In this document: piece after piece, positions 1-60,984 of the stretch
Layout: each line of letters opens with the position of its first letter
How positions within the stretch are numbered: the first letter of the stretch is position 1
DNA from: Poseidonibacter lekithochrous
GTDB lineage: Bacteria > Campylobacterota > Campylobacteria > Campylobacterales > Arcobacteraceae
Assembly (NCBI RefSeq): GCF_018861145.1
Contig: NZ_JAHKQT010000030.1
Location: 1-60,984, forward strand
DNA: 60,984 nt
Reading direction: 5' to 3'
Notes under the pieces: model-generated
What the model was told of the DNA's origin: nothing
Databases searched by the model: none
The model's input: the letters and a program-made list of their open reading frames with translations, nothing else
Translations under genes and position numbers: made by a program

Positions 1-83
1 TTTTGGGCTTTACTTCTTTTTATTCTCTTTTAGGCCTCTTTTTTTATGTATTTCACAATTATTATATGTATTGTTATATTTCA

Positions 84-112
84 TTTACATTAGATTTACA
101 TATGATTAAAAT
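84..112 (+). promoter_or_regulatory. Candidate sigma70 promoter of the Spy-like gene
   Basis: TTTACA (84-89), a 17-nt spacer and TAAAAT (107-112) lie 44 nt before the start codon. Both boxes depart from consensus and the region is very AT-rich, so chance matches are possible. A perfect inverted repeat, AATTCTTT-atc-AAAGAATT (124-142), falls in the predicted leader just ahead of the ribosome site AAAGGA. Confidence 0.35.
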
Positions 113-155
113 ATTAATGTCATAATTCTTTATCAAAGAATTAAAGGATTTAAAA

Positions 156-560
156 ATGAAAAGTTCAAATAAAATATTAACAAGTTTAGTTTTAGCAGGA
201 TTATTAAGCACATCAGTATATGCAAGTTGTGATATGGGTAAGAATAAAAATAGTGAGATGAATTCTAAGTCTAATTGTAAGAAGCACATGATGAAGAAGA
301 GTATGCCTATTTTCAAGGTATTAAGAGATTTGAATTTATCTAAAGATCAAAGAGTGCAGGTTAAAGCAATTATGATGGAAAGTAAAAAGAATCGTAATTC
401 ATTAAATACTGTATTTACAAAAGATAGTTTTAACAAAGATGAATTTATCAAAAGAATGAGTGAAAAAAGACAGTATATGATTAAATCTAAAGCGGATATG
501 ATTGAAAAAGTTTGTAATATTTTAGATTCTATACCTAAACTTTTAGTCTTAATATATTAA
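156..560 (+). CDS. Spy/CpxP-like small periplasmic protein
   Basis: 134 residues. Residues 1-23 form a signal peptide ending near VYAS. The mature part is short, helical, rich in Lys and Met, and has a His/Met/Cys-rich stretch (about 24-50, KKHMMKKSM) that could bind metal. The segment LRDLNLSKDQRVQVKAIMME resembles the LTxxQ repeat of the Spy/CpxP family of periplasmic stress chaperones. The second LTxxQ-like repeat expected near the C-terminus is replaced by an unusual hydrophobic end (ILDSIPKLLVLIY), and the gene stops 4 nt from the stop of the convergent HD-GYP gene, so the tail may be decayed. Family call is moderate. A role in envelope or metal stress is inference. Confidence 0.6.
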   Translation: MKSSNKILTSLVLAGLLSTSVYASCDMGKNKNSEMNSKSNCKKHMMKKSMPIFKVLRDLNLSKDQRVQVKAIMMESKKNRNSLNTVFTKDSFNKDEFIKRMSEKRQYMIKSKADMIEKVCNILDSIPKLLVLIY

Positions 561-564
561 GAAA

Positions 565-1998
565 TTATATATCTTTAAACATAGATCGAATCTTATATAT
601 TTCATCAATATTCTCAAAAAATAGTTCTATGATATCTGGATCAAAATGTTTTCCTTTTTCTTCATTAAATAGTTTGAATATCTTTTCGTCATCCCACGCT
701 TTTTTATAAACTCTGTCACTTCCTAGTGCATCAAATACATCAGCAATTGCTGTAATTCTTGCAAAAATATGTATTTCTTTTTCTTTTAAACCTCTTGGAT
801 ATCCTTCTCCATTATATTTCTCATGATGGTCTCTTGCAACTATTGAGGCTGCTTGAAGGATTGGTTTTTTTGAATATCTTAACATTTCAAAACCTAAGTG
901 AGTATGTGTTTTCATTATTTCAAATTCTTCAAAAGTTAATTTTCCAGGTTTATTTAGAATATTATCTGGAATACCAACTTTTCCAATATCATGCATTGGA
1001 GAAGCTAGTTTTAAAATACTCGCTTCTTCTTCAGATAATCCAATTTTTTTTGCAAGTATATAAGAATATTCAGCAACTCTTTTTACATGATTTCCTGTTT
1101 CTTTACTTCTTGTTTCAGCAATTTCACCCATTGTATAGATGATTTCTTTTTGGGTATTTGTAATCTCTCCATGTAACTCTTCAATTTGCTCAATACCTTC
1201 TTTTATAGATTTTGACATATCTTTAATTGCAAAAGAAATTTCTCCTAGCTCATCAGGTCTATTAATTGTTTGAGTATTATTGTATTCTCCTGATTTTATA
1301 CTATTAATATTCTCTATTATCATTTTTGTATCTTTTTTTAATATATTTCCAAATGCTATTGCTAAAATTAATGCAATGAAAATCATTAACCCACCAATAT
1401 ACATCATATCAATTGTAACTTGAGTTCCAATTATTCCTTCGGTGTTATATCTTAAAATTATAAGTAATAAAGTTGTGATTGGTGCAAGTGTAAAAATTAG
1501 AAATGTTTCTATTATTCTTCTCGAAATCTTTTCATTAAAAAAAGTATAATTAGTATTATTAGAAATTTTTTTATATCTTATTTCAAATAAAATATATTCA
1601 AATTGCGCTAAAACTGCAGCTCCTAAAATTAAGTAACTTAAGAATATTCTTATATGACTTGCTATTGGAAAATTAGGATATAAAAAGTAATGTAATAAAA
1701 AGGCGCAAAAACCAGCAAATATCCAGGATACTATACTTAAGAGATAAGCTTGTCTTGGCAAAGATAGATCATTTGATTTTTTACTAAATCTCCAGTATAA
1801 AAACTCTCTAAAAATAGTATGTATTATAAAAATAAAGAAAAGATTTCTTAATACTTGTTCTGGCATTAGTCCATCTATAAATTCACATATATTTGTACAA
1901 AAATTTTGTAGAAATAATAATGTAAACAAAGATGAGATATAAAGTAATATTCTTGTTTTTGTATCAATTAGATTTTGTATTGTTAAATTTTTTTTCAT
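565..1998 (-). CDS. Membrane HAMP-HD-GYP cyclic-di-GMP phosphodiesterase
   Basis: 477 residues. The N-terminal 225 residues hold about six membrane helices, followed by a HAMP-like linker (about 208-265), a short coiled coil and a C-terminal HD-GYP domain (about 285-470). The catalytic signature is intact: H336-D337 in MHDIGKVGIP, the DHHE motif and G399-Y400-P401 in GEGYPRGL. By family it should hydrolyse c-di-GMP in the cytoplasm, with input from the membrane part. The signal is not evident. It is a single gene transcribed away from the phosphatase gene at 2188. It is a natural counterpart to the GGDEF cyclase encoded at 16165-17451, although the two genes are not linked. Confidence 0.88.
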   Translation of the reverse strand: MKKNLTIQNLIDTKTRILLYISSLFTLLFLQNFCTNICEFIDGLMPEQVLRNLFFIFIIHTIFREFLYWRFSKKSNDLSLPRQAYLLSIVSWIFAGFCAFLLHYFLYPNFPIASHIRIFLSYLILGAAVLAQFEYILFEIRYKKISNNTNYTFFNEKISRRIIETFLIFTLAPITTLLLIILRYNTEGIIGTQVTIDMMYIGGLMIFIALILAIAFGNILKKDTKMIIENINSIKSGEYNNTQTINRPDELGEISFAIKDMSKSIKEGIEQIEELHGEITNTQKEIIYTMGEIAETRSKETGNHVKRVAEYSYILAKKIGLSEEEASILKLASPMHDIGKVGIPDNILNKPGKLTFEEFEIMKTHTHLGFEMLRYSKKPILQAASIVARDHHEKYNGEGYPRGLKEKEIHIFARITAIADVFDALGSDRVYKKAWDDEKIFKLFNEEKGKHFDPDIIELFFENIDEIYKIRSMFKDI

Positions 1999-2187
1999 AA
2001 TTTTTTTTAAAAAGTTAAAAAGTAACTTTTAATATCCTTCTTTTAATTTGGTTTTTAATGATTATATCAGTTAAATGTTTATAGTTTATAATATATTATT
2101 AAATAAATAATTTTAATTTAGACGTCATTAACCATTTTGTAATTATCCTTTGCTAAAATAGATAAAATTAAATATGTTGGAAGATAA

Positions 2188-2961
2188 ATGAAAAATAAAT
2201 TAATAGAAATTATAAAAGAAGCTGGTGAGATATTTAAAGAAGGCTATTATTCAAAAAAAGATGTCACTTTTAAAGCTAAAAAAGATTTAGTTACAAAATA
2301 TGATGTTGCTGTAGAAAACTTTTTAAAAGTTAGATTTGAAAAAGAGTTTTATGATTTTAATGTAATAGCAGAAGAGTCTGATAATACAGATAAAATATTT
2401 TCAAATTCAATTATTGTAGATCCCATAGATGGAACTACAAATTTTGTAAATAAATTGCCTCATACTGCAATTTCAGTTGGAGTTTATAAAGATAAAAAAC
2501 CATACATTGGAATTGTATTTAATCCAATTTTAGATCAATTGTACACAGCTGTTGTAGGTGAAGGTGCTTATTGTAATGGTGAAAAGATTCAAGTCTCAGA
2601 TGAAAGTGATTTTCAAAAAGCTTTACTTTCAACTGGATTTCCTTACTCTTCTGGGACTTGTGAAGATGATCTAAATGATGTAGTAGAAAAAATTAAACAT
2701 ATTTTACCAAGATGCCAAGATATAAGAAGATTAGGTTCTGCTGCACTTGATTTATGTTATGTTGCATCTGGTATTTATGAAGCATATTATGAAATGAATT
2801 TAAAAGCTTGGGATGTTAGTGCTGGCCTTATTATTTTACAAGAAGCAGGTGGTAAAGTATCAAATATTGATGGAAATGATTATGTATTATTTGAAAATAA
2901 ATATATACTTGCTAGTAATGGATATGTACATAAAGAATTAATAGAAAATTTAAATTTTTAA
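2188..2961 (+). CDS. Inositol monophosphatase family protein (SuhB/CysQ-like)
   Basis: 257 residues, the usual length of the family. The metal-binding motifs are complete: AEESD, then VDPIDGTTNF (D78, D81) and the late WDVSAG motif. These bind the Mg ions that hydrolyse phosphomonoesters such as inositol phosphate or 3'-phosphoadenosine 5'-phosphate. The substrate cannot be told from sequence, so I give no symbol. The start follows GGAAG. The gene heads the plus-strand housekeeping run that continues with glmS and metK. Confidence 0.85.
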   Translation: MKNKLIEIIKEAGEIFKEGYYSKKDVTFKAKKDLVTKYDVAVENFLKVRFEKEFYDFNVIAEESDNTDKIFSNSIIVDPIDGTTNFVNKLPHTAISVGVYKDKKPYIGIVFNPILDQLYTAVVGEGAYCNGEKIQVSDESDFQKALLSTGFPYSSGTCEDDLNDVVEKIKHILPRCQDIRRLGSAALDLCYVASGIYEAYYEMNLKAWDVSAGLIILQEAGGKVSNIDGNDYVLFENKYILASNGYVHKELIENLNF

Positions 2962-3011
2962 TAAAGAAAAATAATATTTTGTAAAAAAGATATTATTTAG
3001 TAAGTTTTAAG

Positions 3012-3017
3012 TATAAT
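3012..3017 (+). promoter_or_regulatory. Candidate -10 box of glmS
   Basis: A consensus TATAAT lies 35 nt before the glmS start, in the gap after the phosphatase gene. No clear -35 box is visible, which is usual for Campylobacterota sigma70 promoters. Confidence 0.45.
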
Positions 3018-3051
3018 CGCTGATTAAATTTTTTCTAAAAGGTACTACTAT

Positions 3052-4854
3052 ATGTGTGGAATAGTTGGTTATGTAGGTAAAAACGATACAACAAAGATAT
3101 TATTAGATGGCCTAAAAGAGCTTGAATATAGAGGTTACGACTCTGCAGGAATTGCTGTTTTAGGTGATGATAAAATTGATGTATTTAAAGCTCTAGGAAA
3201 ATTGCATAATTTAGAAGAAAAAATAAAAGCTAGTTCTTCAAGAGATTATGAACTAGGAATTGGACATACACGATGGGCAACACATGGGCAACCAACAGAA
3301 CTTAATGCACACCCCCATTTAGGTGAATATTCTTATGTAGTACACAATGGAATTATAGAAAACTATAAAGAATTAAAAGAAGAATTAATCTCAAAAGGAC
3401 ATAAGTTTGTATCTCAAACGGATACAGAAGTTATTGTTCATTTATTTGAAAATTATTATAATAATTTAAATGATACAACAGAAGCATTTAATAATACAAT
3501 TAAAAGATTAGCAGGTGCTTTTTCTATTCTTTTAATAACAAAAGCGGATCCTACTAAAGTATTTTTCTTTAAGCATGGCTCACCTTTAATTGTAGCAAAT
3601 GGTAAAGATGAAGGTGAAGTTTTATTTTCTTCGTCAGATGCTCCCTTAATAGGTTTAGCAGATGATGTTGTATATTTAGAAGATGATGTTGGTGGAATTG
3701 CTAGTGCTTCTGGAATTGAATTCTTTAGTGATAATTATTCATGGGCAACACTTCCAACTTCTAAGCAATTTGCACAAAAAGATGGTTTTAGATTTTTTAT
3801 GGAAAAAGAAATTTATGAGCAAAGTGATGTAGTAGGCGATTGTATGTTAGGTCGACTTAATGATGAAGGAATTTTATTTGATGAAATTGATAAATCTTTA
3901 ATAGAAGGTATTAATGAAATTAAAATTTGTGCTTGTGGTACATCGTATCACTCAGGATTAACAGCTTCATATCTTTTTGAAAGATTATCAAAAATCAAGT
4001 GTAATGTTGAAATTGCAAGTGAGTTTAGATATAAAGATCCTTTATTAACAAAAGATACTTTATTTATTGTAATATCTCAAAGTGGAGAAACAGCAGATAC
4101 TCTTGAAGCTTTAAAAATGGCAAAAACAGCAGGACTTAAGTCTCTTGTAGTTTGTAATGTTGATAACTCATCCATGACAAGAACAGCAGATGCTACTATT
4201 TTAACACGTGCCGGAATTGAAAAGGGCGTTGCATCTACTAAAGCGTTTACAACTCAAACAGTTGTTTTATGGATGTTAGCTCTTTATTTTGGAAAAGTTA
4301 AAAATGTAATTCCAAATGACAAATTACAAAGTGAACTTCTTGCTTTAAGAGAAGTTCCAAAATCATTAATTATTAATGATTCTATGCATGAGAAAACAAA
4401 AAGATTATCTAAAAGGTACCTACATGGTCATGGTTTCTTCTTTATTGGTAGGGATGTATTTTTCCCACTAGCTTTAGAAGGGGCTTTAAAGCTTAAAGAA
4501 ATTTCATATTTACATGCAGAAGGTTATCCTGCAGGTGAAATGAAACATGGTCCTATAGCATTAGCTGATCCTGAGTTGTTCACTATTGCTTTAATGCCAC
4601 AAAATTTACTTTATGATAAAATAAAATCCAATGTTGAAGAATTAAGTGCTAGAGATAGTACTATTTGTTCTATATCACCACTTGATTTTGATTTGAGTGA
4701 TGATTTTATTAAAATTAACGAGACTGATCATTATATGTTAGAATTTTTTGAAATGTTAATAGCTTTACAGTTATTATCAATGGAAATATCAGTTCGATTA
4801 GGAAACGATGTTGATATGCCAAGAAACTTGGCTAAATCAGTTACCGTAGAATAG
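3052..4854 (+). CDS. glmS: Glutamine-fructose-6-phosphate aminotransferase
   Basis: 600 residues, full length. It makes glucosamine-6-phosphate from fructose-6-phosphate and glutamine, the first step to UDP-GlcNAc for peptidoglycan and LPS. The class II glutaminase domain begins MCGIVGYVG with the nucleophile Cys2. Two SIS sugar-isomerase domains follow (about 275-410 with SQSGETADT, and about 445-580). The C-terminus DVDMPRNLAKSVTVE is the canonical end of the enzyme. Ribosome site AAAGG precedes the ATG. An inverted repeat TTGCTGTT/AACAGCAA (4862-4894) follows the stop, but its T-run is in the loop, so I do not call it a terminator. Confidence 0.97.
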   Translation: MCGIVGYVGKNDTTKILLDGLKELEYRGYDSAGIAVLGDDKIDVFKALGKLHNLEEKIKASSSRDYELGIGHTRWATHGQPTELNAHPHLGEYSYVVHNGIIENYKELKEELISKGHKFVSQTDTEVIVHLFENYYNNLNDTTEAFNNTIKRLAGAFSILLITKADPTKVFFFKHGSPLIVANGKDEGEVLFSSSDAPLIGLADDVVYLEDDVGGIASASGIEFFSDNYSWATLPTSKQFAQKDGFRFFMEKEIYEQSDVVGDCMLGRLNDEGILFDEIDKSLIEGINEIKICACGTSYHSGLTASYLFERLSKIKCNVEIASEFRYKDPLLTKDTLFIVISQSGETADTLEALKMAKTAGLKSLVVCNVDNSSMTRTADATILTRAGIEKGVASTKAFTTQTVVLWMLALYFGKVKNVIPNDKLQSELLALREVPKSLIINDSMHEKTKRLSKRYLHGHGFFFIGRDVFFPLALEGALKLKEISYLHAEGYPAGEMKHGPIALADPELFTIALMPQNLLYDKIKSNVEELSARDSTICSISPLDFDLSDDFIKINETDHYMLEFFEMLIALQLLSMEISVRLGNDVDMPRNLAKSVTVE

Positions 4855-4913
4855 ATTCAACTTGCTGTTGTATTTGTTATTTTTTTAACAGCAAAATTGT
4901 AATTAAAAATAAT

Positions 4914-4959
4914 GGAAAACAAAAATGGAAAACCACAAAGGAAAACAAAAATGGAAAAC
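4914..4959 (+). repeat. Perfect 20-bp direct duplication over the metK start
   Basis: The 20-mer GGAAAACAAAAATGGAAAAC occurs at 4914-4933 and again at 4940-4959, a 26-nt period. It gives three nearby ATG codons (4912, 4925, 4951). Those at 4912 and 4951 share the metK frame and the middle one does not. Only the last has a ribosome site (AAAGGA, 4937-4942) at proper spacing. Confidence 0.9.
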
Positions 4960-6159
4960 AAAAAACAGTATTTATTTACTTCAGAAGTAGTAAGCCCAGG
5001 TCACCCTGATAAATGTGCAGATATTATTGCGGATACTATTGTTGATAAATTAATTATTGAAGATAAAAACAGCAGAGTTGCATCTGAAGTTTTTGTTGCA
5101 GGAAAAAATGTAATAATTGGTGGAGAAGTTAAGTCAACTTGCCAATTAAGTGATAAAGAGTATGAAGATTTAGTTAAAGCAGCACTTGCTAAAATTGGTT
5201 ATGATGGAAAATCAGCTTTTACAAAAGAGCAGTGTTTACATCCAGATGATGTAAATGTTCAAGTATTATTAAACCAACAAAGTCCAGACATTTCTCAAGG
5301 TGTTGATCAGACTACTGGTGATATTGGTGCTGGTGATCAAGGTATTATGTTTGGATTCGCTTCAACAGAAACTGCAGATTTTATGCCAGCAGCTATTTCT
5401 TATGCCCGAATGCTAAGTGACAAAGTTTATAATTATGCGTTAAAGCATAATCATAAATTAGGTGTAGATATTAAAACTCAAGTTACTGTTGATTATGGAA
5501 CAAAAGAAAATTTTGAAAATTGTAAACCACAAAAAATACATACTATAGTTGTATCTGCTCCTTCAGTTGAAGATATGGATATTAAAGATGTACGAGAATT
5601 AATTCAAGGTTTAATTGATGATTCTGGACTTCCAACTAATATGTATGATAAAGATAATACAATTATACATATTAACCCAACAGGAAGATATGTAAGTCAT
5701 TCGTCTTTACATGATAGTGGTTTAACAGGAAGAAAACTTATTGTTGATTCTTTTGGAGGATATTCACCAATTGGTGGAGGAGCTCAAAGTTCAAAAGATT
5801 ATACAAAAGTTGATAGATCTGGACTTTATGCAGCAAGATGGATTGCAAAACATATTGTAGCTTCAGGACTTGCTTTAAAAGCAGTTGTTCAAATATCTTA
5901 TGCGATTGGAGTTGCACGTCCAACTTCTGTTTCAGTTGATACAATGGGTACATTTACAAAATTAAATGATGATGAATTGTCTGAATTTGTAATGAATAAT
6001 TTCTCATTAACTCCTAAATGGATTACTGATAAGTTTGCATTAGATAAACCAAGTGCAGAGACTTTCCTTTATGCCGATGTTGCATCAAGAGGACAAGTAG
6101 GTCAAAGTGACTACCCTTGGGAGAAACTTGACGAATTAGAAAAATTCGAGAATTTATAA
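4951..6159 (+). CDS. metK: S-adenosylmethionine synthetase
   Basis: 402 residues from the start chosen here. It forms S-adenosylmethionine from methionine and ATP. Motifs seen: FTSEVVSPGHPDK at the N-terminus, GAGDQG (the ATP-binding loop) and GGGAQSSKDYTKVDRS. I chose the ATG at 4951 over the in-frame ATG at 4912 because it follows AAAGGA by 8 nt and gives the family's normal N-terminus (MENKKQYLFTSE). The 13 extra residues from 4912 come from a duplication. No SAM riboswitch is visible upstream. accD follows after 21 nt. Confidence 0.96.
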   Translation: MENKKQYLFTSEVVSPGHPDKCADIIADTIVDKLIIEDKNSRVASEVFVAGKNVIIGGEVKSTCQLSDKEYEDLVKAALAKIGYDGKSAFTKEQCLHPDDVNVQVLLNQQSPDISQGVDQTTGDIGAGDQGIMFGFASTETADFMPAAISYARMLSDKVYNYALKHNHKLGVDIKTQVTVDYGTKENFENCKPQKIHTIVVSAPSVEDMDIKDVRELIQGLIDDSGLPTNMYDKDNTIIHINPTGRYVSHSSLHDSGLTGRKLIVDSFGGYSPIGGGAQSSKDYTKVDRSGLYAARWIAKHIVASGLALKAVVQISYAIGVARPTSVSVDTMGTFTKLNDDELSEFVMNNFSLTPKWITDKFALDKPSAETFLYADVASRGQVGQSDYPWEKLDELEKFENL

Positions 6160-6180
6160 GATTAAAAAAAAGGATTTAAT

Positions 6181-7050
6181 ATGGATTTAAAAAACTTATT
6201 TAGCAAAATATCATTTGATAGTGATTCTAAAGAACAACCTACAAAGAAAGATGCACCAAGTCACTGGGTAAAGTGTCCAGAATGTAGTTCTTTAATGTTC
6301 TTTAAAGAAGTTGAAAATCAAGATAATATATGTCCTAAATGTAATTTTCATATGAGAATTGGGGCTAAAAGAAGAATTGAGATTTTAACAGATGAAGGCA
6401 CTTTTGTTGAACATGATGAAAATTTAAGACCTAACGATCCTTTAAAGTTTGTAGATAAAACTTCTTATAAAAAAAGAGTTGAAGTTGCAGAGAAAAAAAC
6501 AGGAAGAACATCTTCTGTTGTAAGTGGTGATTGTGAAATTAATGGAACACCTGTTCAAATTGTAGTATTTGATTTTTCTTTTATGGGAGGTTCCTTAGGA
6601 TCTGTAGAAGGTGAAAAGATTGTACGAGCTGTAAATAGAGCTATTGAAAATCATCAAGGTCTTATTATTGTTTCAGCTTCAGGAGGTGCAAGAATGCAAG
6701 AATCAACTTTTGCATTAATGCAAATGGCAAAAACTTCTGCGGCACTTAAAAGGTTAGATCATGCGAAATTACCATATATTTCAATTTTAACAGATCCTAC
6801 AATGGGTGGTGTTTCTGCATCTTTCGCATTTTTAGGGGATATTATTATTGCAGAGCCAGGTGCTTTAATTGGTTTTGCAGGTCAACGGGTTATTAAACAA
6901 ACTATTGGAGCTGATTTACCTGAAGGATTCCAAAGAGCTGAATTCTTACTAGAAAAAGGTTCTATAGATATGGTTGTAAATAGAGCTGATATGAAGAGAA
7001 CATTATCTGATTTATTAACAATGTTTAAAAAAGAGAAAATAGCAAACTAA
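6181..7050 (+). CDS. accD: Acetyl-CoA carboxylase carboxyltransferase subunit beta
   Basis: 289 residues. It is the beta half of the carboxyltransferase that moves CO2 from carboxybiotin to acetyl-CoA, giving malonyl-CoA for fatty acid synthesis. The four-cysteine zinc ribbon (C32, C35, C51, C54) is complete, and the crotonase-fold core carries [10 protein letters not shown] and [21 protein letters not shown] precedes the ATG. The accA partner is not in this window. The next gene begins at the base after its stop codon, so the two are co-translated. Confidence 0.97.
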
Positions 7051-7683
7051 ATGCTATCAAACTTTGAAGAAGCTTTAGGTTTTAAACTTGAAGCTTCTAA
7101 CCTTTTATATGTTTTATGTGATTATGAAACTCTTTTAAAAAAAAATATTTCACTTGAATCTTTTGTAAGTTTATGTAAAAATAAAGATATAAAACTGATT
7201 CAATATAAAGATAAAATATCTTCTATTCAAACACAAAAAGAAAATTTAATCTTTTTAAAAAACTCTCTTGATATTCAAATTATTGTGAATAATAAAATAG
7301 ACTTAATAGAATATTGTGATGGCTTACATTTAGGCCAAGAAGATTTTACTTTAATACATAAAAATAAAAAACTTGCTTTTAAACTAATAAGAAAAAGAAT
7401 AGGAAATAAACTTTTAGGACTTTCAACTTATAATGAATTAGAAATATTGGAAGCTAATGAATTAGAAATTGATATGATAGAACTTGGAGCTTATAGAAAA
7501 ACTAATATAGATGATATTAATACTTTCTTGGGTGATAAAATTACTTACTTAGCAAAAATATCCACTCACCCAGTTTGTGCTACAGGTGGAGTTAAAATTG
7601 AAGATAAAATTAAAAATATAACTTTTAATGTTGTAGGAAGTGATTTTTATATGACTAAAAGGAATGCTTGTTGTGAAAATTAA
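7051..7683 (+). CDS. ThiE-like (thiamine phosphate synthase family) protein
   Basis: 210 residues, TIM-barrel type. Family motifs are recognisable in order: LIQYKDK (pyrophosphate/substrate loop), the NN motif IVNNKIDL, DGLHLGQEDF, then IELGAYRKT and ATGGV. The usual GPVFPTxTK motif of true ThiE is replaced by ELGAYRKT, so this is a divergent paralogue and its catalytic activity is uncertain. The ATG directly abuts the accD stop with no ribosome site of its own, and its end overlaps rlmH by 11 nt, so it lies inside an accD-ThiE-rlmH operon. It could be a functional TMP synthase or a repurposed relative. Confidence 0.7.
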   Translation: MLSNFEEALGFKLEASNLLYVLCDYETLLKKNISLESFVSLCKNKDIKLIQYKDKISSIQTQKENLIFLKNSLDIQIIVNNKIDLIEYCDGLHLGQEDFTLIHKNKKLAFKLIRKRIGNKLLGLSTYNELEILEANELEIDMIELGAYRKTNIDDINTFLGDKITYLAKISTHPVCATGGVKIEDKIKNITFNVVGSDFYMTKRNACCEN

Positions 7684-8128
7684 TATTTATTCTATAGTAA
7701 AACCATCAAAAGATGAATTTGACATTTTGATAAAAGAGTTTATTAAAATGTCTTTAAAATATGCAAAAATTGAAGTTCATTATATTTTTAATAAATCAAT
7801 TTCTAAGGCTCAAACTATTGGTGAAAGAGAATCACAAAAAGCTTATAGTGAAACGTATGAACCATTATTAAAAGGTTATAATATTGCTTTAGATGTTTTA
7901 GGGAAGAAATTAGATTCATATTCTTTTTCTAAAATATTAGAGGGTAAAAATGAAATAAACTTTTTTATTGGTGGAGCATTTGGCTTTGAAAGAGAATTTT
8001 TAAAGAAATGTGATAGTATAATATCTTTAAGTGATTTAACAATGGCACATAAAATAGCGAATATTGTCTTGACTGAACAGATCTTTCGAGGCCTTTGTAT
8101 CATAAATAATCATCCGTATCATAAATAA
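7673..8128 (+). CDS. rlmH: 23S rRNA pseudouridine-1915 N3-methyltransferase RlmH
   Basis: 151 residues. A SPOUT-class methyltransferase that modifies helix 69 of 23S rRNA. Diagnostic features: FFIGGAFGF (SAM-binding trefoil knot) and the C-terminal SLSDLTMAHKIANIVLTEQIFRGL with NNHPYHK at the very end. I place the start at GTG 7673, giving MKINIYSIVKPSKD. AAAAGGA ends 9 nt before it, while the ATG at 7664 touches the ribosome site and would be unusable. It overlaps the ThiE-like gene by 11 nt. Confidence 0.95.
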   Translation: MKINIYSIVKPSKDEFDILIKEFIKMSLKYAKIEVHYIFNKSISKAQTIGERESQKAYSETYEPLLKGYNIALDVLGKKLDSYSFSKILEGKNEINFFIGGAFGFEREFLKKCDSIISLSDLTMAHKIANIVLTEQIFRGLCIINNHPYHK

Positions 8129-8154
8129 TTTATAATATTTTTTGTATAATAGCA

Positions 8155-8160
8155 AAATTT
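8155..8160 (+). promoter_or_regulatory. Candidate extended -10 promoter of dksA
   Basis: TTTTTTGTATAAT ends at 8160, a T-rich extended -10 typical of Campylobacterota sigma70 promoters, 18 nt before the GTG start of dksA. The leader would be very short. The match is good but no -35 is visible. Confidence 0.5.
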
Positions 8161-8178
8161 TAAATTTAAGGGTACAAT

Positions 8179-8532
8179 GTGGCTAACACAAAACAAGTTG
8201 AAGAATTAAAACAAATTCTACTAGATAGAAAAGAATTAATCATTAAAAATATTCAAGGAAGTCGGGATAGTATTGATTCTTTAAAAAATTCAGAATGTAA
8301 AGATGAATTTGATTATGCAGAAATATCAAGTGATAGTTTTAAAGAAGGCATTATTGCGAATCAACAAGTTAAAGAATTAGAAGAAATAGAAGATGCACTA
8401 AAAAGAGTTCAAGAAGGAACTTATGGAACTTGCGATATGTGTGATGAATTAATAGCAATTGGAAGATTAAGAGCAAAACCATTTGCAAAGTTTTGTACAC
8501 CATGTAGAGAGATTTACGAAGCAGAAAAATAG
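8179..8532 (+). CDS. dksA: DksA/TraR-family RNA polymerase-binding factor
   Basis: 117 residues. An N-terminal coiled coil enters the RNA polymerase secondary channel. Its tip motif DxxDxA is intact (D42, D45, A47). The four-cysteine zinc finger is intact too (C85, C88, C106, C109). By family it alters transcription initiation, together with ppGpp in other bacteria. The start is GTG 8179 (VANTKQ), preceded by AAGGG at 8169-8173. An overlapping ATG at 8177 is in another frame. Confidence 0.93.
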   Translation: MANTKQVEELKQILLDRKELIIKNIQGSRDSIDSLKNSECKDEFDYAEISSDSFKEGIIANQQVKELEEIEDALKRVQEGTYGTCDMCDELIAIGRLRAKPFAKFCTPCREIYEAEK

Positions 8533-8548
8533 TAAAAAGGATTTAGTT

Positions 8549-9562
8549 ATGGGTTTTAAAAAATATATTGTTTTTTCAGTATTATTTATTGGTTTAATTT
8601 ATGGATATACATTTAGTTTAGAGTTAGGGGATTATAAGGTTACGATCCTTGACATCTCACTACTTTTACCAGTAGCAGTTTGGATTATACTTCCAATAGT
8701 TTTCTTATTTATCGCAACAATAGGACATATTCTATTTTATGGTTTAATAAATATATTTAAGCAAAGAGCAATAAATAAAGATAAAGATACAATGATGACT
8801 CTAATTAAATCAAATTTATTAGAAAAAAATCCTCCAAAAAGATTTAGAACTAAAGCTTTTAAAGAATTATCAGCAGTTGTTTCACAGTTAAAATTAAATG
8901 TTAAAAATGATACATTTACCTCTTCAGATTCAGAACTAAACAATTTAATTGCAAATATTCAAGATATTAAAGCTGGAAAATTTGTAAATGATAAATCATT
9001 AAAATTAAATGAAATGTCAGAATTAGCAAATCAAAACATGATTAACAAAGTAAATGAACAGCCAGATTTTGCAGTGGAAGTTCTTAAAAAAGTTGAAAAT
9101 TATGCTCCAAATGTTGTTAGACAATCTTTTATAAATGTTATAAATGAAAAATCAATGACTACAATTAAAAAACTTTATAAAAATGTAAAACTAGATAAAG
9201 AATTAGCAAGAAGGTTATTTGAAAAAGATGCTGCAAATAATGAATTTGGATTTAGTGCAGAAGAGTTATCTAAAATTGTAAAAGATTTAGAATATACAAC
9301 TGAAGACTATTTAGCACTTGCTAGAAATTATGAGTCAATTTTACAGCCAGATCAAATAATTGCATTATTTGAAAAATTAAGTTCAGAAATTGATGAATCA
9401 ACTCCAGCATACTTACATGTATTATTTGAATATGAAATGATTGAGAAAGTAAGAGAAATAGTTGATACTACGCCAGAGGGTGAGTATTCATCATTCAAAG
9501 CACTTTTAGATTTAAAAGAAGCTGGTAAACACTACGATTTAGAATCAATCTCTTATAAATAA
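8549..9562 (+). CDS. Conserved membrane-anchored protein of unknown function
   Basis: 337 residues. I do not recognise a named family. Two membrane helices (about 5-22 and 36-66) are followed by a basic linker and a long, mostly helical, charged cytoplasmic region. I take ATG 8549 rather than an in-frame ATG at 8483, because AAAAAGGA lies 7 nt ahead and the earlier start would run through the end of dksA. The gene overlaps dusB by one base (TAATG), so translation is coupled. It sits between dksA and dusB in a block of translation genes, but nothing in the sequence shows a role there. Confidence 0.85.
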   Translation: MGFKKYIVFSVLFIGLIYGYTFSLELGDYKVTILDISLLLPVAVWIILPIVFLFIATIGHILFYGLINIFKQRAINKDKDTMMTLIKSNLLEKNPPKRFRTKAFKELSAVVSQLKLNVKNDTFTSSDSELNNLIANIQDIKAGKFVNDKSLKLNEMSELANQNMINKVNEQPDFAVEVLKKVENYAPNVVRQSFINVINEKSMTTIKKLYKNVKLDKELARRLFEKDAANNEFGFSAEELSKIVKDLEYTTEDYLALARNYESILQPDQIIALFEKLSSEIDESTPAYLHVLFEYEMIEKVREIVDTTPEGEYSSFKALLDLKEAGKHYDLESISYK

Positions 9563-10500
9563 TGACAAAAAAAATAGATTTTAGCCAACCCTTAATGGTG
9601 TTGGCGCCACTTGCTGGTTATACTGACTTGCCTTTTAGATCTGTAGTTAAAAAATTTGGTGCAGATATTACAATTTCTGAAATGATTTCTTCAAATGCTT
9701 TAGTTTATAAATCAGAAAAAACATTTAAAATGATAGAAAAATCTCCAAGTGAAGATCCTTATATTGTACAAATTGCAGGAAATACTCCTGAATTAGTTAG
9801 AGATGCTGTTTTGATGTTAAATGATATTGATGGAATTGATGGAATTGATTTAAACTGTGGGTGTCCTGCTCCAAAAGTATTCTCACACGGTTCTGGTTCA
9901 AATCTTTTAGGAGATTTAAAAAAATTAGAAACTATTCTTTCAACTGTTAAAAAATATTCAACAAAACAATATACAAGTGCAAAAGTTAGAATTGGTGTTA
10001 CTGATAAAATACCAGTTGAAATTGCAAAAGCAGTTGAAGCTTGTGGTGTAGACTTTGTATCCGTTCATGGTCGAACTAGAGCAGGTAAATATAAAGCTCC
10101 AGTTGATTATGATGCAATTAAAGCAATGAAAGAAGCTGTTAGTATCCCTATTATTGCTAATGGCGATATTAAAGATTATGATAAGGCTAGAGAAGTTTTG
10201 GAATATACAAAAGCTGATGGTGTAATGATTGGTCGTGGTGCAATAGGAAGACCTTGGATTTTTCATCAATTAAAACAAAATATTGAAGATAAAGATATAT
10301 CTCAAGATTTAAAAAAAGAGATTATTTTAGAACACTTTGATGCAACACTTAACTTTCATGGTGAACATGGTACAGTTATGTTTAGAAAACTACTACATTC
10401 ATACTCTAAAGGCTATACAGGGGCAAATGAATTTAGAGATTTAATTAATAAAATATCTGATAAAAAAGTTATGAGAGATATGATTGAATCTTTCTTTTAA
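9562..10500 (+). CDS. dusB: tRNA-dihydrouridine synthase
   Basis: 312 residues. An FMN-dependent TIM-barrel enzyme that reduces uridine to dihydrouridine in tRNA D-loops. Motifs: MVLAPLAGYTDLPFR at the N-terminus, DLNCGCPAPKV with the catalytic cysteine, VHGRTRAGKY, and the FMN phosphate motifs IIANGDI and GVMIGRGAIGRPWIF. It starts within the stop codon of the preceding membrane protein gene. The DusB subgroup is likely from the overall motif set, but I cannot exclude another bacterial Dus type. Confidence 0.92.
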   Translation: MTKKIDFSQPLMVLAPLAGYTDLPFRSVVKKFGADITISEMISSNALVYKSEKTFKMIEKSPSEDPYIVQIAGNTPELVRDAVLMLNDIDGIDGIDLNCGCPAPKVFSHGSGSNLLGDLKKLETILSTVKKYSTKQYTSAKVRIGVTDKIPVEIAKAVEACGVDFVSVHGRTRAGKYKAPVDYDAIKAMKEAVSIPIIANGDIKDYDKAREVLEYTKADGVMIGRGAIGRPWIFHQLKQNIEDKDISQDLKKEIILEHFDATLNFHGEHGTVMFRKLLHSYSKGYTGANEFRDLINKISDKKVMRDMIESFF

Positions 10501-10594
10501 GCCTTCTTAATATTATTTATAATGTTATTTAGATAAAATATTACACTTTTTATAAAATAATTTAATTTTATATAGTTAAATAAAAAGGAAATAT

Positions 10595-11416
10595 TTGTCT
10601 GAATACTATTTTGAATTAATAATTAATCCAAATAAAAATTACGAACTTTTTTTAGATCTACTTACTTCATTAACAAATAACAATGCTATTGAAGAAATTG
10701 ATGGCACTTTGATTGCTAGAAGTGAAGATGATTTATCTAATGTTGAAGAAGGTATCTTACAGTTTGCAAAAGCTTTAGATATCAAGTGTAAAACTACACA
10801 TACAAAAAAAGAAAATATTGATTGGATAAAACAATATCAAGAATCAGTTAAATCTGTTGAAATTGGAAACTTTTATATCCGTCCTTCATGGGAAGAGAAA
10901 AAAGAAGATAAAATTGATATTATAATTGATCCTGCATTATCTTTTGGTTCAGGTCATCATGAAACTACTTCTTCTTGTGTTGAAGCTATTGATAATTATG
11001 TTAGTGAAAGATCAACAGTTTTAGATGTGGGAACAGGAAGTGGAATTTTAGCAATTGCAGCTTCTAAGAAAAACTGTATTGTTGATATTTGTGATACAGA
11101 TGAAGTTTGTATTAAAGATACTGCAAGTAATTTTGAATTAAATTCTGTTAAATTTAATACTTCATGGATTGGTTCTGCTAATAAAGCAGTAAAGAAATAT
11201 GATGTAGTAATTGCAAATATAGTTGCTGACGTTTTATCTATGATTGCAAAAGATTTAAATAACTGTTTAAATGATAATGCTATATTAATAATTTCTGGTA
11301 TTTTAGATAAACACATTGATAGAGTTTTAAACAAATTTAAAGACTTAGAACAATTAGAACTTATTCATAAAAATGAATGGGTTACAGTTGTATTTAAAAA
11401 TAATAAGGAGTTTTAG
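10595..11416 (+). CDS. prmA: Ribosomal protein L11 methyltransferase
   Basis: 273 residues. It trimethylates ribosomal protein L11 using S-adenosylmethionine. An N-terminal substrate-recognition domain is followed by the methyltransferase fold with FGSGHHETT, LDVGTGSGILAIAA (SAM loop) and VIANIVADVL (the NPPY-like active-site strand). The start is TTG 10595, supported by AAAAGGAA at 10583-10590. No in-frame ATG lies nearby. It is followed 3 nt later by ftsH. Confidence 0.94.
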   Translation: MSEYYFELIINPNKNYELFLDLLTSLTNNNAIEEIDGTLIARSEDDLSNVEEGILQFAKALDIKCKTTHTKKENIDWIKQYQESVKSVEIGNFYIRPSWEEKKEDKIDIIIDPALSFGSGHHETTSSCVEAIDNYVSERSTVLDVGTGSGILAIAASKKNCIVDICDTDEVCIKDTASNFELNSVKFNTSWIGSANKAVKKYDVVIANIVADVLSMIAKDLNNCLNDNAILIISGILDKHIDRVLNKFKDLEQLELIHKNEWVTVVFKNNKEF

Positions 11417-11419
11417 TTT

Positions 11420-13474
11420 ATGAACGATAAACAAAATAATGACAATAATGGTGGAAATAATAACAATTTTTTTAATAATAACCCATTATTAGTTTTTGTA
11501 ATTTTTTCAATAGTTACAATTTTTGCTTTTAAAGCATTATTCCCAGAAAATCAAATGGGAACTGGTTCAAATAATGGTGTTACACCATTTAATACGCAAT
11601 CTACAAATAAAACAATTCCATATTCAGAGTTAAAAACTTTAATTACTTCTGGAAAGATTGAATATGTTGGAATTGGTAATACTCAAATTAGAGCTGTATC
11701 TAAATCTAATACAGGTCAAGTTATTACGTATACTGCAAGAAGAGTTGTTCCTGATGAAACTTTAGTTCCAAGTTTAGAAAAAAATGGAATTAATTATGGT
11801 GGAATAAATGAAGAAAATATTCTGGCAGATATTTTATTTGGATGGGTTTTACCTATTTTTATTTTCTTAGGTATTTGGATGTTTATTTCAAGAAAAATGT
11901 CAAAATCAATGGGTGGAGGAGGCGGAGGTCTTCTTGGAATTGGATCATCTAAAAAGATGATTAATTCTGAAAAACCAAATGTTAAATTTGAAGATATGGC
12001 TGGAAATAAAGAAGCTAAAGAAGAAGTTCAAGAAGTAGTAGAATTTTTAAGAAATCCTGATAGATATGTAAAGTTAGGAGCACAAATTCCTAAAGGTGTT
12101 CTTTTAGTTGGACCTCCTGGAACTGGTAAAACATTACTTGCAAAAGCAGTTGCTGGAGAAGCAGATGTTGAGTTTTTAAGTGTTTCTGGTTCAGCATTTA
12201 TTGAAATGTTTGTAGGGGTTGGAGCTTCAAGAGTTAGAGATTTATTCGAGCAAGCTAAAAAAGTTGCACCTGCAATTATCTTTATTGATGAAATTGATGC
12301 TATTGGTAAAAGTAGAGCAAGTGGTGGACCAATGGGTGGTAATGATGAAAGAGAACAAACTCTAAATCAATTATTAGCTGAAATGGATGGTTTTGCTACA
12401 GAAGAAGCTCCTGTTATTGTATTAGCAGCTACAAATAGACCAGAAGTTTTAGATCCTGCACTTTTAAGACCAGGAAGATTTGATAGACAAGTTTTAGTTG
12501 ATAAGCCTGATTTTGAAGGTAGAAAAGAAATCTTAAACGTGCATATTAAAAATGTAGCAGTTGGAAAAGATGTAGATTTAGTTGAAGTTGCGCGTATGAC
12601 AGCAGGATTGGCAGGTGCTGATTTAGCAAATATTGTAAATGAAGCTGCATTACTTGCAGGACGAGCTAAAAAAGATGAAGTTACATATGAAGACTTTAAA
12701 GAAGCAGTTGAAAGACAAATTGCTGGTCTAGAAAAAAAATCTAGGAGAATATCTCCAAAAGAGAGAAAAATTGTAGCTTACCACGAATCTGGACATGCTG
12801 TAATTGCAGAAATTACAAAGGGTGCTAAGAAAGTAAATAAAGTATCAATAGTTCCAAGAGGAATGGCTGCTTTAGGTTACACACTTAATACTCCTGAAGA
12901 GAATAAATATTTAATGCAAAAACATGAGCTAATAGCTGAAGTAGATACACTGTTAGGTGGTCGTGCGGCAGAAGAAGTATTTATTGGTGAGATTAGTACA
13001 GGTGCTGGAAATGATCTTGAACGTGCTACTGATATTATCAAATCAATGGCTACAATCTATGGGATGAGTGATATTGTTGGATTAATGGTTCTAGAAAAAA
13101 GACAAAACCAATTTTTAGGTGGACAAACACAAAAAGACTTCTCAGATGATATGGCTAAAAACTTAGATTCACATATTAAGACTTTATTAAATGAAAGATA
13201 TGAAGTTGTTCTTCAAGCTTTAAGAGATAATGATGCTGCAATTGAGCAAATGACAGCTGAATTATTGGATATTGAAGTAATTTCAGGAGAAAGAGTACGA
13301 GAAATTATTAAAGAAAATGGTGGAGAAGTTTTTGAAGATGAAGACCTTCATAGTGATGCTATTTCTAAAGATGAAGAAGAGCTTGAAGTTAGTGAAACTG
13401 AAACTCAAGAAGAAGCATCTTCATATGATGAAGATATCGTAAATACAGAAAACAACGAAACTAAAAAAGACTAA
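11420..13474 (+). CDS. ftsH: ATP-dependent zinc metalloprotease FtsH
   Basis: 684 residues. Membrane-anchored AAA+ protease that degrades misassembled membrane proteins and selected regulators. Order: an Asn-rich cytoplasmic start, TM1 (about 24-41), a periplasmic domain, TM2 (about 135-155), a glycine-rich linker, the AAA domain with Walker A G231-T238 and the second-region-of-homology arginines, then the M41 protease with H455-E-S-G-H459. The long acidic C-terminal tail (about 640-684) is more extended than in E. coli. AAGGAG precedes the start. A good terminator follows. Confidence 0.97.
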   Translation: MNDKQNNDNNGGNNNNFFNNNPLLVFVIFSIVTIFAFKALFPENQMGTGSNNGVTPFNTQSTNKTIPYSELKTLITSGKIEYVGIGNTQIRAVSKSNTGQVITYTARRVVPDETLVPSLEKNGINYGGINEENILADILFGWVLPIFIFLGIWMFISRKMSKSMGGGGGGLLGIGSSKKMINSEKPNVKFEDMAGNKEAKEEVQEVVEFLRNPDRYVKLGAQIPKGVLLVGPPGTGKTLLAKAVAGEADVEFLSVSGSAFIEMFVGVGASRVRDLFEQAKKVAPAIIFIDEIDAIGKSRASGGPMGGNDEREQTLNQLLAEMDGFATEEAPVIVLAATNRPEVLDPALLRPGRFDRQVLVDKPDFEGRKEILNVHIKNVAVGKDVDLVEVARMTAGLAGADLANIVNEAALLAGRAKKDEVTYEDFKEAVERQIAGLEKKSRRISPKERKIVAYHESGHAVIAEITKGAKKVNKVSIVPRGMAALGYTLNTPEENKYLMQKHELIAEVDTLLGGRAAEEVFIGEISTGAGNDLERATDIIKSMATIYGMSDIVGLMVLEKRQNQFLGGQTQKDFSDDMAKNLDSHIKTLLNERYEVVLQALRDNDAAIEQMTAELLDIEVISGERVREIIKENGGEVFEDEDLHSDAISKDEEELEVSETETQEEASSYDEDIVNTENNETKKD

Positions 13475-13486
13475 ATGCACTACTTT

Positions 13487-13519
13487 AAAGGGGTAAAATA
13501 TTATTTTTACCCTTTTCTT
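13487..13519 (+). terminator. Rho-independent terminator after ftsH
   Basis: GGGTAAAA (13491-13498) pairs with TTTTACCC (13505-13512). The stem extends outward by a G-U pair and three A-T pairs to about 12 bp and ends in TTTTCTT. Confidence 0.8.
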
Positions 13520-13575
13520 AATTTAAACTACTATTAACGAGCAACTCCAAAATTATTATTTTATGTATTTTCTGA

Positions 13576-13581
13576 TATAAT
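13576..13581 (+). promoter_or_regulatory. Candidate -10 box of the PhnD-like gene
   Basis: TATAAT lies 27 nt before the start codon, after an AT-rich stretch. The ftsH terminator separates it from the housekeeping block, so the signalling cassette downstream is probably a separate transcript. Confidence 0.5.
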
Positions 13582-13608
13582 GGAAAAAACTAAATATATA
13601 GGCCACTT

Positions 13609-14490
13609 ATGAAAAAATTAATTAAATTATTATTTATCTTTAATCTTAGCCTTTTTTCATATGCAGAAGAAGTAGATGAATTAAAATATGGTTTCCTAGA
13701 AAGTACATTAGTCTCATCTTTTGCAGATGCAAGAGTCGCAGCAAAAGTTTGGTTAGAAGACATTGTCTCTGATAATTATGAAAAAAAAGCTAATATAGAA
13801 TTTTATGATTCAGCAGATATTTTATATAAAGACTTAATAAGCGGTAAATTAAATATGGTTGTTCTTGATTTAGAATTTTTCTTTAAGCACAAAAAAAATA
13901 TCGAAAAAATAGCTCGTGAATTTTGGTCTTTAAACACTTTTGGTACGGTGTATTCTCAATACTATTTAATTGCTAGAAAATCTTTAAATGCTAAAGGTTT
14001 TAAAAATATAACAGGAAAATCATTAGCTTACAAAAAAGGAGATGTAAGTGCTGAAATTTGGTTAGATAAAAACTCATTAAGTACATATAAAAGTGAAGCC
14101 AAAAAAAATTTAAAGGAAATAATTCTAGTTAAAAAAGAGAATACTGCCCTTCTAAATATCTTTTTTAATAAAACTGATTTTGCTATAGTTACAAAGAAAA
14201 CTTGGGAAATTGCAACTGAATTAAATCCTTCAATAAAAAAGAAAATTGAAATTATTGCAAAGTCTGAAAAAATACATATGCCTCTTATTGGTTTATTTCG
14301 TAAAGATGTTAAAGATTCAAGAATTAAATCTTTCTTTAAAGCAACGGAGAATATAAGTGCAGTTGAAGGAGGAAGAGAAATTGTACAATTACTAAAGTTT
14401 GATTCATTATTTAGAGTTAAAGATACCGATCTTAATAAATTGGATAAGTATTATAAAGAATATTTTGAATTAAAAAAGAAATATAAATGA
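13609..14490 (+). CDS. PhnD-like periplasmic solute-binding protein
   Basis: 293 residues. Signal peptide 1-19 ending SYAEE. The mature protein has the type 2 periplasmic-binding fold of the phosphate/phosphite/phosphonate-binding family (SBP_bac, PhnD-like), with MVVLDLEFFF, GKSLAYKKGD and the late ADFAIVTKKT-type segment. No transporter permease or ATPase gene is nearby. Instead the stop overlaps the start of a sensor kinase by 4 nt (ATGA). I infer it is the ligand-binding partner of that kinase rather than a transporter component. The ligand is unknown. Confidence 0.75.
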   Translation: MKKLIKLLFIFNLSLFSYAEEVDELKYGFLESTLVSSFADARVAAKVWLEDIVSDNYEKKANIEFYDSADILYKDLISGKLNMVVLDLEFFFKHKKNIEKIAREFWSLNTFGTVYSQYYLIARKSLNAKGFKNITGKSLAYKKGDVSAEIWLDKNSLSTYKSEAKKNLKEIILVKKENTALLNIFFNKTDFAIVTKKTWEIATELNPSIKKKIEIIAKSEKIHMPLIGLFRKDVKDSRIKSFFKATENISAVEGGREIVQLLKFDSLFRVKDTDLNKLDKYYKEYFELKKKYK

Positions 14491-16088
14491 GCATCAAAAA
14501 CTTTAAAAATACGCTATTTTTAAAAGTATTTATTTTAATACTAATGACAATTTTTTTAGTCTTTTCACTTTTTTCTTATGAAGTTACAAGATTACAGAAA
14601 GAAGCAATACTTGACACTATTGAATCGAAAGCAAAAAGTATGAGTGAGTCTATTATTTTTGTAAACTCTGAATTTATGATTATTAATGATGAAATAAAAA
14701 TTTTAGAATTTGTTTATGATTTTGTTCAAGCAAATGAAGATATAAAACAATTGATAGTTTCACGAAGAAATGGTAATGATTTAATTATTCAAAAAAATAA
14801 ATGGGAAATTGAAGAAAATCATAACAAAAACATTTCTTCAAAAGAAGAAAAAAGTGAAATAAAAAAAATAAAATATGAAATTGTTTTTTCTAAAACACAA
14901 AATGAAGAAGTATTCAAATATTCTTATCCTTTATATTTGACATCAGTTCATTGGGGTTGGTTACATTTTGAATTGTCTTTAAATGAGTATAATCAGAGAT
15001 TAAATAATATGTATAATCAGTTTTTTATTTTGGCAACTATTATGATGTTTATACTTTTAATAATTTCATATTTTATTGCAAAAATGATTTCAAGACCTAT
15101 TGTTAAACTTGAAGAAATATCTGAAAAAATTTATAATGGAGATTTATCTAAAAGAGTAGAGATTGAAACAAGTGATGAGATTGGGAAGTTATCGCTTACT
15201 TTTAATAAAATGATTGATAGTTTAGAAAAATCGCAAGACCAATTAAAAGAATCACATAATAAACTTGAAGTAAGAGTAAGAGAAAGAACTGATGAATTAG
15301 AAAAAAAATCAAAACAATTAAAAGAACTTAATGATAATTTGGAAAATATTGTACTTGAGGAAATTTCAAAAAGACAAAAACAAGAAGAACTACTTATTCA
15401 ACAATCTAAACTAGCTTCAATGGGTGAGATGATTGGGAATATAGCACATCAATGGAGACAACCTTTAAATGCATTAGGTTTAGTAATTCAAAATATACAA
15501 TTAACTTATGCTATGGATGAGTTAGATGATAAATTTATTGAGAAATCTGTAGATAAAGCTAATTTATTAACTTCTACAATGTCTAAAACAATAGACGATT
15601 TTAGAAATTTCTTTAAACCAAATAAAGAAATAACTGAGTTTAGCCTTGATATGGCAATTAAAAACTCTATATCTTTAGTTGGGTCAACTTTTGACTATAA
15701 TAATATTAATATAGAATATAAAGTTCAAGAAGATATTAAAGTAATTGGTTTTTCAAATGAATTTTCACAAGTTATATTAAATATTTTAACAAATTCAAAA
15801 GATGCCTTTATAGAAAAAGATATTTTGAATGCAAAAGTTTCTTTAGAGATTAATAAAGGTGATAAATATGGTTCTATCCTCATAAAAGATAATGCAGGTG
15901 GAATACCTGAAAATATCTTGGGTAAAGTATTTGAACCCTACTTTACAACAAAAGAAGAAGGCAAAGGTACAGGTATTGGTTTATATATGTCAAAAATTAT
16001 TATTGAAAATAATATGCATGGTAAATTATATGTTAGTAATACGGAGGTAGGGGCTCAGTTTATAGTATCAATACCTTTATCTAAGTAA
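14487..16088 (+). CDS. Membrane sensor histidine kinase (HAMP, HisKA-like, HATPase)
   Basis: 533 residues. TM1 (about 10-30), a periplasmic domain of about 145 residues, TM2 (about 178-200), HAMP, a coiled coil (about 245-310) and the kinase core. The phosphoacceptor is H321 in IAHQWRQPLNALG, a form of H-box common in Campylobacterota. The N box (NILTNSKDAF) and G boxes (DNAGGIPE, GKGTGIGLYMSK) are complete, so it should be active. It is coupled to the PhnD-like gene. The next gene encodes a response regulator with a cyclase output, a plausible partner. Confidence 0.9.
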   Translation: MSIKNFKNTLFLKVFILILMTIFLVFSLFSYEVTRLQKEAILDTIESKAKSMSESIIFVNSEFMIINDEIKILEFVYDFVQANEDIKQLIVSRRNGNDLIIQKNKWEIEENHNKNISSKEEKSEIKKIKYEIVFSKTQNEEVFKYSYPLYLTSVHWGWLHFELSLNEYNQRLNNMYNQFFILATIMMFILLIISYFIAKMISRPIVKLEEISEKIYNGDLSKRVEIETSDEIGKLSLTFNKMIDSLEKSQDQLKESHNKLEVRVRERTDELEKKSKQLKELNDNLENIVLEEISKRQKQEELLIQQSKLASMGEMIGNIAHQWRQPLNALGLVIQNIQLTYAMDELDDKFIEKSVDKANLLTSTMSKTIDDFRNFFKPNKEITEFSLDMAIKNSISLVGSTFDYNNINIEYKVQEDIKVIGFSNEFSQVILNILTNSKDAFIEKDILNAKVSLEINKGDKYGSILIKDNAGGIPENILGKVFEPYFTTKEEGKGTGIGLYMSKIIIENNMHGKLYVSNTEVGAQFIVSIPLSK

Positions 16089-16095
16089 TAGTTAT

Positions 16096-16117
16096 TACAA
16101 TAATGTTTTTTATTGTA
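16096..16117 (+). terminator. Hairpin after the histidine kinase gene
   Basis: TACAATAA (16096-16103) pairs with TTATTGTA (16110-16117) around a 6-nt T-rich loop. A longer outer pairing (ATAGTTAT with ATAACTAT) encloses it. There is no clean T-tail, so it may be a weak or partial terminator that lets some transcription into the cyclase gene. Confidence 0.4.
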
Positions 16118-16164
16118 TACTTTACTTTTAATAACTATAATTTGTAAATAAAAAAGAAGTAGAT

Positions 16165-17451
16165 TTGAAAAAGATAAATAAAACACTATTGAGTAATATA
16201 ACCATATTATATGTAGAAGATGAAAAAATGATTAGTGAAGAAGTCTCTTTTTTCTTTAAAAGATATGTGAAAAGTTTTCATGTAGCAAATAATGGAATTG
16301 AAGGTTTAGAACTTTTTAAAAAAATAAAACCAGATATTTTAATCTCTGATATTCAAATGCCCAAAATGGATGGGCTTGAAATGGTTGAAGAAATTGGTAA
16401 TACTTCCGTTCCTATTATTATCACAACAGCATACTCTGATATAGATTATTTCTTAAAAGCGATAGAACTTAAAATATCTAAATTTGTAATAAAACCAATT
16501 AATTTAATAACATTAATCTCAGATGTACAAGATTGTGTTACGTCTAGTCATTTACAAGATAAACTTTTTAAAAAAGATAATTTATTAAAAATAGTAGATG
16601 AAAATGTACTTATTTCAATTACAGATAAAGATGGAATTATTGTAGATGTTAGTTCTTCTTTTTGTGAATTTACAAAATATAAAAAAGAAGAATTAATTGG
16701 ACAAACTCATAATATATTAAAGCATGATGAAACGCCTTCTTCTTTTTATAAAAATATGTGGGATATAATACGTTCAGGAAAAGTTTATATTTCTGAAATT
16801 AAAAATAAAAAGAAAGATGGTACAATATATTTTGTTACTCTTACAATAACACCTGTTTTTAGAGATGGTGAGATTGTAAATTACACAGCAATTAGAAATG
16901 ATATAACTGACAAGATAAAGTTAGAGCAACTAATAATAGAAGATGATTTAACAAAACTTTATAATAGAAGACATTTTAATACAATTATAAATCAAGAGAT
17001 TAGAAGATTAAAAAGAGATAATTTAAAATTATCATTAGTTAGTATAGATATTGATCATTTTAAGAAATACAACGATACTTATGGCCATCCCAAAGGAGAT
17101 GATGTATTAGTTGAAATAGGAAAGGTTTTAAAAAATCATACTTCAAGAGCAACTGATTATGCTTTTAGAATGGGTGGAGAAGAGTTTTGTTTAATTTTTT
17201 CAGGTCTAGAAGTTGAAGAATCTTTATTTTATGTTCAAGAAGTTGTAAATGCAGTTGAAAATTTAAATATTGAACATAAAAATAGTAAAAATAATGATGT
17301 TGTTACTATCTCAGCAGGGATTGTTGTTCAAAAAGCATCTGAAATAATTAATGAAGACACTTTGTATAAATATTCGGATATAGCTCTTTATCAGGCAAAA
17401 ATAAAAGGTAGAAATCAAGTTATTCTTTCTGATTCTTCTACAATGTCTTGA
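16165..17451 (+). CDS. Response regulator-PAS-GGDEF diguanylate cyclase
   Basis: 428 residues. Receiver domain (1-125) with phosphoacceptor D62, a PAS domain (about 140-250), and a GGDEF domain (about 262-425). The active site is G337-G-E-E-F341, and the product-inhibition site R328-x-x-D331 lies exactly five residues ahead, so both catalysis and feedback by c-di-GMP should be retained. The start is TTG 16165 with a weak purine-rich site upstream. Position suggests control by the kinase at 14487, making the cassette PhnD-like sensor, kinase, c-di-GMP output. The -35 box of the leu promoter overlaps its stop codon. Confidence 0.9.
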   Translation: MKKINKTLLSNITILYVEDEKMISEEVSFFFKRYVKSFHVANNGIEGLELFKKIKPDILISDIQMPKMDGLEMVEEIGNTSVPIIITTAYSDIDYFLKAIELKISKFVIKPINLITLISDVQDCVTSSHLQDKLFKKDNLLKIVDENVLISITDKDGIIVDVSSSFCEFTKYKKEELIGQTHNILKHDETPSSFYKNMWDIIRSGKVYISEIKNKKKDGTIYFVTLTITPVFRDGEIVNYTAIRNDITDKIKLEQLIIEDDLTKLYNRRHFNTIINQEIRRLKRDNLKLSLVSIDIDHFKKYNDTYGHPKGDDVLVEIGKVLKNHTSRATDYAFRMGGEEFCLIFSGLEVEESLFYVQEVVNAVENLNIEHKNSKNNDVVTISAGIVVQKASEIINEDTLYKYSDIALYQAKIKGRNQVILSDSSTMS

Positions 17452-17476
17452 CAAAACAGTTTAAATTAATTATACT
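17448..17476 (+). promoter_or_regulatory. Strong sigma70 promoter of the leader-leuA transcript
   Basis: A perfect TTGACA (17448-17453), a 17-nt spacer and TATACT (17471-17476). This is the closest match to the bacterial consensus that I see in the window. Transcription would start near 17483, just ahead of the leader peptide ribosome site. Confidence 0.85.
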
Positions 17477-17505
17477 TAGACATATTTAAAACCCAGGAGA
17501 GTTCT

Positions 17506-17583
17506 ATGAAAATATTTAATTTTTGCAATAATCATTTCATCAAAAGTGTTAACTCTTCATTGCTTCTTTCAACAATTCTCTAA
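17506..17583 (+). CDS. Probable leucine-rich leader peptide (leuA attenuator)
   Basis: 25 codons. The ribosome site AGGAGA (17495-17500) is 5 nt before the ATG, one of the best in the window. The peptide begins MKIFNFCNNHF and ends SSLLLSTIL. Three adjacent leucine codons (TTG CTT CTT, 17560-17568) and a final CTC sit next to the stop. TTG and CTC are uncommon here, where TTA dominates. It lies between a consensus promoter and leuA. Arrangement and composition fit a leader peptide that measures charged leucyl-tRNA. That function is inference, based on known leu leaders in other bacteria. Confidence 0.7.
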   Translation: MKIFNFCNNHFIKSVNSSLLLSTIL

Positions 17584-17597
17584 TTTCTAAAATTAGA
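17579..17597 (+). promoter_or_regulatory. Hairpin overlapping the leader stop codon
   Basis: TCTAATTT (17579-17586) and AAATTAGA (17590-17597) form an 8-bp stem with a 3-nt loop. The stem covers part of the last Leu codon and the stop codon, so a terminating ribosome would melt it and one stalled at the Leu triplet would not. A poly-T/poly-A pairing further down (17634-17655) could be the terminator half, but it is all A-U and weak. Confidence 0.45.
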
Positions 17598-17688
17598 CAC
17601 TTACACAATCAACAAATCACAATTTTACAGTTTTCTTTTTTTATAAAAAAAAAGATATAATAATATATATTTTAAAAGGTAAATCACA

Positions 17689-19242
17689 ATGGATAAAAAT
17701 AGGATTATAGTATTTGATACTACATTAAGAGATGGTGAACAAAGCCCAGGTTGTTCAATGAATACAGAAGAAAAGATTAAAATAGCATTACAATTAGAGA
17801 AGTTAGGTGTTGATGTTATTGAAGCAGGATTTGCAGCTGCAAGTCCAGGAGATTTTGATGCGATTTCTAGAATTGCAGAACAAGTTAAAAACTCTTCTAT
17901 CTGTTCATTAAGTCGTGCTATTGATAACGATATTAAACAATCAGGATTAGCAGTAAGTAAAGCCGCAAAACATAGAATTCATACATTTATTGCTACTTCT
18001 CCAATTCATATGAAATACAAATTAAAAATGAATGAAGCTGAAGTTATTAAAAGAGCTGTTCACGCAGTTGAATATGCTAGAACATTTGTTAACGATGTTG
18101 AGTTCTCATTAGAGGATGCAGGACGTTCTGAAATCCCATTTATGAAAGAAGTAATGGATGCAGTTATAAGTGCAGGTGCTACAACAATTAATTTACCAGA
18201 TACTGTTGGATATAGATTACCTTATGAATTAGGTGCAATGGTTAAAGAATTAGCTGATTTTGCAGGTGACAGAGCTATTATTTCTGTTCATAATCATAAT
18301 GATTTAGGTTTATCAACTGCAAATACATTAGCCGCTGTTATGAATGGTGCTAGACAAATTGAAGTAACAATGAATGGTTTAGGTGAAAGAGCTGGTAATT
18401 CTGCTTTAGAAGAAGCTGTAATGGCTATTAAAACTAGAAAAGATGCTTTTGGAGATTTATATACTGGTATTAATACAGCTGAAATTTATCCAACATCAAG
18501 ATTAGTTGCAACTGTAACAGGTGTTGAACCACAACAGAATAAAGCAATTGTTGGTAAAAATGCATTTGCACATGAAAGTGGAATCCATCAAGATGGTATG
18601 TTAAAAAACAATGAAACATACGAAATTATGAGACCAGAAGATGTTGGTGTATTTAAAGAATCTACATTAATTTTAGGTAAACACTCAGGTCGTGCAGCAT
18701 TTAGAGATAAAATTGAGCACTTAGGTTTTGACAAAGTTAGTGATGAAGAATTAAATGCTGCTTTTGAAAAATTTAAAGTTTTAGCTGATAAGAAAAAAGA
18801 TGTGAGTGATGATGATATTAGAATGTTAATTACTGATGAATCATTAAATCAAGATAAGACTTATGAGTTAGATGCATTACAAATTTCTGATTGTTCCTCT
18901 GGAGTTCCAACAGCCGCAGTTGCTATTAAATTCCAAGATAAAATTATGAGAGATGCAGCTATTGGAGATGGTACTATGGATGCAATCTTTAAAACTATTG
19001 ATAGATTAACAGGTTATAATGGAGAACTTAAAGATTATAAAGTTACTTCAGTAACAGAAGGTAAAGATGCCTTAGCAAAAGTAACAACAAGAGTTTCTTT
19101 TGATGATGAGTCTCCTGCATTTGTTGGCCATGGTTTAAGTATTGATACTATGTTAGCAACTGCAAAAGCATATTTAAGTGCTTTAAATTCTTACCTTTCT
19201 CAAAAAGAAAGACTTTCTAAAAAAACTTCACACCAAGTATAA
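17689..19242 (+). CDS. leuA: 2-isopropylmalate synthase
   Basis: 517 residues, the long type I form. It condenses acetyl-CoA with 2-oxoisovalerate, the first committed step of leucine synthesis. The DRE-TIM catalytic barrel starts [13 protein letters not shown] (R14, D15), and the metal motif [16 protein letters not shown] and [13 protein letters not shown] are present. The C-terminal regulatory domain (about 390-510), which binds leucine for feedback inhibition, is intact. AAAAGG precedes the ATG. Other leu genes are not in the window. It lies downstream of the leader peptide. Confidence 0.96.
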
Positions 19243-19273
19243 ATATCAAAAGCAGATTTACTGCTTTTGATAT
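19243..19273 (+). terminator. 13-bp perfect inverted repeat after leuA
   Basis: ATATCAAAAGCAG (19243-19255), loop ATTTA, CTGCTTTTGATAT (19261-19273). It begins at the base after the leuA stop. There is no T-run after it, so it may act as an mRNA-end stabiliser or a weak terminator rather than a classical one. Confidence 0.6.
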
Positions 19274-19311
19274 AAAATAATCCAGATTTAAGCTAGGAGA
19301 AATAATATCAT

Positions 19312-21303
19312 ATGATGCAGTTTAACTTCTTTTTGAAACTTTTAAAAGAATCTTTTAGAGATCTGATTCCAATCATAATAGTTATTTTATTTTTCCAATT
19401 AGCAATTATACAAGTTATACCTGATGAATGGTTAAATACTACTATTGGTTTAGGAATAGTTGGAATTGGTCTTGCAATATTCTTACAAGGTTTAGAAATC
19501 GGAGTATTTCCAGTAGGGGAAGGACTAGCAAGAGATTTTGCTAAATCTGGATGGACTTCATGGATATTAATATTTGGTTTTTTAATAGGTTTCGGTACTA
19601 CAATAGCCGAACCAGCTCTTGCCGTAATTGCAGATAAAGCAGCTTCTATTTCAAGTGGAAGAATTGATGCAACAGTTTTAAGGTTTGTAGTTGCAGGTTC
19701 TGTTGGTCTTGCAATTTTATTAGGTGTCTTTAGAATTATTAAAGGTCATCCAATTCATTATTATATTATCGCAGGATATATAATAGTCGTTACAGTGACT
19801 TTTTTTGCACCTGCTGAGATTATTGGATTATCTTACGATTTAGGTGGAGTTACCACTTCCACAGTAACTGTACCTTTAGTTGCTGCACTTGGGATTGGAT
19901 TAGCTTCAAATATTAAAGGAAGAAATCCTGTAATTGATGGATTTGGATTAATTGCATTCGCTTCTTTAACCCCAATGATATTTGTTCAAGTTTATGGAAT
20001 TGCTGTGTATAATTTAGTTGATGCACAAAATGTAGCTACAATTGTAGTCAAAGCAGCAGTTTCTTCTCCTACTGATATTACTGATAAATCAGTTTTTTAT
20101 GGAATATTATCAGTTATAAAAGATGTAATACCTATCTTAGTAATAATTATGTTCTTTCAATATGGAGTATTAAAAAAAACAATTGAAAACTTGAAAACAG
20201 TATTTTTAGGTTTTACTCTTGTAATAGTTGGCTTATATGCATTTATTCTTGGACTTGAAATGGGTCTTTTCTCACTTGGTGAGACAATGGCATATCAATT
20301 AACTAAATCTGATTCTGTAATGATGATATATGCATTTGCTTTTTCTATTGGCTTCTCAACTACTATGGCAGAACCAGCTCTTATGGCAATTGCAAAAAAA
20401 GCAAAAGATATTTCTGATGGTAAAATTAATGATTTTGCTTTAAGATTATTTGTAGCTTTTGGTGTTGCTTCAGGTATTGCTTTAGGAGCTTTTAGAATTG
20501 TTGATGGTGGACACATTCATTATTATATTATTGTTGGTTATTTAATTGTAATCATTCTAACTTTTATAGCTCCTAAATATATTATTCCAATTGCTTATGA
20601 TTCAGGTGGAGTTACAACTTCAACAGTTACAGTACCTTTAGTAGCAGCGCTTGGGATTGGTTTAGCTACTAATATACCAGGAAGAAGTCCTTTAATTGAT
20701 GGTTTTGGTCTAATTGCTTTTGCTTCATTATTTCCAATGATTACAGTAATGGCATATGGTATTTTAATTGAGAAGCTTGAAGTTAAATCAGATACACAAA
20801 TTGAAAAAGAAAATTTACTTCATGATAATATAATTGATGCAGATAATATGTCTTTAGCAACAGTTAAAATTGATGGTACCTCTACTAGACATTCTTTTGA
20901 ATTAGAATTCTCAGCTGTGGTTATTATAGTTCCTAATGAAAGAAGATTTGATGCTATTGAAGCTGCTAAAAATGTGGGGGCTTCTGGAGTTACTGTTATT
21001 CCTGCTGAGGGAATTGGCTTTGAAAATATGACTAATATTTATAGAAGATCTTTTGAGCATAATGAATCTTTATTGTTATTTTTACTTCCTGAATATTTAG
21101 TTAATGATGTTGTTAAATCAATTATTCATTCACTTGATCTTACTACAACAGGAAAAGGTGTCGCTTTTGCGTTTCCTTTAACGCATATGAAAGGTATTTC
21201 TTTATCAAAAGAAGATATTTTTAAAGAACAAGCATATCAAATTAACCTAAATAAAGAACAAGGAGAGAGTAATGAAACAAGCAAAAACATTAATAGAAGT
21301 TGA
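19312..21303 (+). CDS. DUF1538-DUF1538-PII-like fusion membrane protein
   Basis: 663 residues. Two homologous membrane units (about 1-230 and 245-485) each carry the DUF1538 signature: GLEIGVFPVGE / GLEMGLFSLGE, TTIAEPALAVIA / TTMAEPALMAIA, DLGGVTTSTVTVPLVAALGIGLA / DSGGVTTSTVTVPLVAALGIGLA. The soluble C-terminal part (about 520-640) resembles a PII-like domain (AAKNVGASGVTVIPAEGIG, then GVAFAFPLTHMKGI). DUF1538 proteins are putative transporters of unknown substrate. The PII part suggests gating by a nucleotide or other small ligand, which is inference. Its end overlaps the thioredoxin-like gene by 32 nt. Confidence 0.85.
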   Translation: MMQFNFFLKLLKESFRDLIPIIIVILFFQLAIIQVIPDEWLNTTIGLGIVGIGLAIFLQGLEIGVFPVGEGLARDFAKSGWTSWILIFGFLIGFGTTIAEPALAVIADKAASISSGRIDATVLRFVVAGSVGLAILLGVFRIIKGHPIHYYIIAGYIIVVTVTFFAPAEIIGLSYDLGGVTTSTVTVPLVAALGIGLASNIKGRNPVIDGFGLIAFASLTPMIFVQVYGIAVYNLVDAQNVATIVVKAAVSSPTDITDKSVFYGILSVIKDVIPILVIIMFFQYGVLKKTIENLKTVFLGFTLVIVGLYAFILGLEMGLFSLGETMAYQLTKSDSVMMIYAFAFSIGFSTTMAEPALMAIAKKAKDISDGKINDFALRLFVAFGVASGIALGAFRIVDGGHIHYYIIVGYLIVIILTFIAPKYIIPIAYDSGGVTTSTVTVPLVAALGIGLATNIPGRSPLIDGFGLIAFASLFPMITVMAYGILIEKLEVKSDTQIEKENLLHDNIIDADNMSLATVKIDGTSTRHSFELEFSAVVIIVPNERRFDAIEAAKNVGASGVTVIPAEGIGFENMTNIYRRSFEHNESLLLFLLPEYLVNDVVKSIIHSLDLTTTGKGVAFAFPLTHMKGISLSKEDIFKEQAYQINLNKEQGESNETSKNINRS

Positions 21304-21601
21304 AAACATTATTAATACTGGAAATCCTGTATTAATATACTTCTCAGGTGAGAATTGTTCAGTTTGTAAGGTTTTAAAACCAAAAATTGAAGAAGAAATA
21401 AGTAAAAACTTTCCTTTATTTGATTTAATTGAAGTTCAAACGGATTTACATAAAGAGATAACAAGCCACTTTACGGTATTTTCAATACCAACTATGTTAA
21501 TCTTTTTAGATAAAAAAGAGTTTTTTAGACGTGGAAGAAATATATCTGTTTCTATGTTTATGGAAGAGATAAGAAGACCATATAATTTAATGACAAAGTA
21601 G
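21272..21601 (+). CDS. Thioredoxin-like protein
   Basis: 109 residues, single domain, no signal peptide. The redox motif is C29-S-V-C32 and a cis-proline segment (FSIPTMLIF) follows at about 70-78. AAGGAGAG lies within the end of the DUF1538-PII gene. Ser-Val between the cysteines differs from the Gly-Pro of classical thioredoxin, so it is a specialised relative. Tight overlap with the genes on both sides suggests a shared redox-related job, but the partner is unknown. Confidence 0.85.
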   Translation: MKQAKTLIEVENIINTGNPVLIYFSGENCSVCKVLKPKIEEEISKNFPLFDLIEVQTDLHKEITSHFTVFSIPTMLIFLDKKEFFRRGRNISVSMFMEEIRRPYNLMTK

Positions 21602-21604
21602 AAT

Positions 21605-22030
21605 ATGAAAAGAACACTTTTAATTTTTTTAATAATATTTATTTTAATGCAATTTATTAGAGTTGATCAAACTAATGTTGCAGTAGAAAAAGATTTAGAA
21701 ATCAAAGCCCCTATAGAAATTATGACAATATTTAAAAACTCTTGTTATGATTGTCATTCAAATGAAGTTAAATGGCCTTGGTATTCTCAAGTTGCACCAT
21801 TTTCATGGACTATTACAAATCATGTTGATAATGGAAGAGATTGGTTAAATTTTTCGATTTGGGAAACGTATACCGATGAAGAAAAAGAAAAAAGATTAAA
21901 AGGTATTTATCGAACTGCATATGCAATAATGCCATTACCTACTTATATTTGGTTACATAAAGAAGCAGATTTAACTAAAGAGCAAAGAAATTTGATACGA
22001 GATTGGACTGGAGTGAGAAAGTATAAGTGA
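21605..22030 (+). CDS. Haem-binding domain protein (c-type, single CxxCH)
   Basis: 141 residues. An N-terminal helix (about 1-17) acts as a signal or membrane anchor. One haem motif, C47-Y-D-C50-H51, sits in the family context FKNSCYDCHSNEVKWPWYSQVAPFSW, typical of the Haem_bd domain family. AIMPLPTY (about 120) could supply a Met ligand. It would be periplasmic. The start follows the thioredoxin-like stop by 3 nt, and its stop overlaps the GTG of the MutS gene by 4 nt. Confidence 0.87.
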   Translation: MKRTLLIFLIIFILMQFIRVDQTNVAVEKDLEIKAPIEIMTIFKNSCYDCHSNEVKWPWYSQVAPFSWTITNHVDNGRDWLNFSIWETYTDEEKEKRLKGIYRTAYAIMPLPTYIWLHKEADLTKEQRNLIRDWTGVRKYK

Positions 22031-24987
22031 GAGAAGAAGTAGCAGAAATATTAGCAAATAAAAAGACACTTTTAACAATTACATATTTTAAATTACAAAA
22101 ACTGTTTGAAAAAAAGTATGGTAAAAATACTGTAGTTTTAATGGAAATAGGAACATTTTTTGAAGTTTACGAAGTTAATAATGATGATGAGCAAATAGGA
22201 AAAGCAAAAGAAATTGCAGAACTGTTAAATATTCAATTAACAAGAAAAAATAAAACAATCTTAGAAAATTCACAAGAAAATCCAATTATGGCAGGAGTTC
22301 CTGCTATATCTTTGGAGAAACACTTAGCTAGAATTATCTCAGAACAAAAATATACAGTTGTTCTTATAAAACAAAAAGGCGTACCACCAAATGTTTCTAG
22401 ATACTTAGACACAGTTGTAAGTCCTGGAACAAACTTTGATTTCGTGATAGACCAAGATGAAAATAATATCACTTCACTTTTAGTTGATCAAAGTAGAGGA
22501 ATATATCTACTTGGGTATTCTGCTATTGATGTAACAACTGGAAAGTGTTACTATAATGAAATACATGGAACTAGTGAAGATAAATTTTTTGCCTTAGATG
22601 AAGTATTTAATTATATGAATATGCATAAAACAAATGAAGTTATAATTACTTTTGCTGATAAAAATATAAATCAAAAAGAAGTTATAGATTACTTAGAATT
22701 AAAATTAAAAACATTTCATATAGGAACTTTTAGACCTAAAATAGCATATCAAAATGAATTGTTTAAAAATGTATTTTCAATTCAATCTTTATTAACGGCA
22801 ATTGAGCATTTAGATATGGAAAGAGTACCTTTAAGTACAGAATCCTTATCTGTGTTAATAGACTTTGTAATTGGACATGATTCAAATATTATACAAAAAT
22901 TATCTCTTCCTTCTAAACTTGATATTAGTAAATATATTTATTTAGGTAATAATGCAATTGAGCAATTAAATATAATTGAAACTAATCATAACCCCTCACT
23001 TATTAAACTTATAAATAATACATCAACAGCAATGGGGAAAAGACTTTTAAAAGAGAGACTAACTCATCCTATCAAAGATTCAAAAGAACTATTAAGAAGA
23101 TTTGCACTATCAAAAGAATTATTTGATTATCATGCGCCAATCGAGAATGAATTAGCAAATATTTATGATATTGAAAGACTAACAAGAAGAATTAAACTTA
23201 CACGTCTTCATCCTTTTGAATTAAACTATTTATATGACTCCCTTCTTAGTATTAAAGAAGTTGTAACTTTTATGGAAAACTATAAGTTCATATCTCCTCC
23301 TTGTTCTAGTGCGGATTTAGAACTGTTTATTAGCTCAATAGATTCAACATTTGACTTATCTATATCTGGAAAATATATGTTAAAAGATGTAGAAACGAAT
23401 ATGGTAAATGGTGGAATAAATACTCAAATTGATGAGTTGAATGCACAAAATGAAGTTTTATATTCAAAACTAGAAATGCTAAGAGCTCATGTATTAGATT
23501 TCCTAAAATCTAGTGATTCAAACTTTATTGGTATTAATAGATTAGATAAAGAAGGTTTCTTTTTAACATTGACAAAAAATAGATTTAACCTTATAAAAGA
23601 AGAGCTTTTAAATTCACATATAATAATAGATGATGAATTATATTTATTTAAAGATTTTACTATTAAGATACAAACAAATTCTGTAAAAATATTTTGTAAA
23701 TTAACAGATGAAATATCTGATAAATACGTACATAATTTAAGAAAAATAGTTGAACTAAATAAATTAGTATTTAAAGAAAAAATATTAGAGTTTGAAAAAA
23801 AATTTGCTCCTCTTTTAGAAGATTTAGTCCAGTTTATTGCTGAAGTTGATTTAACAGTTTCAAATATAAAAACAGCCAAAAAATATAACTATGTTTGCCC
23901 AAAACTTGTAAAAACTAATGATAATGAAAACTTTATAGAGTGTATTGACTTAAGGCACCCAATAATTGAAGCAAATGAAGAGCAGGGTATTTATGTACCA
24001 AATGATATTATTTTAGGTGAATTAAGTCTTGCATCTAAAGAGTATAAAGATAATGTGATTATAAAAAACTCAAATCCAGTAAATATAAAAAACAATAAAA
24101 TGCATGGTGTTTTGTTATATGGAATTAACTCATCTGGAAAATCTTCACTAATGAAAGCTATTGGAATTGCAGTAATCTTAGCACAAGCTGGTTTTTATGT
24201 ACCTGCAAAGTCTATGAGATTCTCAATCTTTGATGCTGTTTATACGAGAATATCAGGTGCTGATAATATTGCAAAAGGTTTATCTTCTTTTGCTGTAGAA
24301 ATGTTAGAACTAAAAAATATTTTCAATCGTGCGAGTAAAAAGTCTTTAGTTTTAGGTGATGAAATTTCCCATAGTACTGAAACAATGAGTGGATTATCAA
24401 TTGTTGCAAGTTCTATTTTAAAGCTTTCAAAACTTGAAGCTATTTTTGTATTTGCTACACATCTTCATCAACTTCCAGAAATAAAAGAAGTAGAAGAGTT
24501 AAAAAACATTATTTCACTTCATTTATCTGTAATGTATAAAGACGAGGAAGATAAACTTGTTTTTGATAGAAAATTAGCATATGGAAGTGGTTCTTCTATG
24601 TATGGATTAGAGTATGCAAAATCTTTACATATGGATAAAGAGTTTTTAACAATTGCAAATGATATAAGAAAAAAACTTACAGATGATTATGATTCAATTG
24701 AGAGACTTAGTATGCGTAAAACTTCAAAATATAATAAGAATGTTTACTCGTCTTCCTGCATAATATGTGGTAAGGCATGCGACGATGTTCATCATATAAA
24801 AGAGCAAGCACGAGCAAATAAAGAAGGTTTTATTGAGCATATAAATGCAAACCATAAATATAATTTAATTCCTTTGTGTAAAGAACATCATAAAATGGTA
24901 CATGATGGAAGAATAAATGTAAATGGATTTGTAGCAACTTCAAAAGGTTTAGAGTTACATTATACAGATGCAGGAGAACAAAAGTAG
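22027..24987 (+). CDS. MutS7-like mismatch-repair ATPase fused to HNH nuclease
   Basis: 986 residues, GTG start overlapping the previous stop. It has a MutS-type mismatch-recognition N-terminus with F44-F45-E46 (the FxE motif in GTFFEVYE), connector and lever regions, then the ABC ATPase: Walker A G699-INSSGKS-706, Walker B with D778-E779 (GDEISHSTETMSG), and FATHLHQL. The C-terminus is an HNH domain: C911, C914, H922-H923, N946, C951, H955 and H959. MutS2 of this phylum lacks FxE and carries an Smr nuclease instead. The domain order matches the MutS7 group known from epsilonproteobacteria and octocoral mitochondria. It could recognise and cut on its own. Confidence 0.88.
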   Translation: MREEVAEILANKKTLLTITYFKLQKLFEKKYGKNTVVLMEIGTFFEVYEVNNDDEQIGKAKEIAELLNIQLTRKNKTILENSQENPIMAGVPAISLEKHLARIISEQKYTVVLIKQKGVPPNVSRYLDTVVSPGTNFDFVIDQDENNITSLLVDQSRGIYLLGYSAIDVTTGKCYYNEIHGTSEDKFFALDEVFNYMNMHKTNEVIITFADKNINQKEVIDYLELKLKTFHIGTFRPKIAYQNELFKNVFSIQSLLTAIEHLDMERVPLSTESLSVLIDFVIGHDSNIIQKLSLPSKLDISKYIYLGNNAIEQLNIIETNHNPSLIKLINNTSTAMGKRLLKERLTHPIKDSKELLRRFALSKELFDYHAPIENELANIYDIERLTRRIKLTRLHPFELNYLYDSLLSIKEVVTFMENYKFISPPCSSADLELFISSIDSTFDLSISGKYMLKDVETNMVNGGINTQIDELNAQNEVLYSKLEMLRAHVLDFLKSSDSNFIGINRLDKEGFFLTLTKNRFNLIKEELLNSHIIIDDELYLFKDFTIKIQTNSVKIFCKLTDEISDKYVHNLRKIVELNKLVFKEKILEFEKKFAPLLEDLVQFIAEVDLTVSNIKTAKKYNYVCPKLVKTNDNENFIECIDLRHPIIEANEEQGIYVPNDIILGELSLASKEYKDNVIIKNSNPVNIKNNKMHGVLLYGINSSGKSSLMKAIGIAVILAQAGFYVPAKSMRFSIFDAVYTRISGADNIAKGLSSFAVEMLELKNIFNRASKKSLVLGDEISHSTETMSGLSIVASSILKLSKLEAIFVFATHLHQLPEIKEVEELKNIISLHLSVMYKDEEDKLVFDRKLAYGSGSSMYGLEYAKSLHMDKEFLTIANDIRKKLTDDYDSIERLSMRKTSKYNKNVYSSSCIICGKACDDVHHIKEQARANKEGFIEHINANHKYNLIPLCKEHHKMVHDGRINVNGFVATSKGLELHYTDAGEQK

Positions 24988-25010
24988 AAGCGAGAAGATA
25001 AAAATTCTTC

Positions 25011-26330
25011 TTAATCCTCTTCTTGTACTTCTGGTAGTTTTATTGCTAGAAAGATACCTATAACACCTATTATTGATAATAAAAGAATAATTCCATTTAA
25101 TCCAATACTTGAACTAAGTGTTCCTATAAAACCTGCAAATAATAATACAATACCAATAATTGTATTACTAACAGCTACATAATCAGTTCTCTTATTTCCA
25201 CCTGCTAAATCAACTAAATAAGTTTTTCTTCCAATTCTAATACCTTGATATCCAACTGTTAAAACAAAATATATCAAAGGCATTAACCAAATGATTGAAA
25301 AAATATTTTCATAAAATATACTTAAAGTAAAAACTAAAAATCCAAGAGCAGTAGAAATACTAGCACCTATAATCATAGATTTTCTACTAGAAATATCAGA
25401 TAATTTTCCCCAAATAACAGAAGAAGAAAAATCAGCAAGACCACTTGATAAAATAAATAAACCCAATAAATAATTACTAGAATCTGATTGTTGCTGAGCT
25501 AAAATTACAAAAAAAGGTGCACTTAATACTGAACATAAAAATAAGGCTCTTGTTATTACAAAAAGTCTAAAATCTTTATCTGTTTTTAGAAGAGATATCT
25601 TTTTTAAAGCAACACTTATGGCATTTCCTCCACCATCAGTCTCCCCTTTAAACTCTTCAATTTTTAAGTAAGTTAATGAAGCAATTATCCAAAAAATACC
25701 AGCTAAGAAAAGTAAAACTCCAAAGTTTTGAGGTGAAAATGGCTTTTCACCAACTAGTAAAAAATATACTCCAAGACCAATTACAATAAGTCCAGCTAAA
25801 GATCCTGAGTAACCATTTAATGCACCTCTTCTTGTTTTAGGAATAGTTTTGCCTATTACATCTTTTGCAGCAACGGAGCTTAATCCTCTTGCTAAACTCA
25901 TTATGATTATTAAAGTAATAATTGCAATTCCTGCATTTAATCCTTGCATATTCCAAGCAACAATTCCTATTGCAATAATACAAAGTGCTTGAATAAAAAC
26001 TCCAAGACTCCAAATATATTTTCTAATAGGAAGTTTTCTAACATATGCTGCAATTAAAAGTTGAGGTAAAAGTGAACCAGATTCTTTTATAGGAACTAAA
26101 AAACTAATTAAAAAAAGAGGAACACTAAGACTTTCCATTAGCCATGGAATAATTACTTTCATATTGGCAACAGAGTCTGCAAGTTTGTTAAAAAAGTAAC
26201 TAATAATAGTTAAGAAAAAGTTTCCTGGAACTACTTTACAAGCTTTTTCATCAATAGCTTTGCAAACTCTTGCATCTTCTTCATTCATCATTTTTTCATA
26301 GATAGATTCGTATTTTAATTTTAATGACAT
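25011..26330 (-). CDS. Major facilitator superfamily transporter
   Basis: 439 residues. A cytoplasmic N-terminal segment of about 40 residues is followed by about 12 membrane helices. Weak MFS loop motifs are present (ARGLSSVAAKDVIGKTIPKTRRG after TM4-5, and a DxSSRK loop in WGKLSDISSRKS). Substrate cannot be inferred. It is convergent with the MutS gene (24 nt apart) and downstream of a small membrane protein and hisA, with which it may be co-transcribed. Confidence 0.85.
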   Translation of the reverse strand: MSLKLKYESIYEKMMNEEDARVCKAIDEKACKVVPGNFFLTIISYFFNKLADSVANMKVIIPWLMESLSVPLFLISFLVPIKESGSLLPQLLIAAYVRKLPIRKYIWSLGVFIQALCIIAIGIVAWNMQGLNAGIAIITLIIIMSLARGLSSVAAKDVIGKTIPKTRRGALNGYSGSLAGLIVIGLGVYFLLVGEKPFSPQNFGVLLFLAGIFWIIASLTYLKIEEFKGETDGGGNAISVALKKISLLKTDKDFRLFVITRALFLCSVLSAPFFVILAQQQSDSSNYLLGLFILSSGLADFSSSVIWGKLSDISSRKSMIIGASISTALGFLVFTLSIFYENIFSIIWLMPLIYFVLTVGYQGIRIGRKTYLVDLAGGNKRTDYVAVSNTIIGIVLLFAGFIGTLSSSIGLNGIILLLSIIGVIGIFLAIKLPEVQEED

Positions 26331-26331
26331 T

Positions 26332-26481
26332 TTATTTCTTTTTAGCAGTAAGTATACTTCTTATAAGAAGTCCTATAAAAAATAGAGCAATTCCTCCATT
26401 TATATAAAAGCCTTGCATATTATTATCTTCAAAAAATAAATATGCAAGTGCTGCAAATACTAGAGAAATTACTAAACACAT
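26332..26481 (-). CDS. Small two-helix membrane protein
   Basis: 49 codons on the minus strand, filling the gap between hisA and the MFS gene almost exactly. It begins MCLVISLVFAALAYLFF, has a polar turn (EDNNMQGFYINGG), a second hydrophobic helix (IALFFIGLLIRSI) and a basic tail (TAKKK). This is a coherent small membrane protein rather than random sequence. No strong ribosome site is seen, so translation may depend on coupling from hisA. Family unknown. Confidence 0.55.
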   Translation of the reverse strand: MCLVISLVFAALAYLFFEDNNMQGFYINGGIALFFIGLLIRSILTAKKK

Positions 26482-26490
26482 ATTAACTAT

Positions 26491-27204
26491 TTAGTCTTTT
26501 AATACTTTAAACCCTTCTTCTAAGTCTAAAGTTCCTTCATAAAATGCTTTTCCTACAATAACACCAGAGATGTTGCCGTTTACTTTACAGTTAATTATGT
26601 CATTGATATCTTTAACACCACCAGAGGCAATAGTATCAACTCCTGAAGCTAATGCAATAGATTGAGTAAACTCTACATTTACCCCACAAAGCATACCGTC
26701 TTTTGAAATATCAGTACAGATAATAGCTTCAACACCAGCGTTTGCAAATTCCTTTGCTAATGTTGTAGCTTCCATAGTAGAAACTTCAGCCCAACCTTCA
26801 ACTGCAACCATTCCATTCATTGCATCAATTCCAACTGCAATTGGATATTTTGCAGCCATATCTTTTACAAATTGAGGGTCTTTAACTGCAATTGAGCCTA
26901 GAATTAATCTATCAACTCCAAGTTCAATATACATTTTGATAGTTTCTTCATCTCTAATACCACCACCTAGTTCAATTTTAAGATTACAATTTTCTCTAAT
27001 CTTTTTTATTTGTTCTAAGTTTGCAGGCTCACCTGCAAAAGCACCATTTAAATCAACTATATGAAGCCATTTACTTCCTAATTCTTCAAATCTTTTTGCT
27101 ACTTGCCAAGGTTCATCTGAATAGATTTTTGCACTTTCCATTAGCCCTTTACTTAGTCTTACAGCTTTTCCGTCTTTTAAATCTATTGCTGGTAAAATAT
27201 CCAT
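26491..27204 (-). CDS. hisA: Phosphoribosylformimino-AICAR ribotide isomerase
   Basis: 237 residues. Amadori isomerase of histidine synthesis that turns ProFAR into PRFAR. The (beta/alpha)8 barrel shows both phosphate motifs: [10 protein letters not shown] with LGSIAVKDP, and SGGVKDIND with [10 protein letters not shown]. The catalytic aspartates are in [12 protein letters not shown] and CTDISKDGM. It is 15 nt downstream of hisH, whose reaction follows it in the pathway. hisF is not in the window. Confidence 0.96.
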
Positions 27205-27219
27205 CTTTTTACTTCCTCT

Positions 27220-27834
27220 TTAGTGTGATAAATTCATAAAATTTTTAAGTATCTTTAATCCATTGTCATGTGATTTTTCAGGGTGTGGTTGAAAACCATA
27301 TATGTTTTCTTTATGTACAGCACTTGCAAAATCATAACCATATTCAGTTGTTCCAATTACATTTTTAGCATCAGTTACTGCGTGATAAGAGTGTACAAAA
27401 TATAAATAAGGATCTTTTAATCCTTTAAATAAAGTATGATCATCTTGAGTTTTAATTACATTCCAGCCCATATGTGGAATTTTTGTATCTTCATGCATTT
27501 TTGATTTATCAAATTTTACAATGTGTCCATCAATAAGGCCAAGACCTTTTGTTTCTCCAAATTCTTGAGAACTTTCAAATAAAAGTTGCATTCCAAGACA
27601 AATACCAATCATTGGTTTTCCTGATTTTGCATATTCATGGATTGCTTGAAACATTCCTGTTTTATGTAGGTTTTCCATAGCATCACCATATGCACCAACT
27701 CCTGGAAGAATAATTCTATCAAAATTTTTTAAATCTTCTGGGTCTTTAACAAATGAAGCTTTTGCATCTAGTAAATGACAAGCATTATAAACACTTGCTA
27801 AATTCCCCATATTATAATCAATAATTCCTATCAC
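27220..27834 (-). CDS. hisH: Imidazole glycerol phosphate synthase subunit HisH
   Basis: 204 residues. Class I glutamine amidotransferase that feeds ammonia to HisF in histidine synthesis. The catalytic triad is present: Cys in GICLGMQLLFE, and His and Glu in YGFQPHPEKS. The start MIGIIDYNMGN is canonical. It is co-transcribed with hisA. A ComF-like phosphoribosyltransferase gene is 30 nt upstream. Confidence 0.96.
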   Translation of the reverse strand: MIGIIDYNMGNLASVYNACHLLDAKASFVKDPEDLKNFDRIILPGVGAYGDAMENLHKTGMFQAIHEYAKSGKPMIGICLGMQLLFESSQEFGETKGLGLIDGHIVKFDKSKMHEDTKIPHMGWNVIKTQDDHTLFKGLKDPYLYFVHSYHAVTDAKNVIGTTEYGYDFASAVHKENIYGFQPHPEKSHDNGLKILKNFMNLSH

Positions 27835-27864
27835 ATTAATCCCTTTATTAAAAAAAGAATTATA

Positions 27865-28437
27865 CTAAAGTTTTGCATCAGCTAGGGTTAAAGAAAATAG
27901 GACTTTATTATTTTGTTTTTCTAATGCTTTTTTTGCTTCTAAAATTGTTGTTCCAGTTGTAATTAAATCATCACAAAGAATAAGTGTTTGATTTTTTATA
28001 TTTGAAACTTTGAATTTTCTAGGATTATTCTTTCTAAATTCTAAGTCTTTCCCTGCATATTTTACAATATTGGAAGCTTTTAAGATGTTGTATTTAGGTG
28101 TTATAAATTCTGATTTCAAATGCTTTGCTAGAATTGCAGTATGTGAAAAATCGTGTCTTGTATGATCATCGATGGGAATTGCTAAAACTTGATTTGGGAA
28201 ATTAAAGTTTTGTCCAAATTTAGCAAAAGAGAGTTTTGCTAATATATTAAAAACCCTATCTCCATGAAAATAGTATTTTGATGAAATAAGATCTTCTAGT
28301 TCTGATAATGTATAAAAAGAATAATTGAAAAAGTCTTTTTTTAGTTCTCTTTTATGAAAAGAGGGCTCTAATAAATTCTTTTGACATGTATTACAAATGA
28401 TTTGGAAAGATAGGTTTTCACAACTTAGGCATTTCAT
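27865..28437 (-). CDS. ComF-family phosphoribosyltransferase-like protein
   Basis: 190 residues. The N-terminus has two CxxC pairs (CLSCENLSFQIICNTC), probably a zinc ribbon. The C-terminal domain is type I phosphoribosyltransferase with the PRPP loop LILCDDLITTGTTILEAKKAL. ComF homologues support DNA uptake in naturally competent bacteria, including relatives of this organism. No other competence gene is nearby. It lies just ahead of hisH in the same direction. Confidence 0.82.
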   Translation of the reverse strand: MKCLSCENLSFQIICNTCQKNLLEPSFHKRELKKDFFNYSFYTLSELEDLISSKYYFHGDRVFNILAKLSFAKFGQNFNFPNQVLAIPIDDHTRHDFSHTAILAKHLKSEFITPKYNILKASNIVKYAGKDLEFRKNNPRKFKVSNIKNQTLILCDDLITTGTTILEAKKALEKQNNKVLFSLTLADAKL

Positions 28438-28794
28438 AAATTAATAATACTATAAATTATATTTATTTCTTTGATAGGATACTCCTTTCTTTTCTTTTTA
28501 GTAAAAAAAGAAGCAAAAGAAAAGTGTGAGTTCGCTGAGAATACGCTAAAAAATATGATTAAGTTCTAAAACTACAAAACTCGTTCCTACTTCACTCAGA
28601 AAGTTATAGTTTTTTAACGAACTTAATTTTATTCTTCTAGCAAATTTTAAAATGAGAATAGTAAAAGAAATTAGAAATCTATAAAATTTAATATTTTATG
28701 TAGATTCAAGGCGGAAAAGTAAATTTATCTAGGAGCTTAGTAAACTAAGTGATTAGATAAATTTTCTTTTTTAACGCAGAAGATGCACGAAAGA
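28438..28794 (-). other. Intergenic region with repeat-like palindromes (ComF to lepA)
   Basis: 357 bases with no gene. One part (about 28491-28525) is a purine/pyrimidine inverted repeat, CTTTCTTTTCTTTTTAG... AAAAGAAGCAAAAGAAAAG. The other is a long hairpin (28715-28770): outer arms AAATTTATCTA (28721-28731) and TAGATAAATTT (28754-28764), inner arms CTTAGT/ACTAAG around AA, and flanking AAAAG/CTTTT. The hairpin starts 24 nt past the lepA stop and could end lepA transcription. Both look like dispersed intergenic repeat elements. Confidence 0.6.
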
Positions 28795-30582
28795 TTATAT
28801 TTTTAAAACAGCCATGAATGCTTCTTGTGGTACGTTTACTTTCCCTATAGATTTCATTCTTTTTTTACCGGCTTTTTGTTTTTCAAGTAATTTTCTTTTT
28901 CTTGTAATATCACCACCATAACATTTTGCTGTTACGTTTTTACCTGTTGATTTCACAGTCTCTCTTGCAATAATATTAGAACCAATACTTGCTTGAATAG
29001 CTACTTCAAATAATTGTCTTGGAATTAACTCTTTTAAGGCTTTGATAAACTCTCTACCTTTTGAAAGTGCTTTATTTTCAGGAACAATAATAGATAAAGC
29101 ATCTACAACATCACCTGCTACTTTAATATCAAGTTTTTGTAATACTCCTGGTCTAAAACCTATTGGCTCATAATCAAAAGATGCATAACCTTTAGTAGTT
29201 GATTTTAATCTATCATAAAAATCCATTACAATTTCATTCATTGGAATATCATAGTCAAGTAAAACTCTTGTCCCTATATAATCCATTTTATTTTGAACAC
29301 CTCTTTTATCATTAAGAAGTTTAATTACATTTCCTAAAAACTCATCTGGAACTAAAATCGTAGCTTTTACATAAGGTTCAAAAATTGTTTCAATATGATT
29401 TGGTTCTGGTAATTCACTTGGATTTTGAATAGATATTTTTTCACCATTATTTTTTAATACTTCGTAAATAACTGTTGGTGCTGTTGCTATTAAATCAAGA
29501 TTAAATTCTCTCTCTAATCTTTCTTTAATTACTTCCATATGTAGCATTCCTAAGAATCCTGCTCTAAATCCACTTCCAAGTGCTGCTGAGCTTTCTGGTT
29601 CATAAGAGATTGAAGAATCATTAAGTCTTAATTTATCTAAGGCATCTCTTAAGTCTTCAAATTTATCTGTATCAATTGGATAAATTCCTGCAAATACAAA
29701 AGGTTTTGCTGGTTCAAATCCATCAATAGGTTCAGGTGTTCTATTTTTAGCATCAGTAATTGTATCACCAACTGCAATAATATCAACTGTTTTAATCCCA
29801 AGTACTACAATACCAATTTCACCTGTTTTAATTTCATCAGTAACTTGTTTTTTTAAAGGGTGTGGATACATTAATGATAAGACTTGTTGTTCATGCTCTG
29901 TGTTCATCATACGTACAACTTGACCTTTTTTAATACTTCCATCATATACTCGTACAAGTGCTAAGGCACCTAAATAGTTATCAAACCATGAATCATAAAT
30001 TAAAGCTTTTGTAGGAGCATTAGTATCTCCTTTAGGAGGAGGAACTCTATCTACTATAGAATCTATTAAATCTCGTACACCAAGACCAGTTTTAGCACTG
30101 ATTAGGTTATGTTCTGTACAATCAATTCCAATAGCATCTTCAACTTCTTCAAGAACTCTAAGAGGGTCAGCTGAAGGTAAATCAATTTTATTAACTACTG
30201 GTAATAGTTCTAAATCATTTTCCATTGCAATATAAACATTTGCAATAGTTTGAGCTTCTACACCTTGAGTTGAATCTACAATTAAAAGTGCACCATCAGA
30301 TGAAGCTAAAGATCTACTTACTTCGTATGAGAAATCAACATGTCCTGGAGTATCGATAAGATTTAGAACATAGTTTTGACCATCTTTTATATAATCAAGT
30401 CTAACACTTTGTGCTTTGATTGTAATCCCACGTTCTTTTTCTATATCCATTGTATCCATAACTTGAGCAGACATATCTCTATCTGCTACTGAACCACACT
30501 CTTGAATGATTCTATCAGCAAGTGTTGATTTTCCATGGTCAATATGTGCAATGATACTAAAGTTTCTAATATTTTCTTGCAA
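28795..30582 (-). CDS. lepA: Elongation factor 4 (back-translocating GTPase LepA)
   Basis: 595 residues, full length. Ribosome-associated GTPase of the EF-G class. G motifs: [10 protein letters not shown] (G1), DTPGHVDF (G3), [10 protein letters not shown] (G4). The family-specific C-terminal domain ends with [38 protein letters not shown] and FMAVLKI. A -10 box (30616-30621) lies 33 nt upstream, so it is probably its own transcript. Confidence 0.97.
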
Positions 30583-30615
30583 GGTTATTATCCTTATTAT
30601 CTATTATTTATCGCG

Positions 30616-30621
30616 ATTATA
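30616..30621 (-). promoter_or_regulatory. Candidate -10 box of lepA
   Basis: Read on the minus strand, TATAAT preceded by GC, 33 nt before the lepA start codon. No -35 box is evident. Confidence 0.5.
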
Positions 30622-30681
30622 GCTAAAGTTTTGTAAGTTTGATGTTAAATTAAAAATGTAAAGAGGGTTAAATGTAGGAAT

Positions 30682-30711
30682 AAAGACTTAGATAAGTTTA
30701 TCTAAGTCTTT
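30682..30711 (-). terminator. Terminator-like hairpin after the first OmpA gene
   Basis: A 14-bp perfect inverted repeat: AAAGACTTAGATAA (30682-30695) and TTATCTAAGTCTTT (30698-30711), 11 nt beyond the stop codon. The innermost pairs would open to make the loop. On the minus strand the stem ends in TTT but no longer T-tail follows. Confidence 0.7.
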
Positions 30712-30722
30712 AAGTTTTTAGA

Positions 30723-31847
30723 TTATTGGTTTATTAAACCAGTAACTCTTCTATTTTCTGCTCTTCCTTCTTTTGTATCATTAGAGGAAATTGGTTGCGT
30801 TTCACCATATCCAATAGAGTGTAATCTTTCTGACGAAATATTAAAATTTTCTAAAGCTCTAACAGCAGACGCTGCTCTTTTTTCAGATAACTTTTGATTA
30901 TATTTTTCTGGACCTACAGAATCTGTATGCGCTTCAATTGTAGCATTTAACTTAGGATTTTCTTTTAACATACTTGCAAATTCTTGTAATCTCTCGTTAT
31001 ATTCAGATGAGATTTTATCTGAATTGTAATCAAATTTTATATTTAAATTAAATGTAGCAACACATCCATCTGAATTAACTGTAACACCTTGAGATGTATT
31101 CATACATTTATCAAGTCTATTAACAACACCATCTTTATCATCATCTTCCTCACAACCATATTCATTTACAACTGCACCTGGTAATGAATCTGGACATAAA
31201 TCTTTAGAGTTTAAAACACCATCATTATCATCATCTCCATCTACTACAGGAACAGTAGCTTCAACAGGTTCTTCAACAACAGGTACTTTTGCTACTATAT
31301 TTTCAGAATATCTTTTTCCTAATGGCATTGCCAACCCTAATGTATACATTAAGTCATTTTTTCTATCATTAATTGAGTATAAATGTCTTACATCCCCTTT
31401 AACTGCAATTCCATAATATGGAATGTCATATCTTAATCCTAATCCATAGTTTAATAAGGCAGAATCATCATTATCTTTTATTTCTTGTGTTATATCTTGG
31501 TATCCAGCTCCAATTAAACCATAAGCAGCTAATTTTTCAGTTAATGGCAGTTTTTTTACTGCATTTAAAAATACTCTATTAATATTTGTATTTCCATTAG
31601 TCCCATTGTATTTAAGACTATCACTTCTCATTATTGCTAATTCTACTTGATCTAAAAAAGAGTTTTGTAAGTTTTTAGCTAATGAAATACCAGCATTTGC
31701 ATAATGATCATCGTCTAAATTGGCTTTGCTATCTGATAATATTCCTGCAACAAAAGGTGTTACTTCATAGTTGTACTCAGTACTTGGTGCACTTTGTGCA
31801 AACATAAAAGATGCACATAATGCAGATGTTAATAAAATTTTTTTCAT
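30723..31847 (-). CDS. OmpA-family outer membrane protein with TSP3-like repeats
   Basis: 374 residues. Signal peptide 1-19 (CASFMFAQSA). An N-terminal beta-barrel domain (about 20-185) is followed by a Val/Pro-rich hinge, two Asp-rich calcium-binding thrombospondin type 3-like units (DDDNDGVLNSKDLCPDS, EDDDKDGVVNRLDKCMN) and the OmpA peptidoglycan-binding domain (about 262-374: EAHTDSVGPEKYNQKLSEKRA, GRAENRRV). It anchors outer membrane to cell wall. It is a tandem paralogue of the next gene. Each has its own promoter and terminator. Confidence 0.92.
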   Translation of the reverse strand: MKKILLTSALCASFMFAQSAPSTEYNYEVTPFVAGILSDSKANLDDDHYANAGISLAKNLQNSFLDQVELAIMRSDSLKYNGTNGNTNINRVFLNAVKKLPLTEKLAAYGLIGAGYQDITQEIKDNDDSALLNYGLGLRYDIPYYGIAVKGDVRHLYSINDRKNDLMYTLGLAMPLGKRYSENIVAKVPVVEEPVEATVPVVDGDDDNDGVLNSKDLCPDSLPGAVVNEYGCEEDDDKDGVVNRLDKCMNTSQGVTVNSDGCVATFNLNIKFDYNSDKISSEYNERLQEFASMLKENPKLNATIEAHTDSVGPEKYNQKLSEKRAASAVRALENFNISSERLHSIGYGETQPISSNDTKEGRAENRRVTGLINQ

Positions 31848-31879
31848 TTAACTTCCTTGTATTTTAAATAATTTATTTT

Positions 31880-31885
31880 ATTATA
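31880..31885 (-). promoter_or_regulatory. Candidate extended -10 promoter of the first OmpA gene
   Basis: On the minus strand TTTTTTTGCTATAAT: a TGn-extended TATAAT after a T-run, the usual Campylobacterota pattern, 33 nt before the start codon. Confidence 0.6.
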
Positions 31886-31951
31886 GCAAAAAAAGATCAG
31901 ATTTATATTAAAAAAGAATTTAGGAAGTTTTGGAAATTTGATATTAAGTGT

Positions 31952-31988
31952 AAAAAGGAATAAGACTAGGAAGTTTCCTAATCTTATT
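31952..31988 (-). terminator. Terminator after the second OmpA gene
   Basis: AATAAGA-c-TAGGAA (31959-31972) pairs with TTCCTA-a-TCTTATT (31975-31988), one mismatch. On the minus strand the stem is followed by CCTTTTT (31952-31958). Confidence 0.68.
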
Positions 31989-32000
31989 ATTTGATTATAA

Positions 32001-33095
32001 TTATTTAGTAATTACAGCTTGAACTCTTCTGTTTTGAGCTCTTCCTTCTTTATTCATGTTACTTGCAGCTGGTTTAGTTTCACCATAACCAATAGCAGTA
32101 ATTCTAGAAGAATCAACATTTAAAGATTTTAAAACTTCAACAGTTGAAGCTGCTCTTCTTTCAGATAATTTTTGATTATATTTTGCAGAACCAATTGAAT
32201 CAGTATGTGCTTCAATTGTAGCTTTTAATTTAGTATTGTTTTTCATCATATTTGCGAAGTTAACAATTCTTGAATTATAAGTATCTTTAATTACTGCAGA
32301 ATTAGTATCAAAGTTAATGTTTAAGTTAACTAATGTCATACAACCAACATTATCAACTTTTGCACCAGCAATCGTATTTGGACATTGGTCTAATCTATTT
32401 ACAACACCATCTTTATCATCATCCATTTCACAACCCATTGCATTTACAATAGCACCTGCAATAGAATTTGGACAGTTATCTTTAGCATCGATTACACCAT
32501 CTTTATCAGAATCCATTGGAGCAGGAACAACTACAGGAGCAGGAACAACTACAGGAGCAGCTTTTGCAATCTTTCCAAATGGAACAACAAAACCTAAGTT
32601 ATATAATAAAGTGTTATCTCCATGATCAGCTTCAATTAAATGTCTAACATCAGCTTTTAATGCAAATTGTTCAGCTATTTTATATTTCCAACCAAATCCA
32701 TAGTTTCCTACAAGTCCATTTTCATTATTATCATTTGCTTCATCATCAAAGAATTCAACACCAGCACCTGCTAACGCATATAATGAGAAGTTTGAAGTTA
32801 ATGGGTAATCTTTAACTAAGTTAACAAAAACTCTTGTAATTCCAGTATCTCTTCCACCTAAGTTATAATACTTTGTATCTTCTACTGTTCTGAATGCTGC
32901 AATTTCAACTTGATCTATCATAGAATCATTTTGATTAAATCCTAATGCTAATCCACCATTTGCGTAGTTTTGTTGCATACCTAAGTTACTTTCTGTATAC
33001 GCTCCACCAATCATTGGTGTAATTTCATATTTGTATTCACTTGCTGCGAACATCATTGATGCACATACAACTGATGATAATATAATTTTTTTCAT
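32001..33095 (-). CDS. OmpA-family outer membrane protein, second copy
   Basis: 364 residues. Signal peptide 1-18. Same architecture as its neighbour at 30723: barrel (about 19-175), an APVVVPAPVVVPAP hinge, two TSP3-like Asp-rich units (DSDKDGVIDAKDNCPNS, MDDDKDGVVNRLDQCPNT), and the OmpA domain (about 255-364). The pair clearly arose by tandem duplication and then diverged most in the barrel loops. Different exposed loops on a shared cell-wall anchor fit antigenic or phage-receptor variation, which is inference. Confidence 0.92.
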   Translation of the reverse strand: MKKIILSSVVCASMMFAASEYKYEITPMIGGAYTESNLGMQQNYANGGLALGFNQNDSMIDQVEIAAFRTVEDTKYYNLGGRDTGITRVFVNLVKDYPLTSNFSLYALAGAGVEFFDDEANDNNENGLVGNYGFGWKYKIAEQFALKADVRHLIEADHGDNTLLYNLGFVVPFGKIAKAAPVVVPAPVVVPAPMDSDKDGVIDAKDNCPNSIAGAIVNAMGCEMDDDKDGVVNRLDQCPNTIAGAKVDNVGCMTLVNLNINFDTNSAVIKDTYNSRIVNFANMMKNNTKLKATIEAHTDSIGSAKYNQKLSERRAASTVEVLKSLNVDSSRITAIGYGETKPAASNMNKEGRAQNRRVQAVITK

Positions 33096-33125
33096 TTTGT
33101 ATCCTTCTAATTAATAATTTTATGT

Positions 33126-33131
33126 ATTATA
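33126..33131 (-). promoter_or_regulatory. Candidate -10 box of the second OmpA gene
   Basis: TATAAT on the minus strand, 31 nt upstream of the start and 24 nt past the prs stop. No clear -35. Confidence 0.5.
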
Positions 33132-33154
33132 GCTAAATATTTATAATTTGGATA

Positions 33155-34087
33155 TTAAGCAATAAATATTGAATTCACAGATTCATTATTTTGAATTCTT
33201 CTTATTGTTTCACCAATAATAACTGATGCACTTAATACTGTTATTTTTTTAGCATCTTTTCGTGTAGGAATTGTGTCAGAAACAACTAATTCATCTAAAA
33301 CTCCATTTGCAATTCTTTCATATGCAGGTCCAGAAAGAACACCATGTGTACAGCAGGCCATTACTGAATTAGCACCTTTTTTCTTTAATACTTCAGCTGC
33401 TTTTACAAGTGTTCCAGCTGTATCAACCATATCATCAACTAAGATTACATCTTTACCTTGGACATCACCAATGATATTCATTACTTCAGATTCGTTGGCT
33501 TTTTCTCTTTTTTTATCAACAATAATTAAGTCATATCCTAATTTATCAGCATAAGATCTAGCTCTTGCAACTCCACCAATATCTGGACTAGCAATAATAG
33601 GATTTTTTAAGTTTTTATCTTTTATATAATTAGCAAATAAAATTGATCCAAATAAGTTATCAGCAGGAATATTAAAGAAACCTTGAATTTGAGCAGCATG
33701 TAAATCAATAGTTACAACTCTTGTAATTCCAGCAGCTTCTAATAAATCAGCAACTAACTTTGCAGTAATTGGAACTCTTGGAGCTGCTTTTCTATCTTGT
33801 CTTGCATATCCATAGTATGGAATTACAGCAGATATTGATTTTGCACTTGATCTTTTTAATGCATCTACCATAATTAATAGTTCCATTAAATTGTCATTTG
33901 TTGGTGCACATGTAGGTTGTATAACATAAACGTCTTGACCTCTTACACTTTCTGTAATTTGAACAGACATCTCTCCATCACTAAATTTCTTGCAAGTAGC
34001 ATTAGATACAGGCACACCTAAATAACTACCAACTTTAGCAGCAAATTCAGGGTTAGCTGAACCACTAAATAATTTATATCTTGACAT
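33155..34087 (-). CDS. prs: Ribose-phosphate pyrophosphokinase (PRPP synthetase)
   Basis: 310 residues. It makes PRPP from ribose-5-phosphate and ATP for nucleotide, histidine and NAD synthesis. Motifs: FSDGEMSVQI, RQDRKAAPRVPITAKLVADLL (ATP loop), DLHAAQIQGFF, and the PRPP-binding VILVDDMVDTAGT. AAGGAA precedes the start. Single gene, divergent from the porin gene. Confidence 0.97.
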   Translation of the reverse strand: MSRYKLFSGSANPEFAAKVGSYLGVPVSNATCKKFSDGEMSVQITESVRGQDVYVIQPTCAPTNDNLMELLIMVDALKRSSAKSISAVIPYYGYARQDRKAAPRVPITAKLVADLLEAAGITRVVTIDLHAAQIQGFFNIPADNLFGSILFANYIKDKNLKNPIIASPDIGGVARARSYADKLGYDLIIVDKKREKANESEVMNIIGDVQGKDVILVDDMVDTAGTLVKAAEVLKKKGANSVMACCTHGVLSGPAYERIANGVLDELVVSDTIPTRKDAKKITVLSASVIIGETIRRIQNNESVNSIFIA

Positions 34088-34210
34088 AAAAACTTCCTTA
34101 ATTGAATGAGTATATTTGTGATTTTATCTAAAAAGTACTTAATGGATTGTTATTGAAATATAAATTAAAATCTTTTATTAAATTGTATATAAAATATATA
34201 GTATAGGTGA

Positions 34211-34238
34211 TTGTTTAATATCAAATTGCTGTTATAAT
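34211..34238 (+). promoter_or_regulatory. Promoter of the porin gene
   Basis: TTGTTT (34211-34216), 16-nt spacer, TATAAT (34233-34238). The predicted leader is about 65 nt and contains a perfect hairpin (34261-34286). Confidence 0.65.
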
Positions 34239-34260
34239 TTTTTTGTTCTTCTAAAATGAA

Positions 34261-34286
34261 TATTAATATTACGCGCTATATTAATA
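34261..34286 (+). promoter_or_regulatory. Perfect hairpin in the porin 5' leader
   Basis: TATTAATAT (34261-34269) and ATATTAATA (34278-34286) around the loop TACGCGCT. The loop's GC-rich CGCG stands out in this AT-rich sequence. It lies 11 nt before the ribosome site AAGGA (34298-34302) and could stabilise the mRNA or act as a regulatory or protein-binding site. Confidence 0.55.
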
Positions 34287-34310
34287 AAAAATAAACTAAG
34301 GAAAATGAAT

Positions 34311-35378
34311 ATGACTAAAAAATTAAGTATGGCTGCAAGTGGATTATTATTATCTACAACAATGGCCTTCTCTGCAGATTCAATTGATAATGCTTTTAAA
34401 GAAGGTACTATATCTGGATCTTTAACAGCTTATGCCCTTGAGCATGATGGAAAAGGTAGTGCTTCTGACACAGATTCAGGGTTTGCTACAATTAATTTAG
34501 GATATGAAACTGCTTCATATATGGGATTAACTGCAAAAGCTGGTTTTGAAGCTGGTCATGGACTATCGGATGGAACATTAGCAAATGATGCATTAATGAC
34601 AGAAGCTTATGTAAGATATGCAAATGAGATGTTTTCTTTAACAGTAGGTAGACAAGCTATTGATTTAGAATGGTTAGGTGATTATAATGAAGCTGTTGTT
34701 GCAGGAATTACTGCAATTCCTGATACAACTATAGTTTTAGGATATGTTAATCAACAAGCTGCTGCTGATGAAGATGAGATTGGTGATTTTAGTGATCTAG
34801 GTGTTAAGGATGGAGCATATGTAGTTGATGCTAAATATACGGGGTTTAATGGAATTGAATTAAATCCATATTTCTATTCTGCTGTTGATGTAGCTGATTT
34901 TTATGGATTAAAAGCGACATATACAGCTGATATGTTTGGTGCTGTAGCACATTACGCAGCTTCAAGTGAAGATGTAGGTTCAGATGGTTCTATTGGACAT
35001 ATTGAAGTAAATACATCTTTATCAGGAGTTTCTGCTGCTCTTGGTTATATCAAAACTGATGATACAGCGGGTGTTGGAAGTATTGCAACGTATGGTGATA
35101 ATATCACTCCATTTGATAATGGTGGTGATAATTATGCAATTGATGCTAAAACTACTTATGGTTCTTTAGGATATTCTATTGGAGCTGTTGATTTAGGTGC
35201 ATTATATGGTGAAACAGATTTTGCAGCAAATTCAGAATCAAATGAGTTAAACTTAAGTGCAGGTTATTCATTTACTGATTCTTTATCTTTAGGATTATTA
35301 TATGTTGATTATGATTTAGAAGGTTCTTCTCTTTCTGATTATAAAGAATATTCAGCTACTTTAGCTTATTCATTTTAA
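34311..35378 (+). CDS. Outer-membrane porin (Opr-like)
   Basis: 355 residues from the chosen start. Signal peptide about 1-22 (SGLLLSTTMAFSA). The rest is a 16- to 18-strand-type barrel with alternating aromatic and small residues and Asp-rich loops. It ends LAYSF, with the terminal Phe needed for barrel assembly. I use ATG 34311: AAGGA lies 8 nt ahead, while the ATG at 34305 is only 2 nt from it. By family it gives passive diffusion of small solutes. The substrate is unknown. Confidence 0.85.
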   Translation: MTKKLSMAASGLLLSTTMAFSADSIDNAFKEGTISGSLTAYALEHDGKGSASDTDSGFATINLGYETASYMGLTAKAGFEAGHGLSDGTLANDALMTEAYVRYANEMFSLTVGRQAIDLEWLGDYNEAVVAGITAIPDTTIVLGYVNQQAAADEDEIGDFSDLGVKDGAYVVDAKYTGFNGIELNPYFYSAVDVADFYGLKATYTADMFGAVAHYAASSEDVGSDGSIGHIEVNTSLSGVSAALGYIKTDDTAGVGSIATYGDNITPFDNGGDNYAIDAKTTYGSLGYSIGAVDLGALYGETDFAANSESNELNLSAGYSFTDSLSLGLLYVDYDLEGSSLSDYKEYSATLAYSF

Positions 35379-35382
35379 TAAT

Positions 35383-35425
35383 AGATAATTTAGGAGTTAA
35401 TCTCCTAAATTATCTTATACTTTTT
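35383..35425 (+). terminator. Terminator after the porin gene
   Basis: A 14-bp perfect stem: AGATAATTTAGGAG (35383-35396), loop TTAAT, CTCCTAAATTATCT (35402-35415), followed by TATACTTTTT. It separates the porin from the convergent mnmA gene. Confidence 0.85.
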
Positions 35426-35430
35426 ATTTA

Positions 35431-36531
35431 TTAATTATAGTAATTACTTATAAATCCACCACCTAAACAATACTCACCATCATATAAAACAAGACTTTGT
35501 CCCAAAGTTACAGCTCTTTGTGGCTTGTCAAATTCAATTAAGACTTTATCATCATTAACTGATGTAACAGTACAAGCTTGTTTTTGCTGACGATACCGAA
35601 CTTGAGCCATTAATTTGTCTCCAACTTTTGGTGATTCATCTAATACCCAGTGCATATGGCTAGCCTCTACATTTTGGTTCATAAGTAAAGGGTGATTTGT
35701 GTCTTGAACAACTGTTAATGTATTGTTCTCCATATCTTTTTTGGCTGCATACCATGGATTATGGATATGACCAGCTGATTCAGTCTCTTTAATTCCTCCA
35801 AGACCAATACCTTTTCTCTGTCCTAGGGTGTAACAGATAAGGCCTTTATGTTTTCCTATTACTTTTCCATTTTCATCTATGATATCTCCTGGAATTGCTT
35901 TTAAATGTTGAGTGATAAATTCATCAAATCTTTGGTTACCAATGAAACATATACCTGTACTGTCTTTTTTATCACTTACACTTAGATTGTGTTCTTTTGC
36001 AATTTCACGCACTTCTTTTTTTGTCAAATCAGCAAGTGGAAACATTGCATGGGATAGTTGTTCACTTGATAGTGCATGTAAGAAATAAGTTTGATCTTTT
36101 GAACTATCTTTTGGAGTATCAAGTACATAGTGATCATGATATTTAGCTATTTTTGCATAATGGCCAGTTGCAATCATATCTGCACCCATTTTTTTTGCTT
36201 CATTTAAAAATACATTAAATTTAATCTCTCGATTACAAAGTATATCTGGATTTGGAGTAAGTCCTTTTTTTAAACCTTCTAAAAATACATCAAAAACTTT
36301 AGTTCTATATTCCTCAACAAAGTCTTTACCAATTACCTCTATTCCTAATAATTTACCTACTTTTTTTGCATCTTCAAACTCTATACGATTAGGACATTGA
36401 CTACCTTCAATTCCATATTCCCAGTTACGCATAAATAAGCCTACTACTTCATAGCCTTGTTGTTTTAATAGCAATGCTGTAACAGATGAATCAACCCCAC
36501 CTGACATTCCTACAACTACTTTTTTCTTCAT
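35431..36531 (-). CDS. mnmA: tRNA-specific 2-thiouridylase MnmA
   Basis: 366 residues. It thiolates U34 of Lys, Glu and Gln tRNAs. The PP-loop GMSGGVDSSVTALL binds ATP. The two catalytic cysteines are in PDILCNREIKF and STGICFIGNQRF. The C-terminal beta-barrel domain is complete. It is the last gene of a minus-strand operon with the M24 peptidase and folK (18-nt gap). Confidence 0.96.
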   Translation of the reverse strand: MKKKVVVGMSGGVDSSVTALLLKQQGYEVVGLFMRNWEYGIEGSQCPNRIEFEDAKKVGKLLGIEVIGKDFVEEYRTKVFDVFLEGLKKGLTPNPDILCNREIKFNVFLNEAKKMGADMIATGHYAKIAKYHDHYVLDTPKDSSKDQTYFLHALSSEQLSHAMFPLADLTKKEVREIAKEHNLSVSDKKDSTGICFIGNQRFDEFITQHLKAIPGDIIDENGKVIGKHKGLICYTLGQRKGIGLGGIKETESAGHIHNPWYAAKKDMENNTLTVVQDTNHPLLMNQNVEASHMHWVLDESPKVGDKLMAQVRYRQQKQACTVTSVNDDKVLIEFDKPQRAVTLGQSLVLYDGEYCLGGGFISNYYN

Positions 36532-36549
36532 TCTCTACCCTTATAAATT

Positions 36550-37074
36550 TTATATATTTGATTTGTTTTTTATATTAAAAGAACAACTACTGCTCTTCAT
36601 CATATATTTTAAAGGAATAATCACTGATTCTCTATTTGCCCAGTCTTTATGTGGAATAATAAGTTTTTTTGTATTTATTTTTTTATTATCAAAAAATATT
36701 ATATCTATATCCAAGGTTCGAGGCGCATCTTGAAAGGATCGTTTTCTTCCGTATCTAATTTCTAATCTTTGCGTGATTTTAAAAAAATCATTTATACTAA
36801 GATTAGTTTTAAGCGCAATTATACCATTTAAAAAGTCTTTTTGTTCTGTATATCCAAAAGCTGGATTTGAAAGTAATGGGCTTGTGCTTATGATATGAAA
36901 ATGTGAGTTGTTTTTTAGAGATAAGAATAGCTTATTAAATGTTTTTTTCACATTTCCCACATTTCCCCCAATACCAATAGTTGCAATATATTTTTTTCTT
37001 GAATTATTTTTTGAAATATATGGAAACATATTAGTTTTATAAAGTGTTAATCTCTCACTTAATTTTTTTTTCAA
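36550..37074 (-). CDS. folK: 6-hydroxymethyl-dihydropterin pyrophosphokinase
   Basis: 174 residues. It transfers pyrophosphate from ATP to 6-hydroxymethyl-7,8-dihydropterin in folate synthesis. Motifs: IGIGGNVGN, the pterin loop, and RKRSFQDAPRTLDIDIIFFD with the catalytic Asp pair, then PHKDWANRESVIIPL. The family core begins at about residue 28. The start TTG 37074 (after GAGAG) adds a basic extension, and an in-frame ATG at 37029 is an alternative start. It sits between the M24 peptidase gene and mnmA. Confidence 0.9.
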   Translation of the reverse strand: MKKKLSERLTLYKTNMFPYISKNNSRKKYIATIGIGGNVGNVKKTFNKLFLSLKNNSHFHIISTSPLLSNPAFGYTEQKDFLNGIIALKTNLSINDFFKITQRLEIRYGRKRSFQDAPRTLDIDIIFFDNKKINTKKLIIPHKDWANRESVIIPLKYMMKSSSCSFNIKNKSNI

Positions 37075-37105
37075 ATTTCTCTCTTTTTCTATATTTTTAA
37101 ATTAA

Positions 37106-38131
37106 CTAAAGTATTATAGCTTTACCATTTTTCATAACAACTGTATCTTCGATTCTTACTCCAAACTCTTTAGGTAAATAAATACCAGGTTCAATAGTAA
37201 AAACCATATTATCTTCAATAATTACATCAGATTTAGAATTTATATTTGGGAACTCATGAATATCAAGTCCAACTCCATGGCCAGTACTATGAATAAAATA
37301 TTTTCCATAACCAGCTTTTTCAATTACATTTCTAGTAAGTGCGTCTATTTGTGATGCTTTCATTCCAACTTTTGCATTTTCTATAGCATTTAATTGAGCT
37401 TTATAAACTAAATCATAAATCTTTTGATGTTTTTTATTTTTAAATCTTTGCTCTCTTTTAAATGACAGTTTTTCAAAGTTTGCACTTGTAACACAAGTTC
37501 TATCTGAACAATATCTCTTGTACTTAACTCCAGCATCAACTAATATTAAAGCATCTTTTTTTAATTTTTTTGAAGTAGGTAAGGCATGTGGTTTTGCTGC
37601 ATTTTCATTTATTGCAATAATTGGATCAAAGCTTAAATCTAGTTTTCCACTTTGACTCATTTTTTCAATACCTTTAAAAAATAAGAATTGTTCTGTTTGT
37701 TTATATCCATTTTTTCTTATAAACTTTGCAAGTTCTTTAAATCCTTCACGACCTAATTTTGCAGCTTTTTTTAACAACTTTATTTCTTCATCACTTTTAA
37801 TAATTCTTTTTTGTTTTGAAAAACTAGGTATTGCTACAAATTTAGTTTTTAAATTCTTTGTCATATTTATATATGTTGAGTATTTAAAATCATTTGGATC
37901 AAATGTAATTTTTTTTATTTTGTTTTTTATTAATATTTCTTTTGCTGTTTGTATTAAGTTTGATGACTCAATAACTTCACAATTCTTTGCAAACTCCTTT
38001 GCTTCGGTTGTATATCTTGCATCTGTAATAAAATACTTATCATTATTTAATGATAAGTATATTACATTATCACAAGAAAACTTTGCTTCAAAATATACTG
38101 CATTTTCATCTAGTAAAATAAAATTCTTCAT
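37106..38131 (-). CDS. M24-family aminopeptidase P-like peptidase
   Basis: 341 residues. An N-terminal creatinase-like domain (about 1-110) precedes the pita-bread catalytic domain. All five metal ligands are visible: Asp in LVDAGVKYKRYCSDRT (two), His in HSTGHGVGLDIHEFP, Glu in FTIEPGIYLP and Glu in GVRIEDTVV. It should remove N-terminal residues before proline or cleave X-Pro dipeptides. The first gene of the operon with folK and mnmA, and divergent from aroQ. Confidence 0.9.
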   Translation of the reverse strand: MKNFILLDENAVYFEAKFSCDNVIYLSLNNDKYFITDARYTTEAKEFAKNCEVIESSNLIQTAKEILIKNKIKKITFDPNDFKYSTYINMTKNLKTKFVAIPSFSKQKRIIKSDEEIKLLKKAAKLGREGFKELAKFIRKNGYKQTEQFLFFKGIEKMSQSGKLDLSFDPIIAINENAAKPHALPTSKKLKKDALILVDAGVKYKRYCSDRTCVTSANFEKLSFKREQRFKNKKHQKIYDLVYKAQLNAIENAKVGMKASQIDALTRNVIEKAGYGKYFIHSTGHGVGLDIHEFPNINSKSDVIIEDNMVFTIEPGIYLPKEFGVRIEDTVVMKNGKAIIL

Positions 38132-38206
38132 AATAGCTCTCTCTTTGGTAGGGTTTAACGTTAATTTAAATATAATCTTACCTAAATTTTATAAAAGGAA
38201 TATAAT

Positions 38207-38683
38207 ATGAAAATAGCCGTAATTCAAGGACCAAACTTAAATATGTTAGGTATCAGAGAACAACACATTTATGGTCCAATGAATTTAGAACAAATTCATG
38301 ATCAATTAAAAAATGCAGCTTCACAAAATGGAGTTGAATTAGAATTTTTTCAATCAAACTTAGAAGGTGAAATTGTTGATAGAGTTCAAGAATGTTTAGG
38401 AACAGTTGATGGAATCTTAATTAATCCAGCAGCATATTCTCACTCATCTATTGCTATAAAAGACGCTTTAAGTGCAGTTGAACTTCCAACAGTTGAAGTA
38501 CATATTTCAAATATTTATAAAAGAGAAGAGTTTAGACAAAAATCATTAACTGCATCTGCAACTACTGGTGTAATTTCTGGATTTGGACCTTTTGGTTATC
38601 ATATGGGATTAATTGCATTAATGCAAATCATTTCTGAAATTAAAGCTGTTGAAGAAGCGCAACAACAAGAAGTAACAGAATAA
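38207..38683 (+). CDS. aroQ: Type II 3-dehydroquinate dehydratase
   Basis: 158 residues. It converts 3-dehydroquinate to 3-dehydroshikimate in the shikimate pathway. Family motifs: [18 protein letters not shown] (catalytic Arg and Tyr loop), [33 protein letters not shown] and the catalytic His in [23 protein letters not shown] precedes the start. The menaquinone-pathway enzyme that follows 10 nt later also depends on chorismate, a logical pairing. Confidence 0.96.
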
Positions 38684-38693
38684 TCATTAACTT

Positions 38694-39917
38694 ATGAATA
38701 TATTAAGTGCAAACTGGGTTATTACCTGCGATGAAAATTTTAGCATCATTAAAAATGGTGCTATTGTTTTTGAAGATAAAATAGTTGATATAGATACAAT
38801 AGATAATATTCGAAATAAATATCCAAATGAAGAAGTTTTAGAGGCTGAATCAAATTCAGTTTTAATGCCTGGACTTATTAATTCTCATGTACATTTAGAA
38901 TTTTCTGCAAACTCAACAACACTAAAATATGGTAATTTTCTATCTTGGTTAAATTCTGTCATTAAAAATAGAGATACTTTAATTGAAAAAGCTACAAATA
39001 AACTAATTTCAATTAAACTAGACAGAATGAAAAAGACAGGAACTACTACAATTGGTGCTATATCATCTTATTCATTTGATTTAGAAGCTTGCGTAAAGTC
39101 TCCTTTAAATACAGTATTCTTTTGTGAAGTAATAGGTAGTAAAGCAGATATGGCCGATACATTATTTGCTGATTTTAAAAGTAGGCTAAGTTCTGCAAAA
39201 TTAAATACTTCAAAAAACTTTATTCCAGCAGTTGCAATTCATTCACCATATTCAGTACATCCCTTTTTAGTAAGGGAAAGTTTAGCATTAGCAAAAGCAG
39301 AAGACTTGAGCGTTTCAACACACTTTTTAGAATCTCCTGAAGAGTTTGAATGGTTACATAAAGATGAAGGTTTATTTATAGAGTTTTTTAAAAACTTTTT
39401 AAATCAAACTAAAGCAGTTACAAAACCTATGGAATTTTTAACTCACTTTTCAAATGTTAAGAAATTATCTTTTACACATTGTGTGGAAGCTAGTGCTAAT
39501 GATTTTGAAAAAATTAAATCTTTAGGTGCTGTTATTAATCATTGTCCTACATCAAATAGGGTGTTGAATAATTCTAAATTAGACTTATCAAAACTTGAAG
39601 GTATTGATTTTTCAATTGGAACTGATGGTTTAAGTTCAAATAATTCATTATCTATGTTTGATGAGTTACGAACAGCTTTAATGATTCATTCTAATGAAAA
39701 TATAGTTGAACTTTCAAAAAAACTACTAAAAGCTGCCACAATAAATGGAAGTAAGGCATTAGGATTAAATAAAGGTGTACTAGAAAAACATAAAGATGCG
39801 GATATTATATCTTTTAAGTTAGCTGATGAGGTTGAAGATAAAGAAGATTTAGCTATGCAAATTATTTTACATACTAAATCTGTAAATAAAACTATTATAG
39901 GAGGAGTTATTGTTTAA
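38694..39917 (+). CDS. mqnX: Aminofutalosine deaminase family hydrolase
   Basis: 407 residues. Amidohydrolase superfamily: HxH in GLINSHVHLEFS, His in STHFLES, His in FTHCVEAS and Asp in IGTDGLSSNNSL bind the metal. Among amidohydrolases the pattern fits 6-amino-6-deoxyfutalosine deaminase, a step of the futalosine menaquinone route used by Campylobacterota. The exact substrate cannot be proved from sequence, since chlorohydrolase and adenosine deaminase relatives share these motifs. It is followed by sppA with an 8-nt overlap. Confidence 0.8.
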   Translation: MNILSANWVITCDENFSIIKNGAIVFEDKIVDIDTIDNIRNKYPNEEVLEAESNSVLMPGLINSHVHLEFSANSTTLKYGNFLSWLNSVIKNRDTLIEKATNKLISIKLDRMKKTGTTTIGAISSYSFDLEACVKSPLNTVFFCEVIGSKADMADTLFADFKSRLSSAKLNTSKNFIPAVAIHSPYSVHPFLVRESLALAKAEDLSVSTHFLESPEEFEWLHKDEGLFIEFFKNFLNQTKAVTKPMEFLTHFSNVKKLSFTHCVEASANDFEKIKSLGAVINHCPTSNRVLNNSKLDLSKLEGIDFSIGTDGLSSNNSLSMFDELRTALMIHSNENIVELSKKLLKAATINGSKALGLNKGVLEKHKDADIISFKLADEVEDKEDLAMQIILHTKSVNKTIIGGVIV

Positions 39918-40800
39918 TTTTTTTAAAATATTATTCTCTCCCATTATTGCAATTTTAGATTTTATAACTAAGTATTTTAAAACAATAGTTTTTTTAACTA
40001 TTATGTATTTTATTATATATAGTCCAAGTGATAAATTGAATGATAATGGAACATTTGAAGTTGCAAATTTACAAAAAATTGAGCTATTTGGTCCAATTTT
40101 AGATGTAAGTAAAACATTAGATGAAATAGAGAAAGCAAAACAAAATACGAATATTAAAGGTGTTTTATTTATTGTTAATTCTCCAGGCGGTGCTGTAGCA
40201 CCATCAGTTGAACTAGCTTATGCTATCAAAGAGTTAAAAGCTATTAAACCGGTTGTAGTATATGCAAGTGGAGTAATAGCTAGTGGTTCATACTATGCTT
40301 CAATATGGGCAGATAAAATTATTGCAAATCCTGGTTCAATGGTGGGTTCTATTGGAGTAATAATGCAAGGTATTAATACAGAAGAGTTGATGCAAAAAAT
40401 TGGTGTTTCTACTCAAACTGTAAAAGCAGGAAAATATAAAGAATCAGGAACGCCAACGCGAAAATGGTTTGATTATGAAAAAGATCAGTTACAAAGTGTA
40501 ATTGATGATACTTATAATATGTTTATTCAAGATGTAGCAAATGCAAGAGAACTTGATGTTAATAATCATACACAATTTGCAGATGCAAAAATATTTACAG
40601 CATCACAAGCAAAAAAAGTAGGTCTTGTTGATGAGGTTGCTACAATTTCTAGTGCTCAAGACTCAATTGTAAAACTTTCAAAAGTTGATAATGCTATTTG
40701 GCAAAAACAAGATAAATTTGATAAATTCCTTGATAAATTTATGAGTCAAGTTGTATCAAAAGTTTCTATGAGTTTTAGTTCTAGCTTAAAAGCTTACTAA
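39910..40800 (+). CDS. sppA: Signal peptide peptidase SppA, short form
   Basis: 296 residues. One N-terminal membrane helix (about 14-34) anchors a single S49 protease domain. VNSPGGAVAPSVELA, the serine region ASGVIASGSYYAS, GSMVGSIGVI and the lysine-bearing KAGKYKESGTPTR are present. It degrades released signal peptides in the membrane. The start is TTG 39910, with GGAG (39902-39905) inside the end of the deaminase gene. A terminator follows. Confidence 0.92.
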   Translation: MFNFFKILFSPIIAILDFITKYFKTIVFLTIMYFIIYSPSDKLNDNGTFEVANLQKIELFGPILDVSKTLDEIEKAKQNTNIKGVLFIVNSPGGAVAPSVELAYAIKELKAIKPVVVYASGVIASGSYYASIWADKIIANPGSMVGSIGVIMQGINTEELMQKIGVSTQTVKAGKYKESGTPTRKWFDYEKDQLQSVIDDTYNMFIQDVANARELDVNNHTQFADAKIFTASQAKKVGLVDEVATISSAQDSIVKLSKVDNAIWQKQDKFDKFLDKFMSQVVSKVSMSFSSSLKAY

Positions 40801-40803
40801 GAT

Positions 40804-40843
40804 AAAAGAAGTAGGATTTGTCTTACTTCTTTTAATCTTTTTT
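40804..40843 (+). terminator. Terminator after sppA
   Basis: AAAAGAAGTA (40804-40813) pairs with TACTTCTTTT (40824-40833). The inner pairs G-U, G-C and A-T bring the stem to 13 bp with a TTTG loop. AATCTTTTTT follows. Confidence 0.87.
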
Positions 40844-40849
40844 AAATAT

Positions 40850-40878
40850 TTGTTAAATTTCTTTTATTGTGCTATACT
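40850..40878 (+). promoter_or_regulatory. Promoter of the DEAD-box helicase gene
   Basis: TTGTTA (40850-40855), 17-nt spacer, TATACT (40873-40878). It predicts a 5' leader of about 120 nt, which contains TTGTTA-ga-TAACAA (40977-40990) just before the ribosome site AAAGG. Confidence 0.7.
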
Positions 40879-41004
40879 TCAGAAAAATTCTAGTAATTAA
40901 TCTTCCCTATTCTTTGTTTCCCTAAATTTTTGATATTTCTAATATTTAATTAATGAACTAGACTAGATATTGTTTCTTGTTAGATAACAAACTAAAGGTA
41001 ATTA

Positions 41005-42453
41005 ATGACATTTACAGAACTTGGATTAAACCAAGATATCCTAAAAGCAATTGAAGAACAAGGTTATACACAACCAACTCCAATTCAAGAACAAGCAATC
41101 CCAATCGTTTTAGATAAACATGATATTTTAGCCGCAGCACAAACTGGTACAGGAAAAACTGCAGCTTTTACTCTTCCCTTATTAGACACTTTAAGTAAAA
41201 AGAAAAGTACAGTTAAAGAAAAACATTATGTTAAAGCACTTGTATTAACTCCTACTCGAGAGTTAGCTTCACAAGTTGCAGAAAATATAGAAGCATATAG
41301 TAGATACCTACCTCTAAAATCAGCAGTTATTTTTGGTGGAGTTGGAATCAATCCCCAAAAAGCAATTTTAAGAAAGGGTGTTGATATCGTAATTGCTACA
41401 CCTGGAAGACTATTAGATTTAGTTGGTCAAAAATGTATTGACCTTTCAAGAGTTGAATTCTTTGTTCTTGATGAAGCAGATAGAATGTTAGATATGGGTT
41501 TTATTCATGATATGAAAAAAATTATTGCAATAATTCCAAAACATAGACAAACACTTCTTTTCTCTGCAACATTTTCAGATGAAATTAAAAAATTATCTGA
41601 AGGTTTATTAAATAATGCAAAAATAGTTGAAGTCGAAAGACGAAATGCATCTTCTAATCAAGTAAGTCAAGTGGTTCATTATGTAAATAAAGACACAAAA
41701 AAACATCTATTATCTCACTTAATTAGTGAAGGTAAATGGAATCAGGTTTTAGTTTTTACAAGAACAAAACATGGTGCTAATAAATTAGCTGAGTTTTTAA
41801 ATAAAGAAGGTATCACAGCAGCTGCTATTCATGGTAATAAATCACAAGGTGCTAGGACAAAAGCATTAAGTAATTTTAAATCAAAAGATATAAGAGTTTT
41901 AGTAGCTACTGATATTGCTGCACGTGGTATTGATATTGCACTTTTACCCCATGTTGTAAACTTTGAATTACCAAATGTCTCGGAAGATTATGTTCATAGA
42001 ATAGGAAGAACAGGAAGAGCTGGGAATGAAGGTGTTGCTATGTCTTTAGTTTGTAGTGATGAATATTTCTTTTTAACTGATATTGAAAAGCTTATTAAAA
42101 AATCAATTGATGTTGTTCCTGTTGAGGGATTTACTTTACCAAAACTAGCTAAGCCAAATATTCAGAAAAAGACTAATGAAAGATCAAATAATAGAGCTAA
42201 AAATAAACCAAATAATGATTCAAATTCTAGGTCAAGAAGTAGAACAAATTCAAGTCCAGAGAAAAACAAAGTAGAGAGTAAGAATAAAACAAATATAAAA
42301 TTTCCAGAGAAAAAAAGAGTTAGTAAAAATGATGAAAGTAAATCTTTGATTTCTAAATGGGAAAATGAAGTAAAAAAACAAAAAGATAATGAAACTAAAA
42401 ATCCTCGAAATACTAGAAATAGAAGAATTACTAACGCTTCAAAAACAAGGTAA
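41005..42453 (+). CDS. DEAD-box ATP-dependent RNA helicase (RhlE-like)
   Basis: 482 residues. Helicase motifs in order: Q motif ([10 protein letters not shown]), Walker A with K51 (AQTGTGKT), [18 protein letters not shown]156-E-A-D159, SAT, and [10 protein letters not shown]. The last 105 residues are a disordered basic tail rich in Lys, Arg, Asn and Ser, typical of RhlE-type helicases, which help ribosome assembly and RNA turnover. The long leader is reminiscent of cold-regulated helicase mRNAs, though that is inference. Confidence 0.92.
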
Positions 42454-42484
42454 AAGATAAAGGCTTTTTTTGCCTTTATCTTTT
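42452..42484. terminator. Bidirectional terminator between helicase and ackA
   Basis: AAAAGATAAAGGC (42452-42464), T7 loop, GCCTTTATCTTTT (42472-42484): a 13-bp perfect stem that overlaps the helicase stop codon. The outer A-T pairs supply a T-tail in both directions, serving both the helicase gene and the convergent ackA gene. Confidence 0.85.
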
Positions 42485-42498
42485 ATGATTAAAAGAGA

Positions 42499-43701
42499 TT
42501 ATTTTTCAAGTCCTGAAACAATTTTATATGTATCATTTGCAATAACATATTCTTCATTTGTAGGAATAACAAAGATTCTTGCTCCTGAACTATTTGTAGC
42601 AATATCTCTAGGTTCTTGAGATCTTCTATTATTTTTAGTTGGATCAATATTTAACCCCATACCATCAAGACCCGCACAAACAATTTCTCTGATTAATGCT
42701 GAGTTTTCACCAATACCACCTGTAAAACATAATGCATCAATACCATCAAGTGCCGCAACATAAGCTCCAACATATTTTTTAATATTGTAAGCTACCATTT
42801 CAACCGCTAATCTACATCTATCATCACCAGCTTGCATACCTTCAAGTACTTCTCTTAAATCTGAAGATTGACCTGAAATACCTAAAATTCCTGATTTTTT
42901 ATTCATAACATCAAGAGCACCATCGATAGTTAAGTTTTCTTGACTCATCATATATGAAAGTGCACCTGCTCCAACATCACCAGCTCTTGTTCCCATCATT
43001 AAACCTTGAACAGGAGTAAGCCCCATAGAGGTATCAATACATTTACCATTTAATACAGCAGATACAGAAGAACCATTTCCTAAGTGACAAACGATAACTC
43101 TAGTATTATGTTTTTTATCTAACATATTTTGAGCTTCATTTGATACATAGTAGTGTGAAGTTCCATGGAATCCATATTTTCTAATACCATGTTTAGTATA
43201 TTGATCATAAGGTAATGCATACATATACGCATAATCAGGCATAGTTTGGTGGAATGCTGTATCAAAAACTGCAACATTTGGTTTTCCAGGAATTAATTGT
43301 TGACAAATTTCCATACCCATAATATTTGCAGGATTATGTAAAGGTGCTAATGGAATTAGTTTTTTCATTGTTTCAATTACTTTAGGAGATACCATAACAG
43401 AAGATGCAAATTCTTCTCCACCATGAACAGCTCTATGTCCAATAGCATCGATATCATTAATTGAATTAATTACTTTACCTTCACCATCACATAACGTTTT
43501 TAAAACTAATTCAATTGCTTCTTTATGTGTTGGCATTGGAACTTCTATTTTAAGTTTTTGATCATTACCAAATTCATGTTTTAAAACACCATCAATTCCG
43601 ATTCTTTCACATAGTCCAACAGCTAAAACTTCTTTAGTTAATGGATTCATTAATTGATACTTTAAAGATGAACTTCCTGCGTTTAAGATAAATACTAACA
43701 T
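42499..43701 (-). CDS. ackA: Acetate kinase
   Basis: 400 residues. Interconverts acetate plus ATP and acetyl phosphate plus ADP. ASKHA-fold motifs: NAGSSSLKYQL at the N-terminus (catalytic Asn7), HRAVHGG, FDTAFHQTMP (Asp), YGFHGTSHYYV (His), CHLGNGSS, MGTRAGD (Arg) and FTGGIGENS with NEEYVIA at the end. Active residues are all present. It follows pta by 23 nt on the same strand, so the Pta-AckA acetate pathway is one operon. Confidence 0.97.
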   Translation of the reverse strand: MLVFILNAGSSSLKYQLMNPLTKEVLAVGLCERIGIDGVLKHEFGNDQKLKIEVPMPTHKEAIELVLKTLCDGEGKVINSINDIDAIGHRAVHGGEEFASSVMVSPKVIETMKKLIPLAPLHNPANIMGMEICQQLIPGKPNVAVFDTAFHQTMPDYAYMYALPYDQYTKHGIRKYGFHGTSHYYVSNEAQNMLDKKHNTRVIVCHLGNGSSVSAVLNGKCIDTSMGLTPVQGLMMGTRAGDVGAGALSYMMSQENLTIDGALDVMNKKSGILGISGQSSDLREVLEGMQAGDDRCRLAVEMVAYNIKKYVGAYVAALDGIDALCFTGGIGENSALIREIVCAGLDGMGLNIDPTKNNRRSQEPRDIATNSSGARIFVIPTNEEYVIANDTYKIVSGLEK

Positions 43702-43724
43702 ATATTATTCCTTTTAATTTATAA

Positions 43725-44720
43725 TTATTTAATTTGAGTTGCTGTAATAGCTACAAGGTTTGAAATATCTTCAATAGAACAACCACGTGATAAGTCATTA
43801 ACAGGTTTTGCTAAACCTTGAACTACTGGTCCATGAGCAGCCGCTCCTGCAAATCTTTGAACTAGTTTATATCCAATATTTCCAGATTGTAAATCAGGGA
43901 ATACCAGTACATTTGCTTTTCCAGCTACTTCAGAACCTGGTGCTTTTTTAGCTCCAATTGCTTCAACAATTGCAGCATCTGCTTGCATTTCACCATCAAA
44001 AGCAAAATCAACATTTCTATCTTCTAATAAATCAACAGCATATTGAACTTTATCAACTAATGGATGATTCGCACTTCCTTTTGTTGAAAATGATAACATT
44101 GCAACTCTAGGGTCTAAGCCAACAACAGATGCAGCAGTTGCAGCAGTTGCACAAGCAATATCAGCTAATTGTTCAGCATTTGGTTCAGGTATTACTGCAC
44201 AGTCTGCAAAAAGTAATAATCCATTATCTCCAAATTTACCATCAGCTGTTTCCATAATAAATGCAGATGAAACAGTGTTTATTCCAGGAGCTGTTTTAAT
44301 TACATGAATAGCAGCTTTTAAAACATCAGCAGTTGGAGAGTTTGAACCAGCAACTAAGCCATCAGCTGCTCCAAGTCTTACCATCATACAACCAAAGAAT
44401 CTAGGTTCTGTTGTCATAATCTCTCTAGCTTCTTCCTTAGTTAAACCTTTTTTCTTTCTAAGTTCAACTAATTCATTAACATAAGTGTCAATATTATCAA
44501 ATTTTTTAGGATCGATAATAGTTGCACCATCAATATTAGCACCACATGCTAATGCATCTTTTTTAATTGTATCTTCATTTCCAATTAAAACTACATTAGC
44601 TGTTTTTTCCTCTAATACTTGTTGTGTAGCTTTAAGTACTCTTTCGTCTTCTGACTCAGGTAGAACAATTGTTCTTAATTGTAACTTTGCTTTTTCCTTG
44701 ATATTTTCAATTAAACCCAT
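43725..44720 (-). CDS. pta: Phosphate acetyltransferase
   Basis: 331 residues, the short form with only the catalytic PTA_PTB domain and none of the N-terminal regulatory domains of E. coli Pta. It interconverts acetyl-CoA and acetyl phosphate. Motifs: LPESEDERVLKA, AGSNSPTADVLKAAI, LSFSTKGSANHPLVDKV and NVLVFPDLQSGNIGYKL. AAGGA precedes the start. First gene of pta-ackA, with a candidate operator and -10 box upstream. Confidence 0.96.
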   Translation of the reverse strand: MGLIENIKEKAKLQLRTIVLPESEDERVLKATQQVLEEKTANVVLIGNEDTIKKDALACGANIDGATIIDPKKFDNIDTYVNELVELRKKKGLTKEEAREIMTTEPRFFGCMMVRLGAADGLVAGSNSPTADVLKAAIHVIKTAPGINTVSSAFIMETADGKFGDNGLLLFADCAVIPEPNAEQLADIACATAATAASVVGLDPRVAMLSFSTKGSANHPLVDKVQYAVDLLEDRNVDFAFDGEMQADAAIVEAIGAKKAPGSEVAGKANVLVFPDLQSGNIGYKLVQRFAGAAAHGPVVQGLAKPVNDLSRGCSIEDISNLVAITATQIK

Positions 44721-45233
44721 TAAGTAATCCTTGTTTATTAGATTTTAGTGAAAGATTATATACTAAAACAATAGCAAAAAGATAGCATTGTTTTATAATC
44801 TTTTTCTATTTACATTGTATATCTTTTTCTTGAAAAAGTACATAAAACATACATTAAATTTCAAAAATATTGAAGATGAGTAATTTTGTAATAAAAGCAC
44901 TATATAAAGGGATTTAAAGAAAGGTGTAAATATCTCAATGTCTTAAAAATGTACAATTTTTGTTCATGATAACTAAAATAGAATGTTAATTAATTTATTT
45001 GCATTAGAATTGTTCTTTTTATCTATTTATTATAATTTAAGATGTATTCGCTTGCATTTTATCTTTTTTTAAGTTATAATAACTTCACTTAAGATGAATA
45101 AGAGTTTCATCTGTTATTTTATGACTTTTATTAATTACTGCTCGTTTTGCCCATTGATATTACACATTTATACAAAAAAGCTCATTTTTATCTTTTGATT
45201 ACTCTATATTAATTAGAGAACAAAAGGAATAAT
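44721..45233. other. Intergenic region between pta and a small gene
   Basis: 513 bases with no convincing longer gene. The pta end holds the promoter and TAGCA repeats (44755-44787). Beyond these are two copies of ATCTTTTTCT (44798-44807, 44821-44830), a CTTTTTC-tt-GAAAAAG hairpin (44823-44838), AAGTTAT-a-ATAACTT (45071-45085) and GATGAA/TTCATC (45093-45111). I see no tRNA or recognisable small RNA. Confidence 0.6.
44755..44787 (-). promoter_or_regulatory. pta promoter with TAGCA-N6-TAGCA direct repeat
   Basis: Plus-strand TAGCA at 44772-44776 and 44783-44787, 11 bp apart. On the minus strand this reads TGCTATCTTTTTGCTATT, followed 11 nt after the proximal TGCTA by TATAAT (44760-44755). The repeat covers the -35 position, where the hexamer is poor (ATCTTT), as expected for an activator-dependent promoter. 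The same element occurs near 51.3 kb and 58.5 kb. Confidence 0.6.
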
Positions 45234-45383
45234 ATGTCAATTACACATATAAAAACAAACAAAAAAATCGAAGTTTTATTAAGACTTCTAAAAGAAAACG
45301 AAAGTTTACAGGATGCTAGTTCAAAAGCTGGTTTAAATATAGAAAAAACAAAATTGATAATGACTAAATATAATAATTTATAA
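45234..45383 (+). CDS. Small hypothetical protein, possible HTH
   Basis: 49 codons. AAAAGGAA (45222-45229) precedes the ATG. The peptide is polar and helical: MSITHIKTNKKIEVLLRLLK then a segment (ESLQDASSKAGLNIEKTKLI) shaped like the helix-turn-helix of small regulators or transposase N-termini. No family is recognised. It is the only plus-strand gene in the acetate island, convergent with the second acetate kinase gene. A good ribosome site and sensible composition argue that it is real. Confidence 0.55.
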   Translation: MSITHIKTNKKIEVLLRLLKENESLQDASSKAGLNIEKTKLIMTKYNNL

Positions 45384-45397
45384 TTTGAAGTAAAGAA

Positions 45398-45423
45398 AGT
45401 AGACTAAGTTTATTAGTCTTACT
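45398..45423. terminator. Hairpin between the small gene and the second ackA
   Basis: AGTAGACTAA (45398-45407), loop GTTTA, TTAGTCT-t-ACT (45413-45423): a 10-bp stem with one bulged T. It lies between convergent genes and probably ends one or both transcripts. Confidence 0.5.
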
Positions 45424-45442
45424 CCTTATAGTAAGTTATAAC

Positions 45443-46639
45443 TTATAAGTTTTTTATTAATTTATAAGTATCTTGAGCTATTACAAACTCTTCATTAGTC
45501 GGAATTATATAGATTTTTGTTTTAGAATCTTTTTTACTTATTTCTCTATTCCCATTACTTAAACTATCATTTTTTGATTTATCTAATTCAATTCCCATAA
45601 ATTCTAATCCAGAACAAGCTTTTTCTCTAAGTAAAGGAGAATTTTCACCCATACCTGCTGTAAAGCATATTGCATCAGCTTGACTTAATAGTCCCGAATA
45701 TGAACAAATATATTTTTTTACTCTATTTGCCATCATATTTATAGTGACTTTTGCTCTTTCATCTCCATCATTTGCTGCGCTTATAATTTCTCTTAAATCA
45801 GAACTAATTCCTGAAACTCCTAAAATTCCTGATTTCTTATTTAGATAATCTATAATTTGATGAGTATCCATGCCTTTTCTATCCATTAGATATGGTATTA
45901 CTCCTGCATCTATGTCTCCAGATCTTGTACCCATCATTAACCCACCTAGTGGGGTTAATCCCATTGTTGTATTTATTGACTTTCCATCTTTAATTGCACA
46001 GATAGATGCTCCATTACCTAAGTGACAAACAATTATTTTAGAATTCTTTTTATTACCTAACAGTTTTATTGCTTCATTCGAAACATAACTATGACTAGTT
46101 CCATGGAATCCATATTTTCTTAAATGGTGTTCTGTATAATCTTCATGTGGAACTGGGAATAAAAAATGCATTTCAGGCATTGTTTGATGAAAAGCTGTAT
46201 CGAAAACTGCAATATTAGGAATATTTGGCATAATTTCCTGACAAAGTTTCATACCTAAAATATTTGCGGGATTATGTAATGGTGCAAGAGGAATAAGATC
46301 TTCAATTCTTTTTAGTACATTGTCATCAACTATAACTGACTTATGAAAATATTCTCCACCATGAGCGACTCTGTGTCCTATTGCTTTTATTTCTTTAATG
46401 TTATCTATAACTTTCGTTTCTTCATGGGTTAATGTATGTAAAATAAAATTGATTGCTTCTTTATGTGTCGGCATTGGAATCTCAAAAGTTATCTTTTTAT
46501 TTTTACCAATTTCATGTTTTAAAATTCCGTCTATACCAATTCTTTCAACAATACCACTTGCTTTAATTTCAGCTGTTTGTGCATGAATTAATTGATATTT
46601 TAAAGAAGACGAGCCTGCATTTAATACAAATATTAACAT
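45443..46639 (-). CDS. Acetate kinase, second copy
   Basis: 398 residues, clearly paralogous to the AckA at 42499. All catalytic motifs are kept: NAGSSSLKYQL, HRVAHGG, FDTAFHQTMP, YGFHGTSHSYV, CHLGNGAS, MGTRSGD and GMGENSP. It is not next to a pta copy. Instead it lies 28 nt downstream of an exonuclease and a CBS/DUF294 gene on the same strand and is probably co-transcribed with them. It may serve acetate uptake, while the pta-linked copy serves overflow, or it may prefer propionate. Both ideas are inference. AAAAGGA precedes the ATG. Confidence 0.93.
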   Translation of the reverse strand: MLIFVLNAGSSSLKYQLIHAQTAEIKASGIVERIGIDGILKHEIGKNKKITFEIPMPTHKEAINFILHTLTHEETKVIDNIKEIKAIGHRVAHGGEYFHKSVIVDDNVLKRIEDLIPLAPLHNPANILGMKLCQEIMPNIPNIAVFDTAFHQTMPEMHFLFPVPHEDYTEHHLRKYGFHGTSHSYVSNEAIKLLGNKKNSKIIVCHLGNGASICAIKDGKSINTTMGLTPLGGLMMGTRSGDIDAGVIPYLMDRKGMDTHQIIDYLNKKSGILGVSGISSDLREIISAANDGDERAKVTINMMANRVKKYICSYSGLLSQADAICFTAGMGENSPLLREKACSGLEFMGIELDKSKNDSLSNGNREISKKDSKTKIYIIPTNEEFVIAQDTYKLIKNL

Positions 46640-46667
46640 ATATAGTCCTTTTGAGTTTTAATTTAAT

Positions 46668-47288
46668 TTAATTTATTTTTATTTTTGGAAAGTTTTTAAG
46701 TTTAATGAATATTAAAGAAGTCATAATAGCATCGTTATAAGCATCATGTTTACCCATAAAAGGTATCTGAAGATCTTTCATAATTGTATTAAATCTCAAA
46801 TCAATATTTCCTTGAGGAATTTTTTCCATTTTATAATCATAATATATAGCTGACACTTCATGGGTTTTATTTGGAAGAGTAATTCCTAATTTTGATTTAA
46901 TATATTTATTAATCATAGATATATCAAATTCTAAGTAATATCCAACAAGTGTCCTATTTCCAATATATTCTAGAAACTCTTCAATTACGTCATCAATATC
47001 TTCAGCTTCTTCTAAATCACACTCTCTTATGTGATGTATTTTAATTGAGGCTACTTGTAATTTTGTTTTTGGTTTTACAAATTTCACAAATTTTTTACTA
47101 GAAATAACGGTGTTATTTTTAATAATTACAGCACCAATAGAAACTATATCATCAACTTTAGGGTCTAAACCTGTTGTTTCACAATCAAAACATACATACT
47201 CATCAGGATGTGGTTTATTAAAAAGATATGAATATTTTTCATCCTTTAATTTTTTTCTATTAAAATAGTTTGAAATACTTTTAAACAT
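46668..47288 (-). CDS. DnaQ-like DEDDh 3'-5' exonuclease, copy 1
   Basis: 206 residues. ExoI motif D35-C-E37-TTGLDP, ExoII VGYYLEFDISMINKY and ExoIII KHDAYNDAIMT give the DEDDh set of the polymerase III epsilon family, so it should be an active exonuclease. It has no polymerase-binding tail. Its start overlaps the end of the CBS/DUF294 gene by 8 nt. A basic N-terminus (FNRKKLKDEKY) is shared with its paralogue at 53749. In other bacteria such exonuclease genes also sit beside CBS/DUF294 and acetate transporter genes. Their role there is not settled. Confidence 0.9.
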   Translation of the reverse strand: MFKSISNYFNRKKLKDEKYSYLFNKPHPDEYVCFDCETTGLDPKVDDIVSIGAVIIKNNTVISSKKFVKFVKPKTKLQVASIKIHHIRECDLEEAEDIDDVIEEFLEYIGNRTLVGYYLEFDISMINKYIKSKLGITLPNKTHEVSAIYYDYKMEKIPQGNIDLRFNTIMKDLQIPFMGKHDAYNDAIMTSLIFIKLKNFPKIKIN

Positions 47289-49122
47289 AATTTAACTTAA
47301 AATGATAATCTAGTTTCTTTTTTAATTTAATTACAATTTTAAAGGAATCTTTTAATAATTCTTTTTCCATTGTATTTAAATTATCAGGATTTATATAATT
47401 ATCTATTTCTTCTTGACTATCAACTTTGATTAGATTAAATTTAAGTTTTAGGTTTGATAAAAAGTTAAATGCCATGATTAACTCTTGTGCACTTTCTTCA
47501 TCAAATACATTTTTTTCACTTAGTGCTTCAATTCTTTTTGCAGTATTTGTTTTAAATATATGCTTTTCTAAACATAAAGCTCTAATACTTTGAACAATTA
47601 TAAAAATTCCACCTTTTTTAATATCAAGTTCATTTTGGTGTATACTATTTTTTGAATCAACAATAAAGCCATCAAAAAATCCTAATGGAACATCAAAATT
47701 TGAAATAACTTTTGCAAAATTTGCATTAAAAGTTTGCGAGTTACCTCCTGCATTAAATAAATATTCTTTTAATTTCGATAATAATTCTTTATTTCCCGAT
47801 ACACATGCAGCATCAAAGAATATTGCTGTATTCATTAGATTATCTGGACTTGGTTCATTTATCCATGAGTAAATTAAATCTTTAAAATCAGATTTTTTTC
47901 TACACCAATAAGGATTTGATACCATTATATTACCTTTACATCTAGGAAAACCAAAATCAACTAAAGTTTCAGTAAATATATGTGTAAATTCTTGAATAGA
48001 TTTTTCATCTAAGGTACATGTATCATCTATAATTAAAGCATTGTCTTGGTCAGTTCTTAGTATTTGTTCCCCTCTACCTTCGCTTCCCATCACAACTAAA
48101 CATGAACTATTAACTAACTCTTTTGGTGCTAAAAGTTTATATAGTTTATTTAGAAGTTTTTTATTTAACTGATTTATTAATTTAGAAATAAATTCAATTT
48201 TTACCCCTTTTGCATTAAGGGATTTAATTATTTTGATAAATGAATGTGAAGCAACTTTAAGTTCTTCAACTGTTTCTGCATGAACTATTTCATTTGATAC
48301 TGCAAAAGTATTAGTTGCAAAAAATGAAGATAAAGAAATTTGATCAAGAATTCCTACAATTTCTTTCTTATCGTTTTTGACTACAACTCTTTTCATACCA
48401 AATTTAGCCATAATTAATTGTGCATTAAAGAGGAAATCATTCTCATTAACATGAATTATCCCTTTTGATGCAATCTTTATAATCTCAGTATCAAAATCCA
48501 TTCTATTTAGAATAACTTTTTCTCTAAAATCAGAATCCGTAACAATATAAATTTCTCCCTCATTATCTTTTAAAAGTAAAGTAGGGACTTTTTCTTTTTT
48601 TATTATTGTTGCAGCTTCAAAAATAGTTCTCTGCGAATCAATTATTACGGCTTTATGTATTTTTGCATCTTTTACTTTTGCAATCATAATATTTGCCATC
48701 TCTTTATTTTTTTCATTATGAATGTTTTTATTCAATTTTTGTGAGATAGTTTGGAAAAAATAGCTTTCTAATTCAACATTTTCATGTAATGTTTCAATAA
48801 ATATTTCTCTAGGAAGGGCATAACAAATTGTTTCTTGTACAGTTATAAAAGTATTTTTTGAATAGTTTTCAATTAATGAAACAGGATCAAAAATTTCTTT
48901 TTTCTGAAAAATAGATAATACTTCTTCCTCATTTCTTTCTTGAACTATACCTTTTAAAACAAAGTATAAATGAGTTGGTTGGATTTCACTTTTCTGTATT
49001 ATTTCATCTTTTTTAAAATATACAATATCAATACTTTGAGCGAAATTTTCTAGTTGAACTTTATTTAAATGTTCAAAAGGGTGAATTGATCTTAAAAATG
49101 TTTTTTGCTCTAAAATACTCAT
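47281..49122 (-). CDS. cNMP-binding/CBS/DUF294 nucleotidyltransferase-like protein, copy 1
   Basis: 613 residues. Order: a cyclic-nucleotide-binding-like domain (about 10-130), two CBS domains (about 150-275), a DUF294 nucleotidyltransferase-like domain with M345-GSEGRGEQ and D358-x-D360, and a DUF294 C-terminal domain (about 460-605). The GS...DxD motif is that of GlnD-type nucleotidyltransferases. CBS domains usually sense adenine nucleotides. I infer a cytoplasmic sensor-modifier tied to acetate transport. The target is unknown. AAGGAA is its ribosome site, preceded by an AT-rich inverted repeat (49137-49175). Confidence 0.88.
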   Translation of the reverse strand: MSILEQKTFLRSIHPFEHLNKVQLENFAQSIDIVYFKKDEIIQKSEIQPTHLYFVLKGIVQERNEEEVLSIFQKKEIFDPVSLIENYSKNTFITVQETICYALPREIFIETLHENVELESYFFQTISQKLNKNIHNEKNKEMANIMIAKVKDAKIHKAVIIDSQRTIFEAATIIKKEKVPTLLLKDNEGEIYIVTDSDFREKVILNRMDFDTEIIKIASKGIIHVNENDFLFNAQLIMAKFGMKRVVVKNDKKEIVGILDQISLSSFFATNTFAVSNEIVHAETVEELKVASHSFIKIIKSLNAKGVKIEFISKLINQLNKKLLNKLYKLLAPKELVNSSCLVVMGSEGRGEQILRTDQDNALIIDDTCTLDEKSIQEFTHIFTETLVDFGFPRCKGNIMVSNPYWCRKKSDFKDLIYSWINEPSPDNLMNTAIFFDAACVSGNKELLSKLKEYLFNAGGNSQTFNANFAKVISNFDVPLGFFDGFIVDSKNSIHQNELDIKKGGIFIIVQSIRALCLEKHIFKTNTAKRIEALSEKNVFDEESAQELIMAFNFLSNLKLKFNLIKVDSQEEIDNYINPDNLNTMEKELLKDSFKIVIKLKKKLDYHFKLNYV

Positions 49123-49136
49123 ATCTTTTCCTTAAT

Positions 49137-49175
49137 TATTATTAAAAATATTTTATTTAAATACTTTTAATAATA
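49137..49175 (-). repeat. Inverted repeat ahead of CBS/DUF294 copy 1
   Basis: TATTATTAAAA (49137-49147) and TTTTAATAATA (49165-49175) form an 11-bp perfect stem around a 17-nt loop that can itself fold. It ends 4 nt from the ribosome site AAGGAA (49127-49132). A stronger palindrome is in the same position before copy 2. Confidence 0.55.
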
Positions 49176-49192
49176 CTCAATTTAAGTTAAAT

Positions 49193-49229
49193 AAAAAAGA
49201 TCAAAGAGAATAACTCTTTAATCTTTTTT
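49193..49229 (-). terminator. Terminator after symporter copy 1
   Basis: AAAAAAGAT-c-AAAGAG (49193-49208), loop AATAA, CTCTTT-a-ATCTTTTTT (49214-49229), one mismatch. Both directions end in a T-run. It lies 5 nt past the symporter stop codon. Confidence 0.8.
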
Positions 49230-49234
49230 TAGTA

Positions 49235-50884
49235 CTAGTGATCAACCGCACCTGCTGACCCAATACCTGTATTTGCTCTAATATTTTGAGCTCTAAACAT
49301 TTCTTTTTCATCTTTTCCTCTTTGAGAATTATCAGTTTTAGAAAAAATCCAGATTGCTATAAATGCAGTTGTAACAGAGAATAATGCAGGATATTTATAT
49401 GGGAATAATGCTTCTGCATTTCCTAAAATATCTACCCAAACAATTGGTCCAATAACTACTAGCGTAACTGCTGTAATTAATCCAATAAATCCACCAATAA
49501 ATGCACCTCTTGTTGTTAATCCTCTCCAATAAATTGAAAGGAATAAAATTGGGAAGTTTGCTGATGCTGCAATAGCAAATGCAAGACCTACCATATAAGC
49601 AATATTTTGTTGTTCAAATGCAATACCAAATATAACACCTAGAATACCTACAACAATTACTGTGATTTTTGAAAGTTTAACAACTTGTTCATCAGTAGCA
49701 TTTGGGTTAATTACATTAGAATAAAGATCGTGTGAAATTGCACTTGCTCCTGATAATGTAAGTCCCGATACAACTGCTAAAATTGTAGCAAAAGCAACAG
49801 CTGAAATAAATCCTAAGAATGGATTCCCACCTAACATATGAGATAAGTGAATTGAAGCCATATTGTTTCCACCAAACAATTTACCATCTACAAAATATTG
49901 TGCACCATCTGCTGAGTTTAAGAAAGCAATTGCACCAAACCCAACAATAGTAATAATTACCCAAAAATAACCAACAAAACCAGTCGCATAAACAACAGAT
50001 TTTCTAGCTTCTTTAGCATTACCAACTGTAAAGAATCTCATAAGTACATGAGGTAAACCAGCTGTTCCTAACATTAAAGCCATACCTAAAGAAATAGCAG
50101 AAATAGGATCTGAAATGAATCCACCAGGAGCAAGTATAGCTTCACCATCACTATGATTTTCAGTTGCAGCAACTGCTAAAGATTCAAAGTTAAAATCATA
50201 AGTATATAGAATCATAATTGCCATAAAAGAAACACCTGATAATAATAAACAAGCTTTAATTATTTGTACCCAAGTAGTTGCAAGCATACCACCAAAAGTA
50301 ACATAAATAATCATCATTACACCAACAAGAACTACCGCATACTCATATTCCATACCAAATAGTACTTGAATAAGTTTACCAGCTCCTACCATTTGAGCAA
50401 TAAGATATAAAATTACAACAGATAAAGTACCAAATGCAGCTAATGTTCTAATTTCTTTCTGTGCTAATCTATATGCAGCAATATCAGCAAAAGTAAATTT
50501 ACCTAAGTTTCTTAATTTTTCAGCCATAAAGAAAAGAATAATTGGCCAACCTACTAAGAATGATACAGCATAGATAACTCCATCATAACCTTTTAAATAA
50601 ATAAGTCCTGATACTCCAAGAAATGCAGCAGCTGACATATAATCACCAGCAATTGCTAAACCATTTTGGAAACCAGTAATTCCACCACCTGCTGTATAAA
50701 AGTCACTTGCTGATTTTGTTTTCTTTGCAGCCCAATACGTAATACCTAAAGTACCAAGAATAAAAACAAGGAACATAACGATTGCAGTAACATTAAGTTC
50801 TCTTTTTACAGCTTCAAATTCTGCCTCACCTGCTGCAAAAACAGATAATGCAAATATAGTTATTAGCGCTAATATTTTAAACAT
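49235..50884 (-). CDS. Sodium:solute symporter, ActP-like, copy 1
   Basis: 549 residues. Cleavable or anchor helix (1-18), then about 13 membrane segments. ActP-group motifs: [67 protein letters not shown] and [16 protein letters not shown]. Acetate or another short carboxylate is the likely substrate, taken up with sodium. It starts in the stop codon of its DUF485 partner (TAATG). Copy 2 at 51554 is very similar throughout, pointing to a recent duplication. Confidence 0.92.
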
Positions 50885-51198
50885 TAAATTAAATCCTTTA
50901 CATCATTTTTTATATCATTAGTTAAATCTTCAAATTCACCATTTGCTTTTCTTACATAAATAAGAGTTGTAATAAAACTAATCACTAAAATTGCTAATGC
51001 AATAGGAAAGGCTATTGTTGTAAGTCCATCACCAATTTTTGTTGCTAAAATTTCTTTGTTAAATGCAATTGTTAAAATATATGCATAAAACATAACTAGT
51101 ACAAAAATACCTAATTTAATACCTAAACTATTTCTTTTAGAAACTAGTTCATGATATTTTGGGTTATTTTCGATTCTCTCTACTAATTCGTCATTCAT
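50884..51198 (-). CDS. DUF485 membrane protein, copy 1
   Basis: 104 residues with two membrane helices (about 27-50 and 62-85). The cytoplasmic start [22 protein letters not shown] is the DUF485 signature. In many bacteria (YjcH of E. coli) this small protein is encoded just before the ActP acetate symporter, as here, and is a likely subunit or stabiliser of it. One-base overlap couples translation to the symporter. Confidence 0.92.
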
Positions 51199-51281
51199 TC
51201 TGCTTCCTTTTTTAATATAAATATATTTAGATATTTATATTTATTTTTTATACTTATCTGACTAAATGCTAATAATATTAA

Positions 51282-51297
51282 TAGCAATAAAATAGCA
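51282..51297 (-). promoter_or_regulatory. TAGCA-N6-TAGCA repeat upstream of DUF485 copy 1
   Basis: TAGCA at 51282-51286 and 51293-51297, same 11-bp step as at 44772 and 58519. An inverted copy TGCTA (51267-51271) follows on the gene side. Unlike the other two sites there is no TATAAT-like box exactly 11 nt downstream. TATTAT lies 4 nt away instead. Confidence 0.5.
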
Positions 51298-51518
51298 AAT
51301 AAGATAATAGTTATTAAATGTAACATAGAAACTATTATGTAAGGTTAAAAAAATTAGAAAAAAAGTGTATAAATTGTGTAATATAAGTAGAAATGTAACA
51401 AAAAATATTTTTATAAATTATTAAATTTAGTATTAAATTTTAAGATTAAATTTATATAATTATAATATGTAAAAAAGTTATATATTATGTTACAAAAAGT
51501 GATATATAAATTATATAT

Positions 51519-51549
51519 GTTACAAAAGAGAAAAACTCTCTTTTGTAAT
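51519..51549 (-). terminator. Hairpin after symporter copy 2
   Basis: TTACAAAAGAG (51520-51530) pairs with CTCTTTTGTAA (51538-51548), plus an inner A-T pair, giving a 12-bp stem. The minus-strand tail is not T-rich. One arm contains a TGTTACA motif. Confidence 0.6.
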
Positions 51550-51553
51550 TGTT

Positions 51554-53206
51554 TTAGTGATCAACTGCACCGTCAGCACCGAAACCAGTTTCCGCTCTAA
51601 CTTTTTGTGCTTCAAAGGCATGAATTTCATCTTTTGCTCTTTGAGATTTATCAGTAATTGAGAAGAACCAAATACTAATAAATGCAACTGCAACAGAGAA
51701 CAGTGCAGGATGTTTGTACGGGAAGATAGCTTCTTCGTTTCCTAATACAGAAACCCAAACAACAGGACCTAATATTACAAGAATAACAGCAGTGATAAGA
51801 CCCATAAGTCCACCAATAAATGCACCTCTTGTAGTTAATTTTGACCAATAAATTGATAAGAAAAGAATTGGGAAATTTGCAGAGGCTGCAATGGCAAATG
51901 CAAGTCCAACCATAAATGCAATATTTTGATGTTCAAAAGCAATACCTAAAGCAACTCCTACAACACCAATAACTATTACTGCTCTTTTAGAAACTTTCAT
52001 TTCCATCTCTTCGTTAGCTTTACCTTTCATAATTACATTTGCGTAAATATCATGAGAGATTGCAGATGCACCTGCAAGTGTAAGTCCTGAAACAACTGCT
52101 AAAATAGTAGCAAAAGCAACAGCTGAAATAAATCCTAAGAAAATATCTCCGCCAACTACATGTGATAAGTGAATAGCTGCCATATTATTTCCACCGAATA
52201 ACTTTCCATCAACAAAGTATTGAGCTCCTGCATCAGAGTTTAGGAAAACTATAGCACCAAGACCAATAACAGCAATAACTAAATAGAAGTAACCAATAAA
52301 ACCAGTTGCATAAACAACAGATTTTCTAGCTTCCTTAGCATTACCAACTGTAAAGAATCTCATAAGAACATGAGGTAAACCTGCAGTTCCTAACATTAAC
52401 GCAAGACCTAAAGATATAGCAGAAATTGGATCAGATATAAATCCTCCAGGTGCCATAATATCTTGACCTAATGTATGTGTTTCAACAGCTTTAGTTGCTA
52501 ATAATGTGAAGTCAAAATTAAATTGTTGTAAAATCATAAATGCCATAAATGTAACACCTGAAAGTAATAAGATAGCTTTAATAATTTGTACCCATGTAGT
52601 TGCAAGCATACCACCAAAAGTTACGTAAATTATCATCATAACACCAACAAGCATAACTGCATATTCATATTCTAAACCAAATAATACCTGAATAAGTTTT
52701 CCAGAACCAACCATTTGAGCAATTAAGTATAAAGTTACAACTGATAAAGAACCAAATGCAGCTAAAACTCTAATCTCTTTTTGACCAAGTCTAAATGCAG
52801 CAATATCAGCAAAAGTAAATTTTCCTAAGTTTCTTAGTTTTTCTGCCATTAAAAATAAAATTACAGGCCAACCAACTAAAAATCCAACTGCATAAACTAA
52901 ACCATCATAACCTTTTAGATAAACTAAACCTGAAAGTCCTAAGAAAGATGCAGCTGACATATAATCACCAGCAATAGCCATACCATTTTGGAAACCAGTT
53001 ATTCCACCACCAGCTGTATAAAAATCACTAGCAGATTTTGTTTTACTAGCTGCCCAGTATGTAACTCCAAGTGTTGCTCCAATAAAAATAAAGAACATTA
53101 CAATTGCAGGAATATTAATATCTCTTTTAGTAGCTTCAAATGTAGCATCACCAGCAGCAAATGCAGCAATTGCAAAAATTGAAATAAGTGTTAAAATTCT
53201 AAACAT
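51554..53206 (-). CDS. Sodium:solute symporter, ActP-like, copy 2
   Basis: 550 residues. Same fold, length and motifs as copy 1, with near-identical stretches such as [40 protein letters not shown] and [12 protein letters not shown]. Differences cluster in the loop after TM6 and in the C-terminal tail ([10 protein letters not shown] against [10 protein letters not shown]). It starts in the stop codon of its own DUF485 partner. Substrate probably acetate or another short carboxylate. The two copies may differ in affinity or regulation. Confidence 0.92.
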
Positions 53207-53520
53207 TATAATGCATCCTTTATATCTTCTCTAACTTGGTTTGTTAAATCTTCAAATTCGCCATTTGCACGTCTAACATAAATTAGTGTTGTAATAAAAC
53301 TTATTACAATAATTGCAGCTGCAATTGGGAATGCAATAGTCATAACTCCATCACCAGTTTTTGTAGCTAATAAAGTTGGTTCAAATGCAATTGTTAAAAT
53401 AAAAGCATAAAACATAACTAATACAAAAATTGCCAGCTTAAGAGAAAAGCCAGATCTTTTTTTAATCAGTTCTTGATATTTTGGGTTGTCTTTGATTCGT
53501 TGTACTAACTCATCATTCAT
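53206..53520 (-). CDS. DUF485 membrane protein, copy 2
   Basis: 104 residues from the start I prefer, the same length as copy 1. Two membrane helices, N-terminus [28 protein letters not shown] lies 7 nt before this ATG. An in-frame ATG at 53547 would add nine residues but has no ribosome site. Translationally coupled to symporter copy 2 (TAATG). Its upstream region lacks the TAGCA repeat, so it is probably controlled differently from copy 1. Confidence 0.92.
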
Positions 53521-53701
53521 ATTTGGATCCTTTACTTTTTTATTCAAGTTTTAAATACTTGCTTATTAAATTAAAAAACATAGTATTGAATAAAATAAAG
53601 TCTAATAATACAAAGAGTAATTTAGTTCATACTTTTATTTTGTGAATTTAAGAAACATTTAAATTAATAAGAGTGAATATGTAACTTTTAGAAGCTATAT
53701 A

Positions 53702-53731
53702 AGAGAGAATAAATGGCTTATTTATTCCTCT
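53702..53731. terminator. Hairpin after exonuclease copy 2
   Basis: GAATAAAT (53707-53714), loop GGCTT, ATTTATTC (53720-53727). With one bulged base AGAG/CTCT adds four pairs. It lies 17 nt past the exonuclease stop and could end that transcript, but the minus-strand tail is not T-rich. Confidence 0.5.
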
Positions 53732-53748
53732 ATCTTATATATATTTTT

Positions 53749-54381
53749 TTAACTAGTGTAAAAAGTGGTTTTTGCAGGTGTAACATCTTTAAGTTTTAAA
53801 AACATCATAGACGTCATTATTGCATCATTTAATGCATCATGTTTCCCAAGAGTTGGAATATTTAATTCTTTTAATATAGTATCAAATTTCAAATCAATAA
53901 ATTCATATTCACTTGTTTTCTTTTTTGATTTGAAATACATTGATGATACTTCAATACTTTCATTTGGTAATTTTACTCCAATATATTGTTTTGTATATTT
54001 TGAAATCATCGCAATGTCAAATTTAATATAATAACCCACAATTGGTCTTGAACCTATAAAGTCTAGTATTTTTAGAATAGCTTCTTCTGGACTAACTGCA
54101 TTTTCTAAATCTATAGGTCTTATTCTATGAATTTTTATAGATTCGGCACTTATATTTTTAGAGGGTTTTACAAAGATATTAAAAGTTTTTCTCATGATTA
54201 CTTTATTCTCTTTTATATGAACTGCTCCAATTGAAAGTATTTCATCTTTTTTTGGATTTAATCCTGTTGTTTCACAGTCTAAGCATACATATTCATTAGG
54301 AATAGGATCATCAAATAAAAAATCATATTTTTTATCTTTTAATTTTTTTCTATTCCAGTTTTTAAAAAATTTTGCAAACAT
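53749..54381 (-). CDS. DnaQ-like DEDDh 3'-5' exonuclease, copy 2
   Basis: 210 residues. Paralogue of the gene at 46668 with the catalytic set intact: D35-C-E37-TTGLNP, VGYYIKFDIAMISKY and KHDALNDAIMT. The basic N-terminus (NWNRKKLKDKKY) is also conserved. Its start overlaps the CBS/DUF294 stop by one base. The pair has been duplicated as a unit, so selection has kept the two activities together. Confidence 0.9.
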   Translation of the reverse strand: MFAKFFKNWNRKKLKDKKYDFLFDDPIPNEYVCLDCETTGLNPKKDEILSIGAVHIKENKVIMRKTFNIFVKPSKNISAESIKIHRIRPIDLENAVSPEEAILKILDFIGSRPIVGYYIKFDIAMISKYTKQYIGVKLPNESIEVSSMYFKSKKKTSEYEFIDLKFDTILKELNIPTLGKHDALNDAIMTSMMFLKLKDVTPAKTTFYTS

Positions 54382-56198
54382 TATGAAATCTTATCTATTT
54401 TAAAAGAATAGCTAATAAACTTTTTAAAATCATTTACTATTTTAAAAGAATCTTTTAATAAATCTCTTTCTATTTTTCCTAAATGATGAGTATCTATTTC
54501 ATTGTTTATTTTTTTATTTTCAAGTAATTTTTCAAGTTGAGATTTTAATCTTAATGTATTTACAACATCAAATGCCTCTAGTAACTCATCCGCTTTTTCT
54601 TTTTCTAGGATTTTTTTCTGTTCTAAGATTTTAATTCTTTTTACAGTTGTAGTTTCCCTAATTTTTTCCCTTAAAGCTAAAGAACGAATTCCTTGTACAA
54701 TTGGGAATACTGCAGTTTTTTTAATATCAATATAATGAACTTTTGTCATAAAATTTGCAACAGTGCTTGGTGTATCAAAAGTTAAAGTAGCTTTTGCAAA
54801 ATATGCCATAAAGACATCTTTATCATGAAGTTTATCAAATAAATCATCTTTTAAATTTATCAATAATTGCTTATCTCCTGCAACAGCAAAGGAATCAAAG
54901 AATATTGCTAAATCCATATAGTTTTGCATATCAGGTGCTTCAATCCATCTTTTTGTTTCATTTTTGTATTCACTTACGGTTTTACACCAAAATGGATTTG
55001 AAACCATAATATTTCCTTCGCAAGGTGGATAACCGAAGTCTATTAAATGAGCGGTTAGTTTATCCATATATGGACGATATACAGCTACATCTATTCCATC
55101 TTTTACAACAAGTGCATTATCTTGATCAGTTTTTATAATTTGTTCATTTCTTCCTTCACTTCCCATTACTATTAAACATGCATCTTTTTGTAACTCTTTT
55201 GGTACTACTAATTGATATAATTTCTGATAAACTTTTGTATTTAATTGCCCGATTAAATTTGAGATGTGATTTACTTTTACACCTTTTGCTTGTAAACTTT
55301 TGATTATATTTATTAAATCATTACTTGAGGTTTTTAAGTCTTCTATTGTTTTGGCTTTCTTTATTTTTGTATCTACAACATAAGTATTATTAGCAAAATG
55401 TGACAAAATATCAATTTGTTCTACTACTCCTAGCATTTCTCCTTGATTATTTGTTACACCAACTCTTTTGATATTTCTTTTTATTAATATTGTTAGAGCA
55501 TCAAATAAATAATCATCATTAAATACTGTCATTAATGGAAATACAGCAATCTCTTTTACTGGAATATTTAAACTTCTTCCTTCTAACAATACTTTTACTT
55601 TTAGAAGTGAATCTGTAATTATTCCATAACTATCATCTTCTTTTTTTACAATTATAGTTGATGTTTTATATGTCATTGAACTTTCAATAGCATCAATAAG
55701 TTTTGTATCTTCATCTACAATACAAGCTTCATGAATAATAGTATCATCAACTTTTGCAATCATAAAAGAAGATAATTCAGAGGTATATTCTTTATTTTTT
55801 AATGTTTGAATTTTATTTACAAGATTATTTAAAAAGAAATCTTTGAATTTTTCATTTCCTTCAATTAATTTTAAAAAAGTAGCTTTTTCAAGTTCATAAC
55901 AAATTAGGTCTTCATGTACTTTGAATGTATTTTCAGTTTCATTATAAATAAGAGAATTTGCATCAAAAGAATCTTCTTGATGATAATCCATTATAACTTC
56001 ATCCTCTTTATATTCATAAACCGAACCTTTAATTATTATAAAAAAATGATTAGAGATTTTTTCAGGACTAATTAGAACTCTACCTTTTGGATAATATGCT
56101 ATATCCATATGTTTGATACATTTGTTAATTTGATTTTCTGTTAAAACTTCGAAGGGATGAATATTTGAAAGAAAGGCTTCTTGATCTTGTAAGCTCAT
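54381..56198 (-). CDS. cNMP-binding/CBS/DUF294 nucleotidyltransferase-like protein, copy 2
   Basis: 605 residues. Same domain order as copy 1 and the same spacing: M345-GSEGRNEQ with D358-x-D360, in a segment ending DQDNALV. Both start within a similar N-terminal motif (FLSNIHPFEVLTENQINKC; copy 1 has FLRSIHPFEHLNKVQLENF). The cNMP-like and CBS domains are more diverged than the DUF294 part, suggesting different input signals. Ribosome site AAGGAA (56204-56209). A 20-bp palindrome and a terminator lie directly upstream, downstream of symporter copy 3. Confidence 0.88.
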   Translation of the reverse strand: MSLQDQEAFLSNIHPFEVLTENQINKCIKHMDIAYYPKGRVLISPEKISNHFFIIIKGSVYEYKEDEVIMDYHQEDSFDANSLIYNETENTFKVHEDLICYELEKATFLKLIEGNEKFKDFFLNNLVNKIQTLKNKEYTSELSSFMIAKVDDTIIHEACIVDEDTKLIDAIESSMTYKTSTIIVKKEDDSYGIITDSLLKVKVLLEGRSLNIPVKEIAVFPLMTVFNDDYLFDALTILIKRNIKRVGVTNNQGEMLGVVEQIDILSHFANNTYVVDTKIKKAKTIEDLKTSSNDLINIIKSLQAKGVKVNHISNLIGQLNTKVYQKLYQLVVPKELQKDACLIVMGSEGRNEQIIKTDQDNALVVKDGIDVAVYRPYMDKLTAHLIDFGYPPCEGNIMVSNPFWCKTVSEYKNETKRWIEAPDMQNYMDLAIFFDSFAVAGDKQLLINLKDDLFDKLHDKDVFMAYFAKATLTFDTPSTVANFMTKVHYIDIKKTAVFPIVQGIRSLALREKIRETTTVKRIKILEQKKILEKEKADELLEAFDVVNTLRLKSQLEKLLENKKINNEIDTHHLGKIERDLLKDSFKIVNDFKKFISYSFKIDKIS

Positions 56199-56212
56199 TT
56201 AGATTCCTTAAG

Positions 56213-56257
56213 TTAGTATTTTTTTATATTATAATCAATAATATAAAAAAATACTAA
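56213..56257 (-). repeat. 20-bp perfect palindrome ahead of CBS/DUF294 copy 2
   Basis: TTAGTATTTTTTTATATTAT (56213-56232), loop AATCA, and its exact complement (56238-56257). It ends 3 nt from the ribosome site AAGGAA. It overlaps the terminator stem that begins at 56252, so the two hairpins exclude each other. A minus-strand TATAAT (56233-56228) lies in the palindrome and could be a separate promoter. Confidence 0.8.
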
Positions 56258-56286
56258 AAGTATGCCCAAGGACATACTTTTTAGTA
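56245..56286 (-). terminator. Terminator after symporter copy 3
   Basis: On the minus strand TACTAAAAAGTATG, loop TCCTTGGG, CATACTTTTAGTA, then seven T (56251-56245). A 13-bp stem with one bulged base, 7 nt past the stop codon. Its 3' arm and T-run also form one arm of the palindrome at 56213-56257. Confidence 0.88.
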
Positions 56287-56293
56287 AAAGTGA

Positions 56294-58174
56294 CTAGTGA
56301 TCTACAGCTTCACCAGCACCTGAAGGGATTCTAATTTTTTCAACTAGTTCTTGAATGTGAGCTGGAGGCTCAGGAGTCATTCTAGAAACAATTACTGCCA
56401 CAATAAGGTGTAATAATGTACCTATTGTACCAATACCAGTTGGGTGAATTCCTAAGAAGTAATCTTCTGCTTTTCCACCTAAGAATACGAAGTAGATAAT
56501 ATATCCGAATGTAAAGATAAGACCAACTAAGATACCTGCAATAGCACCTTCTTTGTTCATTCTTTTATCAAATACTCCAAGTATAATTGTTGGGAAGAAT
56601 GCTGCTGCTGCTAGACCAAATGCAAACGCAACTACTTGTGCAACAAATCCTGGAGGGTTAATTCCTAAGTAACCGGCTATACAAATAGCAACGATAGCTG
56701 AAATTCTTGCCCACATTAACTCAGTTTTCTCATTTAAAGTTGATTTCCCAGTTTCTTTGTCTTTGAAAATAACTTGACCCATAAGGTCATGTGAAATTGC
56801 TGATGCAATTACAAGTAATAAACCTGCTGCTGTTGATAATGCTGCTGCAAGACCACCCGCTGCAATAAATGCAATTACCCAGTTAGGTAAGTTTGCAATT
56901 TCAGGATTCGCAAGAACCATGATATCTCTATCTACATATAATTCATTTGCAATACCGTTACCTTTTGCTAATTCTTCAGCTGATGCTGGTCCTTTTGCAT
57001 TAGTAACTAATCTCTCACCATGAATTCCTCTGTTTTCTCCATCAAATGAAGGTTGACCTTTAGCACCTTCAAAAGCTTTACCAGTAGCATATTGAATTTT
57101 ACCATCACCATTTCGGTCATTCCATCCTAATAATCCACCATTTTCCCATGTTGTAAACCATTTTCCGTCGTTACCTTCAATTTCACCATTTACAAATGCT
57201 TTATATTCAGTATTTTGTAAGTTTTTAATTAAATTAACTCTTGAGAATGCAGCAACTGATGAAATAGTTGTATACATAATTGCAATAAATAATAAAGCCC
57301 AACCAGCAGATATTCTAGCATCTCTTACAGTTGGAACTGTAAAGAATCTAACAATAACGTGAGGTAATCCTGCTGTTCCTAACATTAATGCTGTTGTAAG
57401 CATAAACATATTCCATAAGTTACCTGGTTGCGTATAATCAGTAAAACCAAGATCAGATATAGATTGGTCAAGTGCATGTAATAGATATGTTCCTTCAGGA
57501 ATTGTTGAAACTCCAGTGTCGAATGCAAACGTAGTTGTTGCAAAAATACCTAATTGAGGTAAGAATGTATCTGTAACTTGTAATGATAAGAAAATTGCAG
57601 GAATCATGTATGCAAAAATCATAACAACATATTGTGCAACTTGTGTATATGTAATACCTTTCATTCCACCTAAAACAGAATAGAAGAATACAATTGCCAT
57701 ACCGATTAATACACCAGTATTTACATCAACTTGTAAGAATCTTGAGAAAACGATTCCAACACCTCTCATTTGTCCCGCAACATAAGTAAACGATACAAAA
57801 ATAACACCAACAACAGCAACAAGTCTTGCAGTGTCAGAATAATATCTGTCACCAACGAAGTCAGGAACTGTAAATTTACCAAATTTTCTTAAATAAGGAG
57901 CTAATAACATAGCAAGTAGAACGTATCCACCAGTCCAACCCATTAAATATGCAGCACCATCAGAACCTTTGAAAGAAATGATACCTGCTAATGAGATAAA
58001 TGAAGCTGCAGACATCCAGTCAGCTGCTGTCGCCATACCATTTGCAACTGGATGAACACCACCACCTGCAACATAGAAATCTTTAGTTGAACCAGCTTTT
58101 GCCCATAAAGCAATACCGATGTAAACTGCGAATGAAATACCTACAAATAGGTAAATTAATGATTGTAATTCCAT
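56294..58174 (-). CDS. Sodium:solute symporter, DUF4212-linked, with hydrophilic insert
   Basis: 626 residues, about 75 longer than copies 1 and 2 and of a different subfamily. Motifs: DFYVAGGGVHPVANGMATAADWMSAASFI, GLPHVIVRFFTVPTVRDARIS and [17 protein letters not shown]. The extra part is a hydrophilic insert (about 325-420) between membrane segments with an EF-hand-like loop D353-RNGDGKI (D353, N355, D357). It follows its DUF4212 partner by 12 nt. Likely an acetate, propionate or pyruvate uptake system. The substrate is not shown by sequence. Confidence 0.92.
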   Translation of the reverse strand: MELQSLIYLFVGISFAVYIGIALWAKAGSTKDFYVAGGGVHPVANGMATAADWMSAASFISLAGIISFKGSDGAAYLMGWTGGYVLLAMLLAPYLRKFGKFTVPDFVGDRYYSDTARLVAVVGVIFVSFTYVAGQMRGVGIVFSRFLQVDVNTGVLIGMAIVFFYSVLGGMKGITYTQVAQYVVMIFAYMIPAIFLSLQVTDTFLPQLGIFATTTFAFDTGVSTIPEGTYLLHALDQSISDLGFTDYTQPGNLWNMFMLTTALMLGTAGLPHVIVRFFTVPTVRDARISAGWALLFIAIMYTTISSVAAFSRVNLIKNLQNTEYKAFVNGEIEGNDGKWFTTWENGGLLGWNDRNGDGKIQYATGKAFEGAKGQPSFDGENRGIHGERLVTNAKGPASAEELAKGNGIANELYVDRDIMVLANPEIANLPNWVIAFIAAGGLAAALSTAAGLLLVIASAISHDLMGQVIFKDKETGKSTLNEKTELMWARISAIVAICIAGYLGINPPGFVAQVVAFAFGLAAAAFFPTIILGVFDKRMNKEGAIAGILVGLIFTFGYIIYFVFLGGKAEDYFLGIHPTGIGTIGTLLHLIVAVIVSRMTPEPPAHIQELVEKIRIPSGAGEAVDH

Positions 58175-58186
58175 TTTATAATTCTC

Positions 58187-58441
58187 CTATTCGTTAACGC
58201 CGTATTTCTCATCAATTCCTGCCATTACTTTAACGTAAACAAAAATTAATACTACAAATACATAAATTGCACCCTGTTGTGCAAACCAAAATCCTAACTT
58301 AACCCCGCTAATTTCAATAGCATTAAGTTCATTTATAAATAAAATACCACAACCGAAAGAAACTACGAACCAAACTACTAATAGTTTAATAATCATAGAA
58401 ATGTTTTCTTTCCAGTATGCTTGTGCTTTTTCTGGACTCAT
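58187..58441 (-). CDS. DUF4212 small membrane subunit
   Basis: 84 residues from ATG 58441, which follows AAGGAG by 7 nt. An in-frame ATG at 58468 has no ribosome site. Two membrane helices (about 18-40 and 50-72). The start SPEKAQAYWKENISMIIKLLVVWFVVSFG is the DUF4212 signature. Members are encoded directly before symporters of the type at 56294 and are presumed subunits. The promoter region carries a TAGCA direct repeat and phased A-tracts. Confidence 0.93.
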   Translation of the reverse strand: MSPEKAQAYWKENISMIIKLLVVWFVVSFGCGILFINELNAIEISGVKLGFWFAQQGAIYVFVVLIFVYVKVMAGIDEKYGVNE

Positions 58442-58501
58442 TCTGCTCTCCTTAATTATTTTTATCAAACAATATAAATCGTTTAATAATTTAACATTGA
58501 A

Positions 58502-58534
58502 AGTATAATAAGTTAATATAGCAAAAAGGTAGCA
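58502..58534 (-). promoter_or_regulatory. DUF4212 promoter with TAGCA-N6-TAGCA direct repeat
   Basis: TAGCA at 58519-58523 and 58530-58534, 11 bp apart. On the minus strand TGCTACCTTTTTGCTATA leads, 11 nt after the proximal TGCTA, to TATACT (58507-58502), the same geometry as at pta. Further upstream, two in-phase 11-bp units GAATTTTTTTT (58550-58571) place A-tracts one helical turn apart. Confidence 0.62.
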
Positions 58535-58601
58535 ATTGAAATAATTTCTGAATTTTTTTTGAATTTTTTTTGAATGAATAGTTTTAATATAGAAAATAAT
58601 T

Positions 58602-58631
58602 TAATAGAAGCCTGAAAATAGGCTTTTATTA
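58602..58631 (-). terminator. Terminator-like hairpin at the end of the regulator gene
   Basis: AAGCCT (58608-58613), loop GAAAAT, AGGCTT (58620-58625), extended by A-T and G-U pairs to 12 bp (58602-58631). The regulator stop codon lies in the stem. The minus-strand tail is moderately T-rich. Confidence 0.65.
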
Positions 58632-59291
58632 AACAGAATAATATCTATCTATTTTGTATCCTAATCCTCTAATATTTTTAATAAAGTCTTCTTTTAGTGC
58701 TTTTTTTAATCTTGATATCTCTGCTCTAATTGTTGGATTATCGATATTCTCTCCATCCCATATGTCTATTCTAAATCTTTCAAAGTCTACAATCATATTA
58801 ATATTAAGCGCTAAGATATGAATAATCTCTAATTGTTTTTTTGTAAGATTTTGAGGTTCACCATTAAAATATAGTGTTTGTTTATCTTTAGAATAAGCAT
58901 AATTTTCAGAAAATTTTATATGAGTTGTTTTATTTTGGTCTTTTTTTAATATTTGATTTATCTTGATTCCGAGCTCTTCTAGGTGAAAAGGTTTCTTTAT
59001 ATATTCTCTACAACCTAAGTCATATGCTTTAGTGATATCTTCAATATCAATAAGTGCTGATATGTAAATTGCTGGTATATATATTTTCTTGCTATTAAGT
59101 TCTTCTAGTATCTCAAAGCCATCTTTTGTTGGAACGTTTATATCTAGTATCAATAAATCATAAGATATATCAACATTATCTAAGACTTCTTGCCCATCTG
59201 TAAAACTCTCAACCATATGTCCAATACCTTTTAAGTATTCACAAATGGCATTATTTAACATTAGTTCATCTTCAAGTAGTAATATTTTCAT
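58629..59291 (-). CDS. OmpR-type response regulator
   Basis: 220 residues. Receiver domain with the acidic pair E7-D8, phosphoacceptor D50 and Lys in YIKKPF, then a winged-helix output domain (about 130-218) that ends RAEISRLKKALKEDFIKNIRGLGYKI. Such regulators bind direct repeats about one helical turn apart, which makes it a candidate for the TAGCA-N6-TAGCA sites. It overlaps its kinase by 20 nt and lies next to, and upstream of, the DUF4212-symporter operon. Confidence 0.9.
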   Translation of the reverse strand: MKILLLEDELMLNNAICEYLKGIGHMVESFTDGQEVLDNVDISYDLLILDINVPTKDGFEILEELNSKKIYIPAIYISALIDIEDITKAYDLGCREYIKKPFHLEELGIKINQILKKDQNKTTHIKFSENYAYSKDKQTLYFNGEPQNLTKKQLEIIHILALNINMIVDFERFRIDIWDGENIDNPTIRAEISRLKKALKEDFIKNIRGLGYKIDRYYSV

Positions 59292-60855
59292 TTATTCTAA
59301 ACCTATAAGTAAATTTTGTTTCTTGTTCATTAGATTCTAGTTTTATTATAACTAAATTCTTGTCACAAATTTCTTTCACAATTTTAAGTCCTAAGCCAAA
59401 CCCTCCTCTGTTACTATTCTCCCTATAAAAATCATCAAAAATCTTACTTTGATACTCAATTTTTTTAGATTTTGTAGAAACTGAAAATTCTACTTGATCA
59501 TCATTTGTATAACTTAATTTTATAAAAACAGGAGAATTTGAATAAGAGTATTTAATAGCATTAGATAAGTTGTTATCAATTATTCTTTGAAATTCTGTTA
59601 TATTAAACTTTATATAAATATCTTCTTCTATATTACTTACAAAATGCAGAGAATTTGAAGTAGCAATTTCATGAAAAAAATCTAATCTTTGAGAGATGAT
59701 ACTCGAAAGGTTTAAATATTCTTTTTCATAAATAACTCTATCTTTTTTTATAAGATAAGATAAATCATCATAGATATATTGAATTATTTTTGCACCTGAT
59801 TCAATATGAGTAATATATTTATTATTTGGTATATTCATTTTTAATAAATCAATATTGGTTTGAATTATAGAAAGTGGAGTGTTGATTTCATGTACAGAGT
59901 TTTTTATAAATTTTTTTTGAGATTCAATTAAATTTGTTAATTCTTTAGTTTTTTCATCAACTTTATATTCTAAATTTTTATTTAAGTCTTCTAGCATATG
60001 AGTTTTTAATTTTATATTATTCATTGCATCTGTTGCATAATTTGCGATTACTTTAAATTCACCAAAAATTAATCTATTTTGATTTAACGGCGTATTATTT
60101 TGCTGTGACTCTTTAAAATATTTACCTATTTCTTTTACATCACTTACAATTAATATTGTTGCATTTTTATAAATAAATATTGAATATAAAACTAGCATAA
60201 TAGTTAGAGATGTAATTTGTAAGGTATAATCAGATATTTTTTGGTCATATTCATATTTCTTTTCTTGTACTAGATTATCAATTTTATCTAAATAGACACC
60301 TTTACCAATAGCCCAATTTAATGGTTCATAAGATTTTGAGTAAGATATCTTTTTCACATTTTTTGAAATATCAGGTTTATACCAAGAATATTCTATATAT
60401 CCACCATCTTTTTGTTTAGAAATAGATATAAGTTCTTTAATTACCTTTTTCCCTTTTATATCTGTAAATTCAAGTAAATTCTCTCCAATATTTTCTTTTG
60501 CTACTGGATGATAGATTGATGTACCATCAAAATTATAAATAAATATATATTCATTTAGATCTTTATATTTTCTTATTTCTTGAATAGTAGTTAATATCTC
60601 TTTTTTTATTGCTTTTATATTTTTAGTATTTTTGTATTTGTCATGTGTATACTTAATAAAACTAATCATAGAATTAACATCATTTTTAATAAGTTCTTTT
60701 TGGTTATCTTTATAATCAGTGTTTAGTGTTACAATTTTATCTTGAAGTTCTTCATGGGCATTATTAATTATAATAAATGTAAAAAATGAAATTAATACTA
60801 TTATAAATAAAATACTGTAGACAATTAAGTGATATAAACTTTTTGCTTTAAACAT
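59272..60855 (-). CDS. Cache-domain sensor histidine kinase
   Basis: 527 residues. TM1 (about 8-30), a periplasmic single Cache domain (about 35-205, with YIFIYNFDGTSIYHPV and DGGYIEYSWYKP), TM2 (about 213-232), a linker and coiled coil, then the kinase core with H322 in VHEINTPLSIIQ. N box DNNLSNAIKYS and G box GGFGLGLKIVKEI are complete. Single Cache domains of this type bind small carboxylates in several known receptors, which suits the location. The ligand here is unknown. The stop overlaps the regulator start. Confidence 0.9.
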   Translation of the reverse strand: MFKAKSLYHLIVYSILFIIVLISFFTFIIINNAHEELQDKIVTLNTDYKDNQKELIKNDVNSMISFIKYTHDKYKNTKNIKAIKKEILTTIQEIRKYKDLNEYIFIYNFDGTSIYHPVAKENIGENLLEFTDIKGKKVIKELISISKQKDGGYIEYSWYKPDISKNVKKISYSKSYEPLNWAIGKGVYLDKIDNLVQEKKYEYDQKISDYTLQITSLTIMLVLYSIFIYKNATILIVSDVKEIGKYFKESQQNNTPLNQNRLIFGEFKVIANYATDAMNNIKLKTHMLEDLNKNLEYKVDEKTKELTNLIESQKKFIKNSVHEINTPLSIIQTNIDLLKMNIPNNKYITHIESGAKIIQYIYDDLSYLIKKDRVIYEKEYLNLSSIISQRLDFFHEIATSNSLHFVSNIEEDIYIKFNITEFQRIIDNNLSNAIKYSYSNSPVFIKLSYTNDDQVEFSVSTKSKKIEYQSKIFDDFYRENSNRGGFGLGLKIVKEICDKNLVIIKLESNEQETKFTYRFRINENITT

Positions 60856-60973
60856 TTAAAATTATCCTGCTCTTAGGTTTTATAGGTTTTTAGGATACCT
60901 TTTTATAGATAAAAAGTTACTTTATATAGTAAGTCTTGTAATTTGGAAAGTAGGGTGAAAGAATATTTATAAA

Positions 60974-60984
60974 TGGTGACCCGT
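60974..60984 (-). tRNA. Possible 3' end of a tRNA gene, cut by the window edge
   Basis: Read on the minus strand the last bases are ACGGGTCACCA: a 7-nt acceptor arm, discriminator A and encoded CCA. The complementary 5' arm would be GACCCGT, which resembles a tRNA-Lys start. Only 11 nt are visible, so identity and even existence are uncertain. Confidence 0.35.

Follow-up and report, generated by a model that had tools for sequence, protein, structure and literature searches.

A conserved A-U hairpin beside the terminator between a symporter gene and a DUF294 gene in Poseidonibacter and related Arcobacteraceae

Introduction

How two adjoining hairpins in a short intergenic gap relate to each other, and what they do for the gene downstream, is the question raised by a locus of Poseidonibacter lekithochrous. 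The window analyzed here, positions 1–60,984 of contig NZ_JAHKQT010000030.1, encodes a 626-aa sodium:solute symporter of the SSF family (symporter 3, positions 56294–58174; Pfam PF00474, 8e-52), followed by a 605-aa putative nucleotidyltransferase with cNMP-binding, CBS, DUF294 and DUF294_C domains (DUF294 copy 2, 54381–56198, assigned by ORF and Pfam). All genes of this region are on the minus strand. Genes for a response regulator and a histidine kinase (58629–60855) lie upstream of the symporter operon and are candidates for a regulator of the cluster. In Pseudomonas, a putative nucleotidyltransferase of the DUF294 kind (Pflu5625) belongs to the acetate (CrbS/R) regulon (PMC5715377).

Symporter 3 and DUF294 copy 2 are separated by 95 nt (TCACTTTTACTAAAAAGTATGTCCTTGGGCATACTTTTAGTATTTTTTTATATTATTGATTATAATATAAAAAAATACTAACTTAAGGAATCTAA-ATG), in which, on the minus strand, a terminator is followed by a 20-bp A-T hairpin, the sequence AAGGAA and the CBS/DUF294 start. 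An earlier note on this DNA proposed that only one of the hairpins can form at a time, and read the gap as a terminator/antiterminator switch, a translation gate or a simple promoter with an operator.

Results

The core of the first hairpin (hairpin 1, minus strand 56281–56256) consists of AAAAGTATGTCC TTG GGCATACTTTT, with 11 pairs, three of them G-C, and a run of seven T residues (T7, 56251–56245) directly after it. A G-C-containing stem with a U-run behind it is what is expected of an intrinsic terminator, and by its sequence hairpin 1 with T7 is a plain one. The second hairpin (hairpin 2, 56213–56257) is a perfect A-U inverted repeat, paired at 20 of 20 positions, with arms at 56257–56238 and 56232–56213 and a loop of 5 nt. 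Its 5' arm contains the U-run of the terminator, its apex contains TATAAT (minus strand 56233–56228), a possible −10 element of a DUF294 promoter, and the Shine–Dalgarno sequence AAGGAA (56209–56204) begins 3 nt past it. In all these points the earlier description of the gap was accurate.

The supposed exclusion of one hairpin by the other did not hold. The cores of hairpins 1 and 2 have only 2 nt in common (56256–56257), and the minimum-energy fold of the gap contains both of them side by side, at −27.1 kcal/mol compared with −11.4 kcal/mol for the terminator only and −17.8 kcal/mol for the palindrome only. The ensemble pair probabilities were 0.74 for hairpin 1 and 1.00 for hairpin 2, and none of 200 shuffled sequences folded equally well (z-score −5.0). 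Both hairpins were also present together in 40 of 43 folds of related gaps. In nascent RNA, hairpin 1 can be extended to a 15-bp stem by an outer stem, UACUAAA/UUUAGUA, which competes with the palindrome over about 7 nt, and both helices survive this competition. The apparent interlocking thus arises because the outer stem of nascent hairpin 1 later yields about 7 nt to hairpin 2.

A switch, in which mutually exclusive hairpins would decide between stopping and reading into DUF294, finds some support in the Poseidonibacter clade, where a short three-way competition exists: UUAGUA can pair with UACUAA on the upstream side of hairpin 1 or, further downstream, within hairpin 2. However, the overlap of the two hairpins is restricted to close relatives; many members (those with d1 of 0 or more) show none, and in them hairpin 2 begins past the terminator's own U-run. 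Moreover, the 3' arm of hairpin 2 (56232–56213) is transcribed downstream of T7 (56251–56245), after polymerase has cleared the termination point, and hairpin 2 is therefore unable to antiterminate. A gate on translation is a weak proposal as well, since AAGGAA is unpaired in the centroid fold, outside hairpin 2, and since in several genera the hairpin lies 70–90 nt from the start codon, with promoter-like sequence between. The switch reading is largely refuted, and we consider it very improbable.

The gaps of relatives, taken from the stop codon of the symporter gene to the start codon of DUF294, were compared next. The close relatives of the window are Poseidonibacter and further members of the Arcobacteraceae. 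Within this family, the close symporter orthologues found have DUF294 just downstream, so that hairpin 2 could belong to either gene. Almost all relatives keep hairpin 1 as a hairpin, and hairpin 2 is present in 43 of the 52 junctions; of these 43, five are the paralogous junction at DUF294 copy 1. In an alignment of 20 members, 94% of the cells were paired, nine pairs showed two-sided changes, and the number of compensatory cells was 32, as compared with 9.1 ± 2.3 in shuffled alignments and no more than 8 in controls with one arm slid. The sequence drifts while the helix is kept: GTG/CAC stands for GTA/TAC in L011, and TACTA/TAGTA, AGAT/GATTT and ATAATTT/AAATTAT are found in L014, L015 and L021, respectively. 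The helix is longer by 9–12 pairs, around an enlarged loop, in L014 and L018. Gaps that could not be aligned by sequence (L010, L012, L020, L027, L040, L046, L053, L060 and L061) have a long hairpin of their own at the equivalent position. Stems in 16 representatives comprised 14–30 pairs, with a median of about 21. The conservation of pairing in relatives, which the earlier note had named as a check, was thus found in the form of compensatory changes. The earlier view of the gap as the seat of a functional RNA structure is upheld, on firmer grounds than the window's letters could give.

The loop of hairpin 2 in L014, L018, L019, L017 and L024 has a conserved motif, ACGCGAAC or GCGCGAA(C), in A-T surroundings, which may be a contact for a protein or an RNA. 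Upstream of DUF294 in L023 and L055 there is a nested double hairpin, whose inner member is a long stem of A-U pairs with CCGAAC as its loop.

In gaps of the Aliarcobacter type (49–66 nt; L042–L045, L047 and L049), hairpin 1 is kept and hairpin 2 is lost; the U-run is lost too in L042, L044, L045, L047 and L049, while L043 retains T7. The Sulfurimonas-type gaps of L133 and L135 have neither hairpin 2 nor a proper U-run and, like the five Aliarcobacter-type gaps without a U-run, resemble plain operons. Outside the family, the second hairpin is absent from L129, L132, L133 and L135, with T5 retained in L132, and is present in L131. As most gaps without hairpin 2 lack a proper U-run too, hairpin 2 mostly accompanies a working terminator. 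It is also lost where the two genes are fused, and the gaps behind a different upstream symporter (L025, L026, L056 and L057) measure 0–46 nt and contain no hairpins.

An inverted repeat may be conserved as DNA or as RNA. In a set of 16 divergent representatives, which included two from copy-1 junctions, and with G·T and A·C scored equally, G·U pairs outnumbered A·C by 24 to 6 (p 0.0014), and the sense hairpin was more stable than the antisense one in 13 of the 16 (p 0.006); both p-values assume independence, and related genomes are only partly independent. A promoter might also account for the retention of the G in ATGTTA of the 5' arm, but G·U pairs elsewhere were biased in the same way. As G·U exceeds A·C and the sense strand folds better, the comparison points to selection on an RNA helix of the strand that reads from symporter to DUF294. 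A palindromic operator for a protein is disfavored both by this preference for G·U over A·C and by the spacing of the half-sites, which ranges from 7 to 39 nt.

The same data bear on the possibility that hairpin 2 contains a promoter driving DUF294, with the terminator T-run as its T-rich upstream region, an extended −10 element such as TGTTAAAAT or the apical TATAAT, and transcription beginning at the loop or within the 3' arm; the inverted repeat would then be secondary or a repressor operator. Campylobacter σ70 promoters have the form gnTAnaAT, no −35 element and a periodic signal upstream (PMC3847290). A promoter inside the 5' arm would be consistent with this form, a matching 5'-arm motif occurs in L007, L008, L013, L060, L061 and others, and the short-gap members offer no space for a promoter elsewhere. 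Many short-gap members have a promoter-like T-run with TGnTAnnnT in the 5' arm, and some of the sequence conservation may be due to it. The TATAAT to which the earlier note pointed does exist, but TATAAT itself is not conserved in relatives. Furthermore, 5 of 17 anchored members lack the T at the last −10 position; the gnTAnaAT-type motif is present in many, not all, members. We found no literature on Arcobacter transcription starts that maps the symporter 3–DUF294 locus. Pairing is kept by compensatory and G·U changes, of a kind that a DNA operator would not favor, and the variable half-site spacing speaks against such an operator as well. Finally, the long-gap members L010, L012, L016, L019, L040 and L052 have a separate promoter-like TATAAT 3' of hairpin 2 and keep the hairpin nevertheless, which argues that hairpin 2 is not merely a leader of the DUF294 message. 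A promoter within hairpin 2 is the main rival explanation, though an unlikely one in our judgment. A promoter start and a processed RNA end could both fall in the A-rich 3' arm, in which case both readings would apply together.

Covariance models of Rfam did not match the gap (E up to 1 in 55000–58000). Searches with a sequence pattern and a covariance model returned a single site per genome, specific to the symporter–DUF294 junction save for one unrelated palindromic pattern match in G011, and a MITE or other dispersed repeat was rejected on these grounds. A chance or generic A-T palindrome, for which the few other long A-T hairpins elsewhere in the genome might be quoted, is refuted by cross-genus conservation with compensation. 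The likelihood of either is negligible. The gap holds a conserved RNA element, ordinary in kind and apparently not described before.

The junction between symporter 1 and CBS/DUF294 copy 1 (49123–49234, minus strand) shows the same succession of a terminator and a long A-U hairpin as that at copy 2. Comparison of the paralogous junctions places the terminator hairpin after symporter 1 at 49193–49229 and the second hairpin, of 21–22 pairs with two G·U pairs and one mismatch, at 49132–49180, where it ends at the AAGGAA of DUF294 copy 1. This layout is common to the close relatives L095, L096 and L102, and to L103 with a different sequence. It is limited to close relatives; many others have gaps of 145–350 nt without the hairpin.

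In a background scan of the window's own genome (1.126 of 3.0 Mb, and thus small numbers), a long second hairpin followed the terminator in 5 of the 45 co-directional gaps that have one; the figures were 4 of 185 for gaps without a terminator and 0 of 13 for convergent ones. Hairpin 2 of the window scored highest among the 45. The slyD(FKBP)–fabD junction (L168:17562–17723) also has a G-C-rich terminator with a long A-U hairpin directly after it, and this arrangement is kept across the genus and, with compensations, in L193.

Terminators with second hairpins of 20–27 pairs were also seen in two other co-directional junctions, one leading from an FAD oxidoreductase/dadA-like gene to an alanine carrier-like gene (L143:18688–18846) and one from a pentapeptide-repeat gene to a PQQ-dehydrogenase-like gene (L141:12865–12991). 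The longest hairpin in the sampled genome, a near-perfect A-T hairpin of 24–25 bp, lies in a divergent gap ahead of a small ORF that resembles a lipoprotein gene (L070:4691–4749). An intergenic stretch at L149:2600–2800 resembles a structured non-coding RNA, perhaps 4.5S/SRP RNA.

Discussion

The reading that we favor, tentatively and at somewhat less than an even chance, is that hairpin 2 acts on read-through RNA, and that a leaky terminator together with a processing or insulating helix of the RNase III type sets the dosage of DUF294. Hairpin 1 with its U-run would stop most symporter transcripts. A polymerase that reads through would make hairpin 2. This helix, about two turns long, starts at the base of the terminator and uses the U-run for its 5' arm. 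RNase III would then cut this helix, or the hairpin would otherwise insulate or protect the RNA ends. The cut would part the symporter message from that of DUF294, which would begin within the A-rich 3' arm, shortly ahead of the Shine–Dalgarno sequence, and much transporter and little of the putative regulator would be obtained from adjoining genes. We infer the leakiness of the terminator, the processing by RNase III and the effect on dosage.

Processing by RNase III is favored because the stem lengths cluster near two turns. In E. coli, the minimum target of this enzyme is roughly 22 bp, and intergenic and attenuator-linked sites are used (PMC5371410). A double-stranded stem of the length expected of such a site (about 20–22 bp) is present here, the window's own 20-bp stem being borderline, slightly under the usual minimum. 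Processing of RNAs by RNase III is documented in Campylobacter (PMC8687705).

Alternatively, hairpin 2 may stay uncut and shield read-through or longer DUF294 RNA from 5'–3' decay of the RNase J type, or keep the Shine–Dalgarno region free of other structure. In keeping with that, the hairpin ends a few nucleotides before an unpaired Shine–Dalgarno sequence in the window's own genome, in most short-gap relatives and at the copy-1 junction. This does not extend to several genera in which the hairpin is 35–90 nt from the start codon, in some of them with promoter-like sequence between, and a purely protective or spacing role seems to us improbable.

Processing of read-through RNA has a precedent in the rplL–rpoB junction of E. 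coli, where a partial terminator is followed by an RNase III site. Both junctions would combine a leaky terminator, which is presumed here, with co-directional genes of unequal dosage and a long hairpin in read-through RNA. In contrast to rplL–rpoB, the hairpin described here abuts the terminator, absorbs its U-run and consists of A-U pairs only; the genes and sequences are unrelated, and the processing is predicted. The long intergenic double-stranded stem is likewise reminiscent of E. coli RNase III sites such as panE–yajQ and pflA–pflB, which sometimes adjoin promoters or attenuators, although the window's stem is just below their usual length and its cleavage is a prediction (PMC5371410). 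Classical attenuators and riboswitch expression platforms also place a terminator beside a hairpin with shared nucleotides; here, unlike in those, the hairpins are compatible, the second one is downstream of the terminator, and no conserved ligand-binding core was seen. As for Campylobacter σ70 promoters (PMC3847290), the resemblance lies in the T-run and TGnTAnnnT motif of the 5' arm, but the motif is incomplete in several members and does not explain the pairing.

Possibly, though this is more doubtful than not, the hairpin represents a recurrent junction element of Arcobacteraceae, in which the U-run of a terminator doubles as the 5' strand of a covarying hairpin, about 20 bp long, that sets how much neighboring co-directional genes yield relative to each other; with the CGCGAAC-type loop of some genera, it could bind a factor and be regulated. 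The proposed sites of such an element are the two symporter–DUF294 junctions, slyD–fabD, and the junction from the dadA-like to the alanine carrier-like gene.

Taken together, these results describe a structured intergenic RNA, absent from Rfam, whose pairing is conserved across genera of Arcobacteraceae while its sequence is not. If leaky termination and processing set the dosage, the junction would offer a clean test of how the outputs of adjoining genes are separated in these bacteria.
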